In this document: positions 1-64,000 of the stretch, piece by piece
How the letters are laid out: each line of letters starts with the position of its first letter
Numbering within the stretch: position 1 is the first letter of the stretch
Source of the DNA: Cyanobium sp. NIES-981
GTDB taxonomy: Bacteria; Cyanobacteriota; Cyanobacteriia; PCC-6307; Cyanobiaceae
Direction: 5' to 3'
DNA: 64,000 nt
Assembly (NCBI GenBank): GCA_945896675.1
Contig: CAMDEM010000010.1
Span: forward strand, 1-64,000
Position numbers and translations under genes: made by a program
Notes under the pieces: generated by a model
What the model was told of the DNA's origin: nothing
Databases searched by the model: none
The model's input: only the letters and a program-made list of their open reading frames with translations

Positions 1-1430
1 AGCTCGCCGAAATGGGTGGTGGCGATCGTCAGCCGGGCCCGATCGGCCAGGTGCTTGAGCAAGGCAGTAGCCAAGGCCGAACCCTCCACCGGATCGGTGC
101 CTGCCCCCACCTCATCGAGCAAGACCAGGGATGCTCCAGGCCCGGGCACTCCACCGATCTCCGGCAAGGCCTCCAGGATGCGGGCGATGCGGCGAATGTG
201 ACCACTAAAGGTGGAGAGGTTTTGCTGCAGCGACTGCTCGTCGCCGATGTCGGCGAGCACCTGGGCGCACCAGGGAAGGCGCGGCGATCCGGTGCAGGGA
301 AGAAACAAGCCAGCTCGGGCCATCAGCGCCGCGAGCCCAACACTTTTCAAGCCCACGGTTTTACCGCCCGTATTCGGCCCCGTGATCGCCACCACCCGCA
401 GGGATTCGCCCACGCTGATGGTGACCGGCACCACGGGGTGGCCGCCCTCGCGCTTCTGCTGCCACAGCAGCAAGGGGTGCCGCAGATCCTTGAGCTCAAA
501 GCCGGCGCTGGGCCCATTGGATAACTCCGGCCGCACCGCGCCCAACCATTGGCCGTAGCGGGCCCGGGCCAGGGCGAAATCCAGGCGCACCAAAATCGAC
601 TGCAGGAGTTCGAGGGCCTCCCCATCAGCCCCCACAAGGCCACTCAGTTGGCGGAGCACCTCCAGCTCCAGGTCGCGCTCTTTGCCCTCCAGCTCGCGGA
701 TGCGATTACCCAAGGTGATCACCACCTGGGGCTCGACAAACACGGTGTTGCCGGAGGCCGAACTGTCGTGCACCAGGCCAGGTAACTGGCTGGCAGCCCC
801 CGCCCTCACCGCCAATACGGGGCGGCCGTGGCGCTCTGAAACCACGCTGTCCTGCAGCAGGGCGCTGTAGCGACGCACCAGGTCTTGAAGCCGATCGCGC
901 CGCTCCCGCCGTCCCTCCATGAGCTGGCGACGGAGGCCTTCGAGGGGGGCGCTGGCCCGATCGGCGATGCGTCCGCCCTCTTCAAGGCAAAACAGCAGGC
1001 GTTGCTCGAGATCTGGAAGCGTGCGCAAGGCGCTCAGCAAGGCCGTGCACACCGGCCGCAGCTCGGGCTCATCGATGGCGCGCCTTAGCCGCCGCGCCGC
1101 CGCCAGCGTGGTGGCCACATCGAGAAGGGATTCGCCGCCAGCGCAGCCCCCCTTGGCGCAGTGCGCCACCACCCCAGCGATATCGGCAACCCCTTGGAAG
1201 CTCAAGCCCGCCCCCCCGGCCGCCGCCGTCAACCCATCAAGGCCTAGCAGTTCGGTGGTTTCAGCCAGTAGGGCTTGGCTTTGCTCGAGACTCTCGGGCA
1301 GGGGGAGGGCAAGGCATGCCCGTTGGCCCGCCGTGGTGCTGGCGAAGCTGGCCAACTGCTCAGCCAGCCGCGGCCACTCCAACAACCCCAGCGCCTCGGC
1401 CTGAATCGTGGTCACCGCTGGATCGCTCAC
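1..1430 (-). CDS. mutS2: Endonuclease MutS2, N-terminal part (cut by window edge)
   Basis: The minus-strand frame stays open from the GTG at 1430 to the window edge, so about 476 residues are present and the end is missing. The MutS-type ATPase Walker A, GPNTGGKT, lies near residue 350, and the Walker B region LLDEVGAGTDP near residue 435, followed by the THFGEL segment at the edge. The N-terminal part has the MutS2 order of core and clamp helices without a mismatch-recognition domain. MutS2 proteins act in recombination control or ribosome rescue rather than mismatch repair. The C-terminal Smr nuclease domain expected for the family would lie outside the window. The GTG start overlaps the stop of the upstream VOC gene by four bases (GTGA), which indicates translational coupling and fixes the start. 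Confidence 0.93.
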   Translation of the reverse strand, partial: MSDPAVTTIQAEALGLLEWPRLAEQLASFASTTAGQRACLALPLPESLEQSQALLAETTELLGLDGLTAAAGGAGLSFQGVADIAGVVAHCAKGGCAGGESLLDVATTLAAARRLRRAIDEPELRPVCTALLSALRTLPDLEQRLLFCLEEGGRIADRASAPLEGLRRQLMEGRRERRDRLQDLVRRYSALLQDSVVSERHGRPVLAVRAGAASQLPGLVHDSSASGNTVFVEPQVVITLGNRIRELEGKERDLELEVLRQLSGLVGADGEALELLQSILVRLDFALARARYGQWLGAVRPELSNGPSAGFELKDLRHPLLLWQQKREGGHPVVPVTISVGESLRVVAITGPNTGGKTVGLKSVGLAALMARAGLFLPCTGSPRLPWCAQVLADIGDEQSLQQNLSTFSGHIRRIARILEALPEIGGVPGPGASLVLLDEVGAGTDPVEGSALATALLKHLADRARLTIATTHFGE

Positions 1431-1861
1431 CCGAGCTGCGCCGGAATGGACGCCTGGCCCGCCACGTTGGACGGGATGCCTTCTGCAGGCTCGTACAACA
1501 TCTCGAGCCAGTTGCCCTCGGGATCCTGCAGATAAAAACTGGCCGTACCGTCGCGGTGGTCATGGACGGGGCCCACGCTGTGGCCCGTGGCGGTCAGCTG
1601 GGCGTGGATCGCATCCACCTCAGAACGGCACTTGAAATGGAAGGCGAAATGGGGGCCGGCGGCCTTGTAGGCCGGACTCAGCAGGGCCACGCCATCGCCG
1701 GTTTCAGGCGACTGCAGATAGGCCCAATCCTCAGCCTTCCAGGTGAGCCGCAAGCCCAACAACTCATAGAAAGCCACCGCCCGGGGCATGTCTTGCACCC
1801 GCAGCGCCACATGGCCCAGACGGTGGACCGCAGCCGCTGCCATGGGGAGGGGGGGAGTCAT
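1427..1861 (-). CDS. VOC (glyoxalase/dioxygenase) family protein
   Basis: This 144-residue protein has the vicinal-oxygen-chelate fold pattern. It opens with HRLGHVALRVQDM, continues with a AVAFYELLGLRLTW helix-strand, and closes with the DPEGNWLEMLYEP segment that supplies the last metal-binding Glu. The substrate cannot be read from sequence; glyoxalase I-like or dioxygenase-like roles are equally possible. The ATG at 1861 overlaps the upstream HPP gene stop (ATGA), and the stop overlaps the mutS2 GTG, so the gene sits inside a coupled operon. An alternative ATG lies six codons downstream at 1843. Confidence 0.85.
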   Translation of the reverse strand: MTPPLPMAAAAVHRLGHVALRVQDMPRAVAFYELLGLRLTWKAEDWAYLQSPETGDGVALLSPAYKAAGPHFAFHFKCRSEVDAIHAQLTATGHSVGPVHDHRDGTASFYLQDPEGNWLEMLYEPAEGIPSNVAGQASIPAQLG

Positions 1862-2838
1862 GAACTCAATTCTCGGGCACCGGACCTCGGGAACCAGGCT
1901 TCGGTGGTGGACACCACCGCCACCAAACAAGCCATGCCGGTGAGGGCCTGCCAGGGATAGGCCGCATTGGGATGGGTGGTCACAAAAGGAAGCAAGGCCA
2001 AGCCAAGGCAGGGGGGACAGGTCAGGCGCGCCAGGTGCAGCAAGCCCAAGGTGATCAGCACGGCCAAAAAGGCGGCCCAGGGCTCCACGCCGAAGGCCGC
2101 CACCAGGCCATTGCCGGCCCAAGCTGCCCCGGTTCCCACCACCATCATCGCGCCGCCGCGGCCTAGCCACGGGCTGTGGTGGGGCAAGGCGAGCATGTCG
2201 TAAGCGATCACCAGCAACGGAGGAAACAGCACCAACGGCGAATCCCAGACCTTCACAAACACCAGCCCAAGGGCAAGGAACACCGCTAGGGCCCCAGCCC
2301 AGCGCCGCAAGGGCACCGTGGGGGTCATCGCAAAACTCGACTCAATCCGATCCAGGACCGTAGGGGAATCCTCCGCATTGGGGGAGCTGGCTATGGGGGC
2401 TGGCGCCAGTCGCCGGGCGCGCCATTGGGAGAGCAGGGCCAGGCCACCGGTGCCCACCAGGATCGAAACCGGATAGGCCCAATCGTGAATTCCTAGGGCT
2501 AGGGGCAAAACGCCGGCGGAAATCGCTGGCACGATCGGCGAGCGCAGGCCGCGGATGATCAGCAGGCAACCCACCACATCCAGGCCCAGCGACAGCGGGC
2601 CATAGGGCAACGAGCGGGTGATCGCCACCCCAAGCAAGGCCGTCAGAAAAGGGGTCAGCATCAGCAGGCGGGGCGACGTCGCCCACGGACCCTTGGGGTC
2701 GGTGAAGATCACCCAGGCCAGGGCCCCCAGCTCGGGGAAGAGCACGTAGGCCTGGCCTGTGGCCTTCGCGATTGCCGTGATCAAGCCAATGAAGACCGCC
2801 GTGGCCAAAGCCCATGTCAGGTGTTGCCTAGGGCCCAT
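1858..2838 (-). CDS. HPP family integral membrane protein
   Basis: The roughly 326-residue product is strongly hydrophobic, with about eight predicted membrane segments arranged as two similar halves. The first half has LFPELGALAWVIF and later SPIVPAISAGVLPLALGI. The second half has LFPPLLVIAYDML and CPPCLGLALLPFV. These matching PP/LP elements resemble the HPP family, some of whose cyanobacterial members have been linked to nitrite transport. Transport of a small anion is an inference only. I chose the ATG at 2838, 14 bases after hemB. A GTG at 2871, overlapping hemB, would add 11 residues. The gene ends in an ATGA overlap with the VOC gene. Confidence 0.78.
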   Translation of the reverse strand: MGPRQHLTWALATAVFIGLITAIAKATGQAYVLFPELGALAWVIFTDPKGPWATSPRLLMLTPFLTALLGVAITRSLPYGPLSLGLDVVGCLLIIRGLRSPIVPAISAGVLPLALGIHDWAYPVSILVGTGGLALLSQWRARRLAPAPIASSPNAEDSPTVLDRIESSFAMTPTVPLRRWAGALAVFLALGLVFVKVWDSPLVLFPPLLVIAYDMLALPHHSPWLGRGGAMMVVGTGAAWAGNGLVAAFGVEPWAAFLAVLITLGLLHLARLTCPPCLGLALLPFVTTHPNAAYPWQALTGMACLVAVVSTTEAWFPRSGARELSS

Positions 2839-2852
2839 CACCCCTGCACTGC

Positions 2853-3854
2853 TCAACGTTCCCCGAGCCACTGGGCCGCGTCACAGGCGTGGTACGTGAG
2901 GATCAGATCCGCCCCGGCCCGCTTGAAACAGAGCAGGGTTTCGAGCACCACGGCCCGCTCATCGATCCAGCCCTTCTCGGCAGCAGCCTTGACCATCGCG
3001 TATTCGCCGCTCACGTTGTAAGCCGCAATCGGCAGCTCACTTTCAGCACGCAGGCGATAAATGATGTCGAGGTAGGCCAAGCCTGGTTTCACCATCATGA
3101 TGTCGGCCCCTTCGGTTTCATCGAGCTGGGCCTCGGTGATGGCTTCCCGGCCATTGGCCGGATCCATTTGGTAGGTGCTCTTGTCCTTGGGGATTGGCTT
3201 CGTGGCTAGCGCCCGGGGTGCCGAATCCAGGGCTTCGCGGAAGGGGCCGTAGTAGGCGGAGGCGTATTTAGCCGTGTAACTAATGATCCCTACATGCTCA
3301 AAGCCTTCCTCATCGAGGGCTTCGCGGATGGAACCAACGCGCCCGTCCATCATGTCGCTCGGACCAATCAAATCCGCACCGGCCCTGGCCTGGGCAATGG
3401 CCTGCTTGCAAAGCAGCGCCACGGTTTCATCGTTGAGCACCACCCCCTCCTCACTGACGATGCCGTCATGGCCATCACAGGAGTAGGGATCCAGGGCGAC
3501 GTCGGTCATGATCGCCATCTCCGGATGCACCTCCTTGAGCCGGCGAATGGCCCGGGGGATCAGGCCACCTTCGTTAAAGCACTCGGCGCCATCTTCCGTT
3601 TTGAGCCCATCGGCCACCTTGGGGAAGAGCACCACACAGCGGATGCCGAGGGCCCAGGCCCGGCCCACTTCCTGCACCAAGCCCTCCAGGCTCCAGCGTT
3701 GGCAACCGGGCATGGCCCCAATGGGCTCGTTGGTGACCCCCTCATGGACAAAGAGGGGATAGATGAAATCAGCGGGGGTGAGCTGGTTCTCGCGCACCAT
3801 CGCGCGTAACGCCGGGGTGCGGCGCAAACGACGGGGGCGGTACGAGAGCTCCAT
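2853..3854 (-). CDS. hemB: Porphobilinogen synthase (delta-aminolevulinic acid dehydratase)
   Basis: HemB condenses two 5-aminolevulinate molecules to porphobilinogen, feeding heme, chlorophyll and bilin synthesis. The 333 residues match the family length. The active-site lysines lie in KDKSTYQMDPANGREA and MVKPGLAYLD, the second being the Schiff-base lysine. The metal loop ALDPYSCDGHDGIV is aspartate-rich rather than a three-cysteine zinc site, the form known from plants and cyanobacteria that use magnesium. The ATG at 3854 begins MELSYRPRRLRR, a common N-terminus in this family. It is followed on the same strand by the HPP, VOC and mutS2 genes. Confidence 0.97.
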   Translation of the reverse strand: MELSYRPRRLRRTPALRAMVRENQLTPADFIYPLFVHEGVTNEPIGAMPGCQRWSLEGLVQEVGRAWALGIRCVVLFPKVADGLKTEDGAECFNEGGLIPRAIRRLKEVHPEMAIMTDVALDPYSCDGHDGIVSEEGVVLNDETVALLCKQAIAQARAGADLIGPSDMMDGRVGSIREALDEEGFEHVGIISYTAKYASAYYGPFREALDSAPRALATKPIPKDKSTYQMDPANGREAITEAQLDETEGADIMMVKPGLAYLDIIYRLRAESELPIAAYNVSGEYAMVKAAAEKGWIDERAVVLETLLCFKRAGADLILTYHACDAAQWLGER

Positions 3855-3919
3855 GACTGCTAAAAAGCTGGCTGAATCCTAGGCAGTGCCCCACTCAGGC
3901 CTTGCCAGGTAAAGGGCCG

Positions 3920-4876
3920 CTACAGCCGCGCAGCGTCCATCCAATCGGCGCGGGGATCCTGGCTGCGCACGGTGCGCCATTGCTCAAGGAGTTGGCGTTC
4001 CTGGTCGCTCAGCACATCGGGGATCTTGATCACAGGAGTGAGCAACAAATCGCCCCTGCCCCCCTTCAGGGGCCAGCCCTTGCCCTTTAAGCGCAAGCTC
4101 CTGCCCAGGGGCATGCCTGCTGGCACCTGCACAGTGGCCACCCCATCCGGGGTCGCCACCCGCACCTCACCTCCAAGGGCCACTTCATCGAAGGCCAGGG
4201 GGAGGTCGGCGCGCAGCTGGTCGCCGTCCAGCTTCCAAACGGGGTGATCCTGCAACTGAAGATTGAGGTACAGATCGCCGCGGCGCCCCGTACCCGGCTG
4301 CAGATTGCCCTTGCCCTTCAGTCGCAGACGGCTGCCGCTTTTAACCCCAGGGGGTATGCGCACCTGCACCCGCTCGTCGTTCACAGCCAGGGTGCGTTCG
4401 CAACCATGGAAAGCATCGGCAAAGCTGAGGCTGATCGTGGCCTCAGCATCAAGATTCACCGGCGCCTGCCGTCCGCCAGGAAAACCCGAACCAAATCCAC
4501 CAAAGCCACTTGGCGCCCCGTAACTCCCAGGCCCACCAAAGCCAGCGCCACCCCCACCCATACGTCCCAGGAGGTCGTTGATGAAGTCGTCGAAATTGCC
4601 GTAATTGGCGCTATCCCCATCAGCGCTAGTAGCCCGGCCAGCCTGATTCCAGTACTGGCCGAATTGCTCATAGCGGGCCCGCTTGTCGGGATCGGAGAGC
4701 ACCTCATAGGCCTCGCTCACCTCCTTGAACTTGGCCTCTGCCCCCGCATCGCCGGGGTTCACATCCGGGTGGTGCTGGCGGGCAAGCTTGCGAAAAGCCC
4801 GCTTAATCGCGTCATTGTCGGCCCCGCGATCAACGCCCAGCACCTTGAAGTAATCGCGGTAGCCGTTGGCGCTCAT
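3920..4876 (-). CDS. DnaJ/CbpA-type co-chaperone (no zinc finger)
   Basis: This is a J-domain co-chaperone that would stimulate a DnaK Hsp70. The J domain occupies roughly residues 6-72 with the HPD triad in LARQHHPDVNPG. A Gly/Phe-rich stretch (about residues 95-140) follows, then two C-terminal beta-barrel substrate-binding domains containing two RLRLKGKG repeats. The Cys-rich zinc-finger domain of classical DnaJ is absent, so it is a class II (CbpA-like) protein of about 318 residues. The ATG at 4876 is preferred because AGGGAAA stands just upstream. An in-frame ATG at 4891 would add five residues. Confidence 0.92.
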   Translation of the reverse strand: MSANGYRDYFKVLGVDRGADNDAIKRAFRKLARQHHPDVNPGDAGAEAKFKEVSEAYEVLSDPDKRARYEQFGQYWNQAGRATSADGDSANYGNFDDFINDLLGRMGGGGAGFGGPGSYGAPSGFGGFGSGFPGGRQAPVNLDAEATISLSFADAFHGCERTLAVNDERVQVRIPPGVKSGSRLRLKGKGNLQPGTGRRGDLYLNLQLQDHPVWKLDGDQLRADLPLAFDEVALGGEVRVATPDGVATVQVPAGMPLGRSLRLKGKGWPLKGGRGDLLLTPVIKIPDVLSDQERQLLEQWRTVRSQDPRADWMDAARL

Positions 4877-5031
4877 CGTTTCCCTGGGCACGGCATAGAT
4901 CTACTTTCTCAGGTTCATGGGCTGCTTTGCAGGGTGGGCAAAGGGCGGAAGCCCGAACGCGAGGCGGTTTGCGGACAATTCCCTGACCAGCCTGGAAATC
5001 CCCCTACGGTCAAAGTGGTTTTTCAGCACCC

Positions 5032-5484
5032 ATGGCACCGATTGGCTCCCTGCGCTCCGGCCTCCTGATTGCCCTCAGCACGGTGTTACTGAGCGTTGTC
5101 AGCACCGGCGGAAGCAGTGGGGCTCGCGGCGCCGCCTTCCTCCAGGAAGCACCTGGGGGCCACGGGGCCATCCCGACCGATCCCCTTCCCCCTTCCAACC
5201 CTGGGCAGAAGGCCCTCAGCCTTGAACTCAAAGCCAAAGGCGCCCTCTTCTACGGAGCCTGGTGGTGTCCGGCCTGCCACAAACAAAAAGAGTTGTTCGG
5301 CGAGGCAGGCTCCACGACCCTTCCCTATGTGGAGTGCGACAAAACTGAAGCCGGACGCCAACGCTGCAAAGCAGCAGAGATCAAGGCCTATCCCACCTGG
5401 GTCATGAAAGACAAATCCAGACTGGTTGGCGTACAGAGCCTCGAAGAGCTCAAAACCTGGCTGGACTCTCCAGGTAGCAACTAA
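5032..5484 (+). CDS. Exported thioredoxin-like protein with WCPAC motif
   Basis: The 150-residue protein has a hydrophobic N-terminal signal segment (about residues 10-25), a Pro/Gly-rich linker and then a thioredoxin-like domain. The redox motif CPAC spans residues 79-82 in FYGAWWCPACHKQK, and the cis-proline region is in IKAYPTWVM. This domain closely resembles the periplasmic/lumenal thioredoxin domain fused to cyanobacterial and plant vitamin K epoxide reductases, but here it stands alone without the four-helix VKOR part. A role in disulfide exchange in the thylakoid lumen or periplasm is inferred. The ATG at 5032 gives a sensible signal peptide. Confidence 0.85.
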   Translation: MAPIGSLRSGLLIALSTVLLSVVSTGGSSGARGAAFLQEAPGGHGAIPTDPLPPSNPGQKALSLELKAKGALFYGAWWCPACHKQKELFGEAGSTTLPYVECDKTEAGRQRCKAAEIKAYPTWVMKDKSRLVGVQSLEELKTWLDSPGSN

Positions 5485-5518
5485 CAAGCCACCGCATCAA
5501 CTGGGTTGCCTGGCCCTT

Positions 5519-5698
5519 GTGCTTTTCGGGGCAACGCTCAGTAGTTGGCGTTGGCGCTATTGGCGCCAGCTCTCGATGCTCCAGGGCGCAGCCATCGGTG
5601 GCTCTGCAGGAACCCTGATTGGCTATGCCATCGGCAAGGCGCGACGCCCAGGAGTGCGTGGCTCTAAACAGCCATGCCCGAAGCCGGAAGATCTTTAA
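5519..5698 (+). CDS. Possible small membrane protein downstream of the thioredoxin-like gene
   Basis: A short frame just after the thioredoxin-like gene encodes a hydrophobic stretch (LFGATLSSW), then a Gly-rich membrane-like segment (AAIGGSAGTLIGYAIGKARR) and a basic tail. I recognise no family. The start is uncertain: GTG at 5519 gives 59 residues, and ATG at 5576 gives about 40. There is no clear ribosome-binding site, so the coding status is doubtful. Confidence 0.35.
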   Translation: MLFGATLSSWRWRYWRQLSMLQGAAIGGSAGTLIGYAIGKARRPGVRGSKQPCPKPEDL

Positions 5699-5788
5699 TC
5701 CGCGGGCAAGAGCTATTCAGGATTTCCCTGGCCTCCTCTAATTTTTCAGATTCGAAGCTGGCCAGCTACTGGTTAGAACCGCGATCCC

Positions 5789-6028
5789 TCAATAATTCTT
5801 GGCATCACTGAGGGTTCGGCTGGTGGCTAGCCACTGATGTTCGATCCTGGTGACACAAAGCCTCCGCTCCGCGTGCTCTGCCAACCGCTCGGATAGGTAT
5901 TGGAGCCCCAGCGGTGAGATCTCATTGGACAGGCGCCCCGCAAGGGCCTCCAGCGATGCGTGTTCATGGGGAATTCGCATCGGGGCAGTGGCGCTTTCCC
6001 GCACTCTGATGGGATCAAGCAGGTCCAT
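5789..6028 (-). CDS. Small hypothetical protein (79 aa)
   Basis: The 79-residue frame runs from ATG 6028 to TGA 5789. It has a plausible amphipathic helical core (LEALAGRLSNEISPLG followed by LQYLSERLAEHAERRL) and mixed codon use unlike a simple antisense shadow. No catalytic motif, membrane segment or known family is apparent, and no strong ribosome-binding site precedes the ATG. It lies at the left edge of the gene-poor islet that runs to 7.6 kb, so an orphan or recently acquired gene is possible. Confidence 0.5.
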   Translation of the reverse strand: MDLLDPIRVRESATAPMRIPHEHASLEALAGRLSNEISPLGLQYLSERLAEHAERRLCVTRIEHQWLATSRTLSDAKNY

Positions 6029-6058
6029 GGCGCAATGCAGCGGATCTAAGGCACGCGC

Positions 6059-6295
6059 CTAGCGCCCAAGGGTCAGGCGGTTGATGCGGTTGAGGCGGCT
6101 GTTCTGGGTCCCTTGGTTTGCGTCCTGCCCAGCCTGACGTTTCGACCCAGACTGGGTTGACCTGGCCGGCCCTCCTGTGGTGCGCGTGGGCTGGATGCCA
6201 TGCACCCGGACCGCATGCACATGCAGCGCCACCACACTTCCCACCAGGGCCACCAGGGCCAAAGCGATGCGACGGTTGCCGGAAGATGCGCCCAT
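6059..6295 (-). CDS. Small single-span membrane protein with basic tail (hypothetical)
   Basis: From the ATG at 6295 this frame gives 78 residues: a short charged start, one hydrophobic segment (ALALVALVGSVVALHVHAV) and a long hydrophilic tail rich in Arg, Gln, Thr and Asn. No family is recognised. The same architecture, one N-terminal membrane segment plus a basic tail, recurs in the plus-strand frame at 7332-7520. The frame remains open further upstream to 6394, but that extension reads like non-coding sequence, so I took the ATG in front of the hydrophobic segment. Confidence 0.4.
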   Translation of the reverse strand: MGASSGNRRIALALVALVGSVVALHVHAVRVHGIQPTRTTGGPARSTQSGSKRQAGQDANQGTQNSRLNRINRLTLGR

Positions 6296-7062
6296 CACCC
6301 CATCATCAGGCCTAACGCTCCTGGGGCGGGCACGGCTGAACTGGATTGCCCACAACTGGCCCTGGGCTGGGATCGGAGACCTTCCCACGCCCAAAGGACA
6401 TCCATCTCAACGACAACAGATCTAAATCGACAGATCGTCTACGTATCGGCACGAGCTTCACCCACGTTCCTGAACTCCCCCAGCCTGGAGCCGCCCAGAA
6501 GGAGTGGTCCAGGGGCCCGCACAAACGCTGCAGCCCTCAGCTCGCTGAGGTCCTATCTCCCATCAAAAAATCACGCTTTCCAATCGGAACACCGTTGCTG
6601 CGGAGAATCGCGTAGGCGACCGTGACATGGAGGCCCCCTCCAAAACATGGTGCTGCTGATGCGCTGAATCAGGCCGTCGCTAGCGGCGAGGCCGCCATGG
6701 TGGAACTACCTCCCAGCCCCGCCCTCGTTGGTGGACTTGGCGGTTCCCGACCAGATGCCTCACGGCACGGCGGGTAGGGCAGGCACCTCACCTGCCCTCA
6801 CTCTTGCTTCCAAATGCAGTTACCGCGCCCGTAGCTGATCTGCAGCATCTGCGCCCACGATCAGCGACAAGCACAATTAGCGCTCAAAAAACTACAAAAC
6901 AAGCTGGAGACTCAGATATCCCCAATTGACCTAACCCCATGTGCATGGATTTAGGCGCTGCAATGCAGCAGCATGCATCCAAATCCCAGGCCCTGCAGTT
7001 TTTTCAGGCATTGCGCATAAACGCATATGTGGGACACTATCGCTACAGATCTGAGCAATTCC
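6296..7062. other. Gene-poor stretch, no supported gene
   Basis: About 770 bases hold no frame that I can support on either strand; the open frames present lack any protein-like composition. Base composition is visibly less GC-rich than the flanking genes, particularly around 6840-7060, where A-rich runs occur. A perfect 7-bp hairpin (GGGCAGG/CCTGCCC, 7-base loop) lies at 6777-6797 but is not followed by a T-tract. The stretch ends just before the interrupted ribbon-helix-helix-like frame. Confidence 0.6.
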
Positions 7063-7275
7063 ATGCCAGTTGAACGCCTCAATGTTGCCCCAGGCAAGGC
7101 AGTCCTAACTGCTGTGAACTACAGCACGCGAAAACCCCAGCGGGTCACCATCACCGTGCCCTAGCGGGTCTACGCAGCGTTGTTGCAAGAAAGCGATTAC
7201 CAAGGACGGTCCCTTTCGAATTTGGCCAGCGTCTGGCTCGAGCAACAAACCCTCAAGACTGGGCAAGCGATTTAA
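7063..7275 (+). pseudogene. Ribbon-helix-helix (CopG/Arc-like) protein interrupted by an in-frame TAG
   Basis: Starting at ATG 7063 the frame reads 33 codons, meets TAG at 7162-7164, and continues in the same frame for 36 more codons to TAA at 7273-7275. Around the stop the reading is RVTITVP-stop-RVYAALLQESDYQGR, then SLSNLASVWLEQQ. This is the layout of a ribbon-helix-helix DNA-binding domain: a basic beta strand, helix A, a turn and helix B. The stop falls at the strand-helix junction, so neither half alone would fold. The rest of the frame is intact, so the lesion is a single base change from a sense codon (CAG, GAG, AAG or TGG, for example). Such proteins are often antitoxins or small repressors; no toxin partner was found next to it. 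Confidence 0.65.
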
Positions 7276-7297
7276 ATTCAATATCGCTTGGACAGCT

Positions 7298-7318
7298 GAT
7301 CCCATGCCGTCTGGGATC
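7298..7318. other. Perfect 7-bp hairpin
   Basis: GATCCCA and TGGGATC form a perfect stem around a 7-base loop between the interrupted RHH frame and the next small frame. No T-tract follows on either strand, so it is not a classical terminator. It may act on the RNA of either neighbour. Confidence 0.4.
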
Positions 7319-7331
7319 CCTTCATCACGCC

Positions 7332-7520
7332 ATGGCTCCCTACGCAAACGCCCTGGCCATCTCCCTACTGGCACTCGCGCTGATCGTTCTGGGCCTAAAG
7401 GACCAACGGTCTGAGAACCAGCCACCACGAGCAACCACCAGCACTCGGGCAGCACCAACCCAGAGCAAACCTCGACGGCCTGTGGTGACGCAAAACCGGC
7501 GGGAATTCAGCAAGTTCTAG
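7332..7520 (+). CDS. Small single-span membrane protein with basic tail (hypothetical)
   Basis: This 62-residue frame has one hydrophobic segment near the N-terminus (ALAISLLALALIVLGL) followed by a hydrophilic tail rich in Pro, Arg, Thr and Gln ending in RREFSKF. No family is recognised. It lies about 56 bases after the interrupted RHH frame and shares its architecture, though not its sequence, with the minus-strand frame at 6059-6295. No obvious ribosome-binding site precedes the ATG. Confidence 0.4.
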   Translation: MAPYANALAISLLALALIVLGLKDQRSENQPPRATTSTRAAPTQSKPRRPVVTQNRREFSKF

Positions 7521-7615
7521 GCGCCAAGGTGGAGGGCGCTTGGGGCTTTGGGTTTCGGGTTTAGGGGTTGGATTGTTTGACTTAAGGTTTCGGTCTTGAC
7601 TCGGAACTTCCTCCC

Positions 7616-8899
7616 GTGACCCCCGGCTGGCGTTGGCTCTTGAACGGTGTTGCCACCTGCGGCCTGGTGTTCACCGGAGCCTGGGCCCATGCAACGCCGG
7701 TCCAGGTGATTTTGATTCGCCATGGCGACAAGGATTCGCAGCGGGGCGATTACAACCTCTCCCCGAAGGGATTTGAGCGGGCGCTGCGTCTGGGGCGCAT
7801 GATTCCAGCCTGCTTCGGCGCACCCAACCAGATCCGCACTTTTGAACTGGATTCCGTTTCCGGCAAAAACTCCCGTAGCTACCAAACAGCCGTTCCCTTA
7901 GCGGTGGCCACCGGAGTGAACATCGGCATCGTGATGGACTCAATAACAAGTTCCGAGCGTTTTGGCGAGGAGGTTCTTGACTCCAAAACCTTTGACGGCG
8001 CCAAGGCGGTGTTCTTCTGGGAACACCGCCATCTGCCTGACCTCGCCAAGGGCCTGGGATTGGGGGCCATGGCTCCGATCGATGCCGACGACTTCGACCT
8101 ACTGGTGTTGCTGTCGTACCCGGCTGGCTCGAAAACACCAAAGGTCGAACGCCTCAGCCAGCAGGAGCTCTTTAAACGTGCCTGCTCTGGGCTGGCATCA
8201 TCAGTTCTCCCTGCAGCACCAGCGGCCCTGGATCCGCCGGCAGCCAACGCAGGCCTGCAGCTCGAGATGGCATCACTCAACAAAGCGGTGGGCCTACCAC
8301 CAAAGCCCCACACCACGGCAGCCGAGCTAGATCTGGCCATCCTGGTGTGGCTGCAAAAGCATCGAACGCCCGATCAGATTGCCAAAAGCTGGTTGCTGCT
8401 GGATCGCAACATCGTGCAATTTGATCGTGCCTTAGGCATTGACATGACCAAGAGCACGCCAGCTGTGGTGCGGGGAATAACCAGCTTCCTGACGTTGGTG
8501 GATGGGGCAAAAGACAGCATCAAAGATCGGGTGCGACGCCCGCGTCCGTACGTGAACCATCCACAGATTCAGGTGTGCTTGCCGCCAGAATCGGGTTGGT
8601 CATTTCCCTCTGGCCACTCGGCATTCTTTCGCTCGGCGGCCGTTCTACTCGCTGATTTAGTGCCTGAGCGGCGCGAACGCCTACTGGCAGTAGGCCTCCT
8701 TGGCGGTACGAGCCGAACCGTCTGTGGTCTCCATTACCCCAGCGATGTGGAGGCCGGCCAACGACTGGGCGAAGCCGCCGCTCTGCAAATCCTCAACAGC
8801 CCCCAGTGGCAGCAGTTCAAGCAGAACCCTGCTGTCCAACAGCAGATCGAAAAAATCCGCCAAGTGCCCGTATCTCGGCTACCCCAGAACGACGGATGA
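7616..8899 (+). CDS. Secreted dual phosphatase: histidine phosphatase domain fused to PAP2/class A acid phosphatase domain
   Basis: The 427-residue product starts with a signal peptide (about residues 1-26). It continues with a histidine-phosphatase-type domain: the RHG motif is at residues 35-37 in LIRHGDKD, and a second histidine is near 137 in FFWEHRH. From about residue 240 a separate PAP2 domain follows, with all three family motifs complete: KX6RP at residues 303-311, PSGH at 331-334, and SRX5HX3D at 366-377. The first family uses a phosphohistidine on a Rossmann-like fold; the second is an all-helical vanadate-peroxidase-like fold. Two unrelated phosphomonoesterase modules in one exported chain suggest scavenging of organic phosphate or stepwise dephosphorylation (inference). 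The start is GTG 7616 and the signal peptide begins immediately. No ribosome-binding site or Pho box was identified with confidence. Confidence 0.88.
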   Translation: MTPGWRWLLNGVATCGLVFTGAWAHATPVQVILIRHGDKDSQRGDYNLSPKGFERALRLGRMIPACFGAPNQIRTFELDSVSGKNSRSYQTAVPLAVATGVNIGIVMDSITSSERFGEEVLDSKTFDGAKAVFFWEHRHLPDLAKGLGLGAMAPIDADDFDLLVLLSYPAGSKTPKVERLSQQELFKRACSGLASSVLPAAPAALDPPAANAGLQLEMASLNKAVGLPPKPHTTAAELDLAILVWLQKHRTPDQIAKSWLLLDRNIVQFDRALGIDMTKSTPAVVRGITSFLTLVDGAKDSIKDRVRRPRPYVNHPQIQVCLPPESGWSFPSGHSAFFRSAAVLLADLVPERRERLLAVGLLGGTSRTVCGLHYPSDVEAGQRLGEAAALQILNSPQWQQFKQNPAVQQQIEKIRQVPVSRLPQNDG

Positions 8900-8916
8900 T
8901 CGTGCCTTGCACGATC
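8898..8916 (+). terminator. Hairpin at the stop of the dual phosphatase gene
   Basis: GATCGTGC and GCACGATC form a perfect 8-bp stem with a 3-base loop that includes the TGA of the dual phosphatase gene. There is no T-tract, so it is at best a weak intrinsic terminator or an RNA 3'-end stabiliser. The tmRNA gene converges from the other side. Confidence 0.4.
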
Positions 8917-8936
8917 CCCGCACCTAAGCCTGCACT

Positions 8937-8957
8937 AAAAAGGGCCCTTCCAGGCCC
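8937..8957 (-). terminator. Intrinsic terminator of the tmRNA gene
   Basis: Read on the minus strand, GGGCC-TGGAAG-GGCCC forms a hairpin followed directly by five T residues, a typical Rho-independent terminator. It ends the permuted ssrA transcript about 40 bases before the convergent phosphatase gene. Confidence 0.75.
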
Positions 8958-9243
8958 CATGGGTCATTTGGGTGATAAGGCTGACCTCACCCCATCTCCC
9001 TAACTAGGGTCAGGCAGCCACAGGGGCGGTCTGACGGGAGAAACGAACGATGTTGTTCGCTGTTACGTGTTTGCTCTTACCGAGCAGGCTTCAGTCACCC
9101 TCCTTATACCCCGTCGAAACCATTGCAGCCCCAGGATCTCGAGCCAACCGCAGGCCAGCGGGAGTGGGGGAATGGAGCTGAGCGGAATCGAACCGCTGTC
9201 CGAAGCACTGGTGTGAGCCACCTAGTCCGGCCGAAACCGGACC
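8958..9243 (-). ncRNA. ssrA: Transfer-messenger RNA, circularly permuted two-piece form
   Basis: On the minus strand the 3' acceptor part comes first, about 9243 down to 9173. It has a GTCCGG/CCGGAC hairpin, a T-arm AGCGG-TTCGATT-CCGCT, then CAGCTCC plus a discriminator A; CCA is not encoded. After about 40 bases of intervening sequence (9172-9133) comes the 5' part, which starts GGGGCTG at 9132 and continues CAATGGTTTCGACGGG. GGGGCTG pairs with CAGCTCC over seven base pairs with one G-U pair, rebuilding the acceptor stem from two separate pieces. The tag frame lies at 9060-9010. This reversed order is the two-piece tmRNA arrangement known in alpha-cyanobacteria. Exact processed ends cannot be set from sequence. 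Confidence 0.93.
9010..9060 (-). other. tmRNA proteolysis-tag reading frame
   Basis: Seventeen codons starting at the resume codon GCG (9060-9058) encode ANNIVRFSRQTAPVAA followed by TGA at 9012-9010. The C-terminal APVAA is the usual cyanobacterial degradation signal recognised by ClpXP-type proteases. The upstream context (CACGTAACA) fits the tmRNA resume site. Confidence 0.93.
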
Positions 9244-9295
9244 TTGCCATTGTGGCAGCACTTGAGCGCTTCACGATGGACCAGGGGCAGGGGGC

Positions 9296-10501
9296 ATGAC
9301 CGAACCCATTTCTGGACTGGCGGTGGTGCCACCGGGTCTGGAAGCCCCTGCCGCGGCCGAGCTCACGGCCTTGGGGGCCCACGCCGTCGTGCCCCTACGC
9401 CGGGCCGTGCGCTTCCAAACGGATCTCGCCGGCTTCTACCGCCTGCATCTCCAGGCCCGCCTGCCCTTTCGGTTGCTGCGCGAACTCACCCACTTCCCCT
9501 GCTACGGCAAAGACGACCTCTACGACGGTGTGCAAGCAGCCGTCGATTGGCTGCACTGGCTGCCCCCTGAAGCCAGCTTCCGGGTGGATGCCAGCGGCAG
9601 CGCGCCGGGTCTGAACCACAGCCACTACAGCGCCCTGCAGGTCAAAAACGCCATCGTCGATCTGCAGCGCCAGCACTGGGGCGCCCGCTCCTCGGTGCAT
9701 CTCGACGATCCCGACCTGGCCATCCACCTGCACCTGGGCAACGCGCGGGAGGGGGGCAACTCCCGAGCTGGGGGCTACGGCAACGCCCGCCAGGGCCAGC
9801 CTGAGGCCACCTTGAGCCTGGATGGCAGTGGCGGCAGCCTGCACCGCCGCGGCTACCGGGCCGCCATGGGGCTGGCGCCCCTGAAGGAAAACCTCGCCGC
9901 CGGCTTGGTCGCCCTCACCGGTTGGGATGGCACCGTGCCCTTGGCCGATCCCCTCTGCGGCTCGGGCAGCCTGGTGATCGAGGCGGCCTGCAGCGCCCTG
10001 GGCCGGGCCCCGGGGCTGGAGCGCTCCTTTGCCCTCGAGCGCTGGCCAGATTTCGATGCCGCCCTTTGGGCCCAAGAACGCCAGCAAGCCCTTGGCCTGG
10101 CCCGGGAAACCTGTGGAGGCGGCCAACCCCTGGCAGCGGTGATTGGGATGGAGCAGGACCCTGGCGTGCTCGATCAAGCCCAGGCCAATGCCGATGCCGC
10201 CGGCGTGGCCCCATGGCTGGATCTGCGCCTGGGCGATTGCCGCGACTTCCAACCACCCAACCAAGCCGGCATCCTGGTCTGCAATCCCCCCTATGGCGAA
10301 CGGATTGGCGAGCGCGACGCCCTCGAGCCGCTCTATGCCGATTTGGGCCGGATGGTGAAGGAGCGCTGCAGCGGCTGGAGCCTGTGGCTGTTGAGCGGCA
10401 ACCCCGAACTCACCGGCGCCCTCAAGATGAAAGCCACCCGCCGGATTCCCGTGAGCAATGGCGGCATCGACTGCCGCTGGCTGCACTACGAGATTCGTTA
10501 G
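9296..10501 (+). CDS. THUMP-domain 23S rRNA guanine-N2 methyltransferase (RlmL-like)
   Basis: The 401-residue protein has an N-terminal ferredoxin-like/THUMP RNA-binding half and a C-terminal Rossmann methyltransferase half. Motif I is LADPLCGSGSLVIEAA near residue 218. The catalytic NPPYGERIG motif near residue 331 is typical of base-N methyltransferases that modify guanine N2. This matches the N-terminal enzyme of RlmL (m2G2445 of 23S rRNA) without the RlmK domain, which is the usual cyanobacterial length. The ATG at 9296 follows the divergent tmRNA gene closely. The 3' end overlaps the convergent holin-like gene by four bases. Confidence 0.88.
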   Translation: MTEPISGLAVVPPGLEAPAAAELTALGAHAVVPLRRAVRFQTDLAGFYRLHLQARLPFRLLRELTHFPCYGKDDLYDGVQAAVDWLHWLPPEASFRVDASGSAPGLNHSHYSALQVKNAIVDLQRQHWGARSSVHLDDPDLAIHLHLGNAREGGNSRAGGYGNARQGQPEATLSLDGSGGSLHRRGYRAAMGLAPLKENLAAGLVALTGWDGTVPLADPLCGSGSLVIEAACSALGRAPGLERSFALERWPDFDAALWAQERQQALGLARETCGGGQPLAAVIGMEQDPGVLDQAQANADAAGVAPWLDLRLGDCRDFQPPNQAGILVCNPPYGERIGERDALEPLYADLGRMVKERCSGWSLWLLSGNPELTGALKMKATRRIPVSNGGIDCRWLHYEIR

Positions 10502-10917
10502 CGCCCCAACAGGGCCTTGGTGGTTTTGGTGATGCCGGCCGTGGTTTCCGGCAGGTAGGGCCCCTGGGTGAGGCGGCCTCCCAGGCGCAAAAAGATCCCG
10601 GCCAGCACCAGATTCAGGCTCGCCAGGGCCAGAGCCCCGTGCATCCAGCTCCAAGCCAGGGAGCCATGCAACCAGAGCAACAGCGCCAACTCGGCGCCAA
10701 TCAACGAGAGCAACAGCAGCACCAGGCCGCCACTCAGCAGTAGGGCTCCACTGATCAGGCGCCGCTTTTCCCGATCCACCTCCTGCAGGGCAATGCGCAC
10801 ATGCAGGTCCATGACAGAGGTCACCAGGGCGCCCATCCGGCCAGCCGCCGCGCAAGCCGTGCCCGTGCGGGAGCGCACCCGGGCGCTGGGGTGGCCGTTA
10901 TCGCTCACCTCACTCAT
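10498..10917 (-). CDS. Phage-holin-like membrane protein (DUF1469 type)
   Basis: The 139-residue protein has a polar N-terminus, an amphipathic segment (VRIALQEVDREKRRLISGAL) and two strong membrane segments, the arrangement of the putative Actinobacterial Holin-X/DUF1469 family. Despite the name, these chromosomal proteins are not shown to be holins. It is translationally coupled to the DUF883-like gene upstream by an ATGA overlap (10914-10917). The pairing of a two-span protein with a tail-anchored helical protein is common in bacteria and suggests a joint envelope or stress role (inference). Confidence 0.8.
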   Translation of the reverse strand: MSEVSDNGHPSARVRSRTGTACAAAGRMGALVTSVMDLHVRIALQEVDREKRRLISGALLLSGGLVLLLLSLIGAELALLLWLHGSLAWSWMHGALALASLNLVLAGIFLRLGGRLTQGPYLPETTAGITKTTKALLGR

Positions 10918-11348
10918 GACGAACGGCGACCTGAAGCCAAGAGCAGACCCAGCAGCACACCCACCCCTGCGGCGATGCCAATCGCCATCAGCGGCTTCTC
11001 GCGCACCGGCTTCTCAATCCTGGGCCTGAGGGTGGCATTGAGTTCATCAAGGAGGCTCTCCAACTGCTCCTCGAGGGGCTCCAGGGTGCTGGCCAGGCGG
11101 CTGGTTTGCTCGCCGGCCACCTGCAGCAGATCAATCAACTGATCTTTCACCACCTCAGCGGTGCGTCCCGTCTGGTTGGCAATCACCTCGGCCACCTCAT
11201 CGAAGCTGCCGCGGGTTGCCTCGAGGGTGTGGCGGGCCACGTCAGGCCACTCCCGCTGAATCGTGGGGATCAGGGTCTCGAAGCGTTCGCGAAAACTGTC
11301 GAGTCCTGGGTGCTGCGGGGCCTCCCGCACAGGGCTTTCAGGGGTCAT
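10914..11348 (-). CDS. DUF883 (ElaB/YqjD)-like membrane-anchored helical protein
   Basis: The 144 residues form a long amphipathic, probably coiled-coil region (about residues 15-110) and end in a Gly/Leu-rich membrane anchor (AIGIAAGVGVLLGLLLASGRRS). That C-terminal glycine-zipper anchor, preceded by VREKPLMA, is characteristic of the ElaB/YqjD/DUF883 group, some members of which bind ribosomes at the membrane. The stop overlaps the start of the holin-like gene, so the two form an operon. The ATG at 11348 lies about 100 bases from the divergent smc gene. Confidence 0.78.
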   Translation of the reverse strand: MTPESPVREAPQHPGLDSFRERFETLIPTIQREWPDVARHTLEATRGSFDEVAEVIANQTGRTAEVVKDQLIDLLQVAGEQTSRLASTLEPLEEQLESLLDELNATLRPRIEKPVREKPLMAIGIAAGVGVLLGLLLASGRRSS

Positions 11349-11447
11349 AGCTGCGGCCGCATCGGAGCTCTAATTACCCCAAGCTAAGGAGGGGGTTGAG
11401 ATTCGGGAAGGGTCCGCTACATTTCTGCTGCTCGGCGCACGGGCCTG

Positions 11448-14400
11448 TTGGTTCATATCAATCAGGTCGAGCTCACCCATTTCAAGTCCTTTGGCGGATC
11501 GATCACGATCCCGCTCGAGGAAGGCTTCACTGTGGTTACGGGGCCTAATGGCTCAGGCAAAAGCAACATCCTCGATGGGGTGTTGTTTTGCCTGGGCCTG
11601 GCCACCAGCCGGGGCATGCGAGCTGATCGGCTGCCCGACCTAATCAACAGCTCCATGCTTCGCCAGGGCAAGGCGGCTGAAACGGTGGTCACCGTGCGCT
11701 TTGACCTCACCGATTGGCAGCCCGATGGGGCCGAAGCCGGCCTCGAGGCCCCCGAGGAGGGCCCCTGGATCCAAACCGGGCAAACCTCCTGGAGCGTCAG
11801 CCGCCGCCTGCGCGTCGCCCCAGGCGGCACCTACAGCAGCAGCTTTAGCGCCGACGGCGTGGCCTGCAACCTGCAGCAATTGCAAACCCAGCTGCGGCGC
11901 CTGCGGGTGGACCCGGAAGGCAGCAACGTCGTCATGCAGGGCGATGTCACCCGCATCGTCTCGATGGGCGCCCGCGACCGGCGCGGCATCATCGACGAGC
12001 TCGCTGGCGTGGCCCTCTTCGACAGCCGCATCGAGCAGAGCCGCAGCAAGCTTGATGAGGTGCAAGAACGCCAGGAGCGTTGCAGCATCGTGCAACAGGA
12101 GTTGCTGGCCAATCGCCAAAAGCTTGAGCGCGACTGCGCCAAGGCCCGCACCTACCAGGACCTCCGCAACCGCTTCCAAACCGGCCGGCTGCAGGAGCAG
12201 GTGCTGGCCTTTGAAACCGCCCAGCACCAGGCCCAAGAGCTGGCCAGCCGCCAGCTGGCCCTCACCAAACAGCAGCTCACCGATCAAGAGGCGATCAGTA
12301 AGGCCGAAGCCGAGTTGGCCGTGGCTGCCACCCAGCTCGAGCAGCTGCAACAGGAGGTCAAAGCCCTCGGTGAAGATCAGCTGATTGCCGTGCAGGCCGA
12401 ATTGGCCGGGCTCGAAGCCAGCGGCCGCGAACTGGCCCGGCAGGCGGACAAGCACCAGCTCGATGCCGAGGCCCTGCAACGGCAGCGGCGGGAGCTTGCC
12501 ACATCCCAGGGGGACCTGCGCCAACAGCAGCAGCACCTCGATGCCACCTCCGACCAGCGCCAGCTGGATGACGCTGAAGCCGCCTGTCGCACCGCCGAAG
12601 CTGCCGTGGAGCTCTCCCGCCGCCGCCTGGGGGAAGTGGCTGGCCGCTCGGGCAGCTGGCTGGAGGAGCAAAAGCAACGCAGCCAAGCCCGTCAGAAGCT
12701 CAGCGAACAAATCGGCCCCCTCGAAGCCGAGCGCCAGCAGCTAGGCGAGCGCCTGCGCCAGAACCAGGAGCGGCTGGGGGAGGTGGGCACGGAAGCCCAG
12801 GAGGAGGGCGAATCCAACCGCAGCACCCAAGCCAGCCTGCAGGCCGCCGATGGCGAATGGCAACAGCTCCTCGAGGCCTTGCACAGCACCCAGCAGCAGG
12901 TGCAGGAGCTGGCCGAAGCCCTGGCCTTGCAACAGCGCACCCGCAGCCGGCTGGAGCAGGAGCAAACCAGCCTCGAGCGCGACATTGCCCGGCTCGATAG
13001 CCGGCGCGAAACCCTCTCGGAAAGCCGGGGCACCGGTGCCCTCAGGGTGCTGCTCGAGGCCGGCCTGGAAGGCATCCATGGGGCGGTGGCCCAGCTGGGG
13101 GATGTGGATGAAAACGTGCGCATGGCCCTGGAAGTGGCGGCCGGCGGCCGTCTGGCCCAGGTGGTGGTCGACGACGACCGCATCGCCGCCAAGGCCATCG
13201 AGCTGCTCAAAAGCCGGCGAGCGGGTCGGCTCACCTTCCTGCCACTCAATAAAATTCGCGGGGGCTCCAGCAGTGCCAGCGGCTCCAGTGGGGGAGCTGC
13301 CCTACAGCGGGGCACCGGCCCTGGTGGCAGTCGTCCTGGCGGAGGTACTCCCGGAGGTGGCGGCCTGGTGGGCAAGGCGGTGGATCTCGTGCGCCATGAA
13401 CCGGTGTACGGAGAAGTCTTCCGCTACGTCTTCGGCGACACCCTGGTCTTCGACAACCTGGCCAATGCCCGCCGGGAACTGGGCCGTTGCCGGGCCGTGA
13501 CCCTCGATGGCGAGCTACTCGAGAAGAGTGGGGCCATGACGGGCGGCAGCCTCCAACAGCGGGGCGGCCAGCTCAGCTTTGGCAGCAGCCAAGACGGGGA
13601 TGAGGCCGAACCGCTGCGCCGCCGGCTGCTCGAACTTGGCGAAAGCCTCCTGGCCTGTCGCCGCAAGGAATCAGACCTCGGCCAGCGCCTCGAAGCGATC
13701 CGCCCCCAACTGCTGGAGCGCCAGCAACGCCAGGCCGCCCTGGAGGCCGAGCGCAGTGCCGCCCAGCGGGCCCTCGCGCCCCAATTGCAACGCCAGGAAC
13801 AACTCTCGAGTCGTCTGGTGCTGCTGCAGGAAGCCCTCAAGGCCGATTTGCAGCGCCAAAAGGAGCTCGAAGAATCCCTGCAGCCGCTCCAGCTCCAGCT
13901 CACCAGCCTTGAGACCGCCGAGGCGGCCGCCCAGGCCTCCGGGGATTCCGCCCGCTGGCAAGGCCTGCAAGCCGAGCTGGAAGCCGCCGACCAGGCCCTG
14001 GCCCTGGCCCGCCGCCAACGGGATGACCTGCTGGCGGCCCGGCGCGAGCGGGCGCTCGCCGCCGAACGCCTCAGCAACCAACTCGAAGCCCTCGCCGCCG
14101 ACGAACAACGGCTGGTGGCGGCGGTGAATGCCCTGGTAGCCGAGCGCACCGCCTGGAAAGAGCGGCATCAAGCCGACCAGACACGCCGCACCGCCCTTGA
14201 AAGCCAGCAAAGCGATTTGCAGACCCGCTTTGGCGAGCGCCGCCGCGCCCGGGATGCCGCCGAAGCCCAGCTGGGGGCCCAGCGCCAGGCCCTGCAGCAG
14301 CAGCAATGGGAATGCCAGCGACTCGGAGAAGAGCTCCAGGCCATCGCCGAGCAACAGCGGGGCGACCAACGGCGCATGGAACAGCTCGAGCGCGAACTGC

Positions 14401-15089
14401 CCGACCCCTTGCCCGAAATCCCAGACGACGTCCGCGAGAACGGCCTCGAAGCCCTGCAAAACGAGCTGCGCAGCCTGCAGGCCCGCATGGAGGCCCTCGA
14501 GCCCGTCAACATGCTGGCCCTTGACGAACTCGAGCAACTGGAAACGCGCCTCGCCGACCTCGAGGAGCGCCTCGACGTGCTGAGCAAGGAGCGGGAAGAG
14601 CTACTGCTGCGGATCGAAACCGTGGCCACCCTGCGCCAGGAAGCCTTCATGGAGGCGTTCACCGCGGTGGACGGCCACTTCCGGCAGATCTTCGCGGGGC
14701 TCTCCGATGGCGAAGGCCATCTGCAATTGGAAAATCCGGAAGCGCCCTTGGAAGGGGGGCTCACCCTCGTAGCCCATCCCAAGGGCAAGGCCGTGCGGCG
14801 GCTGAATGCGATGAGCGGCGGTGAAAAGTCGCTCACGGCCTTGAGCTTCCTCTTCGCCCTGCAGCGCTTCCGCCCCTCGCCCTTCTATGCCCTCGACGAA
14901 GTGGACAGTTTCCTGGACGGGGTGAATGTGGAGCGGCTAGCTGGCCTAATTGCCAGCCAGGCCGACCAGGCCCAGTTCATGGTTGTCAGCCACCGGCGGC
15001 CCATGATCGCCGCGGCCACCCGCACGATTGGGGTCACCCAAGCCCGCGGAGCCCATACGCAAGTGGTGGGATTACCGCCAGCTGCTTGA
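11448..15089 (+). CDS. smc: Chromosome segregation/condensation ATPase Smc
   Basis: Smc forms the ring of the bacterial condensin with ScpA/ScpB. The 1213 residues contain an N-terminal Walker A GPNGSGKS at about residues 32-39, a long coiled coil, a central hinge (about 515-690), a second coiled coil, the C-terminal signature NAMSGGEKSL near 1122 and Walker B FYALDEVDSFLD near 1145. The hinge contains an unusual Gly/Ser/Pro-rich stretch at about residues 603-641 (nucleotides 13255-13370), absent from well-studied Smc hinges. The start is a TTG at 11448, chosen because the conserved N-terminus VHINQVELTHFKSFGG begins right there. The coiled coil is rich in Gln and Ala. Confidence 0.96.
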   Translation: MVHINQVELTHFKSFGGSITIPLEEGFTVVTGPNGSGKSNILDGVLFCLGLATSRGMRADRLPDLINSSMLRQGKAAETVVTVRFDLTDWQPDGAEAGLEAPEEGPWIQTGQTSWSVSRRLRVAPGGTYSSSFSADGVACNLQQLQTQLRRLRVDPEGSNVVMQGDVTRIVSMGARDRRGIIDELAGVALFDSRIEQSRSKLDEVQERQERCSIVQQELLANRQKLERDCAKARTYQDLRNRFQTGRLQEQVLAFETAQHQAQELASRQLALTKQQLTDQEAISKAEAELAVAATQLEQLQQEVKALGEDQLIAVQAELAGLEASGRELARQADKHQLDAEALQRQRRELATSQGDLRQQQQHLDATSDQRQLDDAEAACRTAEAAVELSRRRLGEVAGRSGSWLEEQKQRSQARQKLSEQIGPLEAERQQLGERLRQNQERLGEVGTEAQEEGESNRSTQASLQAADGEWQQLLEALHSTQQQVQELAEALALQQRTRSRLEQEQTSLERDIARLDSRRETLSESRGTGALRVLLEAGLEGIHGAVAQLGDVDENVRMALEVAAGGRLAQVVVDDDRIAAKAIELLKSRRAGRLTFLPLNKIRGGSSSASGSSGGAALQRGTGPGGSRPGGGTPGGGGLVGKAVDLVRHEPVYGEVFRYVFGDTLVFDNLANARRELGRCRAVTLDGELLEKSGAMTGGSLQQRGGQLSFGSSQDGDEAEPLRRRLLELGESLLACRRKESDLGQRLEAIRPQLLERQQRQAALEAERSAAQRALAPQLQRQEQLSSRLVLLQEALKADLQRQKELEESLQPLQLQLTSLETAEAAAQASGDSARWQGLQAELEAADQALALARRQRDDLLAARRERALAAERLSNQLEALAADEQRLVAAVNALVAERTAWKERHQADQTRRTALESQQSDLQTRFGERRRARDAAEAQLGAQRQALQQQQWECQRLGEELQAIAEQQRGDQRRMEQLERELPDPLPEIPDDVRENGLEALQNELRSLQARMEALEPVNMLALDELEQLETRLADLEERLDVLSKEREELLLRIETVATLRQEAFMEAFTAVDGHFRQIFAGLSDGEGHLQLENPEAPLEGGLTLVAHPKGKAVRRLNAMSGGEKSLTALSFLFALQRFRPSPFYALDEVDSFLDGVNVERLAGLIASQADQAQFMVVSHRRPMIAAATRTIGVTQARGAHTQVVGLPPAA

Positions 15090-15141
15090 GCTTGGGGCTT
15101 GCGCCACAATGGGCCGTTAGGGCCAAGGCTGAACCCGTTCT

Positions 15142-16407
15142 TTGACCTCCTCGATTCCTCCCTCTGCTGACCCTGGAGCGGCCAACGCTGCTCCCCGTGA
15201 CCGCCTTTGGCTGCGCTCGGAGCTCATGGGCACCCAGGTCATTACCCGTGACTCGGGGCGCCGCCTGGGCGTGGTCGGAGAGGTGGTGGTCGATATCGAC
15301 CGCCGGGAAGTGGTGGCCCTCGGGCTGCGGGACAACCCCCTCACCCGCTTCCTGCCAGGCCTGCCCCGCTGGATGCCCCTGGATCGCATTCGCCAGGTGG
15401 GCGATGTGATCCTGGTGGATTCGGCCGATTCCTTAAGCGAAGGGTTCAACCCCGAGCGCTACACCAAGGTGATCAATTGCCAGGTGATCACCGAGGCGGG
15501 AGAGCAACTGGGTCGGGTCTTGGGGTTCAGCTTCGACATCGAAACTGGTGAGCTCGCCACCTTGGTGATCGGGGCCGTGGGGGTGCCGCTCCTTGGGGAA
15601 GGGGTGCTGAGCACCTGGGAGCTCACCGTTGAAGAAATCGTGAGCAGTGGGCCCGATCGGATCATTGTTTACGAAGGTGCTGAAGAGAAGCTCAAGCAAC
15701 TCGGCACCGGTCTGCTGGAGAAACTTGGCATCGGTGGCCCGAGCTGGGAACAGGAGGAACGGGAGCGTTTTCGCACCGGCATGGTGCCCGTGGAAAACCA
15801 ATTGGCCGCCGGTCAGGCGAGCGTGCAGGAGCAGCGCCGCATCCAACCCGCCACCAGCAGGGCCTTTGAACCCGAAGAAGAGCTGGAGTACGTGGAACTG
15901 GAGGAGCGCCGCCAACAGGAACCCCTGCGCCAACGCCGCTACCTGGACGACGAACCCGAAACCCGTTCCCAAGGGGGCAGCTACCCAGAAGGCCGCTTTC
16001 AGGAAGACCGTGATCAGCAAGATCTTGATCAGCAAGGGCGTTATCAGGAAGATCGTTACCAAGAAGGTCGTTATCAAAACGAGCCCTACCAGGACCAACG
16101 CTCCCCCCAGGAGCGCTATCCCCAAGACAGATATCCAGCAGACGGCTATCCGGCAGACGGATATCCAGCAGACCGCTATCCCGAAAACCGGTTTCCAGAA
16201 GACAGGTACCCCGAAAACCAGTACCCAGAAGAGCGCTACCCGGAAGAACGCCAGCAGGGCGCACCCCGTCGCGCCCCTGAACCCCGTCGCGCAGCGGAAC
16301 CCCTCCGCCCAGCGGAACCCCAGCCAGAGCCCCGGAGAGAGACCAGCCGCGAAGCCAAGCGGGAACCCATCGATGTGGAAGCTGAAGACCTGGGCGATCC
16401 CTGGTGA
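15142..16407 (+). CDS. PRC-barrel domain protein with repetitive Tyr/Pro/Gln-rich tail
   Basis: The 421-residue protein has two PRC-barrel-like domains: about residues 20-105 (TRDSGRRLGVVGEVVVDI) and 110-185 (ITEAGEQLGRVLGFSFDI). PRC barrels occur in photosynthetic reaction centre H subunits and in RimM, and are found in several cyanobacterial proteins of unknown role. From about residue 270 a low-complexity, highly charged tail of near-repeats (RYQEDRYQEGRYQ, then YPADGYPADGYP) runs for about 95 residues, followed by an Arg/Glu/Pro-rich end. The start is a TTG at 15142, 53 bases after smc; the next in-frame ATG at 15226 would cut into the first barrel. The order on the chromosome suggests co-transcription with smc. 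Confidence 0.82.
   Translation: MTSSIPPSADPGAANAAPRDRLWLRSELMGTQVITRDSGRRLGVVGEVVVDIDRREVVALGLRDNPLTRFLPGLPRWMPLDRIRQVGDVILVDSADSLSEGFNPERYTKVINCQVITEAGEQLGRVLGFSFDIETGELATLVIGAVGVPLLGEGVLSTWELTVEEIVSSGPDRIIVYEGAEEKLKQLGTGLLEKLGIGGPSWEQEERERFRTGMVPVENQLAAGQASVQEQRRIQPATSRAFEPEEELEYVELEERRQQEPLRQRRYLDDEPETRSQGGSYPEGRFQEDRDQQDLDQQGRYQEDRYQEGRYQNEPYQDQRSPQERYPQDRYPADGYPADGYPADRYPENRFPEDRYPENQYPEERYPEERQQGAPRRAPEPRRAAEPLRPAEPQPEPRRETSREAKREPIDVEAEDLGDPW
15990..16256 (+). repeat. In-frame degenerate tandem repeat in the PRC-barrel gene
   Basis: Short in-frame units of about 12-18 bases repeat throughout this interval. The first part encodes variants of (R/Y)QEDR and DQQG/RYQEG, and the second encodes (R/G)YP(A/E)(D/E/N). 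Three neighbouring copies near 16130-16165 are almost identical at the DNA level (TATCCAGCAGAC-like), implying recent slippage expansion. Confidence 0.85.
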
Positions 16408-16463
16408 TCCCAAGCCGAGAAGGCCCCGGGTTGGGCGGTGGCCTTAACCCTTTTTGAGGGGCC

Positions 16464-16952
16464 TCAAGCCTTCTTGAAGGCCAGGGAGGCGGAGTTCACG
16501 CAGTAGCGCTGGCCGGTGGGAGCAGGGCCATCGTTAAACACATGACCCAAATGGGCATCGCAATTGGTGCAACGAATTTCGGTGCGCACCATGCCGTGGG
16601 TGCTATCGGTGAGGGTGGTGATTGCCCCGCCACTCACCCCATCCCAAAAGCTGGGCCAACCGGTGCCCGACTCGAATTTGGTGGCCGAACTGAACAGCTC
16701 TTCCCCACAGCACACGCAGTGGTACATCCCGGTGTCTTTGTTGTTCCAATAGGCCCCGGTGAAGGCGCGCTCCGTGCCCCCTTGGCGGGCAATACGGAAC
16801 TGATCAGGGGTGAGTCGATCGCGCCACACCTCCTCAGCCACGCCCCGGCCCAAGCCGCTCTCCACCCCACAGGCCGATGCTGGGGCGCTGTCGACGGCGG
16901 GGCTGTCGACGGCGGAGCTTTCTGCTGCGGAATTCTGGGAACGATCAGACAT
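16464..16952 (-). CDS. msrB: Peptide-methionine (R)-S-oxide reductase MsrB
   Basis: MsrB repairs oxidised methionine R-sulfoxide using thioredoxin. The zinc-binding CxxC pairs are CVCCGEELF and [11 protein letters not shown]. The active-site region is [11 protein letters not shown], with the catalytic Cys in YCVNS, and TGWPSFW contributes to the substrate pocket. The first 45 or so residues are a Ser/Ala-rich, poorly conserved extension. I chose the ATG at 16952 (162 residues); a TTG at 16988, almost touching the upstream glycosyltransferase-like gene, would add 12 residues. It converges with the PRC-barrel gene. Confidence 0.95.
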
Positions 16953-16990
16953 GGAAGGCTGCAACCCCAACGAAGCCAGGTGATCCAAGC

Positions 16991-18283
16991 CTAGGCATTG
17001 AAGCCAGCCGGCAGGAGCTCCTCCACCATCGCAGCCAGGCTGGCCACCGCCCCCGGCTGGCCCCTGAAGCTGCGCAGGTCATCCCGAAGCCCGGCCAACC
17101 GCCCTGGGCTGGCGAGCCAATCCGCGGCCTCCTGGGCAATCTGCTCCGGGGTAATTGGACCAACCCGCTCGGGCACCACCAGGCGGCCGGCGGCGATGTT
17201 GGGCGAGGAGAGAAAGCCCCGATGGCGCAAGCGCCAGGCGGTGAGGGCAACCCCAAAGAACCAGCGCAGCATCGGCAGGCGCCCCAGCAAACCGGCCAGG
17301 CCATCCCAGGCCTGCATCACATGCAGATGCTGGGTGGGCACGAGCACCAACATCGGTAGGCCGAGGGCCGCCAGTTCCGCCGTGTTCGCCCCAACGGTGG
17401 TGAGCGCCAATTGGCATTGGCTGAGGGCGCCATGCACCGGGTTCTCCAGCAACACGGCGATGCGCGTGCCCGCAGGCGTTACCAAGTCATCACCGACCAG
17501 CTGGGGGACTCCAGAGCCGTAGCAGCCTGCGATTGGATTGCTGGGGCCGGAGTAGTGGAGCAGATCCGCCACCGTGGCCGTCGGGGCCAACGGCAGCAGA
17601 AACCGGCAACCCGGGCGCAGGGCCGCGAGGCGATCGGCTGTCTCCAACAAAAACGGCATGCCCACCCTCAATTTCGCCCGTTTCGAGCCAGGGAAAAGGG
17701 CGATCCACTCGCCCGGGGGCATGGGGGCTTCCCCCCGGGCCGCTTCTGAAAGGTCGGCCATCAGATCGCCCACCACGGCTGCCCGTGGCGACCAGCGCGG
17801 CGCCAGGCTTGCCGCCGCAACCTTCCCCATCAGGGCAATGCGATCGTTCCATTGGGGCCAGCGGACGACCCACTCGGCATAGGTCAGGTGGCGGTAACCC
17901 AACCGCGCCGAGAGCAACACCGTCCAGAACTGATCGCCTCCCAAGAACACCACCACCCCCTGCTTGGGCCAAGGGCCAAACCGCTGGGGCCGCAGCAACA
18001 GCGACCAAAACTGGCGAGCTGGGCTGATCCGCTCAAACAGGTTCCAGCGGCCAGCCGCCCGATCTTCCGAGCCCGTGCCGTTGGGGCAGGGCACCAACAC
18101 CAGCTGGAGACTGCAGGGGGCATCGGGGTGCTGGGGGCGCAGCGGCATCGAACGATGCAGGCGCTGGGCCAGGGGTCTAACCCAGGTCGAAAGCTCGCCG
18201 GGGCCATTGCTGACCAAAACGATTGCCACTGATGCATCACCAGCTCCGGAACCAGCGCTGGCGGAGGACTGGCGAGGACTCAA
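16991..18283 (-). CDS. LpxB-like (lipid-A-disaccharide synthase-related) glycosyltransferase
   Basis: The 430-residue protein has the GT-B-type two-domain layout of LpxB-like enzymes: [18 protein letters not shown] near the N-terminus, a middle [19 protein letters not shown] segment, and a C-terminal [19 protein letters not shown] nucleotide-sugar-binding region. It belongs to a cyanobacterial group annotated as lipid-A-disaccharide synthase-related. True lipid A synthesis is not assured in these organisms, so the acceptor is unknown. TTG 18283 is the longest start; GTG 18232 ([12 protein letters not shown]) is an equally good alternative. It is upstream of msrB, with the tRNA-Leu gene just behind it on the same strand. 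Confidence 0.82.
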
Positions 18284-18300
18284 GTTGTGGAAATGAAAAA

Positions 18301-18382
18301 TGCGGATGGCGAGACTTGAACTCGCAAGGCCGAAGCCACACGCCCCTCAAACGTGCGTGTCTACCAATTCCACCACATCCGC
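18301..18382 (-). tRNA. tRNA-Leu (anticodon GAG)
   Basis: The 82-base minus-strand gene folds as a class II tRNA. The acceptor stem GCGGATG pairs with CATCCGC, with discriminator A. The anticodon stem is CACGT/GCGTG around the loop TTGAGGG (anticodon GAG). A long variable arm contains GGCTTCGGCC, and the T-arm is GCGAG-TTCAAGT-CTCGC. CCA is not encoded. It would read CUC and CUU leucine codons. Confidence 0.95.
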
Positions 18383-18483
18383 TTGTGATTCGGCTGGGCC
18401 CTAAAGCCCCTCCGGGTGGCACGGTTAGCCCCTTGGGGCTCTCCGGCTCAGCAATATACCTATCGGCTTCAGCCCGGTGAGCA

Positions 18484-18512
18484 CTGATACAGTCCGCCAC
18501 AGCCTGTATCAG
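18484..18512. promoter_or_regulatory. Perfect 9-bp inverted repeat just upstream of accC
   Basis: CTGATACAG and CTGTATCAG form a perfect inverted repeat with an 11-base spacer, ending 14 bases before the accC ATG. It could be an operator for a dimeric regulator or an RNA hairpin in the leader near the ribosome-binding site. No T-tract follows, so it is not a terminator. Confidence 0.6.
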
Positions 18513-18526
18513 CTGAGTCGCGGCGG

Positions 18527-19882
<1,356 letters not shown>

Positions 19883-19886
19883 GGCC

Positions 19887-20204
19887 TCAAGCCACCAGTT
19901 GCTGATGCAGGATCATCTGGGTGAGTAGGCCCTGCTGGCCCACCACCAGCTCCCGAAACAGGCTGATCAACCCCACCCAGACCACCGGGGTCACATCCAC
20001 GCCGCCAATCGGTTGAATCAGGCGCCGGGTCAGGGCCAACAGGGGCTCCGTCGGGGCACCGATCAACCGCATCACCCCCTTGGTGAGATCAATCTGGGGG
20101 TACCAGGTGAGCACGATTCGAAACAGGAACAGCAGCGTCCACCCCGACAGCACCAGGCCCAGCAGCAGGTTCCCCCAGGCCAATAGGGACGAGGGCTGGG
20201 CCAT
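19887..20204 (-). CDS. YggT family membrane protein
   Basis: The protein (about 105 residues from the ATG at 20204) has two membrane regions and the YggT pattern: LLFLFRIVLTWYPQIDL, then an amphipathic GAPTEPLLALTRRLIQPIGGVDVTPVV segment. YggT/Ycf19 proteins are linked to envelope or thylakoid organisation and, in plants and cyanobacteria, to cytochrome b6 maturation and nucleoid distribution. A GTG at 20237 could add 11 residues. The gene converges with accC, leaving only four bases between the stops, and is divergent from psbX. Confidence 0.87.
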   Translation of the reverse strand: MAQPSSLLAWGNLLLGLVLSGWTLLFLFRIVLTWYPQIDLTKGVMRLIGAPTEPLLALTRRLIQPIGGVDVTPVVWVGLISLFRELVVGQQGLLTQMILHQQLVA

Positions 20205-20327
20205 GCCTGACCATGCCAAGCCTAAAAGCGCCGTCACAAAGCTCTAAGCAGCTGGCCCATCAGCGTAGGAAGTCGGCTTGACTCCCTAGGATTCTTTAAC
20301 GCTTGTAGCCCAACAACCGGCTGTGCC

Positions 20328-20450
20328 ATGACCCCTTCCCTCGCCAACTTCCTGAGCAGCCTCGGTTGGGGCGCGGTGATCGTGGTGGTGCCCATCACCA
20401 TTGCCCTCGTTCTGATCAGCCAAAACGACCAGCTGGATCGTCGACTCTGA
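20328..20450 (+). CDS. psbX: Photosystem II reaction centre protein PsbX
   Basis: This short gene encodes 40 residues beginning [20 protein letters not shown], with one membrane helix and a charged lumen/stroma end ([10 protein letters not shown]). Length, the N-terminal TPSLxNFLxSL signature and the single helix identify PsbX, a low-molecular-mass subunit next to cytochrome b559 that influences quinone exchange. TTGACT at 20278-20283 is a possible -35 element, but no convincing -10 follows at standard spacing. ycf66 lies about 95 bases downstream in the same orientation, as in many cyanobacteria. Confidence 0.93.
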
Positions 20451-20545
20451 TTGTTTAACGCCCCCCGATCGCCTGACGGGGAGGGTCCCTACAGTGGGTT
20501 AATCAACAGGGCTTCGAATGCGGAGCCTCCTACGGGTGACACACC

Positions 20546-21541
20546 GTGGTTAATGCCAGCCTCAATTGGGCCAGCATCGTGGGCATTGTGCTCGCGGTGG
20601 GCGGGGCACTTCTCTATTTCATGCGCAGCTTTAAGCCTGCGCTGGCAAGGGATTACGACGTCTTCTTCGCCGCCATTGGCCTGCTGTGTGGTGGCATTTT
20701 GTTTTTCCAGGGTTGGCGCCTGGATCCGATCCTGCAGTTCGGCCAATTTCTGTTGGCTGGATCGGCCGTTTTCTTCGCCTATGAAAGTGTGCGCCTGAGG
20801 GGCGTCACCACCGAACAGGCGCGCCGATCGTCCTATTTCGACGACGAAGAACCCGCTCCCGCAGGTCCCTTCCGGCCCCGCATGGGGGGCCGCAGCTGGG
20901 GAGAAGGGGAGAGCGATCGCTTTGATGAGCCGGAGCCCTTCAAACGCCGGATCCCAGCACGGGATGGTGAGGATGAAAGCGAAGACCTCTACCGCCCTAG
21001 GCGGAGCAGCCGGGTAGCGATCCCGGAGCGCGCCGAAAGCCGTCGGCCCGCTGCCCAAGATGGTTGGAGCAGCGCCGATCGCAGTCGCTTCAGTGCCGGT
21101 GGCCAGGGGAGCTCCAAGCCTGCCAACGATTTTGGTTCCCGTCGCCGGGACCGTGACGATGGCCCTGAAGCCCGCCGCGGCAGCCGGCCCGTGGCCAGCC
21201 CCGACGGCATGCCCCGCTCAAGCCGCCGCGGCCCTGGCGGAGCGAGTGTCCCTGGCAATGCAACGAATGCAATGGGCGAGCCTGGCGCCAGGCCGATGGG
21301 AGAGCCCGCTTCCACCCGAACCGCCGGGAGCATGCCCCAGGGCACCCCAATCCGGGGCAACCGCCCTGGTACGGCGCAGAGTGATTCCAGGAACCCGGAT
21401 TTCCGCAGCCCGGATTCCCCCAGCCCGAATTCGCGCAGCAACATCAGTGACGCAGACTTCAGTCCCATGACGCCTCCAAGCCCTGGTCCGAAGACCGGCG
21501 GACCTCGGCCGCGGGACAACAGCTCCCGCTTTGACGACTGA
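20546..21541 (+). CDS. ycf66: Ycf66 family protein with long disordered tail
   Basis: The first 90 residues hold three membrane helices with the Ycf66 start VNASLNWASIVGIVLAVGG and a LLYFMRSFKPALARDYDVFF segment. The remaining 240 residues are a low-complexity, charged, Arg/Pro/Ser/Gly-rich tail, predicted disordered, with short near-repeats of the form NPDFRSPDSPSPNSRS. Ycf66 is conserved in cyanobacteria and some plastids; its function is unknown. The start is GTG 20546, placed directly at the conserved N-terminus. Confidence 0.9.
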   Translation: MVNASLNWASIVGIVLAVGGALLYFMRSFKPALARDYDVFFAAIGLLCGGILFFQGWRLDPILQFGQFLLAGSAVFFAYESVRLRGVTTEQARRSSYFDDEEPAPAGPFRPRMGGRSWGEGESDRFDEPEPFKRRIPARDGEDESEDLYRPRRSSRVAIPERAESRRPAAQDGWSSADRSRFSAGGQGSSKPANDFGSRRRDRDDGPEARRGSRPVASPDGMPRSSRRGPGGASVPGNATNAMGEPGARPMGEPASTRTAGSMPQGTPIRGNRPGTAQSDSRNPDFRSPDSPSPNSRSNISDADFSPMTPPSPGPKTGGPRPRDNSSRFDD

Positions 21542-21577
21542 GCAGGCTGAGCACTGAGCCACCATTCCAACCACCGC

Positions 21578-22162
21578 TTGCAAACCCCTGGCCGGGCTAG
21601 TACCCGTGCTGGGGCCACTGCCCGCGTCATGGCCATCACCCTTGGTTTGGCAGCATGCCTTTGCAGCTGTTCAGGCGTGGGGCTGTTCGGCAGGCGAAGC
21701 GTTGGTCCCCTCGGTCCCCTTGGCGCCGAGGACCGTCAAGACCCGGCCATCAGCGGCAATGGTCGGTTTCTCGCTTCGGTGCTGGAACAGGGGGGCAAGG
21801 CCATGGTGGTCCTTCAAGGGCAACCAGGCGGTCAAACCGTGGCGTTGCGCCATCTGCGCGGCCACGAGCCCCACAGCTCGCCATCCTTGAGCTGGAACGG
21901 CCGCTACATCGCTGCCCTCGTGCAGCAAGGACCTGAACGGGTGGCAATCCTGGAAGACCGCGCCACCGGCAAGTTGCTGCGCCTGCCGCTGCCCAATGGC
22001 AGCCAGCCCGCACGCCTCAGCCTGGCTCCTGACGGCCAGCGCATCGCCATCGAAGTGACGGAAGGCGGCCAATCAAGGGTGCAACTCTTTGATCTCACGG
22101 GCCAGCTCGAACCAGACCTCCCGGGGGGACTGGCAGTTCAGGGGGGGCCAAGCGCTCCATGA
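21578..22162 (+). CDS. Putative lipoprotein with TolB-like beta-propeller repeats (first of a pair)
   Basis: The 194-residue protein has an Arg-rich N-terminus and a hydrophobic segment ending in candidate lipobox cysteines (LGLAACLCSC). It then has repeated WD40/TolB-like blades: DPAISGNGRFLASVLEQGG, SPSLSWNGRYIAALVQQG and RLSLAPDGQRIAIEVTEGG, about 45-50 residues apart. Three blades are too few for a closed propeller, so it may pair with another protein. The TTG at 21578 gives a typical signal-peptide charge; the ATG at 21629 is the alternative. It overlaps the next gene, which has the same architecture, by ATGA. Confidence 0.75.
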   Translation: MQTPGRASTRAGATARVMAITLGLAACLCSCSGVGLFGRRSVGPLGPLGAEDRQDPAISGNGRFLASVLEQGGKAMVVLQGQPGGQTVALRHLRGHEPHSSPSLSWNGRYIAALVQQGPERVAILEDRATGKLLRLPLPNGSQPARLSLAPDGQRIAIEVTEGGQSRVQLFDLTGQLEPDLPGGLAVQGGPSAP

Positions 22163-22710
22163 CAGCCCCCAGCCCCATGATTGGGATTAGTCAGCGCATC
22201 GGCCACAGCCGCAGCCATCGCATCAGCCACACGCTGGGTCTTGCCTGCTCTATCGCCGCCAGCGCAGGCTTCCTCAGCGGCTGCATGGGTGCCATGCCAA
22301 CACCAATGGCGGCCCTCAATCGCCAATTGGCCATGGCGGGAACCAATCGGGCTCCCTCCCTGTCCGGACGCTGGCTGGCTGTGATCACCGGACGGGGCGG
22401 CCGCGACCAAGTACTCCTGCTGGATGTGGCAGGCAACGCCCCAGTCCCGGTGCCGGGACTCAACCGGGGCGATGCCCAACCGATCAGCGTGGGTGTGGAT
22501 GCCAGCGGCGAGAGGCTCGCCCTCGTGCGGCAACTGGAAGGGCGCACCGAGCTGGTTCTTTACCGCCGATCGCTGATGAGTTTGCAGCCGATTCCCATGC
22601 AGCCGGCCGGAGTTCCAAGCCAGGTCACGATGCGGGCCGATGGCAAGGAGCTCGCCGTTCAGGTCAGCCGTGAGGGGCTATGGCAAATCGATCTCATCGC
22701 CCTGCCCTAG
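22159..22710 (+). CDS. Putative lipoprotein with TolB-like beta-propeller repeats (second of a pair)
   Basis: The 183-residue product has a basic start, a hydrophobic segment and a clear lipobox (FLSGC). TolB-like blades follow: APSLSGRWLAVITGRGGRDQVLLLDV, PISVGVDASGERLALVRQLEG and QVTMRADGKELAVQVSREG, spaced like those of the gene before it. The two genes look like tandem paralogues joined by an ATGA overlap. Together they would supply six blades, enough for one propeller, so a heterodimer anchored in the membrane is conceivable (inference). No partner secretion or Tol genes are nearby. Confidence 0.77.
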   Translation: MTAPSPMIGISQRIGHSRSHRISHTLGLACSIAASAGFLSGCMGAMPTPMAALNRQLAMAGTNRAPSLSGRWLAVITGRGGRDQVLLLDVAGNAPVPVPGLNRGDAQPISVGVDASGERLALVRQLEGRTELVLYRRSLMSLQPIPMQPAGVPSQVTMRADGKELAVQVSREGLWQIDLIALP

Positions 22711-22722
22711 GCACCCGCTCGC

Positions 22723-22926
22723 CTAGGGAACTAGGCCAGCCCAGTGCAAAAAGGTGTCGCCGCCCATCAGCTCAATCGCCAAAACCGCCACAAACCCCAC
22801 CATGGCGAAGCGTCCGTTCACCCGCTCCGCATAACCACTCCAGCCGAAGGCCGGCACATCGCCAGTGGTAGCACTGGTGGCCACTGAAGTGGTTGGGGTG
22901 TCGGAGAGTTGGGGAGATTTGCTCAT
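22723..22926 (-). CDS. hli: High-light-inducible protein (Hlip, chlorophyll a/b-binding-like)
   Basis: The 67-residue protein has a Ser/Thr-rich N-terminus and one membrane helix with the Hlip signature ERVNGRFAMVGFVAVLAIEL, matching the chlorophyll-binding ExxNxR motif. Hlips bind chlorophyll and carotenoid and protect photosystem assembly under stress. The ATG at 22926 lies 11 bases after the stop of the SbmA-like ABC transporter on the same strand, so the two are probably co-transcribed. The last residues (GGDTFLHWAGLVP) are typical of the family. Confidence 0.93.
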   Translation of the reverse strand: MSKSPQLSDTPTTSVATSATTGDVPAFGWSGYAERVNGRFAMVGFVAVLAIELMGGDTFLHWAGLVP

Positions 22927-22936
22927 CAAGTCAGAC

Positions 22937-24928
22937 CTACTGGCCAAAGGTATAGCTGGCTGACGGCAACAGCCGCCAGGCGCCGCTGCCATCAAGTTGA
23001 AGCACAGTGTCGTGATAGTCCTTGAGGGTGGGGCGATGACCGACACTGACGAAGGCCATATCCTGCTGCACCAATAGCTCATAGAGCCACTTCTCCGTGT
23101 TCACATCAAGCGCACTAGTGGCCTCATCCAGCACCACGAACCTGGGGGAGTTCAGCAATAGGCGGGCAAAGGCAAGCCTTTGCTGCTCCCCCAGGGAGAG
23201 CAAACGGGGCCAATCCTGCTTGATGTCGAGATCGGGATAGCGATGAACCAGGTCCGGCAGCCGCACCTCCTCAAGCACATGGCGCAGCTGGGCATCACTG
23301 AAGCGCTCGCTGCTCTGGGGATAGCAGAGCTGCTCACGCAGGCTGCCCAGAAGCATGTAAGGCTTCTGGGGAATGAACATGAGCTCACCCACCGGCGGGC
23401 GATGAACCCGGCCAACTGTGGCAGGCCAAAGGCCACTGACAAGACGCAGGAAGGACGTCTTGCCGCACCCAGAGGGGCCCACCACCAGCAAGCGCTGACT
23501 GGGATCAATTTGAAGACTAAGGTCGTGGATCAGCCTCCGGCTGCTACGCGGTGGGACCAGATCCACATGGCTCACAAGGATGGAATCTGCCGACTCAGCT
23601 GCGACGCTGGATTCAGACTCCAAGACCGAAAGGGCGGCCACCTCGCCAGTAATGGCCTCCACCTTGCCCTGGAAGCCCTCAAGACGACTGATGGAGGCAG
23701 AGAAGGCGGCCAAGCGGTCGATGTTGTTGACGATATAACTGACCGAGAACAGCACCTGTGAGAAGGCAATGCTTGCCTGGCCGAAGACCCCGAAATCGAC
23801 CTGCTTCGAGAAATAAATTGGCGCAATAACAAGCCAAGGCAAGAAACGGGAGAAGTAGTCATAAGACCGCTGAATGACACTAATCAGCGCCTCCCAAACA
23901 ATCAATTTATTGTAGTTTTGAATCACCCCTCCTAGCCGGCGAGACCCCTCCTTCCGCTCCTGCTCTTCACCACGGTAAAAGGCAATCGATTCGGCATTGT
24001 CACGGATGTGAACCAACCCGTAGCGGAAATCTGCTTCCAACTTCAACTGCTGGTAGTTGAGGTTCACCAACTTGCGGCTTGCGAATACGATCAATGCCGT
24101 GCCCCCTACCGAATACGCCAAGAGCCAGAGCGCCAGGGTGCCATTAATGCTCCATAGCACGATGATGAAACTGCAAAAGGTGAGCAAGGCTGAGATAATC
24201 TCTACAGTTACACTCAGACTCGTGGCCGTGAAGCTTGCCGCATCCTGAGAAATACGCTGGTCAGGATTATCAATTTCCTCAACACTTTCATCGTTTGAAT
24301 TGAGAACGTAATAGGCGCGGTTTGTGAGATAGCGCCCCAGCATTCTCTCACTCAACCACTCACGCCACATCAGCCCCAGCTTTGGGACCAAGTAGCCTTG
24401 AAGCGCCCTAATCGGCAGGGCTAGAACAAGGCAAAAGGCATAAATGGCGACAATCTTCCAAAACTCCTCAGCCTTGTAAGCAACCAAGGCATTCTCGATG
24501 TTGCGGGCGACAAAACTGATGCCCACATTGATGCCGTTGATCACAAGAATCAACAGCGTAATCACCCCCAACAGCAACCAGGGCAGCCATCGCCCCTGGC
24601 GCAACTTGGCGCGCAAAGTGCCGAAGCAGAGCAGGCCGGCGCCGAAGAACACCATCACCAACTTGCCGTAGGGGCCTGCCCAGATGGCCGCCACCTGCTC
24701 GGGCACGCCAGGAAGGAACCTGGCCTGCAATTCTGGGATCCAGGCGCCGCTGGCCACTACAACTGCCGTAAGCAAAAGCAGGGTGAAGCCCACCACAACA
24801 GCGATCAGAGCACCCACCAGCAGCAGGAACTGGGCGGAGTTGGTGCCGTTGTCGAGCGGCAGAAAATAGGGCTGAGCTAAACGCTGAAGCTTGCCCAGCT
24901 GATCGCGGAAAGCCTTGAAGGGGGTCAT
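22937..24928 (-). CDS. SbmA/BacA-like ABC transporter (fused permease and ATPase)
   Basis: The 663-residue exporter-type half transporter has a long N-terminal membrane domain of the ABC_membrane_2/SbmA-BacA type, with the ALRAPIR-like APLPIRALQGY and NPDQRISQDAASF segments. The C-terminal ATPase follows: Walker A GPSGCGKT near residue 483, the degenerate signature LSLGEQQR near 576, and Walker B FVVLDEATSALD near 594. Relatives include YddA, BacA and the mycobacterial Rv1819c transporter, which import peptides or cobalamin. Substrate here is unknown. An Hlip gene follows 11 bases downstream, an association seen in related cyanobacteria. Confidence 0.9.
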   Translation of the reverse strand: MTPFKAFRDQLGKLQRLAQPYFLPLDNGTNSAQFLLLVGALIAVVVGFTLLLLTAVVVASGAWIPELQARFLPGVPEQVAAIWAGPYGKLVMVFFGAGLLCFGTLRAKLRQGRWLPWLLLGVITLLILVINGINVGISFVARNIENALVAYKAEEFWKIVAIYAFCLVLALPIRALQGYLVPKLGLMWREWLSERMLGRYLTNRAYYVLNSNDESVEEIDNPDQRISQDAASFTATSLSVTVEIISALLTFCSFIIVLWSINGTLALWLLAYSVGGTALIVFASRKLVNLNYQQLKLEADFRYGLVHIRDNAESIAFYRGEEQERKEGSRRLGGVIQNYNKLIVWEALISVIQRSYDYFSRFLPWLVIAPIYFSKQVDFGVFGQASIAFSQVLFSVSYIVNNIDRLAAFSASISRLEGFQGKVEAITGEVAALSVLESESSVAAESADSILVSHVDLVPPRSSRRLIHDLSLQIDPSQRLLVVGPSGCGKTSFLRLVSGLWPATVGRVHRPPVGELMFIPQKPYMLLGSLREQLCYPQSSERFSDAQLRHVLEEVRLPDLVHRYPDLDIKQDWPRLLSLGEQQRLAFARLLLNSPRFVVLDEATSALDVNTEKWLYELLVQQDMAFVSVGHRPTLKDYHDTVLQLDGSGAWRLLPSASYTFGQ

Positions 24929-25025
24929 GGAAACTTACGGATCAGGCCATTCTGGCCGTTCGGCCCACCGAAATGATGTATCAACAGCCAACAACACCTC
25001 GCGGGGCGAGACCAAGGAGCAGGGC

Positions 25026-25415
<390 letters not shown>

Positions 25416-25443
25416 CTAGTTGTGTAGCGACCCCTTTGGCCTG

Positions 25444-27015
25444 ATGTTGGCACGATGCAGCACTGCCTCCCTCCAAGGGCTGGAAGCCCAAGAGGTGACG
25501 GTGGAGGTGGATCTCGCCCCCGGGCTGCCAGGGCTGCACATGGTGGGCCTGGCCGACGCAGCCGTGCAGGAATCCCGCGAGCGGGTGCGTTCGGCCCTGC
25601 GCCATAGCGGCCTCAAGGTGCCCCTCACCCGGGTGATCGTGAACCTGGCCCCAGCCGACCTGCGCAAAGAGGGTCCGGGCTTCGACCTCCCCATCGCCCT
25701 GGCCCTACTGGTGGCCAGTGGCCAACTCAACCCCGAAGCCACCGCCGGGGTGTGGAGCTGCGGCGAACTGGGTCTCGACGGCAGTTTGCGGCCGGTGCGG
25801 GGTGTTCTCGCCCTCGCCCTCCAGGCCCTGCACCAGGGTGCACGCGCCCTGGTGGTCCCCACCGCCAACACCAAGGAAGCCCAGTTGGTCGATGGACTGG
25901 AGGTCTGGCCAGCCCCGAACCTAGGCGGCGCCGTCGCCATGCTCAAGGCCGGCAAGTTGCTCGTCAACACCGAACGTCCTGCACCCCCCCAGCCTGCAAA
26001 CCCCAGGCCCACCCCGGCCAAAGCAAATCCGGCACCGGCCAGCCCAGCAGATCTGAGCGATGTTCACGGCCAAGCCCATGGGCGCCGGGCCCTCGAAATC
26101 GCCGCGGCGGGGGGGCACCATCTGCTGCTGTGTGGGGCACCCGGAAGTGGCAAAACCATGCTGGCGCAGCGGCTTGCCGGACTTCTCTCACCCCTCAATG
26201 CCAAAGAAGCCCTCGAGATCACGAGGGTCCACTCGATCCTGGGGCTTCTGGTGGAAGGAGGCGGGCTTGTGCAGCAACGCCCCTTTCGCAGCCCCCACCA
26301 CAGCTGTTCGGCCGCTGCCCTGATTGGTGGCGGTGCCATCCCCCGTCCCGGGGAGCTCTCGCTCGCCCACCACGGCGTGCTGTTTCTCGATGAACTGGCG
26401 GAATTTCGCCGCAGCGTGCTGGATCAGTTGCGTCAACCGCTGGAAGAAGGTGCGGTTTGGATTCACCGCTCCAAGCGCCGCACCCTGTTCCCCTGCCAGA
26501 TCACCTTGGTGGCGGCCTGCAATCCCTGCCCCTGCGGCTGGCATGGCGACCCCAATCGCCCTTGCCAGTGCGGCGAGGGGGCCCGCAGGCGCTATTGGGC
26601 CAAACTTTCAGGCCCCCTGCTGGATCGTCTGGATCTCCAGGTGGTGATGCGACGGCCCAGCAGCCACGACCTGGGGGCAAGTTTTCGGCCCATGGACCCT
26701 GCCACCAAGCCCGAAACAACTGCGGTCGTAGCCAAACGGGTGGCCCAAGCACGGCAGCGCATGGTGGGCCGAAACCCCAAGGGCTGCAGCAATGGGGAGC
26801 TCAGTTCAGCCTGCCTGCGAAAGCGGTTGAACCTCACAGCAGGGGCCTTGGATCTTTGGGAACAGGCCCTTCAGCAGCGCCAACTCTCAGCCCGAGCAGG
26901 CGATCGGCTACTGCGAGTCGCCCAAACCATCAGCGACTTGGACGGTACAGACACGATCAGTCCTAGCGCCATTGCAGAGGCGCTGACCTTTCGCTCCTTC
27001 GACCAACTGCTTTGA
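25444..27015 (+). CDS. comM: YifB/ComM family Mg-chelatase-like AAA+ ATPase
   Basis: The product (about 523 residues from ATG 25444) has the N-terminal ChlI-like domain (VEVDLAPGLPGLHMVGLADAAV). The AAA+ core has Walker A GAPGSGKT near residue 231 and Walker B GVLFLDELAEF. The Cys-rich insertion CNPCPCGWHGD, typical of the YifB/ComM group, and a C-terminal helical lid domain follow. ComM is a branch-migration helicase for natural transformation in proteobacteria; the cyanobacterial role is assumed similar. The linker at about residues 175-205 is unusually Pro/Ala-rich. A further in-frame start at 25420 would add eight unconserved residues. Confidence 0.93.
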   Translation: MLARCSTASLQGLEAQEVTVEVDLAPGLPGLHMVGLADAAVQESRERVRSALRHSGLKVPLTRVIVNLAPADLRKEGPGFDLPIALALLVASGQLNPEATAGVWSCGELGLDGSLRPVRGVLALALQALHQGARALVVPTANTKEAQLVDGLEVWPAPNLGGAVAMLKAGKLLVNTERPAPPQPANPRPTPAKANPAPASPADLSDVHGQAHGRRALEIAAAGGHHLLLCGAPGSGKTMLAQRLAGLLSPLNAKEALEITRVHSILGLLVEGGGLVQQRPFRSPHHSCSAAALIGGGAIPRPGELSLAHHGVLFLDELAEFRRSVLDQLRQPLEEGAVWIHRSKRRTLFPCQITLVAACNPCPCGWHGDPNRPCQCGEGARRRYWAKLSGPLLDRLDLQVVMRRPSSHDLGASFRPMDPATKPETTAVVAKRVAQARQRMVGRNPKGCSNGELSSACLRKRLNLTAGALDLWEQALQQRQLSARAGDRLLRVAQTISDLDGTDTISPSAIAEALTFRSFDQLL

Positions 27016-27027
27016 GCTAGAGACAGA

Positions 27028-27198
27028 TCAGCGGCGACGACGGCGCTGCTGGGCCTTGCGCTTGTACTTCTCAACGGGAGTTTCGTGGTGGCGCAGACGC
27101 TTGAGGTCTGCAAAGATGCCGGCCTTGGACACCTGGCGCTTGAAACGACGCAGGGCCGACTCAATCCCTTCGTTTTCGCCGACGGTGACCTGGGTCAT
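27028..27198 (-). CDS. rpsU: 30S ribosomal protein S21
   Basis: The 56-residue basic protein, [19 protein letters not shown] at its start and ending in a QQRRRRR tail, is bS21, which binds the small subunit near the anti-Shine-Dalgarno region. The ATG at 27198 is set by the conserved N-terminus. It converges with the comM-like gene with a 12-base gap. Confidence 0.97.
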
Positions 27199-27258
27199 GA
27201 AGCGCTGGAGTGATCTCAGAGCTTGCCAATGTAGCAACCATGCCCTCCGCCCCCTGGA

Positions 27259-27915
27259 CTACTGCTTGGTAGCCACGGGTACCGATGGGGGCGCAGAAGC
27301 CTCCACGGCTGCGATGGGCTCGGCCGGAGCGATCGCCCGGTAGATGTACACATGGCCGAGTTGGCGACGACCAAAAGCCCGACGCTTCAACTCCCATCCG
27401 GGCTCAAACACCAGCTGGGTAAAGCCCGTACCTGGACCCTGGGTGCGGGCCACCACCATCTCAGGACCGGCGCCAGCTTTGGTGGGCAAGGCCATCAGCA
27501 GATTGTCGTTGTCCTTGCGGATCACCGAAAGGCGGTAGCTGGTGGCCAAATCGTTGTCACCGATCCGCAGGGAGTAGCCATTGGCATCAATGAAGCGGTT
27601 GCAGATTCCCGTGAAATCGAAGGTGGCCAACATCGGCTCCACCTTGGCTGGTAGGGAACCACTCATGGCAAAGCAGGGGCGCTTGCCATTGAGTTGCTCA
27701 TAGATGTTCAGTTGCCCTCTGGTCCCATCACCAATGGGGGCCGACACGAGCACAAAGCGCTCCTGGGGCACGTCCGCCGCGGAAAACAGGGCTCCTGCCC
27801 TGGCCGGTTGCACCAGCCCAGCACCGCCCAAGGCCGCAACCAACCCAGTCGCGGTTAGGAGAACAGCGGGGTGCAGGGCCAGGACAAGGGCACGCGGTAG
27901 TTCTGACAGGCGCAT
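27259..27915 (-). CDS. DUF3747 domain-containing exported protein
   Basis: This 218-residue protein has a signal peptide (residues 1-40, ending near ARAGALF) and a cyanobacteria-specific DUF3747 domain. Recognisable elements are QERFVLVSAPIGDG, the KRPCFAMSG and FDFTGICNRFIDANGYSLR segments with two conserved cysteines, and the closing FEPGWELKRRAFGRRQLGHVY. The function is unknown; an envelope location is inferred from the signal. A Pro/Ala-rich tail ends the protein. GC-rich, alanine-rich codon use matches the neighbours. Confidence 0.87.
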   Translation of the reverse strand: MRLSELPRALVLALHPAVLLTATGLVAALGGAGLVQPARAGALFSAADVPQERFVLVSAPIGDGTRGQLNIYEQLNGKRPCFAMSGSLPAKVEPMLATFDFTGICNRFIDANGYSLRIGDNDLATSYRLSVIRKDNDNLLMALPTKAGAGPEMVVARTQGPGTGFTQLVFEPGWELKRRAFGRRQLGHVYIYRAIAPAEPIAAVEASAPPSVPVATKQ

Positions 27916-27994
27916 CGCGGCTCAAACCAGGGAGACTCCAATCGTATGCACCCCAACCGGGTCAGGCCAGGGGGGGAAGGATCGAATTGGCGAG

Positions 27995-28192
27995 CTAGAT
28001 GGGCTTGTTGATGCGAATGGCCAGCACTAGCGCAGCCAAGGTGCCGGGCAAGCTCAAGCCCAAGATCACCCGGGTGGTGGCCAGGCCCAAATCGGGATCG
28101 CCATAGGCGAGCTCGAACACGGATCCCGTCGCCGCAATCCCCAGTACGCAGGCCACGCCAAGCATCACGCCAGCCAGAGGTTTCATGGGCAT
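27995..28192 (-). CDS. Small two-span membrane protein (hypothetical)
   Basis: The 65-residue frame contains two hydrophobic segments (GVMLGVACVLGIAATGSVFELAY is the first region; ILGLSLPGTLAALVLAI the second) separated by an acidic loop (GDPDLGLATT). It lies nine bases after def on the same strand. No named family is recognised, although the arrangement resembles small conserved cyanobacterial membrane proteins. A second ATG two codons in, at 28186, is also possible. Confidence 0.6.
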   Translation of the reverse strand: MPMKPLAGVMLGVACVLGIAATGSVFELAYGDPDLGLATTRVILGLSLPGTLAALVLAIRINKPI

Positions 28193-28201
28193 AGCGCAAT
28201 C

Positions 28202-28807
28202 TCAGCGAATGGTTTGAACGTCGGCCCGGTTGAAGCCCTTCTCCTTGAGCCCCTCATGGAGGCTGAGCTCATCGGTAACCCGATCCACAAACAACACGCC
28301 ATTGAGATGGTCCATTTCGTGCTGGATGCACCGGGCCAGCAGCCCATCGGCCTTGACCCGCTGGGGGCGACCCATCTCGCAGCGATAGGTGACCTCAACC
28401 ACCGATGGACGCACAACATTGAGGTAAACCCCCGGGATGCTCAGGCAGCCTTCTTCGTAGGTCTCGATGCCAGCCCCGAAGGAACTGATCTCGGGATTCA
28501 CCAACACCATCGGTGGCGTGGCGGCATTTTCGGGATCGAGATCAATCACCAAGAGCTGCTTGTGCACGCCCACTTGGGGAGCCGCCAAGCCAATGCCATG
28601 GGCGGTGTACATGCTGCGCAGCATGTCGCGCGCCAAATCACGCACCGATTCATCCACCTTGCTGATGCGCTTGGCTGACTGGCGCAGCACCCCATTGCCC
28701 AGGGTGTGGATCTCCATCGGGGAAACCTCAAGCGCGACCTTCGGCACCTGAACACTCCGGCTGGATTGCTCCGCATTGCGAGCCAATTGGGCGAAGCTGC
28801 GCGCCAA
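28202..28807 (-). CDS. def: Peptide deformylase
   Basis: Peptide deformylase removes the N-formyl group from new proteins. All three family motifs are present: GIGLAAPQVG, EEGCLSIPG (metal-binding Cys) and QHEMDHLNG (two metal-binding His). The frame is open upstream to 28894, but the conserved N-terminus ARSFAQLARNAE places the start at the TTG at 28807, giving 201 residues, the usual length for the cyanobacterial enzyme. It is divergent from the S9 peptidase gene. Confidence 0.95.
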   Translation of the reverse strand: MARSFAQLARNAEQSSRSVQVPKVALEVSPMEIHTLGNGVLRQSAKRISKVDESVRDLARDMLRSMYTAHGIGLAAPQVGVHKQLLVIDLDPENAATPPMVLVNPEISSFGAGIETYEEGCLSIPGVYLNVVRPSVVEVTYRCEMGRPQRVKADGLLARCIQHEMDHLNGVLFVDRVTDELSLHEGLKEKGFNRADVQTIR

Positions 28808-28861
28808 GCTGGTATGGAAAAGAACGGGTCCCACTCTAAGGCGGCCTGCCTTGGAGACCGC

Positions 28862-30784
28862 TTGAGCGCCGCAGCACGTCAGCCCCAACCCCATCCGCCC
28901 CTGGCCGCAGCCAGCGTGGTAGGTCGCACCCCCGCCGTCAAAGAGCCGTTACTGGAGGGTGGCCGGCTGTTTTGGCTGGAGCAGCGGCCCCACGAAAAGG
29001 GCCGCACCACCTTGCTGGTCAGGCCAGCGCCATCGCCCAGCTGCGACCCCAACTCCCAACCCCTCGAGCTCACCCCAGGCGACTGGAACCTGCGGAGCCG
29101 CGTCCACGAATACGGGGGAGGCGTCTTTGCGGTGGCTGGAGCCGACCTGGTGCTGGTTCATGACGGCGACCGGTGCCTCTACCACCTGCCCATCGACCCA
29201 TCCGGTGCCCCAGGGGCGCCGCCCAGGCGACTTGTGGAACCCGGGGACAGGGCCTTCGCCGACGGCCTGATCGATCCAGTCCGCCAGCGCTGGGTGGGCG
29301 TGATCGAAGCCAAAGGCCGCGACCACCTGGTGGCCATACCCCTGGCGGGGGGCGAACCCATCGCCCTGCATGAACCGGTGGACTTCTGCGGCTACGCCAG
29401 CTTGAGCCCCGATGGCCACTGGCTGGCCTGGGTGGAATGGCAGCAACCGTGCATGCCCTGGGAACGCAGCCAGCTCTGGCTGGCCCGCGTTGGCCCATCA
29501 GGGGACCTGGAGCAGGCCAGGCCGATCGCTGGATCAAGCGCAGGCAAGGCCCTATCGGTGTTTCAGCCCCTCTGGATAACCACCAAGGCCGGGGAACCAG
29601 CCTTGGTGGTGGCCAGCGACGCCAGCGGCTGGTGGAACCTGCAGCGCTTTGACCCCAACTCCGGCCAAGGCGAACCACTCCTGGAGATGGCCGCCGAATT
29701 CGCCATGCCCCAATGGGTGTATGGCATGCGCACCACGGCCTGGGATGGGGAGCAGCTGGTCGCCGCCGCCTGCTGCCAAGGGCAGTGGCAACTGGGTCTG
29801 GTGGCAACAGAAGGCCCGCCCCACTGGCAACCCATTGGGCAACCCTTCACCGACCTGGCCGGCCTCTCCGCCGAGGCGGGCCACCTGGTCTGCGTAGCTA
29901 GCAATCCCACCACCCCGTCAGGCCTCTTGGAGCTGGAGATCGCCAGCGGCCTCTGGCAGCACACGCCAGCCGCCCCCAGCCCCCTGGATCCAGCAGCCAT
30001 CAGCCAACCCCAGCAACTGTGGTTCCCGGGCCATGGCGAAAAGCCCACCCAGGCCTGGTATTACCCCCCTTGCAACGGCGGCAACCCGGAGGCCCCGTTG
30101 CTGGTGAAGGGTCACAGCGGCCCCACGGGCATGGCCCGCACCGGCCTGAGCCTGGGCATTCAGTTTTGGACCAGCCGCGGCTGGGGTGTGGTCGATGTGA
30201 ATTACGGCGGCTCCACCGGCTTTGGACGCGCCTACCGCGAGCGCCTCGATGGCCAATGGGGGGTTGTCGATGTGGCCGACTGTGCCGCTGGGGCCCAGGC
30301 CGTGGTGGACCAGGGATGGGCCTCGGCCACCCGCATCGCCATCGAAGGCGGCAGCGCGGGGGGCTTCACCGCCCTGGCTGCCCTGTGCTTTACGGATGTC
30401 TTTCGCGCCGGGGCCAGTCGGTACGGCGTCGCTGATTTGGGCGCGTTGGCCCGCGAGACCCATCGCTTTGAAGCCCGCTATCTCGATGGTTTGATCGGCC
30501 CCTGGCCGGCCGCCCAAGCCACCTACGCGGCCCGATCCCCCCTGCAGCACGCGGAGCAGATTCGCTGCCCGGTGATCTTTTTTCAAGGTCTGGACGACAA
30601 CGTGGTGCCCCCAGCCCAAACCGAAGCGATGGCCGAGGCCCTCCGCAGCCAAGCCGTTCCCGTGGAGGTTCACCTGTTCGCCGGCGAGGGCCATGGCTTT
30701 AAGAGCAGCGACACCCAAATCCAGGTACTGGAATCCACCGAGGCATTTTTTGCAAAGCACTTCAACCTGCGGCAGGCCACCTAA
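28862..30784 (+). CDS. S9 family (prolyl oligopeptidase/acylaminoacyl-type) peptidase
   Basis: The protein of about 640 residues has an N-terminal beta-propeller with SPDGHWLAW-like blades and a C-terminal alpha/beta-hydrolase domain. The nucleophile serine is in EGGSAGGFTAL (about residue 497), the acid in QGLDDNVVPP (about 577) and the histidine in GEGHGF (about 609), forming a complete triad. The oxyanion region VVDVNYGGSTGFGR is also typical. The start is uncertain: TTG 28862 is favoured because it leaves a divergent gap to def and precedes VVGRTPAVKEP, but GTG 28916 or ATG 28814 are possible. The gltS ATG follows the stop immediately. Confidence 0.9.
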   Translation: MSAAARQPQPHPPLAAASVVGRTPAVKEPLLEGGRLFWLEQRPHEKGRTTLLVRPAPSPSCDPNSQPLELTPGDWNLRSRVHEYGGGVFAVAGADLVLVHDGDRCLYHLPIDPSGAPGAPPRRLVEPGDRAFADGLIDPVRQRWVGVIEAKGRDHLVAIPLAGGEPIALHEPVDFCGYASLSPDGHWLAWVEWQQPCMPWERSQLWLARVGPSGDLEQARPIAGSSAGKALSVFQPLWITTKAGEPALVVASDASGWWNLQRFDPNSGQGEPLLEMAAEFAMPQWVYGMRTTAWDGEQLVAAACCQGQWQLGLVATEGPPHWQPIGQPFTDLAGLSAEAGHLVCVASNPTTPSGLLELEIASGLWQHTPAAPSPLDPAAISQPQQLWFPGHGEKPTQAWYYPPCNGGNPEAPLLVKGHSGPTGMARTGLSLGIQFWTSRGWGVVDVNYGGSTGFGRAYRERLDGQWGVVDVADCAAGAQAVVDQGWASATRIAIEGGSAGGFTALAALCFTDVFRAGASRYGVADLGALARETHRFEARYLDGLIGPWPAAQATYAARSPLQHAEQIRCPVIFFQGLDDNVVPPAQTEAMAEALRSQAVPVEVHLFAGEGHGFKSSDTQIQVLESTEAFFAKHFNLRQAT

Positions 30785-32131
30785 ATGGACCCAACTGCCG
30801 TTGCCCTGGCCCTCAGCGTTGCCGCGTTGGGTGGCTTGGTGGCCCTGGGCCGCGGTCTGGGCGCTGCCACCGGCCTGCAACGGATTGGGCTGCCTGCGGC
30901 CCTGTTATCAGGCCTGATCGGCCTGCTGATTGGCCCCTTTGGCGTGGTCCCCGTCTTGCCCATGGGCCTCACCGACCGTTGGATCAACCTGCCGGCGGTG
31001 CTGATGACCCTGGTGTTCTCCACCATGCTGCTGGGCAAACCCCTACCCAGCGCCGGGGAGTTATGGCGGCCAGCCAGCGCCCAACTGCTGCTCGGCCTCA
31101 CCCTCGGCTTTGGCCAATACCTGGTGGGCGCCCTGGTGGTGCTGGGGATCCTGATCCCATGGCTGGGGGTGCACCCCCTGATGGCTTGCCTGATCGAAGT
31201 GGGCTTCGAGGGCGGCCACGGATCAGCTGCGGTGATGGGGCCGATCTACGCCAGCTTCGGATTTACTGGCGGCCGGGATCTCGGCCTGGCGATGGCCACG
31301 GTGGGCCTGGTGAGCTCCGTGGTGCTCGGATCCGTACTGGTGATCCTGGCCCGCCAGTTCCACTGGATTGGCTCCGCAGCTGGCGGCGATGACGCTGCCA
31401 GCCCAGCTCCAACCAGCCATGGCCCTTGGTGGGAAGGGGCCAAAAGCCTGGCCACCAACCTCGGCTGCTGTGGCTTGGCGGTGCTCCTTGCCCTCGGCAT
31501 GCAGCAGGTGCTGTTGGCGGTGGCGCCCAGCATTAGCGATGGGATGGAGCAGGTGGTGCAGACCATGCCCCTGTTTCCCCTCGCCCTGGTGGGATCCCTG
31601 CTCGTGCAACTGCTGCTGGAGCGCACGGGCCAAAGCGGCCTGGCCACCACTCCAATCCAATCCAAAACCGCTGGCCTGGCCACCGATGTGTTGATCACCG
31701 CAGCCATGGCAGGCCTCAACCTGCCCCTGTTGCTCCACGACTGGCTGCCCCTCACCATCCTGGCCGGGGCTGGCCTGATTTGGAATTTGTTCGGGTTGCT
31801 GGTGCTCTCCAAACCGATGCTGCCGGGCCCCTGGTTTGAGCGGGGCATCACCGAATTTGGCCAGGCCACCGGCGTGGCAGCCACCGGCCTGCTGCTGTTG
31901 GGGCTGGCCGACCCGGAAGCCAAGAGCGCCACCCTGGCCCCGTTCTCCATCAAGCAATTGGTGCTGCAGCCGGTCCTCGCTGGTGGTGTCGTCACGGTGT
32001 TAGCTCCCCTAGCCGTCATGACCTGGGGGCTCCAAACCTGGGCAGCCCTCTGCCTGGCCATCACCCTGCTCCTGGCCGGGGGTGGGCTCCTGCTGGCGCG
32101 GCTACCCACAGCTGCCAGCGCAAGCCATTAG
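30785..32131 (+). CDS. gltS: Sodium/glutamate symporter
   Basis: The 448-residue protein has about eleven membrane segments in two inverted halves, with the conserved re-entrant-loop motif IEVGFEGGHGSAAVMGP in the first half and GQATGVAATGLLLLG in the second. These match GltS-type Na+/glutamate symporters. The start codon directly follows the TAA of the S9 peptidase gene, so peptide breakdown and glutamate uptake may be co-expressed (inference). The 3' end overlaps the convergent aldolase gene by four bases. Confidence 0.93.
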   Translation: MDPTAVALALSVAALGGLVALGRGLGAATGLQRIGLPAALLSGLIGLLIGPFGVVPVLPMGLTDRWINLPAVLMTLVFSTMLLGKPLPSAGELWRPASAQLLLGLTLGFGQYLVGALVVLGILIPWLGVHPLMACLIEVGFEGGHGSAAVMGPIYASFGFTGGRDLGLAMATVGLVSSVVLGSVLVILARQFHWIGSAAGGDDAASPAPTSHGPWWEGAKSLATNLGCCGLAVLLALGMQQVLLAVAPSISDGMEQVVQTMPLFPLALVGSLLVQLLLERTGQSGLATTPIQSKTAGLATDVLITAAMAGLNLPLLLHDWLPLTILAGAGLIWNLFGLLVLSKPMLPGPWFERGITEFGQATGVAATGLLLLGLADPEAKSATLAPFSIKQLVLQPVLAGGVVTVLAPLAVMTWGLQTWAALCLAITLLLAGGGLLLARLPTAASASH

Positions 32132-32784
32132 GCCGAAGGGGATCGGCCGTAGTGCATGGCGCCCATCAGGGCAATCACCCGGGCCATCTCTTCGGCCGCC
32201 AGCACCGGCGGCTCCCCAAGCACCAAGGCCTGGAGATACATGTGGGCCAGGGTTTCTACCTCAATCGCCAGCCGCAGGGCCTGGTCCAAGGTCGCCCCAA
32301 GGCTGACCTGGCCGTGCTGGGCAAGCAAGCACGCCAGCCTGCCTTCGAGGGCCTGAACCGCATCGCGGGAGAGGGCCTCGGTTCCAAAGGTGGAATAGGG
32401 GGCGCACGGAATCGTGTCGGTGCCGGCCATGGCCACCATGTAATGAAAGCTGGGGATTGATCTGCCATGGCAGGCCAGGGCCGTGGCATGGATCGAGTGG
32501 CAATGCACCACCGCCCCAATCTCTGGACGGCTCCGCAGGATGTCGGCATGGAGGTGCCATTCCGATGAGGGCCGACGCGCCCCTTGGTAGGTGCCCTCAA
32601 AATCCATCACCACCAGGTCTTCGGGCTCCATGAGCTCGTAGGGCATGGAGCTGGGGGTAATCAGCAAGCCATCCGCCAGGCGGGCGGAGAGATTGCCCGA
32701 GGTGCCCTGGTTGATGCCAGAGGCGTTCATGCGGCGGGCCACCGCCACCATCTGCTCCCGCAGCTCACGTTCAAGCATCGCCAT
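32128..32784 (-). CDS. Class II aldolase/adducin family protein
   Basis: The protein of about 218 residues has the full class II aldolase metal site: the catalytic Glu in RRPSSEWHLHADIL, two His in VVHCHSIHATALA and a third in LLAQHGQVSLG. It overlaps the end of mtnA (shared 32771-32784), so the two are translationally coupled. Beside an MtnA isomerase, two roles are plausible: methylthioribulose-1-phosphate dehydratase (MtnB) of the methionine salvage pathway, or a 5-(methylthio)ribulose-1-phosphate aldolase (Ald2) of the DHAP shunt. The sequence looks more like fuculose-phosphate aldolase than MtnB, favouring Ald2 (inference). ATG 32778 is an alternative start. Confidence 0.87.
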   Translation of the reverse strand: MAMLERELREQMVAVARRMNASGINQGTSGNLSARLADGLLITPSSMPYELMEPEDLVVMDFEGTYQGARRPSSEWHLHADILRSRPEIGAVVHCHSIHATALACHGRSIPSFHYMVAMAGTDTIPCAPYSTFGTEALSRDAVQALEGRLACLLAQHGQVSLGATLDQALRLAIEVETLAHMYLQALVLGEPPVLAAEEMARVIALMGAMHYGRSPSA

Positions 32785-33883
32785 ATAACCCCTTGAGGCC
32801 CTCTTCACTGGCCGCCGCCACGCCACGCTCGGTGATCAGGGCTGACACCAATCGGGCCGGCGTGACATCAAAGGCCGGATTAAAACCTGCGCTGCCATCG
32901 GGGGTGAGTTGGACGGTGGCCAGTTGACCCGCGGCCGAACCTGAGCTGATCCGCCCCTGGATATGGGTGACTTCCTGGGATGAGCGGGCCTCAATCGGGA
33001 TTTCCGCCACCCCATCGCCGATGGTCCAATCGATGGTGGATGCCGGCAGGGCCACATAAAAGGGCACGCCGTTGTCGTGGGCGGCGAGGGCCTTGAGATA
33101 GGTGCCGATCTTGTTGCACACATCGCCGGTGCGGGTGGTGCGATCGGTGCCCACGATCACCGCATCCACTTGGCCGTGTTGCATCAAATGGCCGCCGGCG
33201 TTGTCGACGATCACCGTATGGGGCACCCCTTCGCGGCCCAATTCAAAGGCCGTGAGGCTGGCCCCCTGGTTGCGGGGGCGGGTTTCATCCACCCACACGT
33301 GGATGTTGAGGCCGGCGCGGTGGGCCTTGTAAATCGGAGCTAGGGCCGTGCCCCAATCCACGGTGGCCAGCCAACCCGCATTGCAGTGGGTTAGCACGTT
33401 GAGGGGTTGGCCTTGGCGCTCGGCTGGGCGGGCCGCTGCCAACTGCTGAAAGACCTGCAGGCCGTGTTCGCCGATGGACGCGCACATGGCGACGTCTTCT
33501 TCAGCGATGGCCCCCGCCTCGGCCTTGGCGGCCTCGGCCCGCTCAGCCGGTGGCAGCCCGGCCACCTTGGCGCGCACGCGCTCCAGGGCCCAGCGCAGGT
33601 TGACCGCCGTGGGGCGGGTGGCATTGAGCTGCTCAAACGCCGCGGCCAGGGACCCATCCGAGGGATCGCCCTGCAGGGCCAGCATCAACCCGTAGGCACC
33701 GGTCACCCCGATCAACGGGGCCCCGCGCACCACCATGGTGCTGATCGCCTCAGCCGCCCCATCCAGGCCGGTGATGCTGCGGGTGGTGAAGTGATAGGGC
33801 AGCTGGGTTTGGTCGATCACACCGATCGAGCGGCCACCCTCCTCCAGCCAAATGGTGCGCCGAGCCTTGCCGTCGATGTTCAT
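32771..33883 (-). CDS. mtnA: S-methyl-5-thioribose-1-phosphate isomerase
   Basis: MtnA converts 5-methylthioribose-1-phosphate to the ribulose-1-phosphate form in purine-thioether salvage. The roughly 370-residue protein contains the catalytic cysteine in NVLTHCNAGWLATVDWGTA, the nucleotide-binding-like IVGTDRTTRTGDVCNKIGTY region with the catalytic Asp, and a C-terminal PIEARSSQEVTH segment. I chose ATG 33883; a TTG at 33907 would add eight residues. It overlaps the class II aldolase gene, pointing to a shared pathway. The other salvage genes (mtnP or mtnK, mtnC, mtnD) are not in the window. Confidence 0.95.
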   Translation of the reverse strand: MNIDGKARRTIWLEEGGRSIGVIDQTQLPYHFTTRSITGLDGAAEAISTMVVRGAPLIGVTGAYGLMLALQGDPSDGSLAAAFEQLNATRPTAVNLRWALERVRAKVAGLPPAERAEAAKAEAGAIAEEDVAMCASIGEHGLQVFQQLAAARPAERQGQPLNVLTHCNAGWLATVDWGTALAPIYKAHRAGLNIHVWVDETRPRNQGASLTAFELGREGVPHTVIVDNAGGHLMQHGQVDAVIVGTDRTTRTGDVCNKIGTYLKALAAHDNGVPFYVALPASTIDWTIGDGVAEIPIEARSSQEVTHIQGRISSGSAAGQLATVQLTPDGSAGFNPAFDVTPARLVSALITERGVAAASEEGLKGLYGDA

Positions 33884-33964
33884 GGGGAAGGGCGCCGCGC
33901 GCCGCAATCGTGCCTGAACCGATCATCCCCGCTAATGGCCCGGAGCGGCCTTCATTTGCGGGCT

Positions 33965-34546
33965 TCATCCTCGATCAATGCGCCGGTAACCGAACCAGTC
34001 CGGCACCTGGGGCTGGCTGGAGCCCTCCGGGTGGGGCGTGAGCTGCACATGCCAGCGCCCACCACCGAGCAGCTCCAACTGCTCAATCGCCAGGCAATCG
34101 TCCACGGCGCAGAGATCGTCCTTGTGCTGCTGCAGCGCCCCGCGCAGCCACTGGCGCTTGGCGGCGGCCTTTGCGCTGGCCTTGGCGGCCTGGGGAGAGC
34201 TAGCCACCACCAAGCCAAAGTGGTGCAGTTCGGCCAGGGAATCGGGGCGGTAGGCGCCCAGGTTCACGAACCACAGCCGCTCGGGCCGGGGCGCGGCAAG
34301 GTCCCGCCCCAGGCTCACCCCCCAGCCATCCACCGCCCGCACCGCCATGTAGGCATCCAGATGCAGGCCCTCGCGCCTCCCGAACCATTGGCGCCGCAGT
34401 TCGGGGATGGTGTCATCGATGGTGGTTCCGGCCACAAAGCGCACGTCGTGCACTTCGATCAGGCTTGTGGCCGTGCGGCCGCCCAACACTGCCAACCACA
34501 GCAGGGGCGACCCTGGGGCTGGACGGCGGATCTCTGCGGCATCCAT
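33965..34546 (-). CDS. DUF1543 domain-containing protein
   Basis: The 193-residue protein starts near LLWLAVLGGRTATSLIEVHDVRFVAGTTIDDTIPELR and continues with HLDAYMAVRAVDGWGVSLG, the hallmarks of DUF1543. The family has no established function. I took the ATG at 34546, because sequence further upstream in the same frame lacks conserved features and reads antisense to the methyltransferase gene. It is divergent from that gene and downstream-facing toward mtnA. Confidence 0.85.
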   Translation of the reverse strand: MDAAEIRRPAPGSPLLWLAVLGGRTATSLIEVHDVRFVAGTTIDDTIPELRRQWFGRREGLHLDAYMAVRAVDGWGVSLGRDLAAPRPERLWFVNLGAYRPDSLAELHHFGLVVASSPQAAKASAKAAAKRQWLRGALQQHKDDLCAVDDCLAIEQLELLGGGRWHVQLTPHPEGSSQPQVPDWFGYRRIDRG

Positions 34547-34685
34547 GGCACTGGGATTGGCAAAGGCTGAGCTGCTTGCCAGCATCCCAGCGGTTAAACG
34601 GCCAAACTGCGGCCGTAACCCAAGCACATGGGGCACGAAGCCCTTTCCGCAAAATCGATGAAAATGGGTGCCCACCAGGAGGGCC

Positions 34686-35405
34686 ATGGAATTCTTTGAA
34701 CGCCAGTGGAGCTCGTACCGGGCCGTCGTGGAACACGACCTGATGGAGCACCGGGCCGTGGCCACAGCCACCGAAGCAGCTCTGCGCCACTGGCTGGCCC
34801 AACGGCCTGCCAGCGCACCGCCGCCGGCCCTGCTCGATCTGGGCTGCGGCGATCTGGCCCTGCTGGCCCCCCTGTTTCGGGACCTGCCCCTGGGCCGCTA
34901 CTCCGGCCTGGATCTGGCGGCCGTGGTGCTGCCGCTGGCCGAGCAAGCGCTGGGGCCGGTGCCCTATGCCACCGACTGGCGCGTCGGTGATCTATTGGCC
35001 TGGGCCCAGGCCCCGGAGGGCGGCGATCCCGCCCTGGAAAAGCCCGACATCCTCCACTCCGCCTTCGCCATCCACCACCTCAGCGACGCCCAAAAGCAGA
35101 CTTTTCTGCAGGGCGCTCGCCGGCGCATCAACGCCAACGGGGTGTTTCTCTGGGTGGATGTGTTCCGCGAGCCCGGCGAGACGCGGGAGGCCTACATCGC
35201 GCGCTACTGCCAGCGCATCCGCAGCGGCTGGCAGCCCCTCAGCCCAGACCAGCAGGAGCAGGTGATCGACCACCTAAGCCAGTGCGACATCCCAGCCGAC
35301 CGTGCCGCCATTCAGGCCAGCGCTGAGCAAGTTGGCTGGCGCTGGCACTGGGCTTGGCAGGGCCAACACCATGCCGAAGCCATGGCCGTGCTGACCCCCC
35401 ACTAA
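34686..35405 (+). CDS. Class I SAM-dependent methyltransferase
   Basis: The 239-residue protein contains the SAM-binding motif ALLDLGCGDLALL near residue 50, an acidic residue after the second strand (YSGLDLAAVV), and the family post-motif HSAFAIHHLSDAQK. The substrate is unknown. A strong ribosome-binding site (AGGAGGG) stands just before the ATG at 34686, so this start is preferred over a GTG six codons upstream. The gene converges with sufS. Confidence 0.85.
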   Translation: MEFFERQWSSYRAVVEHDLMEHRAVATATEAALRHWLAQRPASAPPPALLDLGCGDLALLAPLFRDLPLGRYSGLDLAAVVLPLAEQALGPVPYATDWRVGDLLAWAQAPEGGDPALEKPDILHSAFAIHHLSDAQKQTFLQGARRRINANGVFLWVDVFREPGETREAYIARYCQRIRSGWQPLSPDQQEQVIDHLSQCDIPADRAAIQASAEQVGWRWHWAWQGQHHAEAMAVLTPH

Positions 35406-35446
35406 GAGCTGCTAGAAATTCTGGGACGGAGGCCGCTGGGGGCGGC

Positions 35447-36748
35447 TCAGCTGTGCTCGCGCAGGAAGGCGATCGTGCCGACTAGCTCTTCGGCAAACCG
35501 ATCGATCTCCTCCACGGTGGTGGTGAAGCTCAAGCTGGCGCGGGCCGAACCCGCGATGCCATAGAGCCGGTGCAGGGGCTGGGTGCAGTGATGGCCGCTG
35601 CGAATACAAATCCCAGCCGAATCCAGGAGTTCTGCCAGATCGTTGGCATGGATGCCCTCCACGGTGAAGGCCGCCAGGGCGCCGCGATCGGGCTGCTGCT
35701 GGGGCGTGGGCCCAAGCACCCTGACGCCATCGATGGCCCCAAGCCGGTCAAACAAGATGCGGGTGAGCTGTTGCTCGTAGGCATGGATGCGTTCGAGTCC
35801 CAAGCCCTGGAGGTAATCGAGGGCTGCGCCCATGCCGATGGCCTCACCAATGGCGGGCGTCCCTGCTTCAAACTTATGGGGCAACTCGGCCCAACTGCTG
35901 TGGTCGAGGTAGACGTCTTGGATCATTTCGCCGCCACCTAAGAAGGGGGGCATCGCCTCCAAAAGCGCCTCCCGCGCCCAGAGGAAACCCATCCCCGTGG
36001 GTCCACAGAGCTTGTGGGAGGACGCCACAAGAAAATCGCAATCGAGCTGGGCCACATCCACCGGCAGGTGGGGCAAGCTTTGGCAGGCATCCACCAGCAG
36101 CAGGGCACCTGCCGCATGGGCCAAGGGCGCAATCGCTTCGATCGGATTGATGCAGCCCAGGGTGTTGCTCACCTGCACCAAGCTCACCAATTTGGTGCGC
36201 CCGTTGATCTGGCTGCGGAGATCCTCGAGATCCAGTTCACCGGTCTCGGTGAGGCCGGCATGGCGCAACACGCAACCCGTGCGCGCCGCCAGCAACTGCC
36301 AGGGCACCAGGTTGCTGTGGTGCTCCATCACCGTGAGCAAAATCTCATCGCCCGGCTTGAGGTTGGCCTCGCCCCAGCTACGGGCCACCAGGTTGATGGC
36401 CTCACTGGCATTGCGGGTGAACACAATCTCCCGGGGGCTGGCCGCACCGATGAAGGCCGCCGCCTTGCCCCTGGCTGCCTCAAAACCTTCGGTGGCTCGG
36501 GCACTCAATTGGTGGGCGCCGCGGTGCACGTTGGCGTTGTCGTGGGCGTAATAGTGCTGCAGGGCCTCGAGCACCTGGCGGGGCTTCTGGCTGGTGGCCG
36601 CATGATCGAGATAGATCAGGGGCTCGCCCAGGCAAGCGGTTTGGGCCAAAAGCGGGAAATCAGGCCGGGTGATCGCCGCCAGATCGACGAAAGTCTCCGT
36701 TGCAAGCTCTTTGCCTGAAGTGAGGGCTTCGGAGGCTGTCATCACCAT
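35447..36748 (-). CDS. sufS: Cysteine desulfurase SufS
   Basis: SufS mobilises sulfur from cysteine for Fe-S cluster assembly. The 433-residue protein carries the PLP-binding lysine in VASSHKLCGPTGMGFLW and the persulfide cysteine in IRSGHHCTQPLHR, plus the N-terminal YLDHAATSQKP. It is the last gene of the ftrC-sufBCDS operon; its ATG shares one base with the sufD TGA (TGATG). SufE is not in the window. Confidence 0.97.
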   Translation of the reverse strand: MVMTASEALTSGKELATETFVDLAAITRPDFPLLAQTACLGEPLIYLDHAATSQKPRQVLEALQHYYAHDNANVHRGAHQLSARATEGFEAARGKAAAFIGAASPREIVFTRNASEAINLVARSWGEANLKPGDEILLTVMEHHSNLVPWQLLAARTGCVLRHAGLTETGELDLEDLRSQINGRTKLVSLVQVSNTLGCINPIEAIAPLAHAAGALLLVDACQSLPHLPVDVAQLDCDFLVASSHKLCGPTGMGFLWAREALLEAMPPFLGGGEMIQDVYLDHSSWAELPHKFEAGTPAIGEAIGMGAALDYLQGLGLERIHAYEQQLTRILFDRLGAIDGVRVLGPTPQQQPDRGALAAFTVEGIHANDLAELLDSAGICIRSGHHCTQPLHRLYGIAGSARASLSFTTTVEEIDRFAEELVGTIAFLREHS

Positions 36749-37863
36749 CAGGCCCCGTCACCCAACAGCCGGGCCAAGGGGTGCCAAGCACTGGCCATGG
36801 CTGGCAACTCCCGCAGGACCTCATCGCAATACCCCCGCAACAACAGGTGGGCTGCCTGATCCGCCCCAATCCCCCGGCTCTGCAGATAAAACAATTCGTT
36901 GGCTTGGAGCTGGCTCACCGTGGCGCCATGGGCGCACTTCACATCGTCGGCCACGATTTCGAGCTCTGGTTTGGTATCGACCCGGGCGCGATCCGAAAGC
37001 AGCAGGCTGCGGCTGAGTTGGGACGCATTGGTTTGCTGGGCAGCCTGGGGCACCTTCACCGCGCCATTGAACACACTGCGGCCCGAGCCATTGGCCACCA
37101 CTTTGTGGACCTGGTCGAGCTCCCCTGCCGGGCCCCCAAACGACATAAAACTGTGGGTATCGGCGAGCTGCTGACCATCCACCATCTGGAGTCCCCGCAG
37201 GCGGGTCTGGGCAGAGCCAGCGCTTTGCATCACCCGGGGCTCCAGGCGCACCAACCCCCAACCCGCGGTTGCCGTGGTGCAGCTGAGGGCACTGCCAGGC
37301 TCCTGTTTCACGGCCACATGGGCCAACAGGCTGGCCATCCCGTGGCCAAGGGCCAGAACGCCAAGATTGAGTCGGGCGTTCTCCGCCAACAGCACCTCCG
37401 TGATCAGGCTGGTGCAATTGGCTCCGCTTGAGTTCACCACCTGCAAGACATCCAGACTTGAACCCGGCTCCAGGACCAGCAGGACCCGCAAGGCCGCTAA
37501 GCCCTTGGCGCTGCCCGCATCCCAGGCCAGCTCCAACGGGTCAGCTTCGCCCGTGACCCGCAGGGCCAGCACCTGGGGATCCGCAGCCCGATTCAGGCCT
37601 ACCGGCCAAGCGGCCTCACTGCCGGTGGCAACCAGGCTGGCGTCCAAAAGCGGCGCCCATTCCGCAGGATCCAGGCGGCTAACACCCTTGGGCAGCGGGA
37701 CCCCCCCGAGGGGATCAACCACTGGCAAGAGGGTGGGTTCCAAATCCCTCAAGGGGGCGAGGTCGGTGAACCGCCAGGCCTCCTCGCGCCGGTTGGGCAA
37801 CGGCGCCCCGGCTAATTCAGCCAGCCAGGGCAACTGGGATTCGACAGAAAGCAGGGGCATCAA
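36748..37863 (-). CDS. sufD: Fe-S cluster assembly protein SufD
   Basis: The 371-residue protein forms the SufBC2D scaffold with SufB. It has the variable N-terminus with [16 protein letters not shown] and the C-terminal beta-helix ending in the conserved [28 protein letters not shown] region and a helical tail. The GTEPxL-like DTKPELEI segment is present. It overlaps sufC by four bases and sufS by one. Confidence 0.96.
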
Positions 37864-38663
37864 CCCACCTCCGCGGGCTCCGCGCCAAGGCGAGCCAACT
37901 CCTGATCCACCCAGTCGTAGCCATCGCGCTCGAGCTCGAGGGCCAAGTCCTTGCCGCCGGTGCGCAGGATCCGTCCCGCCGCCATGACGTGGACGTAATC
38001 CGGGGTAATCAGATCCAGCAGGCGCTGGTAGTGGGTCACCAACAGGGTGGCGTTGTCGGGGCCCGCCAGCTGGTTCACCCCCCCGGCAACGATCCGGAGC
38101 GCATCGATATCCAGGCCGGAATCGGTTTCATCGAGGATGGCAACCAAGGGCTCCAGCAGTGCCATTTGCAGGATCTCGTTGCGCTTTTTCTCGCCCCCCG
38201 AAAAGCCCTCATTTAGGCCCCTCTCCAGGAAGGCCGGATCCATTTGCACCACGCCGAGTCGCTCCCGCACCAGATCTTCAAAAGCGAAGGTGTCGAGCTC
38301 GTCCAAGCCCTGCTCCGTTCTGCGGGCATTGGTGGCCACCCGCAAAAATTCAAGGTTGTTCACACCGGCAATTTCCACCGGATATTGGAACCCCAAGAAC
38401 AGTCCGGTGCGGGCCCGTTGCTCCGGTGCCAGCTCCAAGAGGTTCTCGCCCCGATACAGCACGGAACCGGCTGTCACGGTGTAGGCAGGATGGCCCGCCA
38501 AAACCTTGGAAAGGGTGCTTTTGCCACTGCCATTGCGACCCATCACCGCATGGATCTCTCCAGAGCGAATCGTCAGATTGACCCCCTTAAGGATCGGCTG
38601 GTCCTCCACACGGGCACAGAGATCATTGATCTCAAGCAGAACAGGGGCGTCGGAGCGAATCAC
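37860..38663 (-). CDS. sufC: Fe-S cluster assembly ATPase SufC
   Basis: The 267-residue ABC-type ATPase has Walker [10 protein letters not shown], the signature [14 protein letters not shown] and Walker [17 protein letters not shown]. These match SufC, the energising subunit of the scaffold. The frame starts with GTG at 38663. It overlaps sufD (ATGA) and follows sufB by 68 bases. Confidence 0.97.
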
Positions 38664-38731
38664 AGGAAACGGAAGATGGGAAGACGAACGAATGGGCAGG
38701 ACAACTTGAAACTGGCGAAAGGGCTGGGGAG

Positions 38732-40174
38732 CTAACCCACCGAGCCCTCAAGCTTCAGGGCCAGCAGCTTGTCGGCCTCAGCTGCAAACTCCATCGGCAA
38801 CTGGTTGAAGACATCGCGGCAAAAGCCGCTCACCATCATCGAAACAGCTTCCTCAAAGCCAATACCGCGACTCTGCAGGTAAAAGAGTTGGTCGGCGGAA
38901 ATGCGACACGTGCTGGCCTCATGCTCCACGGACGCATCCGGCTGCTGGGAACGGATATAGGGATAGGTATTGGCGGCGGCCCGGTCGCCGATCAACATCG
39001 AATCGCACTGGCTGTAGTTCTTAGCTCCTATGGCCTTGGTGCCCATTTGGACCAGACCCCGGTAGCTATTCGAGGAGTGGCCAGCGCTGATGCCCTTGCT
39101 CACAATCGTCGAGCGAGTACGGGGGCCTAGGTGGATCATCTTGGTGCCGGTATCGGCCTGCTGGCGGTGGTTCGTGAGGGCTACGGAATAAAACTCACCC
39201 ACAGAATCGGCACCCTGCAGCACACAGCTGGGATATTTCCAAGTAATGGCCGAACCGGTTTCCACTTGGGTCCAGCTGATTTTGCTGCGGGCCCCGCGGC
39301 ACTGCCCCCGCTTGGTCACGAAATTGTAAATACCACCCACACCATTTTCGTCACCGGCGTACCAGTTCTGAACAGTGGAATATTTAATTGATGCATCGTC
39401 GAGGGTCACCAGCTCCACCACGGCCGCGTGCAGCTGATTTGTATCAAACATCGGAGCCGTGCATCCCTCGAGATAGCTCACGGAGGCACCTTCCTCAGCC
39501 ACAATCAAGGTTCGCTCAAATTGACCGGTATCCGCTGAATTAATCCGGAAGTAGGTGGAGAGTTCCATCGGGCATTCCACACCCTTGGGAATAAAAACGA
39601 ACGAACCGTCACTGAAGACCGCCGAATTTAAAGCCGCAAAATAATTGTCACTGGTGGGAACAACAGTGCCTAAATAGCGTTCGACCAGCACGGCATGCTC
39701 TTTCACAGCTTCGCTGATCGAGCAAAAAATCACCCCATGCTCAGCCAGTTTCTCTTTGTAGGTTGTTGCGATTGAAACGCTATCGAAAACGGCATCCACT
39801 GCCACATTGGACAGACGCTTTTGCTCACTGAGGGGAATGCCAAGCTTCTCAAAGGTTTCCAGCAGCTTGGGGTCTACCTCATCGAGGCTGGCTTTTTTAT
39901 CCTTCTGCTTAGGAGCAGCGTAGTAAATAATCTCTTGGTAATCAATCTTGGGATGACCCAAGGCAGCCCAATCGGGCTCTTCCATCTTGAGCCACTGCTG
40001 ATAGGCCTTCAGCCGAAAGTCGAGCAAAAAGGAGGGCTCCTCCTTTTTCGCTGAAATCAACCGGACCACGTCTTCGCTGAGGCCCTTGGCAATTTTTTCA
40101 GTTTGGATGTCGGTTACGAAGCCGTATTTGTACGGCTGGGAAACCAAATCGCCAACGGTGGCAGCGGTGCTCAT
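38732..40174 (-). CDS. sufB: Fe-S cluster assembly protein SufB
   Basis: The 480-residue scaffold protein has the N-terminal [18 protein letters not shown], the central [12 protein letters not shown] and the C-terminal [10 protein letters not shown] and [21 protein letters not shown] segments of SufB, including the conserved cysteine in the beta-helix core. Codon use near the 5' end is less GC-rich than the neighbours. It follows ftrC by 13 bases on the same strand, so one transcript probably runs ftrC-sufB-sufC-sufD-sufS. Confidence 0.97.
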
Positions 40175-40187
40175 GGGTTAAATCCGC

Positions 40188-40574
40188 CTATCCGGCGGAC
40201 AGGGTTTTCACCTCGTCCAGGCTGATGGTCTGCTGCTCACCCCGGAACGCGTTGTCTTCGGTGAGGAACAGCATGCAATGACATTCCTTGCGCTCACGCA
40301 TGGGTACACAGGGACAATTCCAAAAGGCCTGGGACACTTCCGCCTCCTTATCTTCGTAATGGCGGCAAGGGCAGAGGGCGCCCCCCAACTCATCTTTGTG
40401 TTTCGCCAATCCAGCCAGCACAACGGCAGTGACGCCAGGGTCGCTGCAGAAGTAAGTGCCAGTGCGCTGGGCGTAGGTTTCGGCAAATTTACGGATCACC
40501 TCAAGGCTGTCAGAGGCTGTGGGTGCACCAGGGGCAGCACCGGCAGGCGAGGGATTGGCCGCAGCGTCGGACAT
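40188..40574 (-). CDS. ftrC: Ferredoxin-thioredoxin reductase catalytic (beta) subunit
   Basis: The enzyme passes electrons from photosystem I-reduced ferredoxin to thioredoxin. The 128-residue protein has the seven conserved cysteines: YFCSDP, then CPC in ALCPCRHYEDKEAE, CPC in WNCPCVPMRERK and CHC in ECHCMLF, which hold the [4Fe-4S] cluster and redox disulfide. The N-terminal 25 residues are a Pro/Ala-rich extension. It sits at the head of the suf operon, 240 bases from divergent sufR. Confidence 0.96.
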   Translation of the reverse strand: MSDAAANPSPAGAAPGAPTASDSLEVIRKFAETYAQRTGTYFCSDPGVTAVVLAGLAKHKDELGGALCPCRHYEDKEAEVSQAFWNCPCVPMRERKECHCMLFLTEDNAFRGEQQTISLDEVKTLSAG

Positions 40575-40633
40575 AACGAAAGGGGTCGCGAAAGAGAGCG
40601 ATCAAGGGGCTTGGAACCCGCCCAACCCAGTTA

Positions 40634-40651
40634 CGAAACCCGTTGGTTTCG
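40634..40651. promoter_or_regulatory. Perfect inverted repeat between ftrC-suf and sufR, candidate operator
   Basis: CGAAACC and GGTTTCG form a perfect 7-bp inverted repeat separated by CGTT, 60 bases upstream of the ftrC start and 163 bases upstream of sufR. Its location in the divergent intergenic region makes it a candidate SufR operator. It does not match the CAAC-N6-GTTG element described for Synechocystis SufR, so this is only a proposal. Confidence 0.5.
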
Positions 40652-40813
40652 ATACCTATTGAGCCTAGGGCAGAGGGCCGGGCATTGGGGTTGGCGCCAT
40701 TGTGCCTCCTGCCCTTCTAACCAAAGGGTCCTTCCAACGGATCCCTCCGGGCCTAAGCCCCAATCCTGCAACGGGCGTGGCATCGTGGGGGAAATGGTTG
40801 GCGTGGGGGATCG

Positions 40814-41491
40814 GTGACTGCGATGGGCGCCGCCAAAACTGCCCCAGCGGCCCGAACAGAGAGCGTTCAAGCTCCCACCCGCACGGCGGCCCTAGCTCTT
40901 CTATTGCGCAAAGGCAAAGCCACCGCCGCCGAATTGGCTGACTCCCTTGCCGTGTCGGTCCAGGTGATGCGCCGCCATTTGCGCAGCCTGGAAGAGGATG
41001 GCCTCGTGCAGGCCTGTCCAGCCCCCGAGGGGCCAGGCAGGCCAAGCAACCGCTGGCATCTCACCGACAAAGGGCAGGGGCAGTTCCCCGATGGCAGTGA
41101 GCATTTCGCCCTGAGTTTGCTGGAGTCGATGGCCGGCAGCCTGCCGCCAGAACTGGTCCAAAACCTGCTGGAGCACCAGGCTCTCCAAAAAGCCGACGAC
41201 TATCGCGACCGGGTTGGCCAGGGCAGCCTCCAGGAGCGGCTCGAGCGCCTGGTCGACCTGCGCCGCCACGAAGGCTATGTGGCGGAATGCAGCGCCGACG
41301 GCGACGGCTGGGTGATGAGTGAATTCCACTGTTCTGTGATGCGCATCGCCGAGCAGTTCCCCTGCGTCTGCGACCAGGAACTCCAGTTGATTCGCCACAC
41401 CTTCCCGGACTGCAAGGTGGAACGGGTGCAATGGCGATTCGAACAGGGCCACTCCTGTGGGTTCCGATTGGTGCCGCGTGACGCCACCTAG
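40814..41491 (+). CDS. sufR: Fe-S cluster-sensing transcriptional repressor SufR
   Basis: The 225-residue protein has an N-terminal winged helix (TRTAALALLLRKGKATAAELAD, VSVQVMRRHLRSLEEDGLV). The C-terminal sensory part carries the conserved cysteines of SufR in HCSVMRIAEQFPCVCDQE, TFPDCKVERV and QGHSCGFRL, which ligate a [4Fe-4S] cluster. In cyanobacteria SufR represses sufBCDS when iron is sufficient. It is divergent from the ftrC-suf operon, as expected, and its stop overlaps the next gene. The start GTG is at 40814; an ATG three codons on, at 40823, is an alternative. Confidence 0.95.
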   Translation: MTAMGAAKTAPAARTESVQAPTRTAALALLLRKGKATAAELADSLAVSVQVMRRHLRSLEEDGLVQACPAPEGPGRPSNRWHLTDKGQGQFPDGSEHFALSLLESMAGSLPPELVQNLLEHQALQKADDYRDRVGQGSLQERLERLVDLRRHEGYVAECSADGDGWVMSEFHCSVMRIAEQFPCVCDQELQLIRHTFPDCKVERVQWRFEQGHSCGFRLVPRDAT

Positions 41492-41906
41492 AAGCCCACT
41501 CTCGGAAGGCGAGCTGACCGAACTAGAGGCCACGTTTCTGCCCTCCCTGGAGCGCCACCACCTTCGGCTGCTCGCCCATGGGCTGCGCACCCTCCAATCC
41601 ATGACAGGAGATCCCCATGGGTCCTGTTCCCAACCGAAGACCATGCCCGATCACGCCACCCTCGTGGCCTGGGCGCTGCGACAGGAGGCCCTAGCCGGCG
41701 ACGTGGATTTCGCCCGTGCCTTCGCCGATCAACTGCTGGCAACGGCCCATCAACTGGAGGCCATCGCCCAACCGCTCGGACGAGGGCACCTGGACCTGGA
41801 GCTCAGGGACCTCATCACCTGGGCCACCGCTTCAGCCGACAACCGGCTTGCGATCATCCCTCCAACAACGTCTTTGCCGGGAGCGCCCCCAGTACCTCTG
41901 CCATGA
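41478..41906 (+). CDS. Uncharacterised protein between sufR and cpcS
   Basis: The 142-residue protein starts at a GTG inside the end of sufR and ends in an ATGA overlap with cpcS, so it is tightly coupled to both. Its middle is a helical region (LEATFLPSLERHHLRLLAHGL and ALAGDVDFARAFADQLLATAHQLEA) with no cofactor or catalytic motif and a Pro-rich end. I recognise no named family. Co-location with a chromophore lyase and an Fe-S regulator suggests a role in either process, but this is inference. Confidence 0.7.
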   Translation: MTPPRSPLSEGELTELEATFLPSLERHHLRLLAHGLRTLQSMTGDPHGSCSQPKTMPDHATLVAWALRQEALAGDVDFARAFADQLLATAHQLEAIAQPLGRGHLDLELRDLITWATASADNRLAIIPPTTSLPGAPPVPLP

Positions 41907-42448
41907 GTTCAGCCACTTCGAGTCCAGCCATCGCCGATGCCATCAGTTTTTTCCGGTTGAGCTGCGGCCGTTGGCGCTCCCAGCGCAGCAGCCACCACCT
42001 GCTGCACCGCCGGGCCGAGGCGGGCGGATCCTTCATTGAGGTGGTCGAACTTGACGCCGCTGACCCCCGGCTGATCGCCATCGCCGAGCTGCACGGCGAA
42101 GATCCCGCTGCCCTTGCCGGAGGCTGCCGGGTGACCTGGAACGCGTCGATGGCCTGGGACAAAGCCGGCGAGGCCCATGAAGGGGAAAGCGTTTTCGGCC
42201 TGATCCCCACCGATGGCCATGGCCGCCAAGGGTTGCTGCTGCGGGACCGGGGCTACGCGGAAACCGCCCCCGTGGCTGGGCACTTCGCCATGGATGAACG
42301 CGACGAGTTGCTGCTCACCACGAGCTACGAAACGATGAACAGCTTGGAACGCTTCAGCTTTGCGGGGCCCAACGTGCGCCTGCGCACCAGCACGGTGGAA
42401 GGCCTCTCGAACACGGCCTCCTTCTGCGTGGAGACCCGGCTGGCCTAA
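41903..42448 (+). CDS. cpcS: Phycobiliprotein lyase, CpcS/CpeS family
   Basis: CpcS-type lyases attach phycocyanobilin or phycoerythrobilin to Cys-84-equivalent sites of phycobiliproteins. The 181-residue protein has the family start ISFFRLSCGRWRSQRSSHHL, the barrel strand TWNASMAWDK...EGESVFGLIP and the closing RFSFAGPNVRLRTSTV and TASFCVETRL. The assignment within the CpcS/CpeS/CpcU group cannot be settled by eye. It overlaps the preceding gene and is followed after 115 bases by cpcG, fitting a phycobilisome context. Confidence 0.9.
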   Translation: MSSATSSPAIADAISFFRLSCGRWRSQRSSHHLLHRRAEAGGSFIEVVELDAADPRLIAIAELHGEDPAALAGGCRVTWNASMAWDKAGEAHEGESVFGLIPTDGHGRQGLLLRDRGYAETAPVAGHFAMDERDELLLTTSYETMNSLERFSFAGPNVRLRTSTVEGLSNTASFCVETRLA

Positions 42449-42563
42449 CCAGCCCCCCTCCGGAAACCGGTTTGAACGTTACGGACTGTGAGTCCTGCCT
42501 CGACGGGGCGGACCCAGCCCTGGCCGCACTTCTACGATCCGAAGCGAGTGAAGCTGAAGTCGC

Positions 42564-43325
42564 GTGGCCCTGCCCCTCCTGAAATACGCACCCACTACCC
42601 AGAACTCGCGGGTCCAGGCTCTGCGGGTGGGTTCGGATGAGGATCCCAAGGCCGTCGCCATGGACAAGGCCATGGATCGCGAAGATCAAAACTTCGTGAT
42701 CGAAGCGGCCTACCGCCAAATCTTCTTCCACGCCTTCAAGGTCGACCGGGACCGCACCCTGGAAAGCCAGGTGCGCAACGGCCAAATCACCGTGCGGGAC
42801 TTCATCCGCTCCCTGTGCCTGTCGGACACCTTCACCCGCAGCTTCTACAACCTCAACAGCAACTACCGGGTGGCCCGCCACCTGGTTGAGAAGCTCCTGG
42901 GCCGCCCTGTCCACGGCAAGTCCGAAGAGATTGCCTGGTCAGCCGTGATCATGACCCGCGGCATCAAGGGCGCTGTCGACGACATCCTCAACAGCCAGGA
43001 GTATCTCGAGAACTTCGGCTACGACACCGTTCCCTACCACCGCAATCGGGTGGTGGGCTCCCGTGATTTGGGCGAAAGCCCCTTCAACCTCACCAGCCCC
43101 CGCTACGAGGCCTACTACCGGGGCATTCTTGGCTTCCCCCAAGTGGTGTACACCGGCACTGCGAAGGCCTTCCCCGAGCGCACCCGCCAGCGCCGGGGCG
43201 GATTCCCCGAGGACTATCTCCCCTGGGTGCGCACCCTGCCTGCCCTGTCCAACCGCGGAGGGTCCTCCGGCAACACAAGCATGGATTACATGGCCAAAGT
43301 TCCGTACCGCAGCATCGGCCGCTGA
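42564..43325 (+). CDS. cpcG: Phycobilisome rod-core linker CpcG
   Basis: CpcG attaches phycocyanin rods to the allophycocyanin core. The 253-residue protein has the N-terminal LKYAPTTQNSRVQ and a Pfam-type linker domain over residues about 25-175 (FVIEAAYRQIFFHAFKVDRD, VRDFIRSLCLSDTF, IKGAVDDILNSQEYLENFGYDTVPY). It ends in a short hydrophilic tail without a membrane helix, unlike the CpcL type. The start is GTG 42564. A strong terminator follows at 43365-43386. Confidence 0.96.
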   Translation: MALPLLKYAPTTQNSRVQALRVGSDEDPKAVAMDKAMDREDQNFVIEAAYRQIFFHAFKVDRDRTLESQVRNGQITVRDFIRSLCLSDTFTRSFYNLNSNYRVARHLVEKLLGRPVHGKSEEIAWSAVIMTRGIKGAVDDILNSQEYLENFGYDTVPYHRNRVVGSRDLGESPFNLTSPRYEAYYRGILGFPQVVYTGTAKAFPERTRQRRGGFPEDYLPWVRTLPALSNRGGSSGNTSMDYMAKVPYRSIGR

Positions 43326-43364
43326 CCCCAGCCTGAACCAAGGCTGGGCCCACCACCATCCAAA

Positions 43365-43386
43365 GGCGGCCCAGGGCCGCCTTTTT
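43365..43386 (+). terminator. Intrinsic terminator downstream of cpcG
   Basis: GGCGGCC-CAG-GGCCGCC forms a perfect 7-bp GC stem with a 3-base loop followed by five T residues, a canonical Rho-independent terminator 39 bases after the cpcG stop. Confidence 0.9.
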
Positions 43387-43507
43387 GATGCCCGCCCAGG
43401 GTGTGTCCAAAGGCACCCTCTGAAGTCAGTGGTTCCTGACGGCCATGGCTGGAAGAAGTCGCGTAATGGGAAAGTGACCACACTGATCCCAAACGAATCC
43501 TTCAGCT

Positions 43508-44581
43508 GTGAGCCAGACCCTCTCTTCGTTGGCCCTGATGACGCTTCGCCAGCTCAGGGACATCGCCAGCGAACTGGGTGTTGGTTTGTACAGCAGGAAA
43601 TCAAAGGACGAGCTGCTCGAAGCCATCGCAGCACGCCAAGCGAATACCAAGCGCAGCCTGAAGGCGATTGAGGCGGAAATGGCGCCAGCCCCCCGGCCGT
43701 CGGCATCCACCAGTGTGGTTTTTCTACCCAGGGATCCCCAGTGGGCCTACGTGTTCTGGGAAATTGCTGAGGTGGATCGCGCCCAAGCCCAGGCCGCCGG
43801 TGCCAGCCAGCTTTGCCTGCGGGTGGCCGATGTCACCGGCCTAACCGGCGGCTCCACCCACCCCCACACCCTCCAAGAGGTTGTGGTGGATAGCCATGTC
43901 ACCGAGTGGTACCTGCCTGTTCCATTGAGTGATCGCGATTACCGCGTGGAGTTGGGGTATCGCAAAGGAGGTAGTGGCGGCTGGATCTCCCTGGCTTTCT
44001 CCTCGGTGGCGAGGGTTCCATCCATGCACCCCAGCGAGCAAATCCTCGATCAATTCGTGCCCTTCTCGCTCGAGGCCACCCCCACCTCCCTGCCAACCCC
44101 GTTGGAGTCCGCCGATCCTGGGCTGCACGAGAGGCTGTATCAAACGGCCACCTCCAGCGTCCGTCGTAGGGGCATGGGTCGGGGCTCGGAAGCCTTCCAC
44201 GAACTTGACGATCAGGAGATCAACTCCAACCGTCTCAACGCCTCTGGAGCCGGGGTGTGGGCCAGTGGCCGCAATGAATCAGGCCTCGGCGGCGTTGCCG
44301 CTCGCCAGCGCGCCTTCTGGCTGGTGGCGGATGCCGAACTGATCGTTTATGGCGCCACCGACCCTTCAGCCCGGCTCACCATCGGTACGGAAGTGGTTCC
44401 CCTTTCAGCGGATGGCACCTTCCAGGTGCAAGTGCCGTTCCGGGATGGCCAGCAGCTTTATCCCATCGAAGCCGTTGCGGCCGATGGGGTGCAGAAGCGC
44501 AACATCACCCTCGAATTCAATCGGATCACCCCTGAAGACAACAGCAACCCTGCCGACAAGGCCATTGCCGAGTGGTTCTAA
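43508..44581 (+). CDS. DUF4912 domain protein with Rho-N-like N-terminus
   Basis: The 357-residue protein opens with a Rho N-terminal-like/SAP-type helix pair (LMTLRQLRDIASELGVGLYSRKSKDELLEAI). It continues with the DUF4912 domain (STSVVFLPRDPQWAYVFWEI, then VVDSHVTEWYLPVPLSDRDYRVELGY) and ends with a repeated beta segment (AELIVYGATDPSARLTIGTEVVPL). DUF4912 is widespread in cyanobacteria without a fixed function; the SAP-like part suggests nucleic-acid binding (inference). The start is GTG 43508. A terminator upstream separates it from cpcG. Confidence 0.85.
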   Translation: MSQTLSSLALMTLRQLRDIASELGVGLYSRKSKDELLEAIAARQANTKRSLKAIEAEMAPAPRPSASTSVVFLPRDPQWAYVFWEIAEVDRAQAQAAGASQLCLRVADVTGLTGGSTHPHTLQEVVVDSHVTEWYLPVPLSDRDYRVELGYRKGGSGGWISLAFSSVARVPSMHPSEQILDQFVPFSLEATPTSLPTPLESADPGLHERLYQTATSSVRRRGMGRGSEAFHELDDQEINSNRLNASGAGVWASGRNESGLGGVAARQRAFWLVADAELIVYGATDPSARLTIGTEVVPLSADGTFQVQVPFRDGQQLYPIEAVAADGVQKRNITLEFNRITPEDNSNPADKAIAEWF

Positions 44582-44612
44582 TCGCAGCCCTATCCACCGC
44601 CGGGCAACCCAG

Positions 44613-44789
44613 ATGAAGCGCGCCATGGTTGCCCTCACCCCCATGGCAGGCGCGCTGGCGTTTCCGTTGGTGGTTCCGCTGGTGCTGAAACACGCTGGCA
44701 TCCCGGCCGCTGTTCTCAGCGCTGTGGCCATTGCCGTGATCTGGTTTGTGCTGATGCTGCGCACCGCCGAGATGCCTGGCCACTCCTAG
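44613..44789 (+). CDS. Small two-span membrane protein (58 aa)
   Basis: A 58-residue frame begins MKRAMVALTPMAGALAF and contains two hydrophobic segments (ALAFPLVVPLVLKHA and AVLSAVAIAVIWFVLML) with a short acidic end. It lies between the DUF4912 gene and the phospholipase D-like gene in the same orientation. No family is recognised; the composition and the Met-Lys-Arg start look genuine. Confidence 0.65.
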   Translation: MKRAMVALTPMAGALAFPLVVPLVLKHAGIPAAVLSAVAIAVIWFVLMLRTAEMPGHS

Positions 44790-44816
44790 GGCACTCCGCC
44801 CTCGGGGAGCCTGCCC

Positions 44817-46250
44817 GTGGGAAACCTGGTAGCAACCGCTCCAGGCCCTGTGAATCCATTGATGCGATTGCCCCGATGGGGGCTTGGAGCCTGGTGCGCT
44901 GCCCTTCCCCTGTTGCTCGGGGGCTGCAGCATCCAGGGCCAGTTGCTTGGCAAACCAGCCGAGGAGCTGCCCTTGCCCCCGGGCATCGAAGTGGCCTTCA
45001 ACCACAACAGCGCCCACCGCTACCGCAGTCCGATCACCGGTCGCTGGCGCGAAGGCGACGACCTGGAAGCCTTGGTACTCAGCACCATTGCCACTGCCAA
45101 GCAAGACATCTTGGTAGCGGTGCAAGAGCTCTCCCTCCCCAAGGTGGCCGAAGCCCTGGTGGCCAAACAGCGCCAAGGCGTGGCCGTGAAGGTGGTGCTC
45201 GAGAACACCTACAGCACCCCTTGGAGCGAGGAGCACCTGGCTGATCTGGTGCCACACCAACGCAAACGCCACCAGCAACTCGAGCAGCTGGGCTGGGGCG
45301 ATGCGCTGCTGATCCTGCAGCGGGGAGGCATACCAATGCTCGATGACACCGCCGACGGCAGTGCAGGCAGCGGCCTCATGCACCACAAATTTTTAGTGGT
45401 CGATCGCAAGGTGGTCGTAGCGGGTTCGACAAATTTCACGCCGTCCTGCATCCATGGGGATCCGGATGATCCCCAGTCGCGGGGGAATGTGAACCACCTC
45501 CTTCGCTTTCAAAGCCCCGAGCTGGCAGCCGTGTTTGCGGCCGAATTTGACCGGATGTGGGGCGATGGACCTGGCGGCAAGCTGGACAGCCGCTTTGGCG
45601 TTGCCAAGGGGGAGGGCGCTCTGCAGCAGGTGATGGTGGGGCACACCCGGGTGGGGGTGTTGTTTGCCCCGCACCGGCGCAACGATCCCAACCAGGGCTT
45701 ACTGCTGCTCCAGCAGCTGCTGGCCACCACCAAAAAGACGGTGGACCTCGCCCTCTTTGTGTTGTCGGAGCAGGGGATTGCCGATGCCCTGGCCACCCTC
45801 CAGGCCCAGGGTGGGGCCATCCGCTTACTGGCCGATCCTGGCTTTGCCAATCGATCCTTCAGCGAAATTCTCGATCTTCTTGGCACCCAACTGCCGGATC
45901 GCAACTGCAAATTGGAAGCCAACAATCGCCCCTGGCGCAAGCCCCTTGATGGCGTCGGCACCCCGCGTCTGGCCCGGGGCGACAAGCTGCACCACAAGCT
46001 CGCCGTGATCGATGGGCGCACCGTGATCACCGGATCCTTCAACTGGAGCCCCAGTGCCGCCCACCAAAACGATGAAACCCTGCTTGTGATTGAGTCAGCC
46101 CTACTGGCCAAGCATTTCACCGCTGAAATCAATCGGCTCTGGAAAGGGGCTGAGCTGGGCATCACAGCCCGGCTCGAGCGCAAACAAGCCCGGTTAAGGA
46201 AGCTCTGTGGGCGTCTCCCGGCCGGTAGACCCAACCCAGTTCAGAACTAG
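44817..46250 (+). CDS. Phospholipase D-like lipoprotein with two HKD motifs
   Basis: The 477-residue protein has a signal peptide with a lipobox (LLLGGC near residue 37) and two PLD domains. The HKD motifs are MHHKFLVVDRKVVVAGSTNFT near residue 190 and LHHKLAVIDGRTVITGSFNWS near residue 390; both are complete, so a catalytic dimer-like site can form within one chain. Such enzymes hydrolyse phosphodiesters in lipids or nucleic acids; a membrane-anchored nuclease or lipase is inferred. GTG 44817 is the longest start; ATG 44862 gives a shorter, still functional signal peptide. Confidence 0.88.
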   Translation: MGNLVATAPGPVNPLMRLPRWGLGAWCAALPLLLGGCSIQGQLLGKPAEELPLPPGIEVAFNHNSAHRYRSPITGRWREGDDLEALVLSTIATAKQDILVAVQELSLPKVAEALVAKQRQGVAVKVVLENTYSTPWSEEHLADLVPHQRKRHQQLEQLGWGDALLILQRGGIPMLDDTADGSAGSGLMHHKFLVVDRKVVVAGSTNFTPSCIHGDPDDPQSRGNVNHLLRFQSPELAAVFAAEFDRMWGDGPGGKLDSRFGVAKGEGALQQVMVGHTRVGVLFAPHRRNDPNQGLLLLQQLLATTKKTVDLALFVLSEQGIADALATLQAQGGAIRLLADPGFANRSFSEILDLLGTQLPDRNCKLEANNRPWRKPLDGVGTPRLARGDKLHHKLAVIDGRTVITGSFNWSPSAAHQNDETLLVIESALLAKHFTAEINRLWKGAELGITARLERKQARLRKLCGRLPAGRPNPVQN

Positions 46251-46290
46251 CATTGGCATCTGAGCACTTCATCACCAACTCGATCACGCA

Positions 46291-46536
46291 ATGGATTCCC
46301 AAACCAGCTCCCGAATCCATTCGCCCACCCTGGATGCGATCCAGCTGATGCTGCGCGATCTCCACACCCGCCACGACGAAATTCGCCACCGGGCAGCATT
46401 TCGCGGCTGCACCAAGGAGCTCCTGGCCGTCCAACAGGAACTGGTCGACTACCTGCTGGCTAAAAAAGGTCAGCTCATGGGCCAAGCCACACCCTCCGGC
46501 AGCAGCGACACCCGTAACTACAACTCCTTCGTCTAA
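46291..46536 (+). CDS. Small hypothetical cytoplasmic protein (81 aa)
   Basis: The 81-residue protein is mostly helical (TLDAIQLMLRDLHTRHDEIRH and CTKELLAVQQELVDYLLAKK) with a Ser/Asn-rich end. I recognise no family. It sits between two same-strand genes with 40- and 16-base gaps, has a good ATG and no membrane segment. A regulatory or structural small protein is possible; nothing more can be said. Confidence 0.6.
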   Translation: MDSQTSSRIHSPTLDAIQLMLRDLHTRHDEIRHRAAFRGCTKELLAVQQELVDYLLAKKGQLMGQATPSGSSDTRNYNSFV

Positions 46537-46552
46537 GGCAGCCCCCGGCCCC

Positions 46553-47803
46553 ATGGAAGCTCCAGCCGCCAGGGTGGTGATCGTGGGTGCCGGGCCCGCC
46601 GGCGCAACCCTGGCCCTGCTGCTATGCCGCGCCGGGATTGGCGTCACCCTGGTGGAAAGCAACCCAAGCCAACGGCGCGCCTTCCGCGGGGAGGCCCTGA
46701 TGCCATCCGGCCTGGCGGCCCTGGAGCAGATGGCCCTGCTGCCCCAACTCGACGCGCTACCCCACAGGCCCCTGGCAGGTTGGCGGTTTGTGGTGAATGG
46801 ACGCGAGCTGTTCACTGCCGCCGAGCCCATGGGCGGAGATCCACAAAGGCCTTGCACCTTGGTGAGCCAACCGGCTTTCCTCGATGGGGTGCTGCGCCAA
46901 GCCCTGGCCACCAACCACCTGGAGCTTCTGGCCCAAACCACGGCCAAACAGCTGATTTGGCAGGCCGGTCGCATCAGCGGCGTGGAGTTGGGCGATGGCC
47001 GCCGCCTGACTGCCGATTTGGTGGTGGCCTGCGATGGCCGCAGCTCCCGGCTGCGGCAGGAAGCCGGAATCGGCCTCAGCACCGGCTCGAGCCCCATCGA
47101 TGTGCTTTGGTTTGACCTGAATAGCCCAGGCGCAGGTCCAGACAACCCCCCAAGCCCCAACCCCCTTCAAGGCCACTTCACCACCGTGGTGGGCCATCAG
47201 GGGGTCTTCAGCCTGTTTGAGGGCGCCACTGGGGGCATCCAACTGGGTTGGGTTTTGGATGCCTCCCAACCCACCCCCCAACGCAGCCCCCAGGAGTGGA
47301 TCGCCAGCTTCGCGAGCCAATGCCCCCCTGATCTGGCCAACTGGCTGGGCCAATTGGGCACCGGGCTCCAGAGCCCCACCCGGCTCAGCGTGCAGGTGGG
47401 ATTGGCCGAGAACTGGTGGAAGCCCGGCCTCTTGCTCCTGGGGGATGCGGCCCACCCCATGAGTCCGGTGCGGGCCCAGGGCATCAACATGGCCCTGCGC
47501 GATGCCTGGGAGGCCAGCCAGCACCTGATCCGAGTGCTCCAACCCCTGAACCAACCCCTGAACCAGATCCGGTGCGATTCAGCCCTGGCCGCCATCGAGC
47601 AGGCAAGGCGCAGCGAAATTCAAACCCTCCAAACGCTTCAAGCCCAAGAAGCCCAGCGCGGAGAACTGCTGCGCCACAACGCCATTCTGCGCTGCGCGCT
47701 TGCAATGAGCGCACCCTGGGTCGGAGGGGCCCTGGGGCACCACTGGAGCCAGCTGCAAAAGCCGCTGCGGGAAGGGCTAGCAACCCTGCTCCCGGCGCCA
47801 TGA
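46553..47803 (+). CDS. FAD-dependent monooxygenase (aromatic-ring hydroxylase type)
   Basis: The 416-residue flavoprotein has the N-terminal dinucleotide fold VVIVGAGPAGATLALLLC, the middle DLVVACDGRSSRLRQEAG motif and the C-terminal LLLGDAAHPMSPVRAQGINMAL, the trio typical of p-hydroxybenzoate hydroxylase-like enzymes. The substrate is unknown. A short QPLNQPLNQ duplication follows the last motif. The start ATG at 46553 comes 16 bases after the small hypothetical gene. Confidence 0.88.
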   Translation: MEAPAARVVIVGAGPAGATLALLLCRAGIGVTLVESNPSQRRAFRGEALMPSGLAALEQMALLPQLDALPHRPLAGWRFVVNGRELFTAAEPMGGDPQRPCTLVSQPAFLDGVLRQALATNHLELLAQTTAKQLIWQAGRISGVELGDGRRLTADLVVACDGRSSRLRQEAGIGLSTGSSPIDVLWFDLNSPGAGPDNPPSPNPLQGHFTTVVGHQGVFSLFEGATGGIQLGWVLDASQPTPQRSPQEWIASFASQCPPDLANWLGQLGTGLQSPTRLSVQVGLAENWWKPGLLLLGDAAHPMSPVRAQGINMALRDAWEASQHLIRVLQPLNQPLNQIRCDSALAAIEQARRSEIQTLQTLQAQEAQRGELLRHNAILRCALAMSAPWVGGALGHHWSQLQKPLREGLATLLPAP

Positions 47804-47825
47804 TGGAAGCACTCCCCTAGCAACC

Positions 47826-53252
<5,427 letters not shown>

Positions 53253-53260
53253 GGCTTTTT

Positions 53261-54436
53261 CTAGTTGCTCCCGTTTGCCAATCTCACTGGCATGCCGTTA
53301 CGCAGCAGGGCCGTATTACTCACAACAACCCGATCCCCCGCCCGTAAACCGGAAAGCAACGGGTAGCTGTTGTTCTCCAGCTGACCTAACGAGACTGGTG
53401 TTTGCACCACAATCGGCGTTTGGGGAGGGAGGGCTTCCAGTTTCTGCTTTTGAGCCGGCGGAATTTGGGTGGACGCCTTGATCTTGGGCAGAACTTGGGA
53501 GAGCGGGAAAATTCGATAAACAAACGGTTGCTGGGCCTGCATCATCACGGCCTGCACCGGCACGGAGAGCTGGCGAGACGTGCCAGTAATGATGCGGTTG
53601 CGCACGGACTGGCCTGTTTTGAGCTTGCCGGTGAGGTTGGGAAATTCAGCCTTCACCAACACCGTATTGGGAGACGCCGTACTTCCACTCACACCAAAGT
53701 AAGGAGAAATAAACACCACCTTGCCACTGCCATTCACCGGGGGGTTGCCCTGGTTTTGGAGCAAAACGACCTGTCCCATTCGCACCCTAGAAGCCTGGGT
53801 TGCCGGCACATCCATCAAGGTCCACAGGGTGGAGTTATCAACAATGCCTGTAATCGCCTGACCCTGGCGGATGTAATCGCCAAGCTTGACGGAATCCAGG
53901 TCGCCGATTTCGCCAGCGATTGGAGCCGTGACGTACTTGTAGCCCAGGGTTGCAGCATCGGCGCGAACTGTCTGGGAGCTTTGAATGGCCTGGGTGACGT
54001 AATAGTCCCTATCTCGGGTGGATACAGCTCCCTGCTGATTCAAGAAGATGTAGCGCTCGGCATTCACCCGGTCCTTACGGGCCTCCGCAACACTGGAATT
54101 GAGTTCAGCCCTTGGCTGCACATTGTCCAGCACCAGAATCGGCTGGCCAGCCTTCACCCGCTGGCCTTGGCGCGCCAAAATCTTCACCACCCGGCCGTCC
54201 GCCTCGGGTCGAAGGGTCACATCGGTAGTGGAGGCCAACACGCTCACCACCTCGATGGTTGGGCTGAAGCTGGCCTCGCCAATCGTTGCCACCTTCACCA
54301 CCAGGGCCGACCTTGTCGGCGGTTTCCCCCCGCAACCAGCCAGGCTGATCAGACCCAGCAAGGGAAGAACGATCAGGCGTGGGGCCTTCAGTGCTCGAGC
54401 CGGTTGGGGGTGGGCCAGAACGGAGCGGCGAAGCAC
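53261..54436 (-). CDS. RND pump membrane-fusion protein (adaptor), first copy
   Basis: The 391-residue protein has a signal peptide with lipobox (ISLAGC), the paired lipoyl/hairpin arrangement (LRPEADGRVVKILARQGQRV and LGYKYVTAPIAGEIGDLDSV) and the beta-barrel segments of HlyD/AcrA-type adaptors. It is placed directly before the RND pump on the same strand. The start is a GTG at 54436. Confidence 0.92.
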   Translation of the reverse strand: MLRRSVLAHPQPARALKAPRLIVLPLLGLISLAGCGGKPPTRSALVVKVATIGEASFSPTIEVVSVLASTTDVTLRPEADGRVVKILARQGQRVKAGQPILVLDNVQPRAELNSSVAEARKDRVNAERYIFLNQQGAVSTRDRDYYVTQAIQSSQTVRADAATLGYKYVTAPIAGEIGDLDSVKLGDYIRQGQAITGIVDNSTLWTLMDVPATQASRVRMGQVVLLQNQGNPPVNGSGKVVFISPYFGVSGSTASPNTVLVKAEFPNLTGKLKTGQSVRNRIITGTSRQLSVPVQAVMMQAQQPFVYRIFPLSQVLPKIKASTQIPPAQKQKLEALPPQTPIVVQTPVSLGQLENNSYPLLSGLRAGDRVVVSNTALLRNGMPVRLANGSN

Positions 54437-54460
54437 AGCAGATGGTCGTTTGGTCGCAAC

Positions 54461-55558
54461 TTAGTTGATGCGCGCCATTTTTACCGGTGCGCCATGCCGC
54501 AAATTCAACAGACCCGTCGTGATCACCCGCTGCCCAGGCTGCAAGCCCCGAAGCACGGGATAACGGTTGCCCTGCAGGGGCCCAAGCTGCACGGGGGTTT
54601 GGATCGCGAACTTGGTGTTGGCTGGCTGTTGCCGCACCACCTGCAGGTCGGCCCGGCCCGGCCGGCGCTCGAGATCAGCTCGGCTGCCCACCACATAGAC
54701 AAAGCTCTGGCCGGCGAGTTGGCTGACGGCTGTGAAGGGCACGGCGAGGGCTTCCTCGCTACCAAGAACGAGCTTGGTTCTCACCCGCAACCCATTGCGC
54801 AGCAGGCCCTTGGGATTGGCAAAAGCCGCTTTGACCAGCACCGATTGGCTGGCCACCGCCACCCCTGGATCCACCGAATCCACCACGCCTTTCACAAAGG
54901 GGATCTTGCGGATCGGATCGATCAGCTCAACCGACAGGCCAGGCCTGAGTTGGGGCCCATAGATCGCTGGCACATCAATGCGGGCCAAGAGCCGACTCTC
55001 GCCAATCACTTTGGTGAGCGGTGAGCCCGCTTGGATCACATCGCCAGCCTTGACTTGTAAATCAGCCACGGTGCCAGCGATCGGCGATCGCAGGGCCTTG
55101 AACGCCAAATCGGCCTGGCGGGCAGCCAAGGCCTCCCGGGCGGCGATATAGGCCTGGCGATACTCATCCCGTTGCAGGGAACTGGCCGCACCCTGCTTGA
55201 CCAAATAGTTGAAGCGCTCGTAGTTGAGTTTGTTGGTTTGCATTTGGCCCCGCAAGCTCGCCACCTCCGCCCGCAACTGGGCCTGGTCCAACACCAAGAG
55301 CAACTGGCCCCGTTGCACCCGATCGCCCTGGTTCACCAGCAACTGCAGAATTCGGCCGCTGGCTTGGGCGGCCAACTGCACCTCGGAGGCCGCCTCCAGG
55401 GTGCTCACCGTTTCGATGCTGTTGGGGAATAGCGCCATGGTCACCGGCTTGGATTGCACCCGCGGTACCCGTTGGGCCTCGGATGGATTGGATTGACAGC
55501 CGGCCAGGAGCAGGCAGCTAGCAACCGCTGCAGGCAGCAAGGGAGCGATCCGCTTCAT
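54461..55558 (-). CDS. RND pump membrane-fusion protein (adaptor), second copy
   Basis: The protein of about 365 residues has its own lipobox (CLLLAGC), lipoyl-type halves (LAAQASGRILQLLVNQGDRV and ALRSPIAGTVADLQVKAGDVI) and a beta-barrel segment. It lies 24 bases upstream of the first adaptor. The two share the same layout but are clearly diverged, so this is an old duplication or two subunits of one mixed adaptor ring. ATG 55558 is preferred; ATG 55582 adds eight residues. Confidence 0.91.
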   Translation of the reverse strand: MKRIAPLLPAAVASCLLLAGCQSNPSEAQRVPRVQSKPVTMALFPNSIETVSTLEAASEVQLAAQASGRILQLLVNQGDRVQRGQLLLVLDQAQLRAEVASLRGQMQTNKLNYERFNYLVKQGAASSLQRDEYRQAYIAAREALAARQADLAFKALRSPIAGTVADLQVKAGDVIQAGSPLTKVIGESRLLARIDVPAIYGPQLRPGLSVELIDPIRKIPFVKGVVDSVDPGVAVASQSVLVKAAFANPKGLLRNGLRVRTKLVLGSEEALAVPFTAVSQLAGQSFVYVVGSRADLERRPGRADLQVVRQQPANTKFAIQTPVQLGPLQGNRYPVLRGLQPGQRVITTGLLNLRHGAPVKMARIN

Positions 55559-55653
55559 CAGCTTTGGGGAAAGGGCGCCCATGGGCGGAGCGTATCTCCA
55601 TAGGCCCGATGATGGCTGTAAGCGCCGATGGCTCCCAGCAGCCTTGAGGGACC

Positions 55654-57936
55654 TTGAGTGACCTGTTTGGGCACCACCGCGAAACGATCTTGGCCAAGGT
55701 GGCCCCCCTGGCCGATCGGCTGAGGCCCAAGACCCTCGACGACTTTGTTGGCCAGGAGGGAATCCTTGGCCAAGGGCGCCTGTTGCGGCGAGCCATCACC
55801 GCCGATCGGGTCGGCAATCTGATCTTGCACGGACCCCCCGGCGTGGGCAAAACCACCCTGGCCCGAATCATTGCCGGAAGCACAAGAGCGCATTTCAGCA
55901 GCCTGAATGCCGTGCTGGCAGGGGTCAAGGATCTGCGGATTGAAGTGGATGCGGCCAAGGAAAGGCTGGAGCGCCACAGCCTTCGCACCACCCTGTTTAT
56001 CGATGAGGTGCACCGCTTCAACAGTGCCCAACAGGACGCCCTGCTGCCCTGGGTGGAGAACGGCACCCTCACCCTGATTGGGGCCACCACCGAAAACCCC
56101 TTCTTCGAAGTGAACAAGGCTTTGGTGAGCCGCTCACGCCTCTTCCGGCTGCAACCGCTCGAGCCTGCCCACCTGCGCCAACTTCTCAATCGGGCCCTGA
56201 AGGATCGCGAGGTGGGCTATGGGGATCGCCCCATCGCGATCAGTGAAGAAGCCAGCGAGCACCTGCTGGATGTGGCCGGCGGCGATGCCCGCAGCTTGCT
56301 CAACGCCCTGGAGCTCGCCGTCGAAACCACCGCCCCCAACACCGATGGCCTGATCAGCATCGATCTCGCCATCGCCGAGGAATCGATCCAGCAGCGGGCA
56401 GTGCTCTACGACAAACAAGGTGACGCCCACTTCGACACCATCAGTGCGTTCATCAAATCGCTGCGGGGCTCCGATGCCGATGCCGCCCTGTTTTGGCTGG
56501 CGCGGATGGTGGAGGCCGGCGAAAACCCCCGCTTCATCTTCCGGCGCATGTTGATCTCCGCAGGGGAAGACATTGGCCTCGCCGATCCCCAAGCCATCGT
56601 GGTGGTGGAGGCCTGCGCCGCGGCCTTTGAACGGGTGGGTTTGCCCGAAGGGCTCTACCCCCTAGCCCAGGCAGCGCTGTACCTCGCCGGCGCCGAAAAA
56701 AGCAACAGCCTGCTGGGATTTTTTGATGCCCTCAAAAGCGTCAAAACGGCCAACAAGCAACAGGTGCCGGCCCACCTTCGCGATGGGAACCGCGATGGCA
56801 AGGCCTTTGGCGATGGGGCCGGCTACCGCTACCCCCATGCCTACGCCGAGCACTGGGTGGCCCAGCAATACCTGCCCACAGGCCTCCAGGGCGAGGTGTT
56901 TTGGCAACCGGGCCACCTGGGCTGGGAGGGGGCCCTGCGCCAACGCCTCCAGCAACGCCGCGCCGCCCAGCTCGCCGCCGCGGCCGAAACGGCGGCCGAC
57001 CAAGGCGATGTGTTGAGCAGCAGCCCCGACGATCCCCAGCTGGAGCGCTGGTTGCAACGGCAAGCCACCGCGGAAGGGGAACGCCTCGACACCCTGCGCC
57101 GGCGCCTATGGGAGGGGGCCCCGTGGCAGCGCCACGATCGGGTGCTGATCCTGGAGGCCCATTCCCTGCTTTGGGCCCTCGACCCCCTCGAGGCCACCCC
57201 AGAAGGCGAGGTGGTGATCACGGTGGGCCATGGCTCCGATCAGGAGCGCTTGGCGGCGCAGCTGCAGCTGCTCGATGCCCTCCGCCAACCCCAGGTGGTG
57301 GTGTGTCCCCCGGATCAACCCGAAGTGTTGATGCGCAGCTTGCAAGCCCAAGGGACCCGCTTCGAATGGATCGCAGCCCGCCAACCCTGGCGTCAACTCG
57401 AACCAAGCGGGGTCGAAGCCTGGCTCACCGCCCTCGAGGGGTTGATTAGCCCCCAGGGCCAATGGCGACTGCTGTTCAGCACACCCCGAATTGGTCCAGC
57501 CACGGGTTTACTGGCTGCCCTCAAGGCCCAACCGACCTCCGCTCCCGCATCAGCTCCTCCCGCGGCCACTCTTCCCACGACCGATGAAAGCTGCCAAGCC
57601 GAACTGATCGATCTGCTCAGGGAGCTTGCAGGCCAAGAAGGGGCTGGGCTGGAATCAGGCGAAGCCAATCAGCGGATCGCCAGTAGCTGGTTGGGCTCCC
57701 GCGGATGGACCGTAACCAGCGAGCTCTGGAACGAATCCCTGGAACTCGAAATCTCGCCGGCTCGCATCGCCCGCTGGCTCGCCGATGGCAGCAGCTACCG
57801 CACCCAACTTGAGGCCCTGGGTAACCAACCCCTGAGCGCCATCCAGCTCGAGCTTCTCCACCGGGGCTTTGGGCAACGGATCAACCAAACCATCCCCCAG
57901 CAACTGGCCCACCATCTGGTGATGGCGAGGGCCTAG
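55654..57936 (+). CDS. rarA: Replication-associated recombination ATPase RarA/MgsA with long C-terminal extension
   Basis: The first 430 or so residues form a RarA-type AAA+ clamp-loader-like ATPase. Walker A GPPGVGKT is at residues 60-67 and Walker B FIDEVHRF near 115, with the sensor TLIGATTENPFFEVN. The MgsA C-terminal tetramer segment (KSNSLLGFFDAL, YRYPHAYAEHWVAQQYLP) follows. About 330 extra residues then continue in frame to 760, with a Rossmann-like ILEAHSLLWALDPL and EGEVVITVGHGSDQERL pattern resembling a degenerate methyltransferase domain without a clear SAM motif. RarA acts at stalled forks. The start is TTG 55654. The gene overlaps the convergent DUF1400-like gene by four bases. 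Confidence 0.9.
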   Translation: MSDLFGHHRETILAKVAPLADRLRPKTLDDFVGQEGILGQGRLLRRAITADRVGNLILHGPPGVGKTTLARIIAGSTRAHFSSLNAVLAGVKDLRIEVDAAKERLERHSLRTTLFIDEVHRFNSAQQDALLPWVENGTLTLIGATTENPFFEVNKALVSRSRLFRLQPLEPAHLRQLLNRALKDREVGYGDRPIAISEEASEHLLDVAGGDARSLLNALELAVETTAPNTDGLISIDLAIAEESIQQRAVLYDKQGDAHFDTISAFIKSLRGSDADAALFWLARMVEAGENPRFIFRRMLISAGEDIGLADPQAIVVVEACAAAFERVGLPEGLYPLAQAALYLAGAEKSNSLLGFFDALKSVKTANKQQVPAHLRDGNRDGKAFGDGAGYRYPHAYAEHWVAQQYLPTGLQGEVFWQPGHLGWEGALRQRLQQRRAAQLAAAAETAADQGDVLSSSPDDPQLERWLQRQATAEGERLDTLRRRLWEGAPWQRHDRVLILEAHSLLWALDPLEATPEGEVVITVGHGSDQERLAAQLQLLDALRQPQVVVCPPDQPEVLMRSLQAQGTRFEWIAARQPWRQLEPSGVEAWLTALEGLISPQGQWRLLFSTPRIGPATGLLAALKAQPTSAPASAPPAATLPTTDESCQAELIDLLRELAGQEGAGLESGEANQRIASSWLGSRGWTVTSELWNESLELEISPARIARWLADGSSYRTQLEALGNQPLSAIQLELLHRGFGQRINQTIPQQLAHHLVMARA

Positions 57937-58538
57937 CGCCCCATCGCTCCCACTTGCAGCGAGGCCATCAAAAAGGCCAAATGGGCCAAAACGGAATCGC
58001 CACATTGGGCTGGGCACACCGGATCCGGATTGGTCCTGCGGGCCTCCGCCGTGGTCTGGGGCAGCCAGAAGCGCACGGGCAAAGCCGCCACAACCCCTGC
58101 CGCGGAGAGGGCCTCCTGGCGTGAGGCCTTCAAGATGGCCGACCGCAACCCAAAGGCCTTGAGCTGGGGAGACAGCCAGGGGGACCAACCCTCCACGTGC
58201 TGATCCACCAGGGCACGGCCGGCGGGGGAATCCAAAAATGGCGACACCCGCTCCACCTTCACGCCGTACACCTTCACCAGGGCCGCCCGGATCTCCTCGG
58301 GACTCCATTCCGTGCGGGCCAAATCATCCAGCAAGCGTCGATTGGTGAGCGGCGCACCAGCCAAGAATCCTTTGAAAACTGCCCGATCATCCCCAGCGGT
58401 GGCCGGATCACCGGCCCCATGGGCCGGTGCCGGTGCCAGGGGTAAGGCCATCGCGGGAACGCTCCCAGCCATCAAAGCCAGGGTCAGGCGGCCAACCAAG
58501 CCGAAGATCCGTGGGGCCATCAGCAGCTCTCGATCCAT
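57933..58538 (-). CDS. Exported protein with DUF1400-like helical domain
   Basis: The protein (201 residues from ATG 58538) starts with a signal peptide (RLTLALMAGSVPAMA). Its helical middle part (LDDLARTEWSPEEIRAALVKVYGVKVERVSPFLDS, then SPQLKAFGLRSAILKASRQEAL) resembles the DUF1400 domain that precedes alpha/beta hydrolases in cyanobacteria. No hydrolase catalytic triad is present. ATG 58520 is a second possible start. Function is unknown. Confidence 0.65.
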   Translation of the reverse strand: MDRELLMAPRIFGLVGRLTLALMAGSVPAMALPLAPAPAHGAGDPATAGDDRAVFKGFLAGAPLTNRRLLDDLARTEWSPEEIRAALVKVYGVKVERVSPFLDSPAGRALVDQHVEGWSPWLSPQLKAFGLRSAILKASRQEALSAAGVVAALPVRFWLPQTTAEARRTNPDPVCPAQCGDSVLAHLAFLMASLQVGAMGR

Positions 58539-58596
58539 GGCGCCCCTGCTGGCTGAAGGCCAAGGATAGGGGCCAGTCTTGGACTGGAAGAGCAGC

Positions 58597-59214
58597 TCAC
58601 CCCACCACTGCCGCCCAGAGCCAGCCGCCGCTCTGGCCCACTTGGGGCATGAGCTCCAAGCCTTCGCGCTGGTGATGGAGCCGGCCATCACCGTGATCAA
58701 AACGCCAGCAGCTGAGTTCCGCTGCCAGTGTTCGCTGGCGCCACTTGATCGCCGCCTCCTTCGCCACCCAGCTGGTCAACACGGCCAAGCGCAGGCGATC
58801 ACCGGGCAACTGGTGCAACTGATCGACTTCCTCGGGAGGGAAAAAACGCTCGGCCAAGGCCCAACCATCCAAGGGCCGATCAAAGCGCTCCAGGTCCACT
58901 CCAATGGGCACGGGGGCAAAGCCCAGCAACACCCCATCACGGCTATGGCTGAGGCTGACCCAACCGCCCTCCAACTGCGGGGGTTGACCCGGTGGACTGT
59001 GCAACGGCACCGCCACCGGGTCACAGCCCAGGGCTTCCGCCAACACCTCCCGCATGGCCGCCCTGCTATGCCAATAGCGCTGGCTGCCCAAGGGAGCCAA
59101 GGCTTGCCCCCAGAGAATTTCCTGGGCCGAGAGCGCCTGCCATGCAGCCCCCTGCAGGGGCATTAGCCACAGCTGGGCTGCCTGCCCCCTAATCGGCAGG
59201 AGATGCTTGAACAC
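58597..59214 (-). CDS. 4'-phosphopantetheinyl transferase (Sfp/HetI type)
   Basis: The enzyme transfers phosphopantetheine from CoA to carrier proteins. The roughly 205-residue protein has the magnesium-binding VPIGVDLERFDRPL and the conserved SWVAKEAAIKW, plus the N-terminal SLSHSRDGVLL motif. These match the Sfp-type enzyme, which in cyanobacteria serves fatty acid and other synthase carriers. The frame is open beyond 59214, but the GTG there matches family length and avoids the divergent bcp gene. Confidence 0.9.
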   Translation of the reverse strand: MFKHLLPIRGQAAQLWLMPLQGAAWQALSAQEILWGQALAPLGSQRYWHSRAAMREVLAEALGCDPVAVPLHSPPGQPPQLEGGWVSLSHSRDGVLLGFAPVPIGVDLERFDRPLDGWALAERFFPPEEVDQLHQLPGDRLRLAVLTSWVAKEAAIKWRQRTLAAELSCWRFDHGDGRLHHQREGLELMPQVGQSGGWLWAAVVG

Positions 59215-59278
59215 TGGCTTGGGCAGCGATGGCTCCAGAAGGCCCCTTAGGCTCTCGCCATTGTCGCGTTGACGCTGA

Positions 59279-59746
59279 ATGGCCCTGCAAATCGGTGATC
59301 CCGCCCCCGATTTCACCCTGCCGGACCAGGACGGTCAGCCGGTGAGCCTGAAGGACCTGAAGGGTCAAAGGGTGGTGATTTACTTCTATCCCAAGGACGA
59401 CACCCCAGGCTGCACCAAAGAAGCGTGCAACTTCCGCGACCAATGGGCCGCCTTCGAACAGCACGGGATCAAGGTGCTTGGCATCAGCAAGGACGGCGCC
59501 TCAAGCCACACCAAGTTTGTGGCCAAGTACAGCCTGCCCTTCAACCTGCTCAGCGACGCGGAACCCTGCCCGGTGGCCGAGTCCTACGAAAGCTACGGGC
59601 TCAAGAAATTCATGGGCCGCGAATACATGGGCATGATGCGCCACACCTTTGTGGTGGATGCCGAAGGCAAGCTCGAGAAGCTGTATTTAAAGGTGAAGGC
59701 CGAAACCATGGCCGACCAAATCCTCAGCGACCTGGGCCTGGCCTGA
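59279..59746 (+). CDS. bcp: Thioredoxin-dependent peroxiredoxin Bcp/PrxQ
   Basis: The 155-residue protein reduces peroxides at the expense of thioredoxin. The peroxidatic cysteine is in DDTPGCTKEAC, with the resolving cysteine five residues later, the PrxQ pattern. The conserved YFYPKDDTPGC and MMRHTFVVDAEG segments are present. The ATG at 59279 gives the exact family N-terminus. The last 23 bases overlap the convergent coaX. Confidence 0.96.
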   Translation: MALQIGDPAPDFTLPDQDGQPVSLKDLKGQRVVIYFYPKDDTPGCTKEACNFRDQWAAFEQHGIKVLGISKDGASSHTKFVAKYSLPFNLLSDAEPCPVAESYESYGLKKFMGREYMGMMRHTFVVDAEGKLEKLYLKVKAETMADQILSDLGLA

Positions 59747-60515
59747 GGGCCGCGAGGGCCTCAAGGGCGAGGTCTGGAGCCCATTGCAGGCGCCCCTCCA
59801 AGCCAGAGCGCGCGCCCAACCAGCCAGCCAGCAACGGCTCGAGCTGGGCCCCATCGCCGCCGGTGAGCCAAATCTGGCAATCCGGCTGCTCAGCCCACAC
59901 CTGCTGGGCAGCCAGGGCGATGGCGCCAGCCATGCCCCAGAGGACCCCAGATCCCATGGCCGCCTCTGTCTCCATTGGCCAAAGCCCAGCGGCCATCTCA
60001 GAGGGCATGCAATCGGCCGTGCCCTTAGGGACTCTGGCCTGCGGCAACTGGGCGGTGCCCTCCGCCAGGGCCCGCAATTGCAGGGCGGCACCAGCCATCA
60101 AACGGCCACCCACAAACTGACCCGCAGCATCCACCCGGGTCAGGCTTAAGGCCGTGCCTGCATCCGCCACCAACACCGGTGCACCCGAGAGCTGCCAGGC
60201 TCTCCAGCCCACCAGAGCCCGATCTACCCCCAGCCACGGGGGCATCGCCTGCAGGGGAATATCGGCCAAGCCCATGCGCGCGCTGTCATCCAGGCCCACC
60301 TGGTCAGGGATGGGGCCTACGGCAGCCCAACCGGCCAGCTTCAACCCATCCTTGCGTAAAGCAGCCAGGGGCGCGCCCCCAATGCCAAATCCCGGCGGCG
60401 CATGCCAGGTGCGCCAGCCATCAAGGCCTTGGGAGGCCCAATGCCAACGGCTGTTGCCAATCAACAGCCAGTGGGCTGCCTCGGGCGCAACCTCGTAGGC
60501 CGCCTCAGGCGCCAT
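59724..60515 (-). CDS. coaX: Type III pantothenate kinase
   Basis: CoaX catalyses the first step of CoA synthesis. The 263-residue protein shows the phosphate-binding IGNSRWHWA near the N-terminus, the catalytic VADAGTALSLT near residue 120, GGRLMAGAALQLRAL and TGGDGAQLEPLL, all of which fit the ASKHA fold of type III kinases. ATG 60515 is chosen; GTG 60527 is possible. It follows cysH on the same strand by 14 bases. Confidence 0.93.
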   Translation of the reverse strand: MAPEAAYEVAPEAAHWLLIGNSRWHWASQGLDGWRTWHAPPGFGIGGAPLAALRKDGLKLAGWAAVGPIPDQVGLDDSARMGLADIPLQAMPPWLGVDRALVGWRAWQLSGAPVLVADAGTALSLTRVDAAGQFVGGRLMAGAALQLRALAEGTAQLPQARVPKGTADCMPSEMAAGLWPMETEAAMGSGVLWGMAGAIALAAQQVWAEQPDCQIWLTGGDGAQLEPLLAGWLGARSGLEGRLQWAPDLALEALAALRPGPGR

Positions 60516-60529
60516 CCCTAACGCCACCC

Positions 60530-61297
60530 CTAAATACCTTCGCCCATCACTCCGGGCAAATGGATGCCGCACTCCTGCTTCAAGCCCCCAAACCGGGTGG
60601 CCCGGCCGCTGGTCCCGCCATCGTCGGGGGCACTGGAGTGCCAATCGCCCACGGTGGAATACCCCTGATCAAACAGGGGGTGCTGGGGAAGGGCGTGGTC
60701 CTGCATGTAGTAGTAGACGTCGCGCCTGGTCCAGCTCAGCAGGGGACGCAGGGACCAGCGCTGCCGAATCGGATCGAGGGGCTGCATGCCACTGCGGAGG
60801 TCCGTTTGGGTTCCGCGCACCCCGCTGGCCCAACAGGTCACCCCCAGATCGGTGAGGGCCCGATCGAGGGGTTCCACCTTGCGAATGCGGTGATAGAGCC
60901 CCAGGGCTTCGGCCGTGCCGGTCTCCCAAAGCCGGCCATGGAGGGCCTCCATGCGGGCCGGCCCCATCGACGCTTGGGCAACGTGCACGTTGAGCTCAAG
61001 CAACTGCGACAGCTGCTGGGCGTAGCGGTAGGTCTCGGGGGGGAGATAGCCCGTATCCACCCAAATCACCTGCACCGGCTGGCCACTCGCCCTGGCCAAC
61101 GCACTGACCATGTGAAGCAGCACGGCCGCCTGAATGCCAAAACTGGTGGTGAGGGCAAACCCCTCCCCAAAGGTCTGCTGGGCCCATGCGAGCCGTTCCT
61201 GGGGCGTTAGGGGCTCGAGCAAACGTCGGCCCGCCGCCAAATCAATCGGCGCTCCGGCTCGATCACAGGGATAGGTGGGGGCTGGGGTCGTCACCAT
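60530..61297 (-). CDS. cysH: Phosphoadenylyl-sulfate (PAPS) reductase
   Basis: The 255-residue enzyme reduces PAPS to sulfite in sulfate assimilation. It has the PP-loop-like TTSFGIQAAVLLHMV, VIWVDTGYLPPETYRYAQQL, the GVRGTQTDLR substrate loop and the catalytic ECGIH near the C-terminus. The extra cysteine pairs that hold a [4Fe-4S] cluster in APS reductases are absent, which supports PAPS rather than APS. It is in tandem with coaX. Confidence 0.94.
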   Translation of the reverse strand: MVTTPAPTYPCDRAGAPIDLAAGRRLLEPLTPQERLAWAQQTFGEGFALTTSFGIQAAVLLHMVSALARASGQPVQVIWVDTGYLPPETYRYAQQLSQLLELNVHVAQASMGPARMEALHGRLWETGTAEALGLYHRIRKVEPLDRALTDLGVTCWASGVRGTQTDLRSGMQPLDPIRQRWSLRPLLSWTRRDVYYYMQDHALPQHPLFDQGYSTVGDWHSSAPDDGGTSGRATRFGGLKQECGIHLPGVMGEGI

Positions 61298-61382
61298 CGA
61301 CCCATCATCGCTCGCAGCCCTAGCCCATGGTTAGGGTTCAAACCACCGCACCCAACCCCAACGTGTGTTGCCGGATAGACCG

Positions 61383-62567
61383 ATGACAGCCGCACCGGTG
61401 GTGATTGTGGGTGGGGGCTTTGGAGGGCTCTACACCGCCCTGGCCCTGGCCGCGCGCAAGGGGCATCCGCCGATCTTGCTGATCGAGCCCAACGAACGCT
61501 TTCTGTTCCTGCCCCTGCTCTACGAACTCTTCAGCGGGGAACTGCGCAGCTGGGAAATTGCGCCCCGCTACGACGCCCTGCTGGCTGGCAAAGGCGTGGC
61601 CTGGTTGCAAGACCGGGTCAGCCGCATCAATAGCAACACCAACACCGTTGAAACCCAATCAGGCCGCCAGCTGAACTTCAGCCGGTTGGTGATCGCTACA
61701 GGGGCCGCCACCAACAGTTTTGGCATCCCCGGGGTGGGGGAGCACTGCCTGGGATTTCGCACCTTGGCCGATGTGGAGAAGCTCCAACAGTTGGTTGGGC
61801 AGCTGCGCCAACACCGCCGGCCGCTGCAACGGATTGCCGTGGTGGGCGCCGGTGCCAGCGGCGTGGAATTGGCTTGCAAATTGGCCGACAGCCTGGAAGG
61901 GGCCGCCGTGGTGGAGCTCATCGAGCGCGGCAGCAACCTGTTGCCCGCCGCCAAGTCCTTCAACCGGGAGCAGGCCAAACTGGCCCTGCAACGCAAAGAC
62001 ATCCGCCTGCGCTGCCACACCGAGGTGGTTGCCGTCGGCAGTGACCATCTCGAGCTCCTTGGGCCCCAAGGGCCCGAACGGCTCGCCACCAATAGCGTCA
62101 TCTGGACAGCCGGCCTACGCTTTGAGGCCCCGCCGATCGAACCCAAGGCTCCGGCCGGGGCAAAAGCTGCCGCCGGTGCCAACGGACGCCTGGATTGCCA
62201 GGCAGATTTGCAGGTTTTGGACCATCCCCGCTTGTTTGCCATCGGCGATATCGCCCAGCTGGACGGCGTCGATCCGGTGCCAACCACGGCCCAAGTGGCC
62301 TTTCAGCAAGCCGACTGCCTGGCGGCCAATCTGTTGCGCTCCCTAGCGAACGAACCCCTAGAGCCTTTCCACTTCAAGGACCTCGGCGAAATGATGAGCC
62401 TCGGCAAAGGCGAAGCGGCCCTCACCGGGGGCGGCTTCACCCTGGCCGGACCTGCCGCCTTCCAAATCCGACGCCTGGCCTACCTCTCCCGCATGCCCGG
62501 CAAAACCCACCAGGCCAAGGTGGCTGCCGGCTGGCTTGGTAGTGCCGCCCTGCAGTGGTCGTCATGA
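61383..62567 (+). CDS. Type-2 NADH dehydrogenase (NDH-2) family flavoprotein
   Basis: The 394-residue protein has two Rossmann folds: the FAD site VVIVGGGFGGLYTALAL at the start and the NAD(P) site IAVVGAGASGVELACKL near residue 155. It also has ATGAATNSFGIPG, the VIWTAGLR segment and FAIGDIAQLDGVDPVPTTAQVAFQQA. These match single-subunit NADH:quinone oxidoreductases. Absence of a C-terminal membrane helix is normal for the group. ATG 61383 is preferred over a TTG at 61365. An ATGA overlap couples it to the HAD gene. Confidence 0.9.
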   Translation: MTAAPVVIVGGGFGGLYTALALAARKGHPPILLIEPNERFLFLPLLYELFSGELRSWEIAPRYDALLAGKGVAWLQDRVSRINSNTNTVETQSGRQLNFSRLVIATGAATNSFGIPGVGEHCLGFRTLADVEKLQQLVGQLRQHRRPLQRIAVVGAGASGVELACKLADSLEGAAVVELIERGSNLLPAAKSFNREQAKLALQRKDIRLRCHTEVVAVGSDHLELLGPQGPERLATNSVIWTAGLRFEAPPIEPKAPAGAKAAAGANGRLDCQADLQVLDHPRLFAIGDIAQLDGVDPVPTTAQVAFQQADCLAANLLRSLANEPLEPFHFKDLGEMMSLGKGEAALTGGGFTLAGPAAFQIRRLAYLSRMPGKTHQAKVAAGWLGSAALQWSS

Positions 62568-63208
62568 CAGCCCGCCCCAGCCCTCCGGCTGGTCTGTTGC
62601 TCGATGCCATGGGCACTTTGATCGGGCTCAAGGACTCGGTGGGCACCACCTATGCAGCCCTGGCCCAACGCCATGGACTCACCGTGGAGCCCGCGGCCAT
62701 CGATCGGGTGTTTGGCTCGATTTACGGCCAAGCCCCACCCTTGGCTTTTCCGGGCCTGGAAGGCCCTGCCCTCAAGGGGGCGGAAATCAACTGGTGGGGT
62801 GAGCGGATCAACGAGACCCTTCTCCAAGCTGGAGCTGGGCCTGCCCCCGAGGCGCTGCGAATCGAGCTGTTTGAGCGCTTTGCCTGCACAGACCTCTGGC
62901 GGGTGTTTGCCGACGTGCCCAGCCAGTTGGAGGCCTGGAAAGCCCGGGGCCTCAAATTGGCGGTGGTCAGCAATTTCGACCAACGGCTCCACGACTTACT
63001 CGAGGGCCTAGGCCTGAACCTCTGGCTTGATGCCGTGGTGATCTCCAGCCAGGCCGGCGCCGCCAAACCCAACCCCAAGCCCCTGCAGCTTGCCCTCCAA
63101 GCCCTCGAGATGGAAGCCCACCAGGTGTGGCATGTGGGCGATAGCGCTGCCGATGAGCAGGCAGCCCAGGCAGCGGGAATCACCTGCGTGCTGGTGAAAC
63201 GCCCTTGA
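62564..63208 (+). CDS. HAD superfamily hydrolase (subfamily IA)
   Basis: The 214-residue hydrolase shows motif I LLLDAMGTLIGLKDSVG, motif II LKLAVVSNFDQRL, the lysine in AAKPNPKPL and motif III VWHVGDSAADEQAA. Its cap resembles HDHD3-like proteins. The substrate is unknown. The first Asp of motif I (DAMG) is retained, while the second acid is replaced by Gly-Thr-Leu, as in several HDHD3-type members. It overlaps the NDH-2 gene (ATGA) and hflX (TTGA). Confidence 0.87.
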   Translation: MTARPSPPAGLLLDAMGTLIGLKDSVGTTYAALAQRHGLTVEPAAIDRVFGSIYGQAPPLAFPGLEGPALKGAEINWWGERINETLLQAGAGPAPEALRIELFERFACTDLWRVFADVPSQLEAWKARGLKLAVVSNFDQRLHDLLEGLGLNLWLDAVVISSQAGAAKPNPKPLQLALQALEMEAHQVWHVGDSAADEQAAQAAGITCVLVKRP

Positions 63209-64000
63209 AGCAAGGAGTTCTGGCTGGTCGAACCGCAGGTTTACGTCCCTCCCAGCGCCGCCGCCTCGAGCGGCTCTGCCATCGGCGCCACCCCGAGGAT
63301 GGCCTCGCCGAATTGCTCTGCCTGCAGCGGCTAGCCAGCGAAAGCCGGGAACTGAGCCTGCCGCTCACCCTTGTGATTGATGGGCGCGGCCTCTGCCGGC
63401 TGCTGTGGGTGGGGCCCCTGGAGCAGTCGGGTCGGGTGCTGGACAAGCTGCCCGGCCCTGAACGCCGCCAGGGCTCAGACCTGCGCCTGGTGACCTGTTG
63501 CGGCCGGGCCAAGCACCTCGAGCCCACCATTCAAGAGGGCGTGGTGGGCCTGGATCTCTCGCCCCAGCTTTGGTTGCGCTACGGCGATCAAGCCGCTGCC
63601 GGTGGCCAGTGGCCTGCCCTGGTGGTCAGCCCCAGCACCGCAGCTGAGCAGCCCTGGCCCCTGCAGCTCGAAGGCGATCTGGTGGATCTCTGTGCCACGG
63701 ATCCAGCCAGCGTGGCCATCCCCCAAGGGGCCCCTGGCGCGGCGGCTGCCACCGACCTGGTGGCCTCCGCCCAGGACAAGGTGTTGCTCCTGGCCCTCAC
63801 CCCCGGCGATCGGGGCGCAGCCCAACGCTTGATCGGCGAACTCGAAGGGCTGGTGCGCAGCGCCGGGGGCATCCCCGTCGGCGTGGTGGAGCAGCGCCGC
63901 ACCCAGGTGTCCCCCCAAACCATCTGGGGGGAGGGCAAGGTGGCCGAAGCCTCCCTTGAAGCCCGCCGGGTTGGGGCCACCCTGGTGGTGACCGATCGGG
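63205..64000 (+). CDS. hflX: GTPase HflX, N-terminal part (cut by window edge)
   Basis: The frame is open from TTG 63205 to the end of the window, about 265 residues, without a stop. The last part reads GIPVGVVEQRRTQVSPQTIWGEGKVAE, followed by VGATLVVTDR, the well-conserved HflX N-terminal domain that leads to the G domain. HflX binds the ribosome and splits stalled 70S particles under stress. The first 180 residues are a variable, cyanobacteria-typical extension. The TTGA overlap with the HAD gene supports the start. The GTP-binding motifs lie beyond the window. Confidence 0.9.
   Translation, partial: MKQGVLAGRTAGLRPSQRRRLERLCHRRHPEDGLAELLCLQRLASESRELSLPLTLVIDGRGLCRLLWVGPLEQSGRVLDKLPGPERRQGSDLRLVTCCGRAKHLEPTIQEGVVGLDLSPQLWLRYGDQAAAGGQWPALVVSPSTAAEQPWPLQLEGDLVDLCATDPASVAIPQGAPGAAAATDLVASAQDKVLLLALTPGDRGAAQRLIGELEGLVRSAGGIPVGVVEQRRTQVSPQTIWGEGKVAEASLEARRVGATLVVTDR

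Follow-up and report, generated by a model that had tools for sequence, protein, structure and literature searches.

The histidine phosphatases and the class A acid phosphatases of the PAP2 superfamily are two phosphatase families that both react via a phospho-histidine, and the latter bear the signature KX6RP, PSGH, and SRX5HX3D. In the present study we analyzed a protein encoded in a stretch of 64,000 nucleotides from Cyanobium sp. NIES-981 (contig CAMDEM010000010.1; hereafter, the window), in which members of both families appear to be joined. The described proteins closest to its second half are the class A non-specific acid phosphatases (PhoN/PhoC; PDB 1d2t, 2akc, and 7f17), with which it has the signature residues and, probably, the exported layout in common; the matching PDB chains that bear the name acid phosphatase or PhoN have 217 to 261 aa, whereas the window domain trails an unrelated phosphatase-like domain. 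The first half shares its R-H, second Arg, and W-E-H positions with small exported histidine phosphatases of the Paraburkholderia type, but those are single proteins of about 200 aa and the window half sits in a fused chain. Counterparts of the whole occur in the order of the host, where unfused pairs of a histidine-phosphatase-like (HP) protein and a PAP2 protein (loci L012, L017, L054, L055, and others) belong to the same families, with about 45-57% identity to the window halves, and have exported-type N termini like that of the window protein, but are encoded by two genes.

Enzymes of both kinds have also been recovered from soil. According to one report (PMC6355987), the exported PAP2 enzyme Pho18 is active on phytate and has a higher kcat/Km for pyrophosphate; one positive clone of the same screen encoded three histidine phosphatases, each with a signal peptide. 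Both kinds are likened here to the window protein by description. The best matches of the soil proteins Pho08A-C were named histidine phosphatase family protein and came from Paraburkholderia, so that their likeness to the window HP half runs via the name of the hit (PMC6355987).

Layout of the fused gene

The initial annotation had located, at positions 7616-8899 of the forward strand, a gene for a secreted protein with two unrelated phosphatase folds, and a single uninterrupted frame does lie there, with a GTG start, 427 codons, and a stop at 8897-8899. Its features are as follows.

7616..8899, + strand: whole fused gene, HP-like plus class A acid phosphatase (PAP2), 427 aa, stop included
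7616..7693, + strand: signal peptide, residues 1-26, recognized by eye, with probable cleavage after A24-H25-A26
7700..8185, + strand: HP-like domain, residues ~29-190, from motif, alignment, and profile
7718-7723, + strand: R35-H36 of the HP-like domain
7874-7876, + strand: R87 of the HP-like domain
8024-8026, + strand: H137 of the HP-like domain
8186..8251, + strand: Pro/Ala-rich linker, residues ~191-212
8252..8845, + strand: class A acid phosphatase (PAP2) domain, residues ~213-410, from Pfam, PDB matches, and alignment
8522-8524, + strand: K303 of the PAP2 domain
8543-8548, + strand: R310-P311 of the PAP2 domain
8606-8617, + strand: PSGH of the PAP2 domain
8714-8716, + strand: R367 of the PAP2 domain
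8732-8734, + strand: H373 of the PAP2 domain
8744-8746, + strand: D377 of the PAP2 domain

The fused protein is probably exported, as judged from the signal peptide seen by eye and from hydropathy in its relatives, and its annotation as a chain of exported appearance that joins two phosphatase-type domains without mutual relation is borne out by motifs, alignments, and the Pfam match of the PAP2 half. Unfused relatives have a stop codon where the linker lies, in most cases along with a second signal peptide. A chance open frame is ruled out by the third-position bias of the substitutions that separate the window from the related locus L035 (49 of 80 between 7701 and 8301 of the window) together with the low dN/dS values given below, and, because the genomes G182, G294, and G381 carry the same fusion, an assembly or frameshift artefact is ruled out as well.

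On sequence criteria, the second domain falls among the class A acid phosphatases of the PAP2 superfamily. The Pfam family PF01569 matches residues 293-398 with an E value of 3.6e-16 and 59.5 bits against a cut-off of 27.2, and the top PDB matches of this half are 7f17 (5.6e-18) and 1d2t (1.2e-13), both named acid phosphatase, with chains of phosphatidylglycerophosphatase B and LpxE among the weaker matches. The three motifs that the initial annotation had read in this domain are complete (K303-x6-R310-P311, P331-S-G-H334, and S366-R367-x5-H373-x3-D377). Among the 48 aligned PAP2 rows, all of which come from the order of the window and one of which, L034, repeats G294 (same contig), K303, R310, P311, P331, S332, H334, R367, H373, and D377 are kept in every row and G333 in 46, the exception being S366, the Ser of SR, which is kept in only 14.

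The first half carries R35-H36-G37, R87, and, within W135-E136-H137, H137. Conservation was counted over 43 HP rows, which include L034, the repeat of G294, and which, like the PAP2 rows, leave out matches that contained internal stops or fell short of 95% of the length limit that had been set. R35 and H36 are each kept in 42 of these rows, R87 in all 43, and H137, the second catalytic His, which the initial annotation had placed near 137, in 41. The R-H is absent from a single row, L088, which is clipped by its contig end, and G37 is kept in 36 rows, with Ala in at least five. In two loci of genus code g5, L077 (4682-5191) and L078 (9805-10314), H137 is missing and WHY stands where the window has WEH. 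The sole acidic residue of the HP half that is kept in at least 90% of the rows is E136 (40 of 43). The annotation of both active sites as intact therefore stands for the main catalytic residues of the two halves and falls short at the proton-donating acid of the first, to which no residue could be assigned.

His_Phos_1 (PF00300) scores 15.0 bits with the whole protein (E 0.019) and 17.2 with the domain alone, under the cut-off of 21.7, and because this score stays below the threshold the first half was assigned by motif, alignment, and profile. Nineteen of 41 HP rows match PF00300 at an E value of 0.1 or below, the best at 7.5e-5, and an hhalign comparison of the alignment of 41 HP rows (A2) with 12 PF00300 rows (A4) gave a probability of 73.4 and an E value of 3e-5, for a match that spans 71 columns of the N-terminal part only and in a comparison with PF00300 rows alone. 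In a whole-protein plasmid search, residues 11-189 matched WP_180736413.1, a Paraburkholderia "histidine phosphatase family protein" that is itself without a Pfam match at E 0.1, with 33.7% identity and an E value of 2e-6. The initial annotation had pointed to structure prediction as a check on the two folds, but the quality of the AlphaFold2 models, built from alignments of 3 sequences, did not suffice to confirm the first fold (pLDDT 45, whole chain; 67, first domain). A Foldseek search with the latter model returned neither a match at an E value of up to 0.001 nor, among the 50 matches listed, a histidine phosphatase. Taken as they stand, the sequence comparisons make a good case that the first half belongs to the histidine phosphatase superfamily (branch 1 like), as an assignment below the curated threshold.

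It could be argued that the PAP2 half is the sole enzyme and that the HP-like half serves as a binding or stabilizing domain, since the latter lies under the Pfam cut-off, its proton donor could not be assigned, and L077 and L078 lack the second histidine in place. We consider this quite unlikely, however, because R35, H36, R87, and H137 are kept in 41-43 of 43 rows, because seven genomes have an HP gene without such a PAP2, and because dN/dS of the HP half is low.

Distribution and origin of the fusion

Of the 399 genomes searched in the order, 88 had a match to the window protein, and in four a single match covered its full length: the genome of the window, which belongs to genus code g1, and three of genus code g26, namely G182, G294, and G381. 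Counting the co-occurrence of the two domains had been suggested with the initial annotation, and the tally, run within the order, shows the fusion to be uncommon there (4/399 genomes). Long PAP2 frames were checked singly for fusion at three further loci, none of which was accepted: L065 and L070 have no HP-like sequence ahead of PAP2, and in L046 a decayed in-frame HP-like stretch without RHG or WEH precedes a PAP2 with PSSH for PSGH.

In samples of the phylum, 10 of 373 genomes had a match to the HP profile, all within the window's own family, and the query P0001 matched 39 of 386, with matches outside that family confined to the PAP2 half (best E 3.2e-14). Among plasmids, 239 records had a match and none covered 80% of the query in one place; among viral contigs, seven stretches fit a pattern and no relative was among them. 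Two of 25 stretches from named genome contigs are relatives. One of them, CAMAVE010000018.1 of the MAG Synechococcus sp. UW140, is identical with the G294 contig. In the other, L035, the HP part shows 82% identity, the DNA aligns collinearly to the window with 84-90% identity, and the contig ends inside the gene. The statement that no well-described enzyme has this pair of domains agrees with the literature searches, which took in few subscription papers and protein databases and in which none of the papers listed described the HP-PAP2 pair.

The four fused rows form one clade in the PAP2 tree (support 100/97) and, together with L035, another in the HP tree (99/98); the duplicate L034, retained in the conservation counts, was omitted from both trees. 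Several independent fusions are not supported, given that the fused PAP2 rows form a single clade. The HP tree needs two state changes because L035, whose contig stops 15 bases past the HP match and so could show no fusion, falls within the fused clade. The simplest reading of the trees would be that the fusion arose once. Both halves are under purifying selection: dN/dS was 0.15-0.26 for HP and 0.09-0.14 for PAP2 among the g26 rows, 0.15 for HP between the window and L035, and 0.08 and 0.12 between the window and G294, the last two being near synonymous saturation, so that the nine comparisons range from 0.08 to 0.26. What the window holds is, then, a rare fusion of two familiar enzyme families for which no description was found and whose unfused counterpart is conserved.

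Separate gene pairs and their neighborhoods

Scored by hand over the order, 41 genomes have an HP gene, 49 a PAP2 gene of this kind, and 34 both, in lists from which distant, weaker matches were left out, as were two PAP2 genes, a broken one in G028 and a partial one in G066. Among the 34, the two are fused in four, adjacent on the same strand in 18, within about 5 kb in five, and apart in seven; because six of these last seven pairs lie on different contigs of draft assemblies, linkage may be hidden in them. The adjacent pairs show both orders, HP then PAP2 in 13 and PAP2 then HP in five, and three of the 18 are imperfect (an insertion in HP of G045, a stop in PAP2 of G374, and a start at the contig end in G274). 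PAP2 is absent from seven HP genomes and HP from 15 PAP2 genomes, and the two are therefore not mutually required everywhere. Fisher's exact p value computed from the hand-compiled lists, 1.2e-30, disregards relatedness and is not counted as evidence. The pairing in one chain thus holds for the window and three g26 genomes; elsewhere in the order the two are separate, mostly neighboring genes, which the initial annotation, made from the window alone, could not show. A crude hydropathy rule assigns a hydrophobic N-terminal segment to 33 of the 37 HP rows scored and to 42 of the 45 PAP2 rows scored, and, with start codons assigned mechanically, L012 and L017 have 4 bases common to the HP and PAP2 frames. 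Judged by these N termini, the fusion probably unites two exported proteins, minus the inner signal peptide.

Several loci of the order are decayed or rearranged. In G045 (L082, 5700-7259) the HP gene is split by about 1 kb with a transposase-like frame, recognized by eye, which we take to be IS481-like. G052 has, besides an intact pair, a second, fragmentary HP-PAP2 copy adjoining an MFS gene (L080, 3277-4059), and the PAP2 gene of G028 is broken by stops (L072, 4556-5181). In G126 (L046, 1934-3319 and 8069-8551) a decayed HP-like stretch and PAP2 form one frame and an intact HP, which adjoins a second ruvC-like match, lies about 5 kb off; the arrangement looks like a duplication with reciprocal loss.

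The genes that flank the pair include some of phosphate metabolism. A divergent ppk1 lies beside HP in all seven genomes of genus code g9 with a linked pair, as shown by a tblastn search whose query, the G357 protein, contains PF02503 and PF13089 and comes from the one of the seven that was Pfam-scanned; NDH2-like, MFS, and glycogen phosphorylase genes come next in five of the seven. Downstream of the fusion, all three g26 genomes have a gene of the PstS family (TIGR02136; 251, 243.5, and 244 bits, cut-off 206.6), and G274 has near its pair a pstS match that is clipped by the contig end and scores 192.2 bits against the same cut-off of 206.6. An MFS gene adjoins the pair in g9 and G032, PAP2 in G046, and the decayed copy in G052. 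The closest solved relative of the MFS protein of G166, the sole one tested, is the phosphate transporter 7sp5 (2.5e-38), and two scanned MFS proteins fall under the cut-offs of all NCBIfam models listed, the best being an aromatic-acid symporter subfamily. Because genomes of one genus inherit their neighborhood by descent, the phosphate contexts count as two, perhaps three, independent ones (g9, g26, and perhaps G274). Other pairs lie among what appear to be housekeeping genes, some of which, from the look of their sequences, are presumably chlI, ruvC, and dus.

In the window itself, no phosphate gene was present among the eight flanking frames scanned, those with a family being ALAD, DnaJ, an RNA methyltransferase, a holin-like protein, DUF883, and a glycine-zipper that matched weakly. 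A permuted cyanobacterial tmRNA gene (8942-9258, - strand; RF01851, 305.2 bits) follows closely downstream of the fusion on the opposite strand. About 2 kb upstream (5500-7600) has no recognized gene; it is largely alignable to L035, with gaps, at about 84-86% identity and lacks the consistent third-position bias seen in the flanking genes, except in the block 7101-7301 (13/3/5), and is possibly non-coding or decayed. A Pho-box search, made with a consensus, stayed at chance level, with three of 90 upstream stretches at a p value of 0.05 or less.

These neighborhoods also bear on whether the pair might serve envelope maintenance, through turnover of lipid or sugar phosphates, rather than nutrient scavenging. 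Lipid phosphatases do occur among PAP2 enzymes, with phosphatidylglycerophosphatase B and LpxE chains among the weaker matches, no Pho-box signal was found upstream, and some loci adjoin the chlI-, ruvC-, and dus-like genes. Nevertheless, the top matches are soluble class A acid phosphatases and the pair is flanked by phosphate genes in two neighborhoods, perhaps three, and an envelope role seems to us improbable.

A possible role in phosphate scavenging

The rarity of the fusion, along with the adjacency of the separate genes in relatives, suggests from sequence that the two phosphatases work together, perhaps in gathering phosphate; it is because they are rarely fused and in many relatives lie side by side in either order that HP and PAP2 can be regarded as partners. 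Our preferred reading, which we hold to be moderately likely, is that the window protein is an exported two-site phosphomonoesterase that originated by fusion of neighboring genes for secreted phosphatases and scavenges extracytoplasmic phosphate. A small gene of the histidine phosphatase superfamily and a class A acid phosphatase gene would have been ancestral neighbors that fused into one, and the chain, once exported, would act beyond the plasma membrane, where both of its sites would free orthophosphate from condensed or organic phosphates. Each site would follow its own mechanism, with a phospho-histidine that would form on H36 in the HP-like half and, if class A enzymes are a guide, on H373 in the PAP2 half, and the released phosphate would be imported by the usual transporters. 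The two sites might take different substrates or successive phosphates of one substrate, which is a guess. General phosphate scavenging is favored because ppk1, pstS, or a phosphate-transporter-like MFS gene adjoins some unfused pairs, and such neighborhoods point to no phytate or lipid substrate in particular.

A more specific possibility, already raised with the initial annotation, is that the two sites act in series on one multi-phosphate substrate, such as a pyrophosphate ester, an inositol polyphosphate, or a polyphosphate end, and that the fusion channels the intermediate. The repeated linkage in both gene orders together with the fusion, the ppk1 gene beside the pair in 7/7 g9 genomes with a linked pair, and the action of the soil PAP2 enzyme on phytate and, with higher kcat/Km, on pyrophosphate (PMC6355987) speak for this proposal. 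The same linkage is, however, equally compatible with action in parallel, some genomes carry either half alone, and the seven g9 genomes amount to one inherited neighborhood; we therefore regard serial action as unlikely.

Returning to general scavenging by two cooperating sites, the wider proposal that they belong to a picocyanobacterial system for extracytoplasmic phosphate not described before, in which HP and a class A acid phosphatase act on successive phosphates, coupled to storage by ppk1 and uptake by PstS or MFS, with the window protein as its one-chain form, is in our view doubtful. Several observations weigh against the preferred scavenging reading: the Pho-box search at chance level, the eight flanking frames of the window without a phosphate gene, the genomes in which HP or PAP2 occurs alone, the poor structure models, and the NCBIfam scores of the two MFS proteins. 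In addition, one study states that nearly every freshwater picocyanobacterial genome in its set has PhoX, so that such cells may own another phosphatase; the terms "histidine phosphatase" and "PAP2" are absent from the main text of the study (PMC9361551).

The fusion constitutes a clear Rosetta-stone case for two phosphatase families, the first of which is represented by a histidine-phosphatase-like set that lies mostly under the Pfam threshold or is unscored. If the preferred reading is true, one protein with two separately mutable sites would offer a test of cooperation between unrelated phosphatase mechanisms, and picocyanobacteria would possess an additional module for phosphate acquisition.
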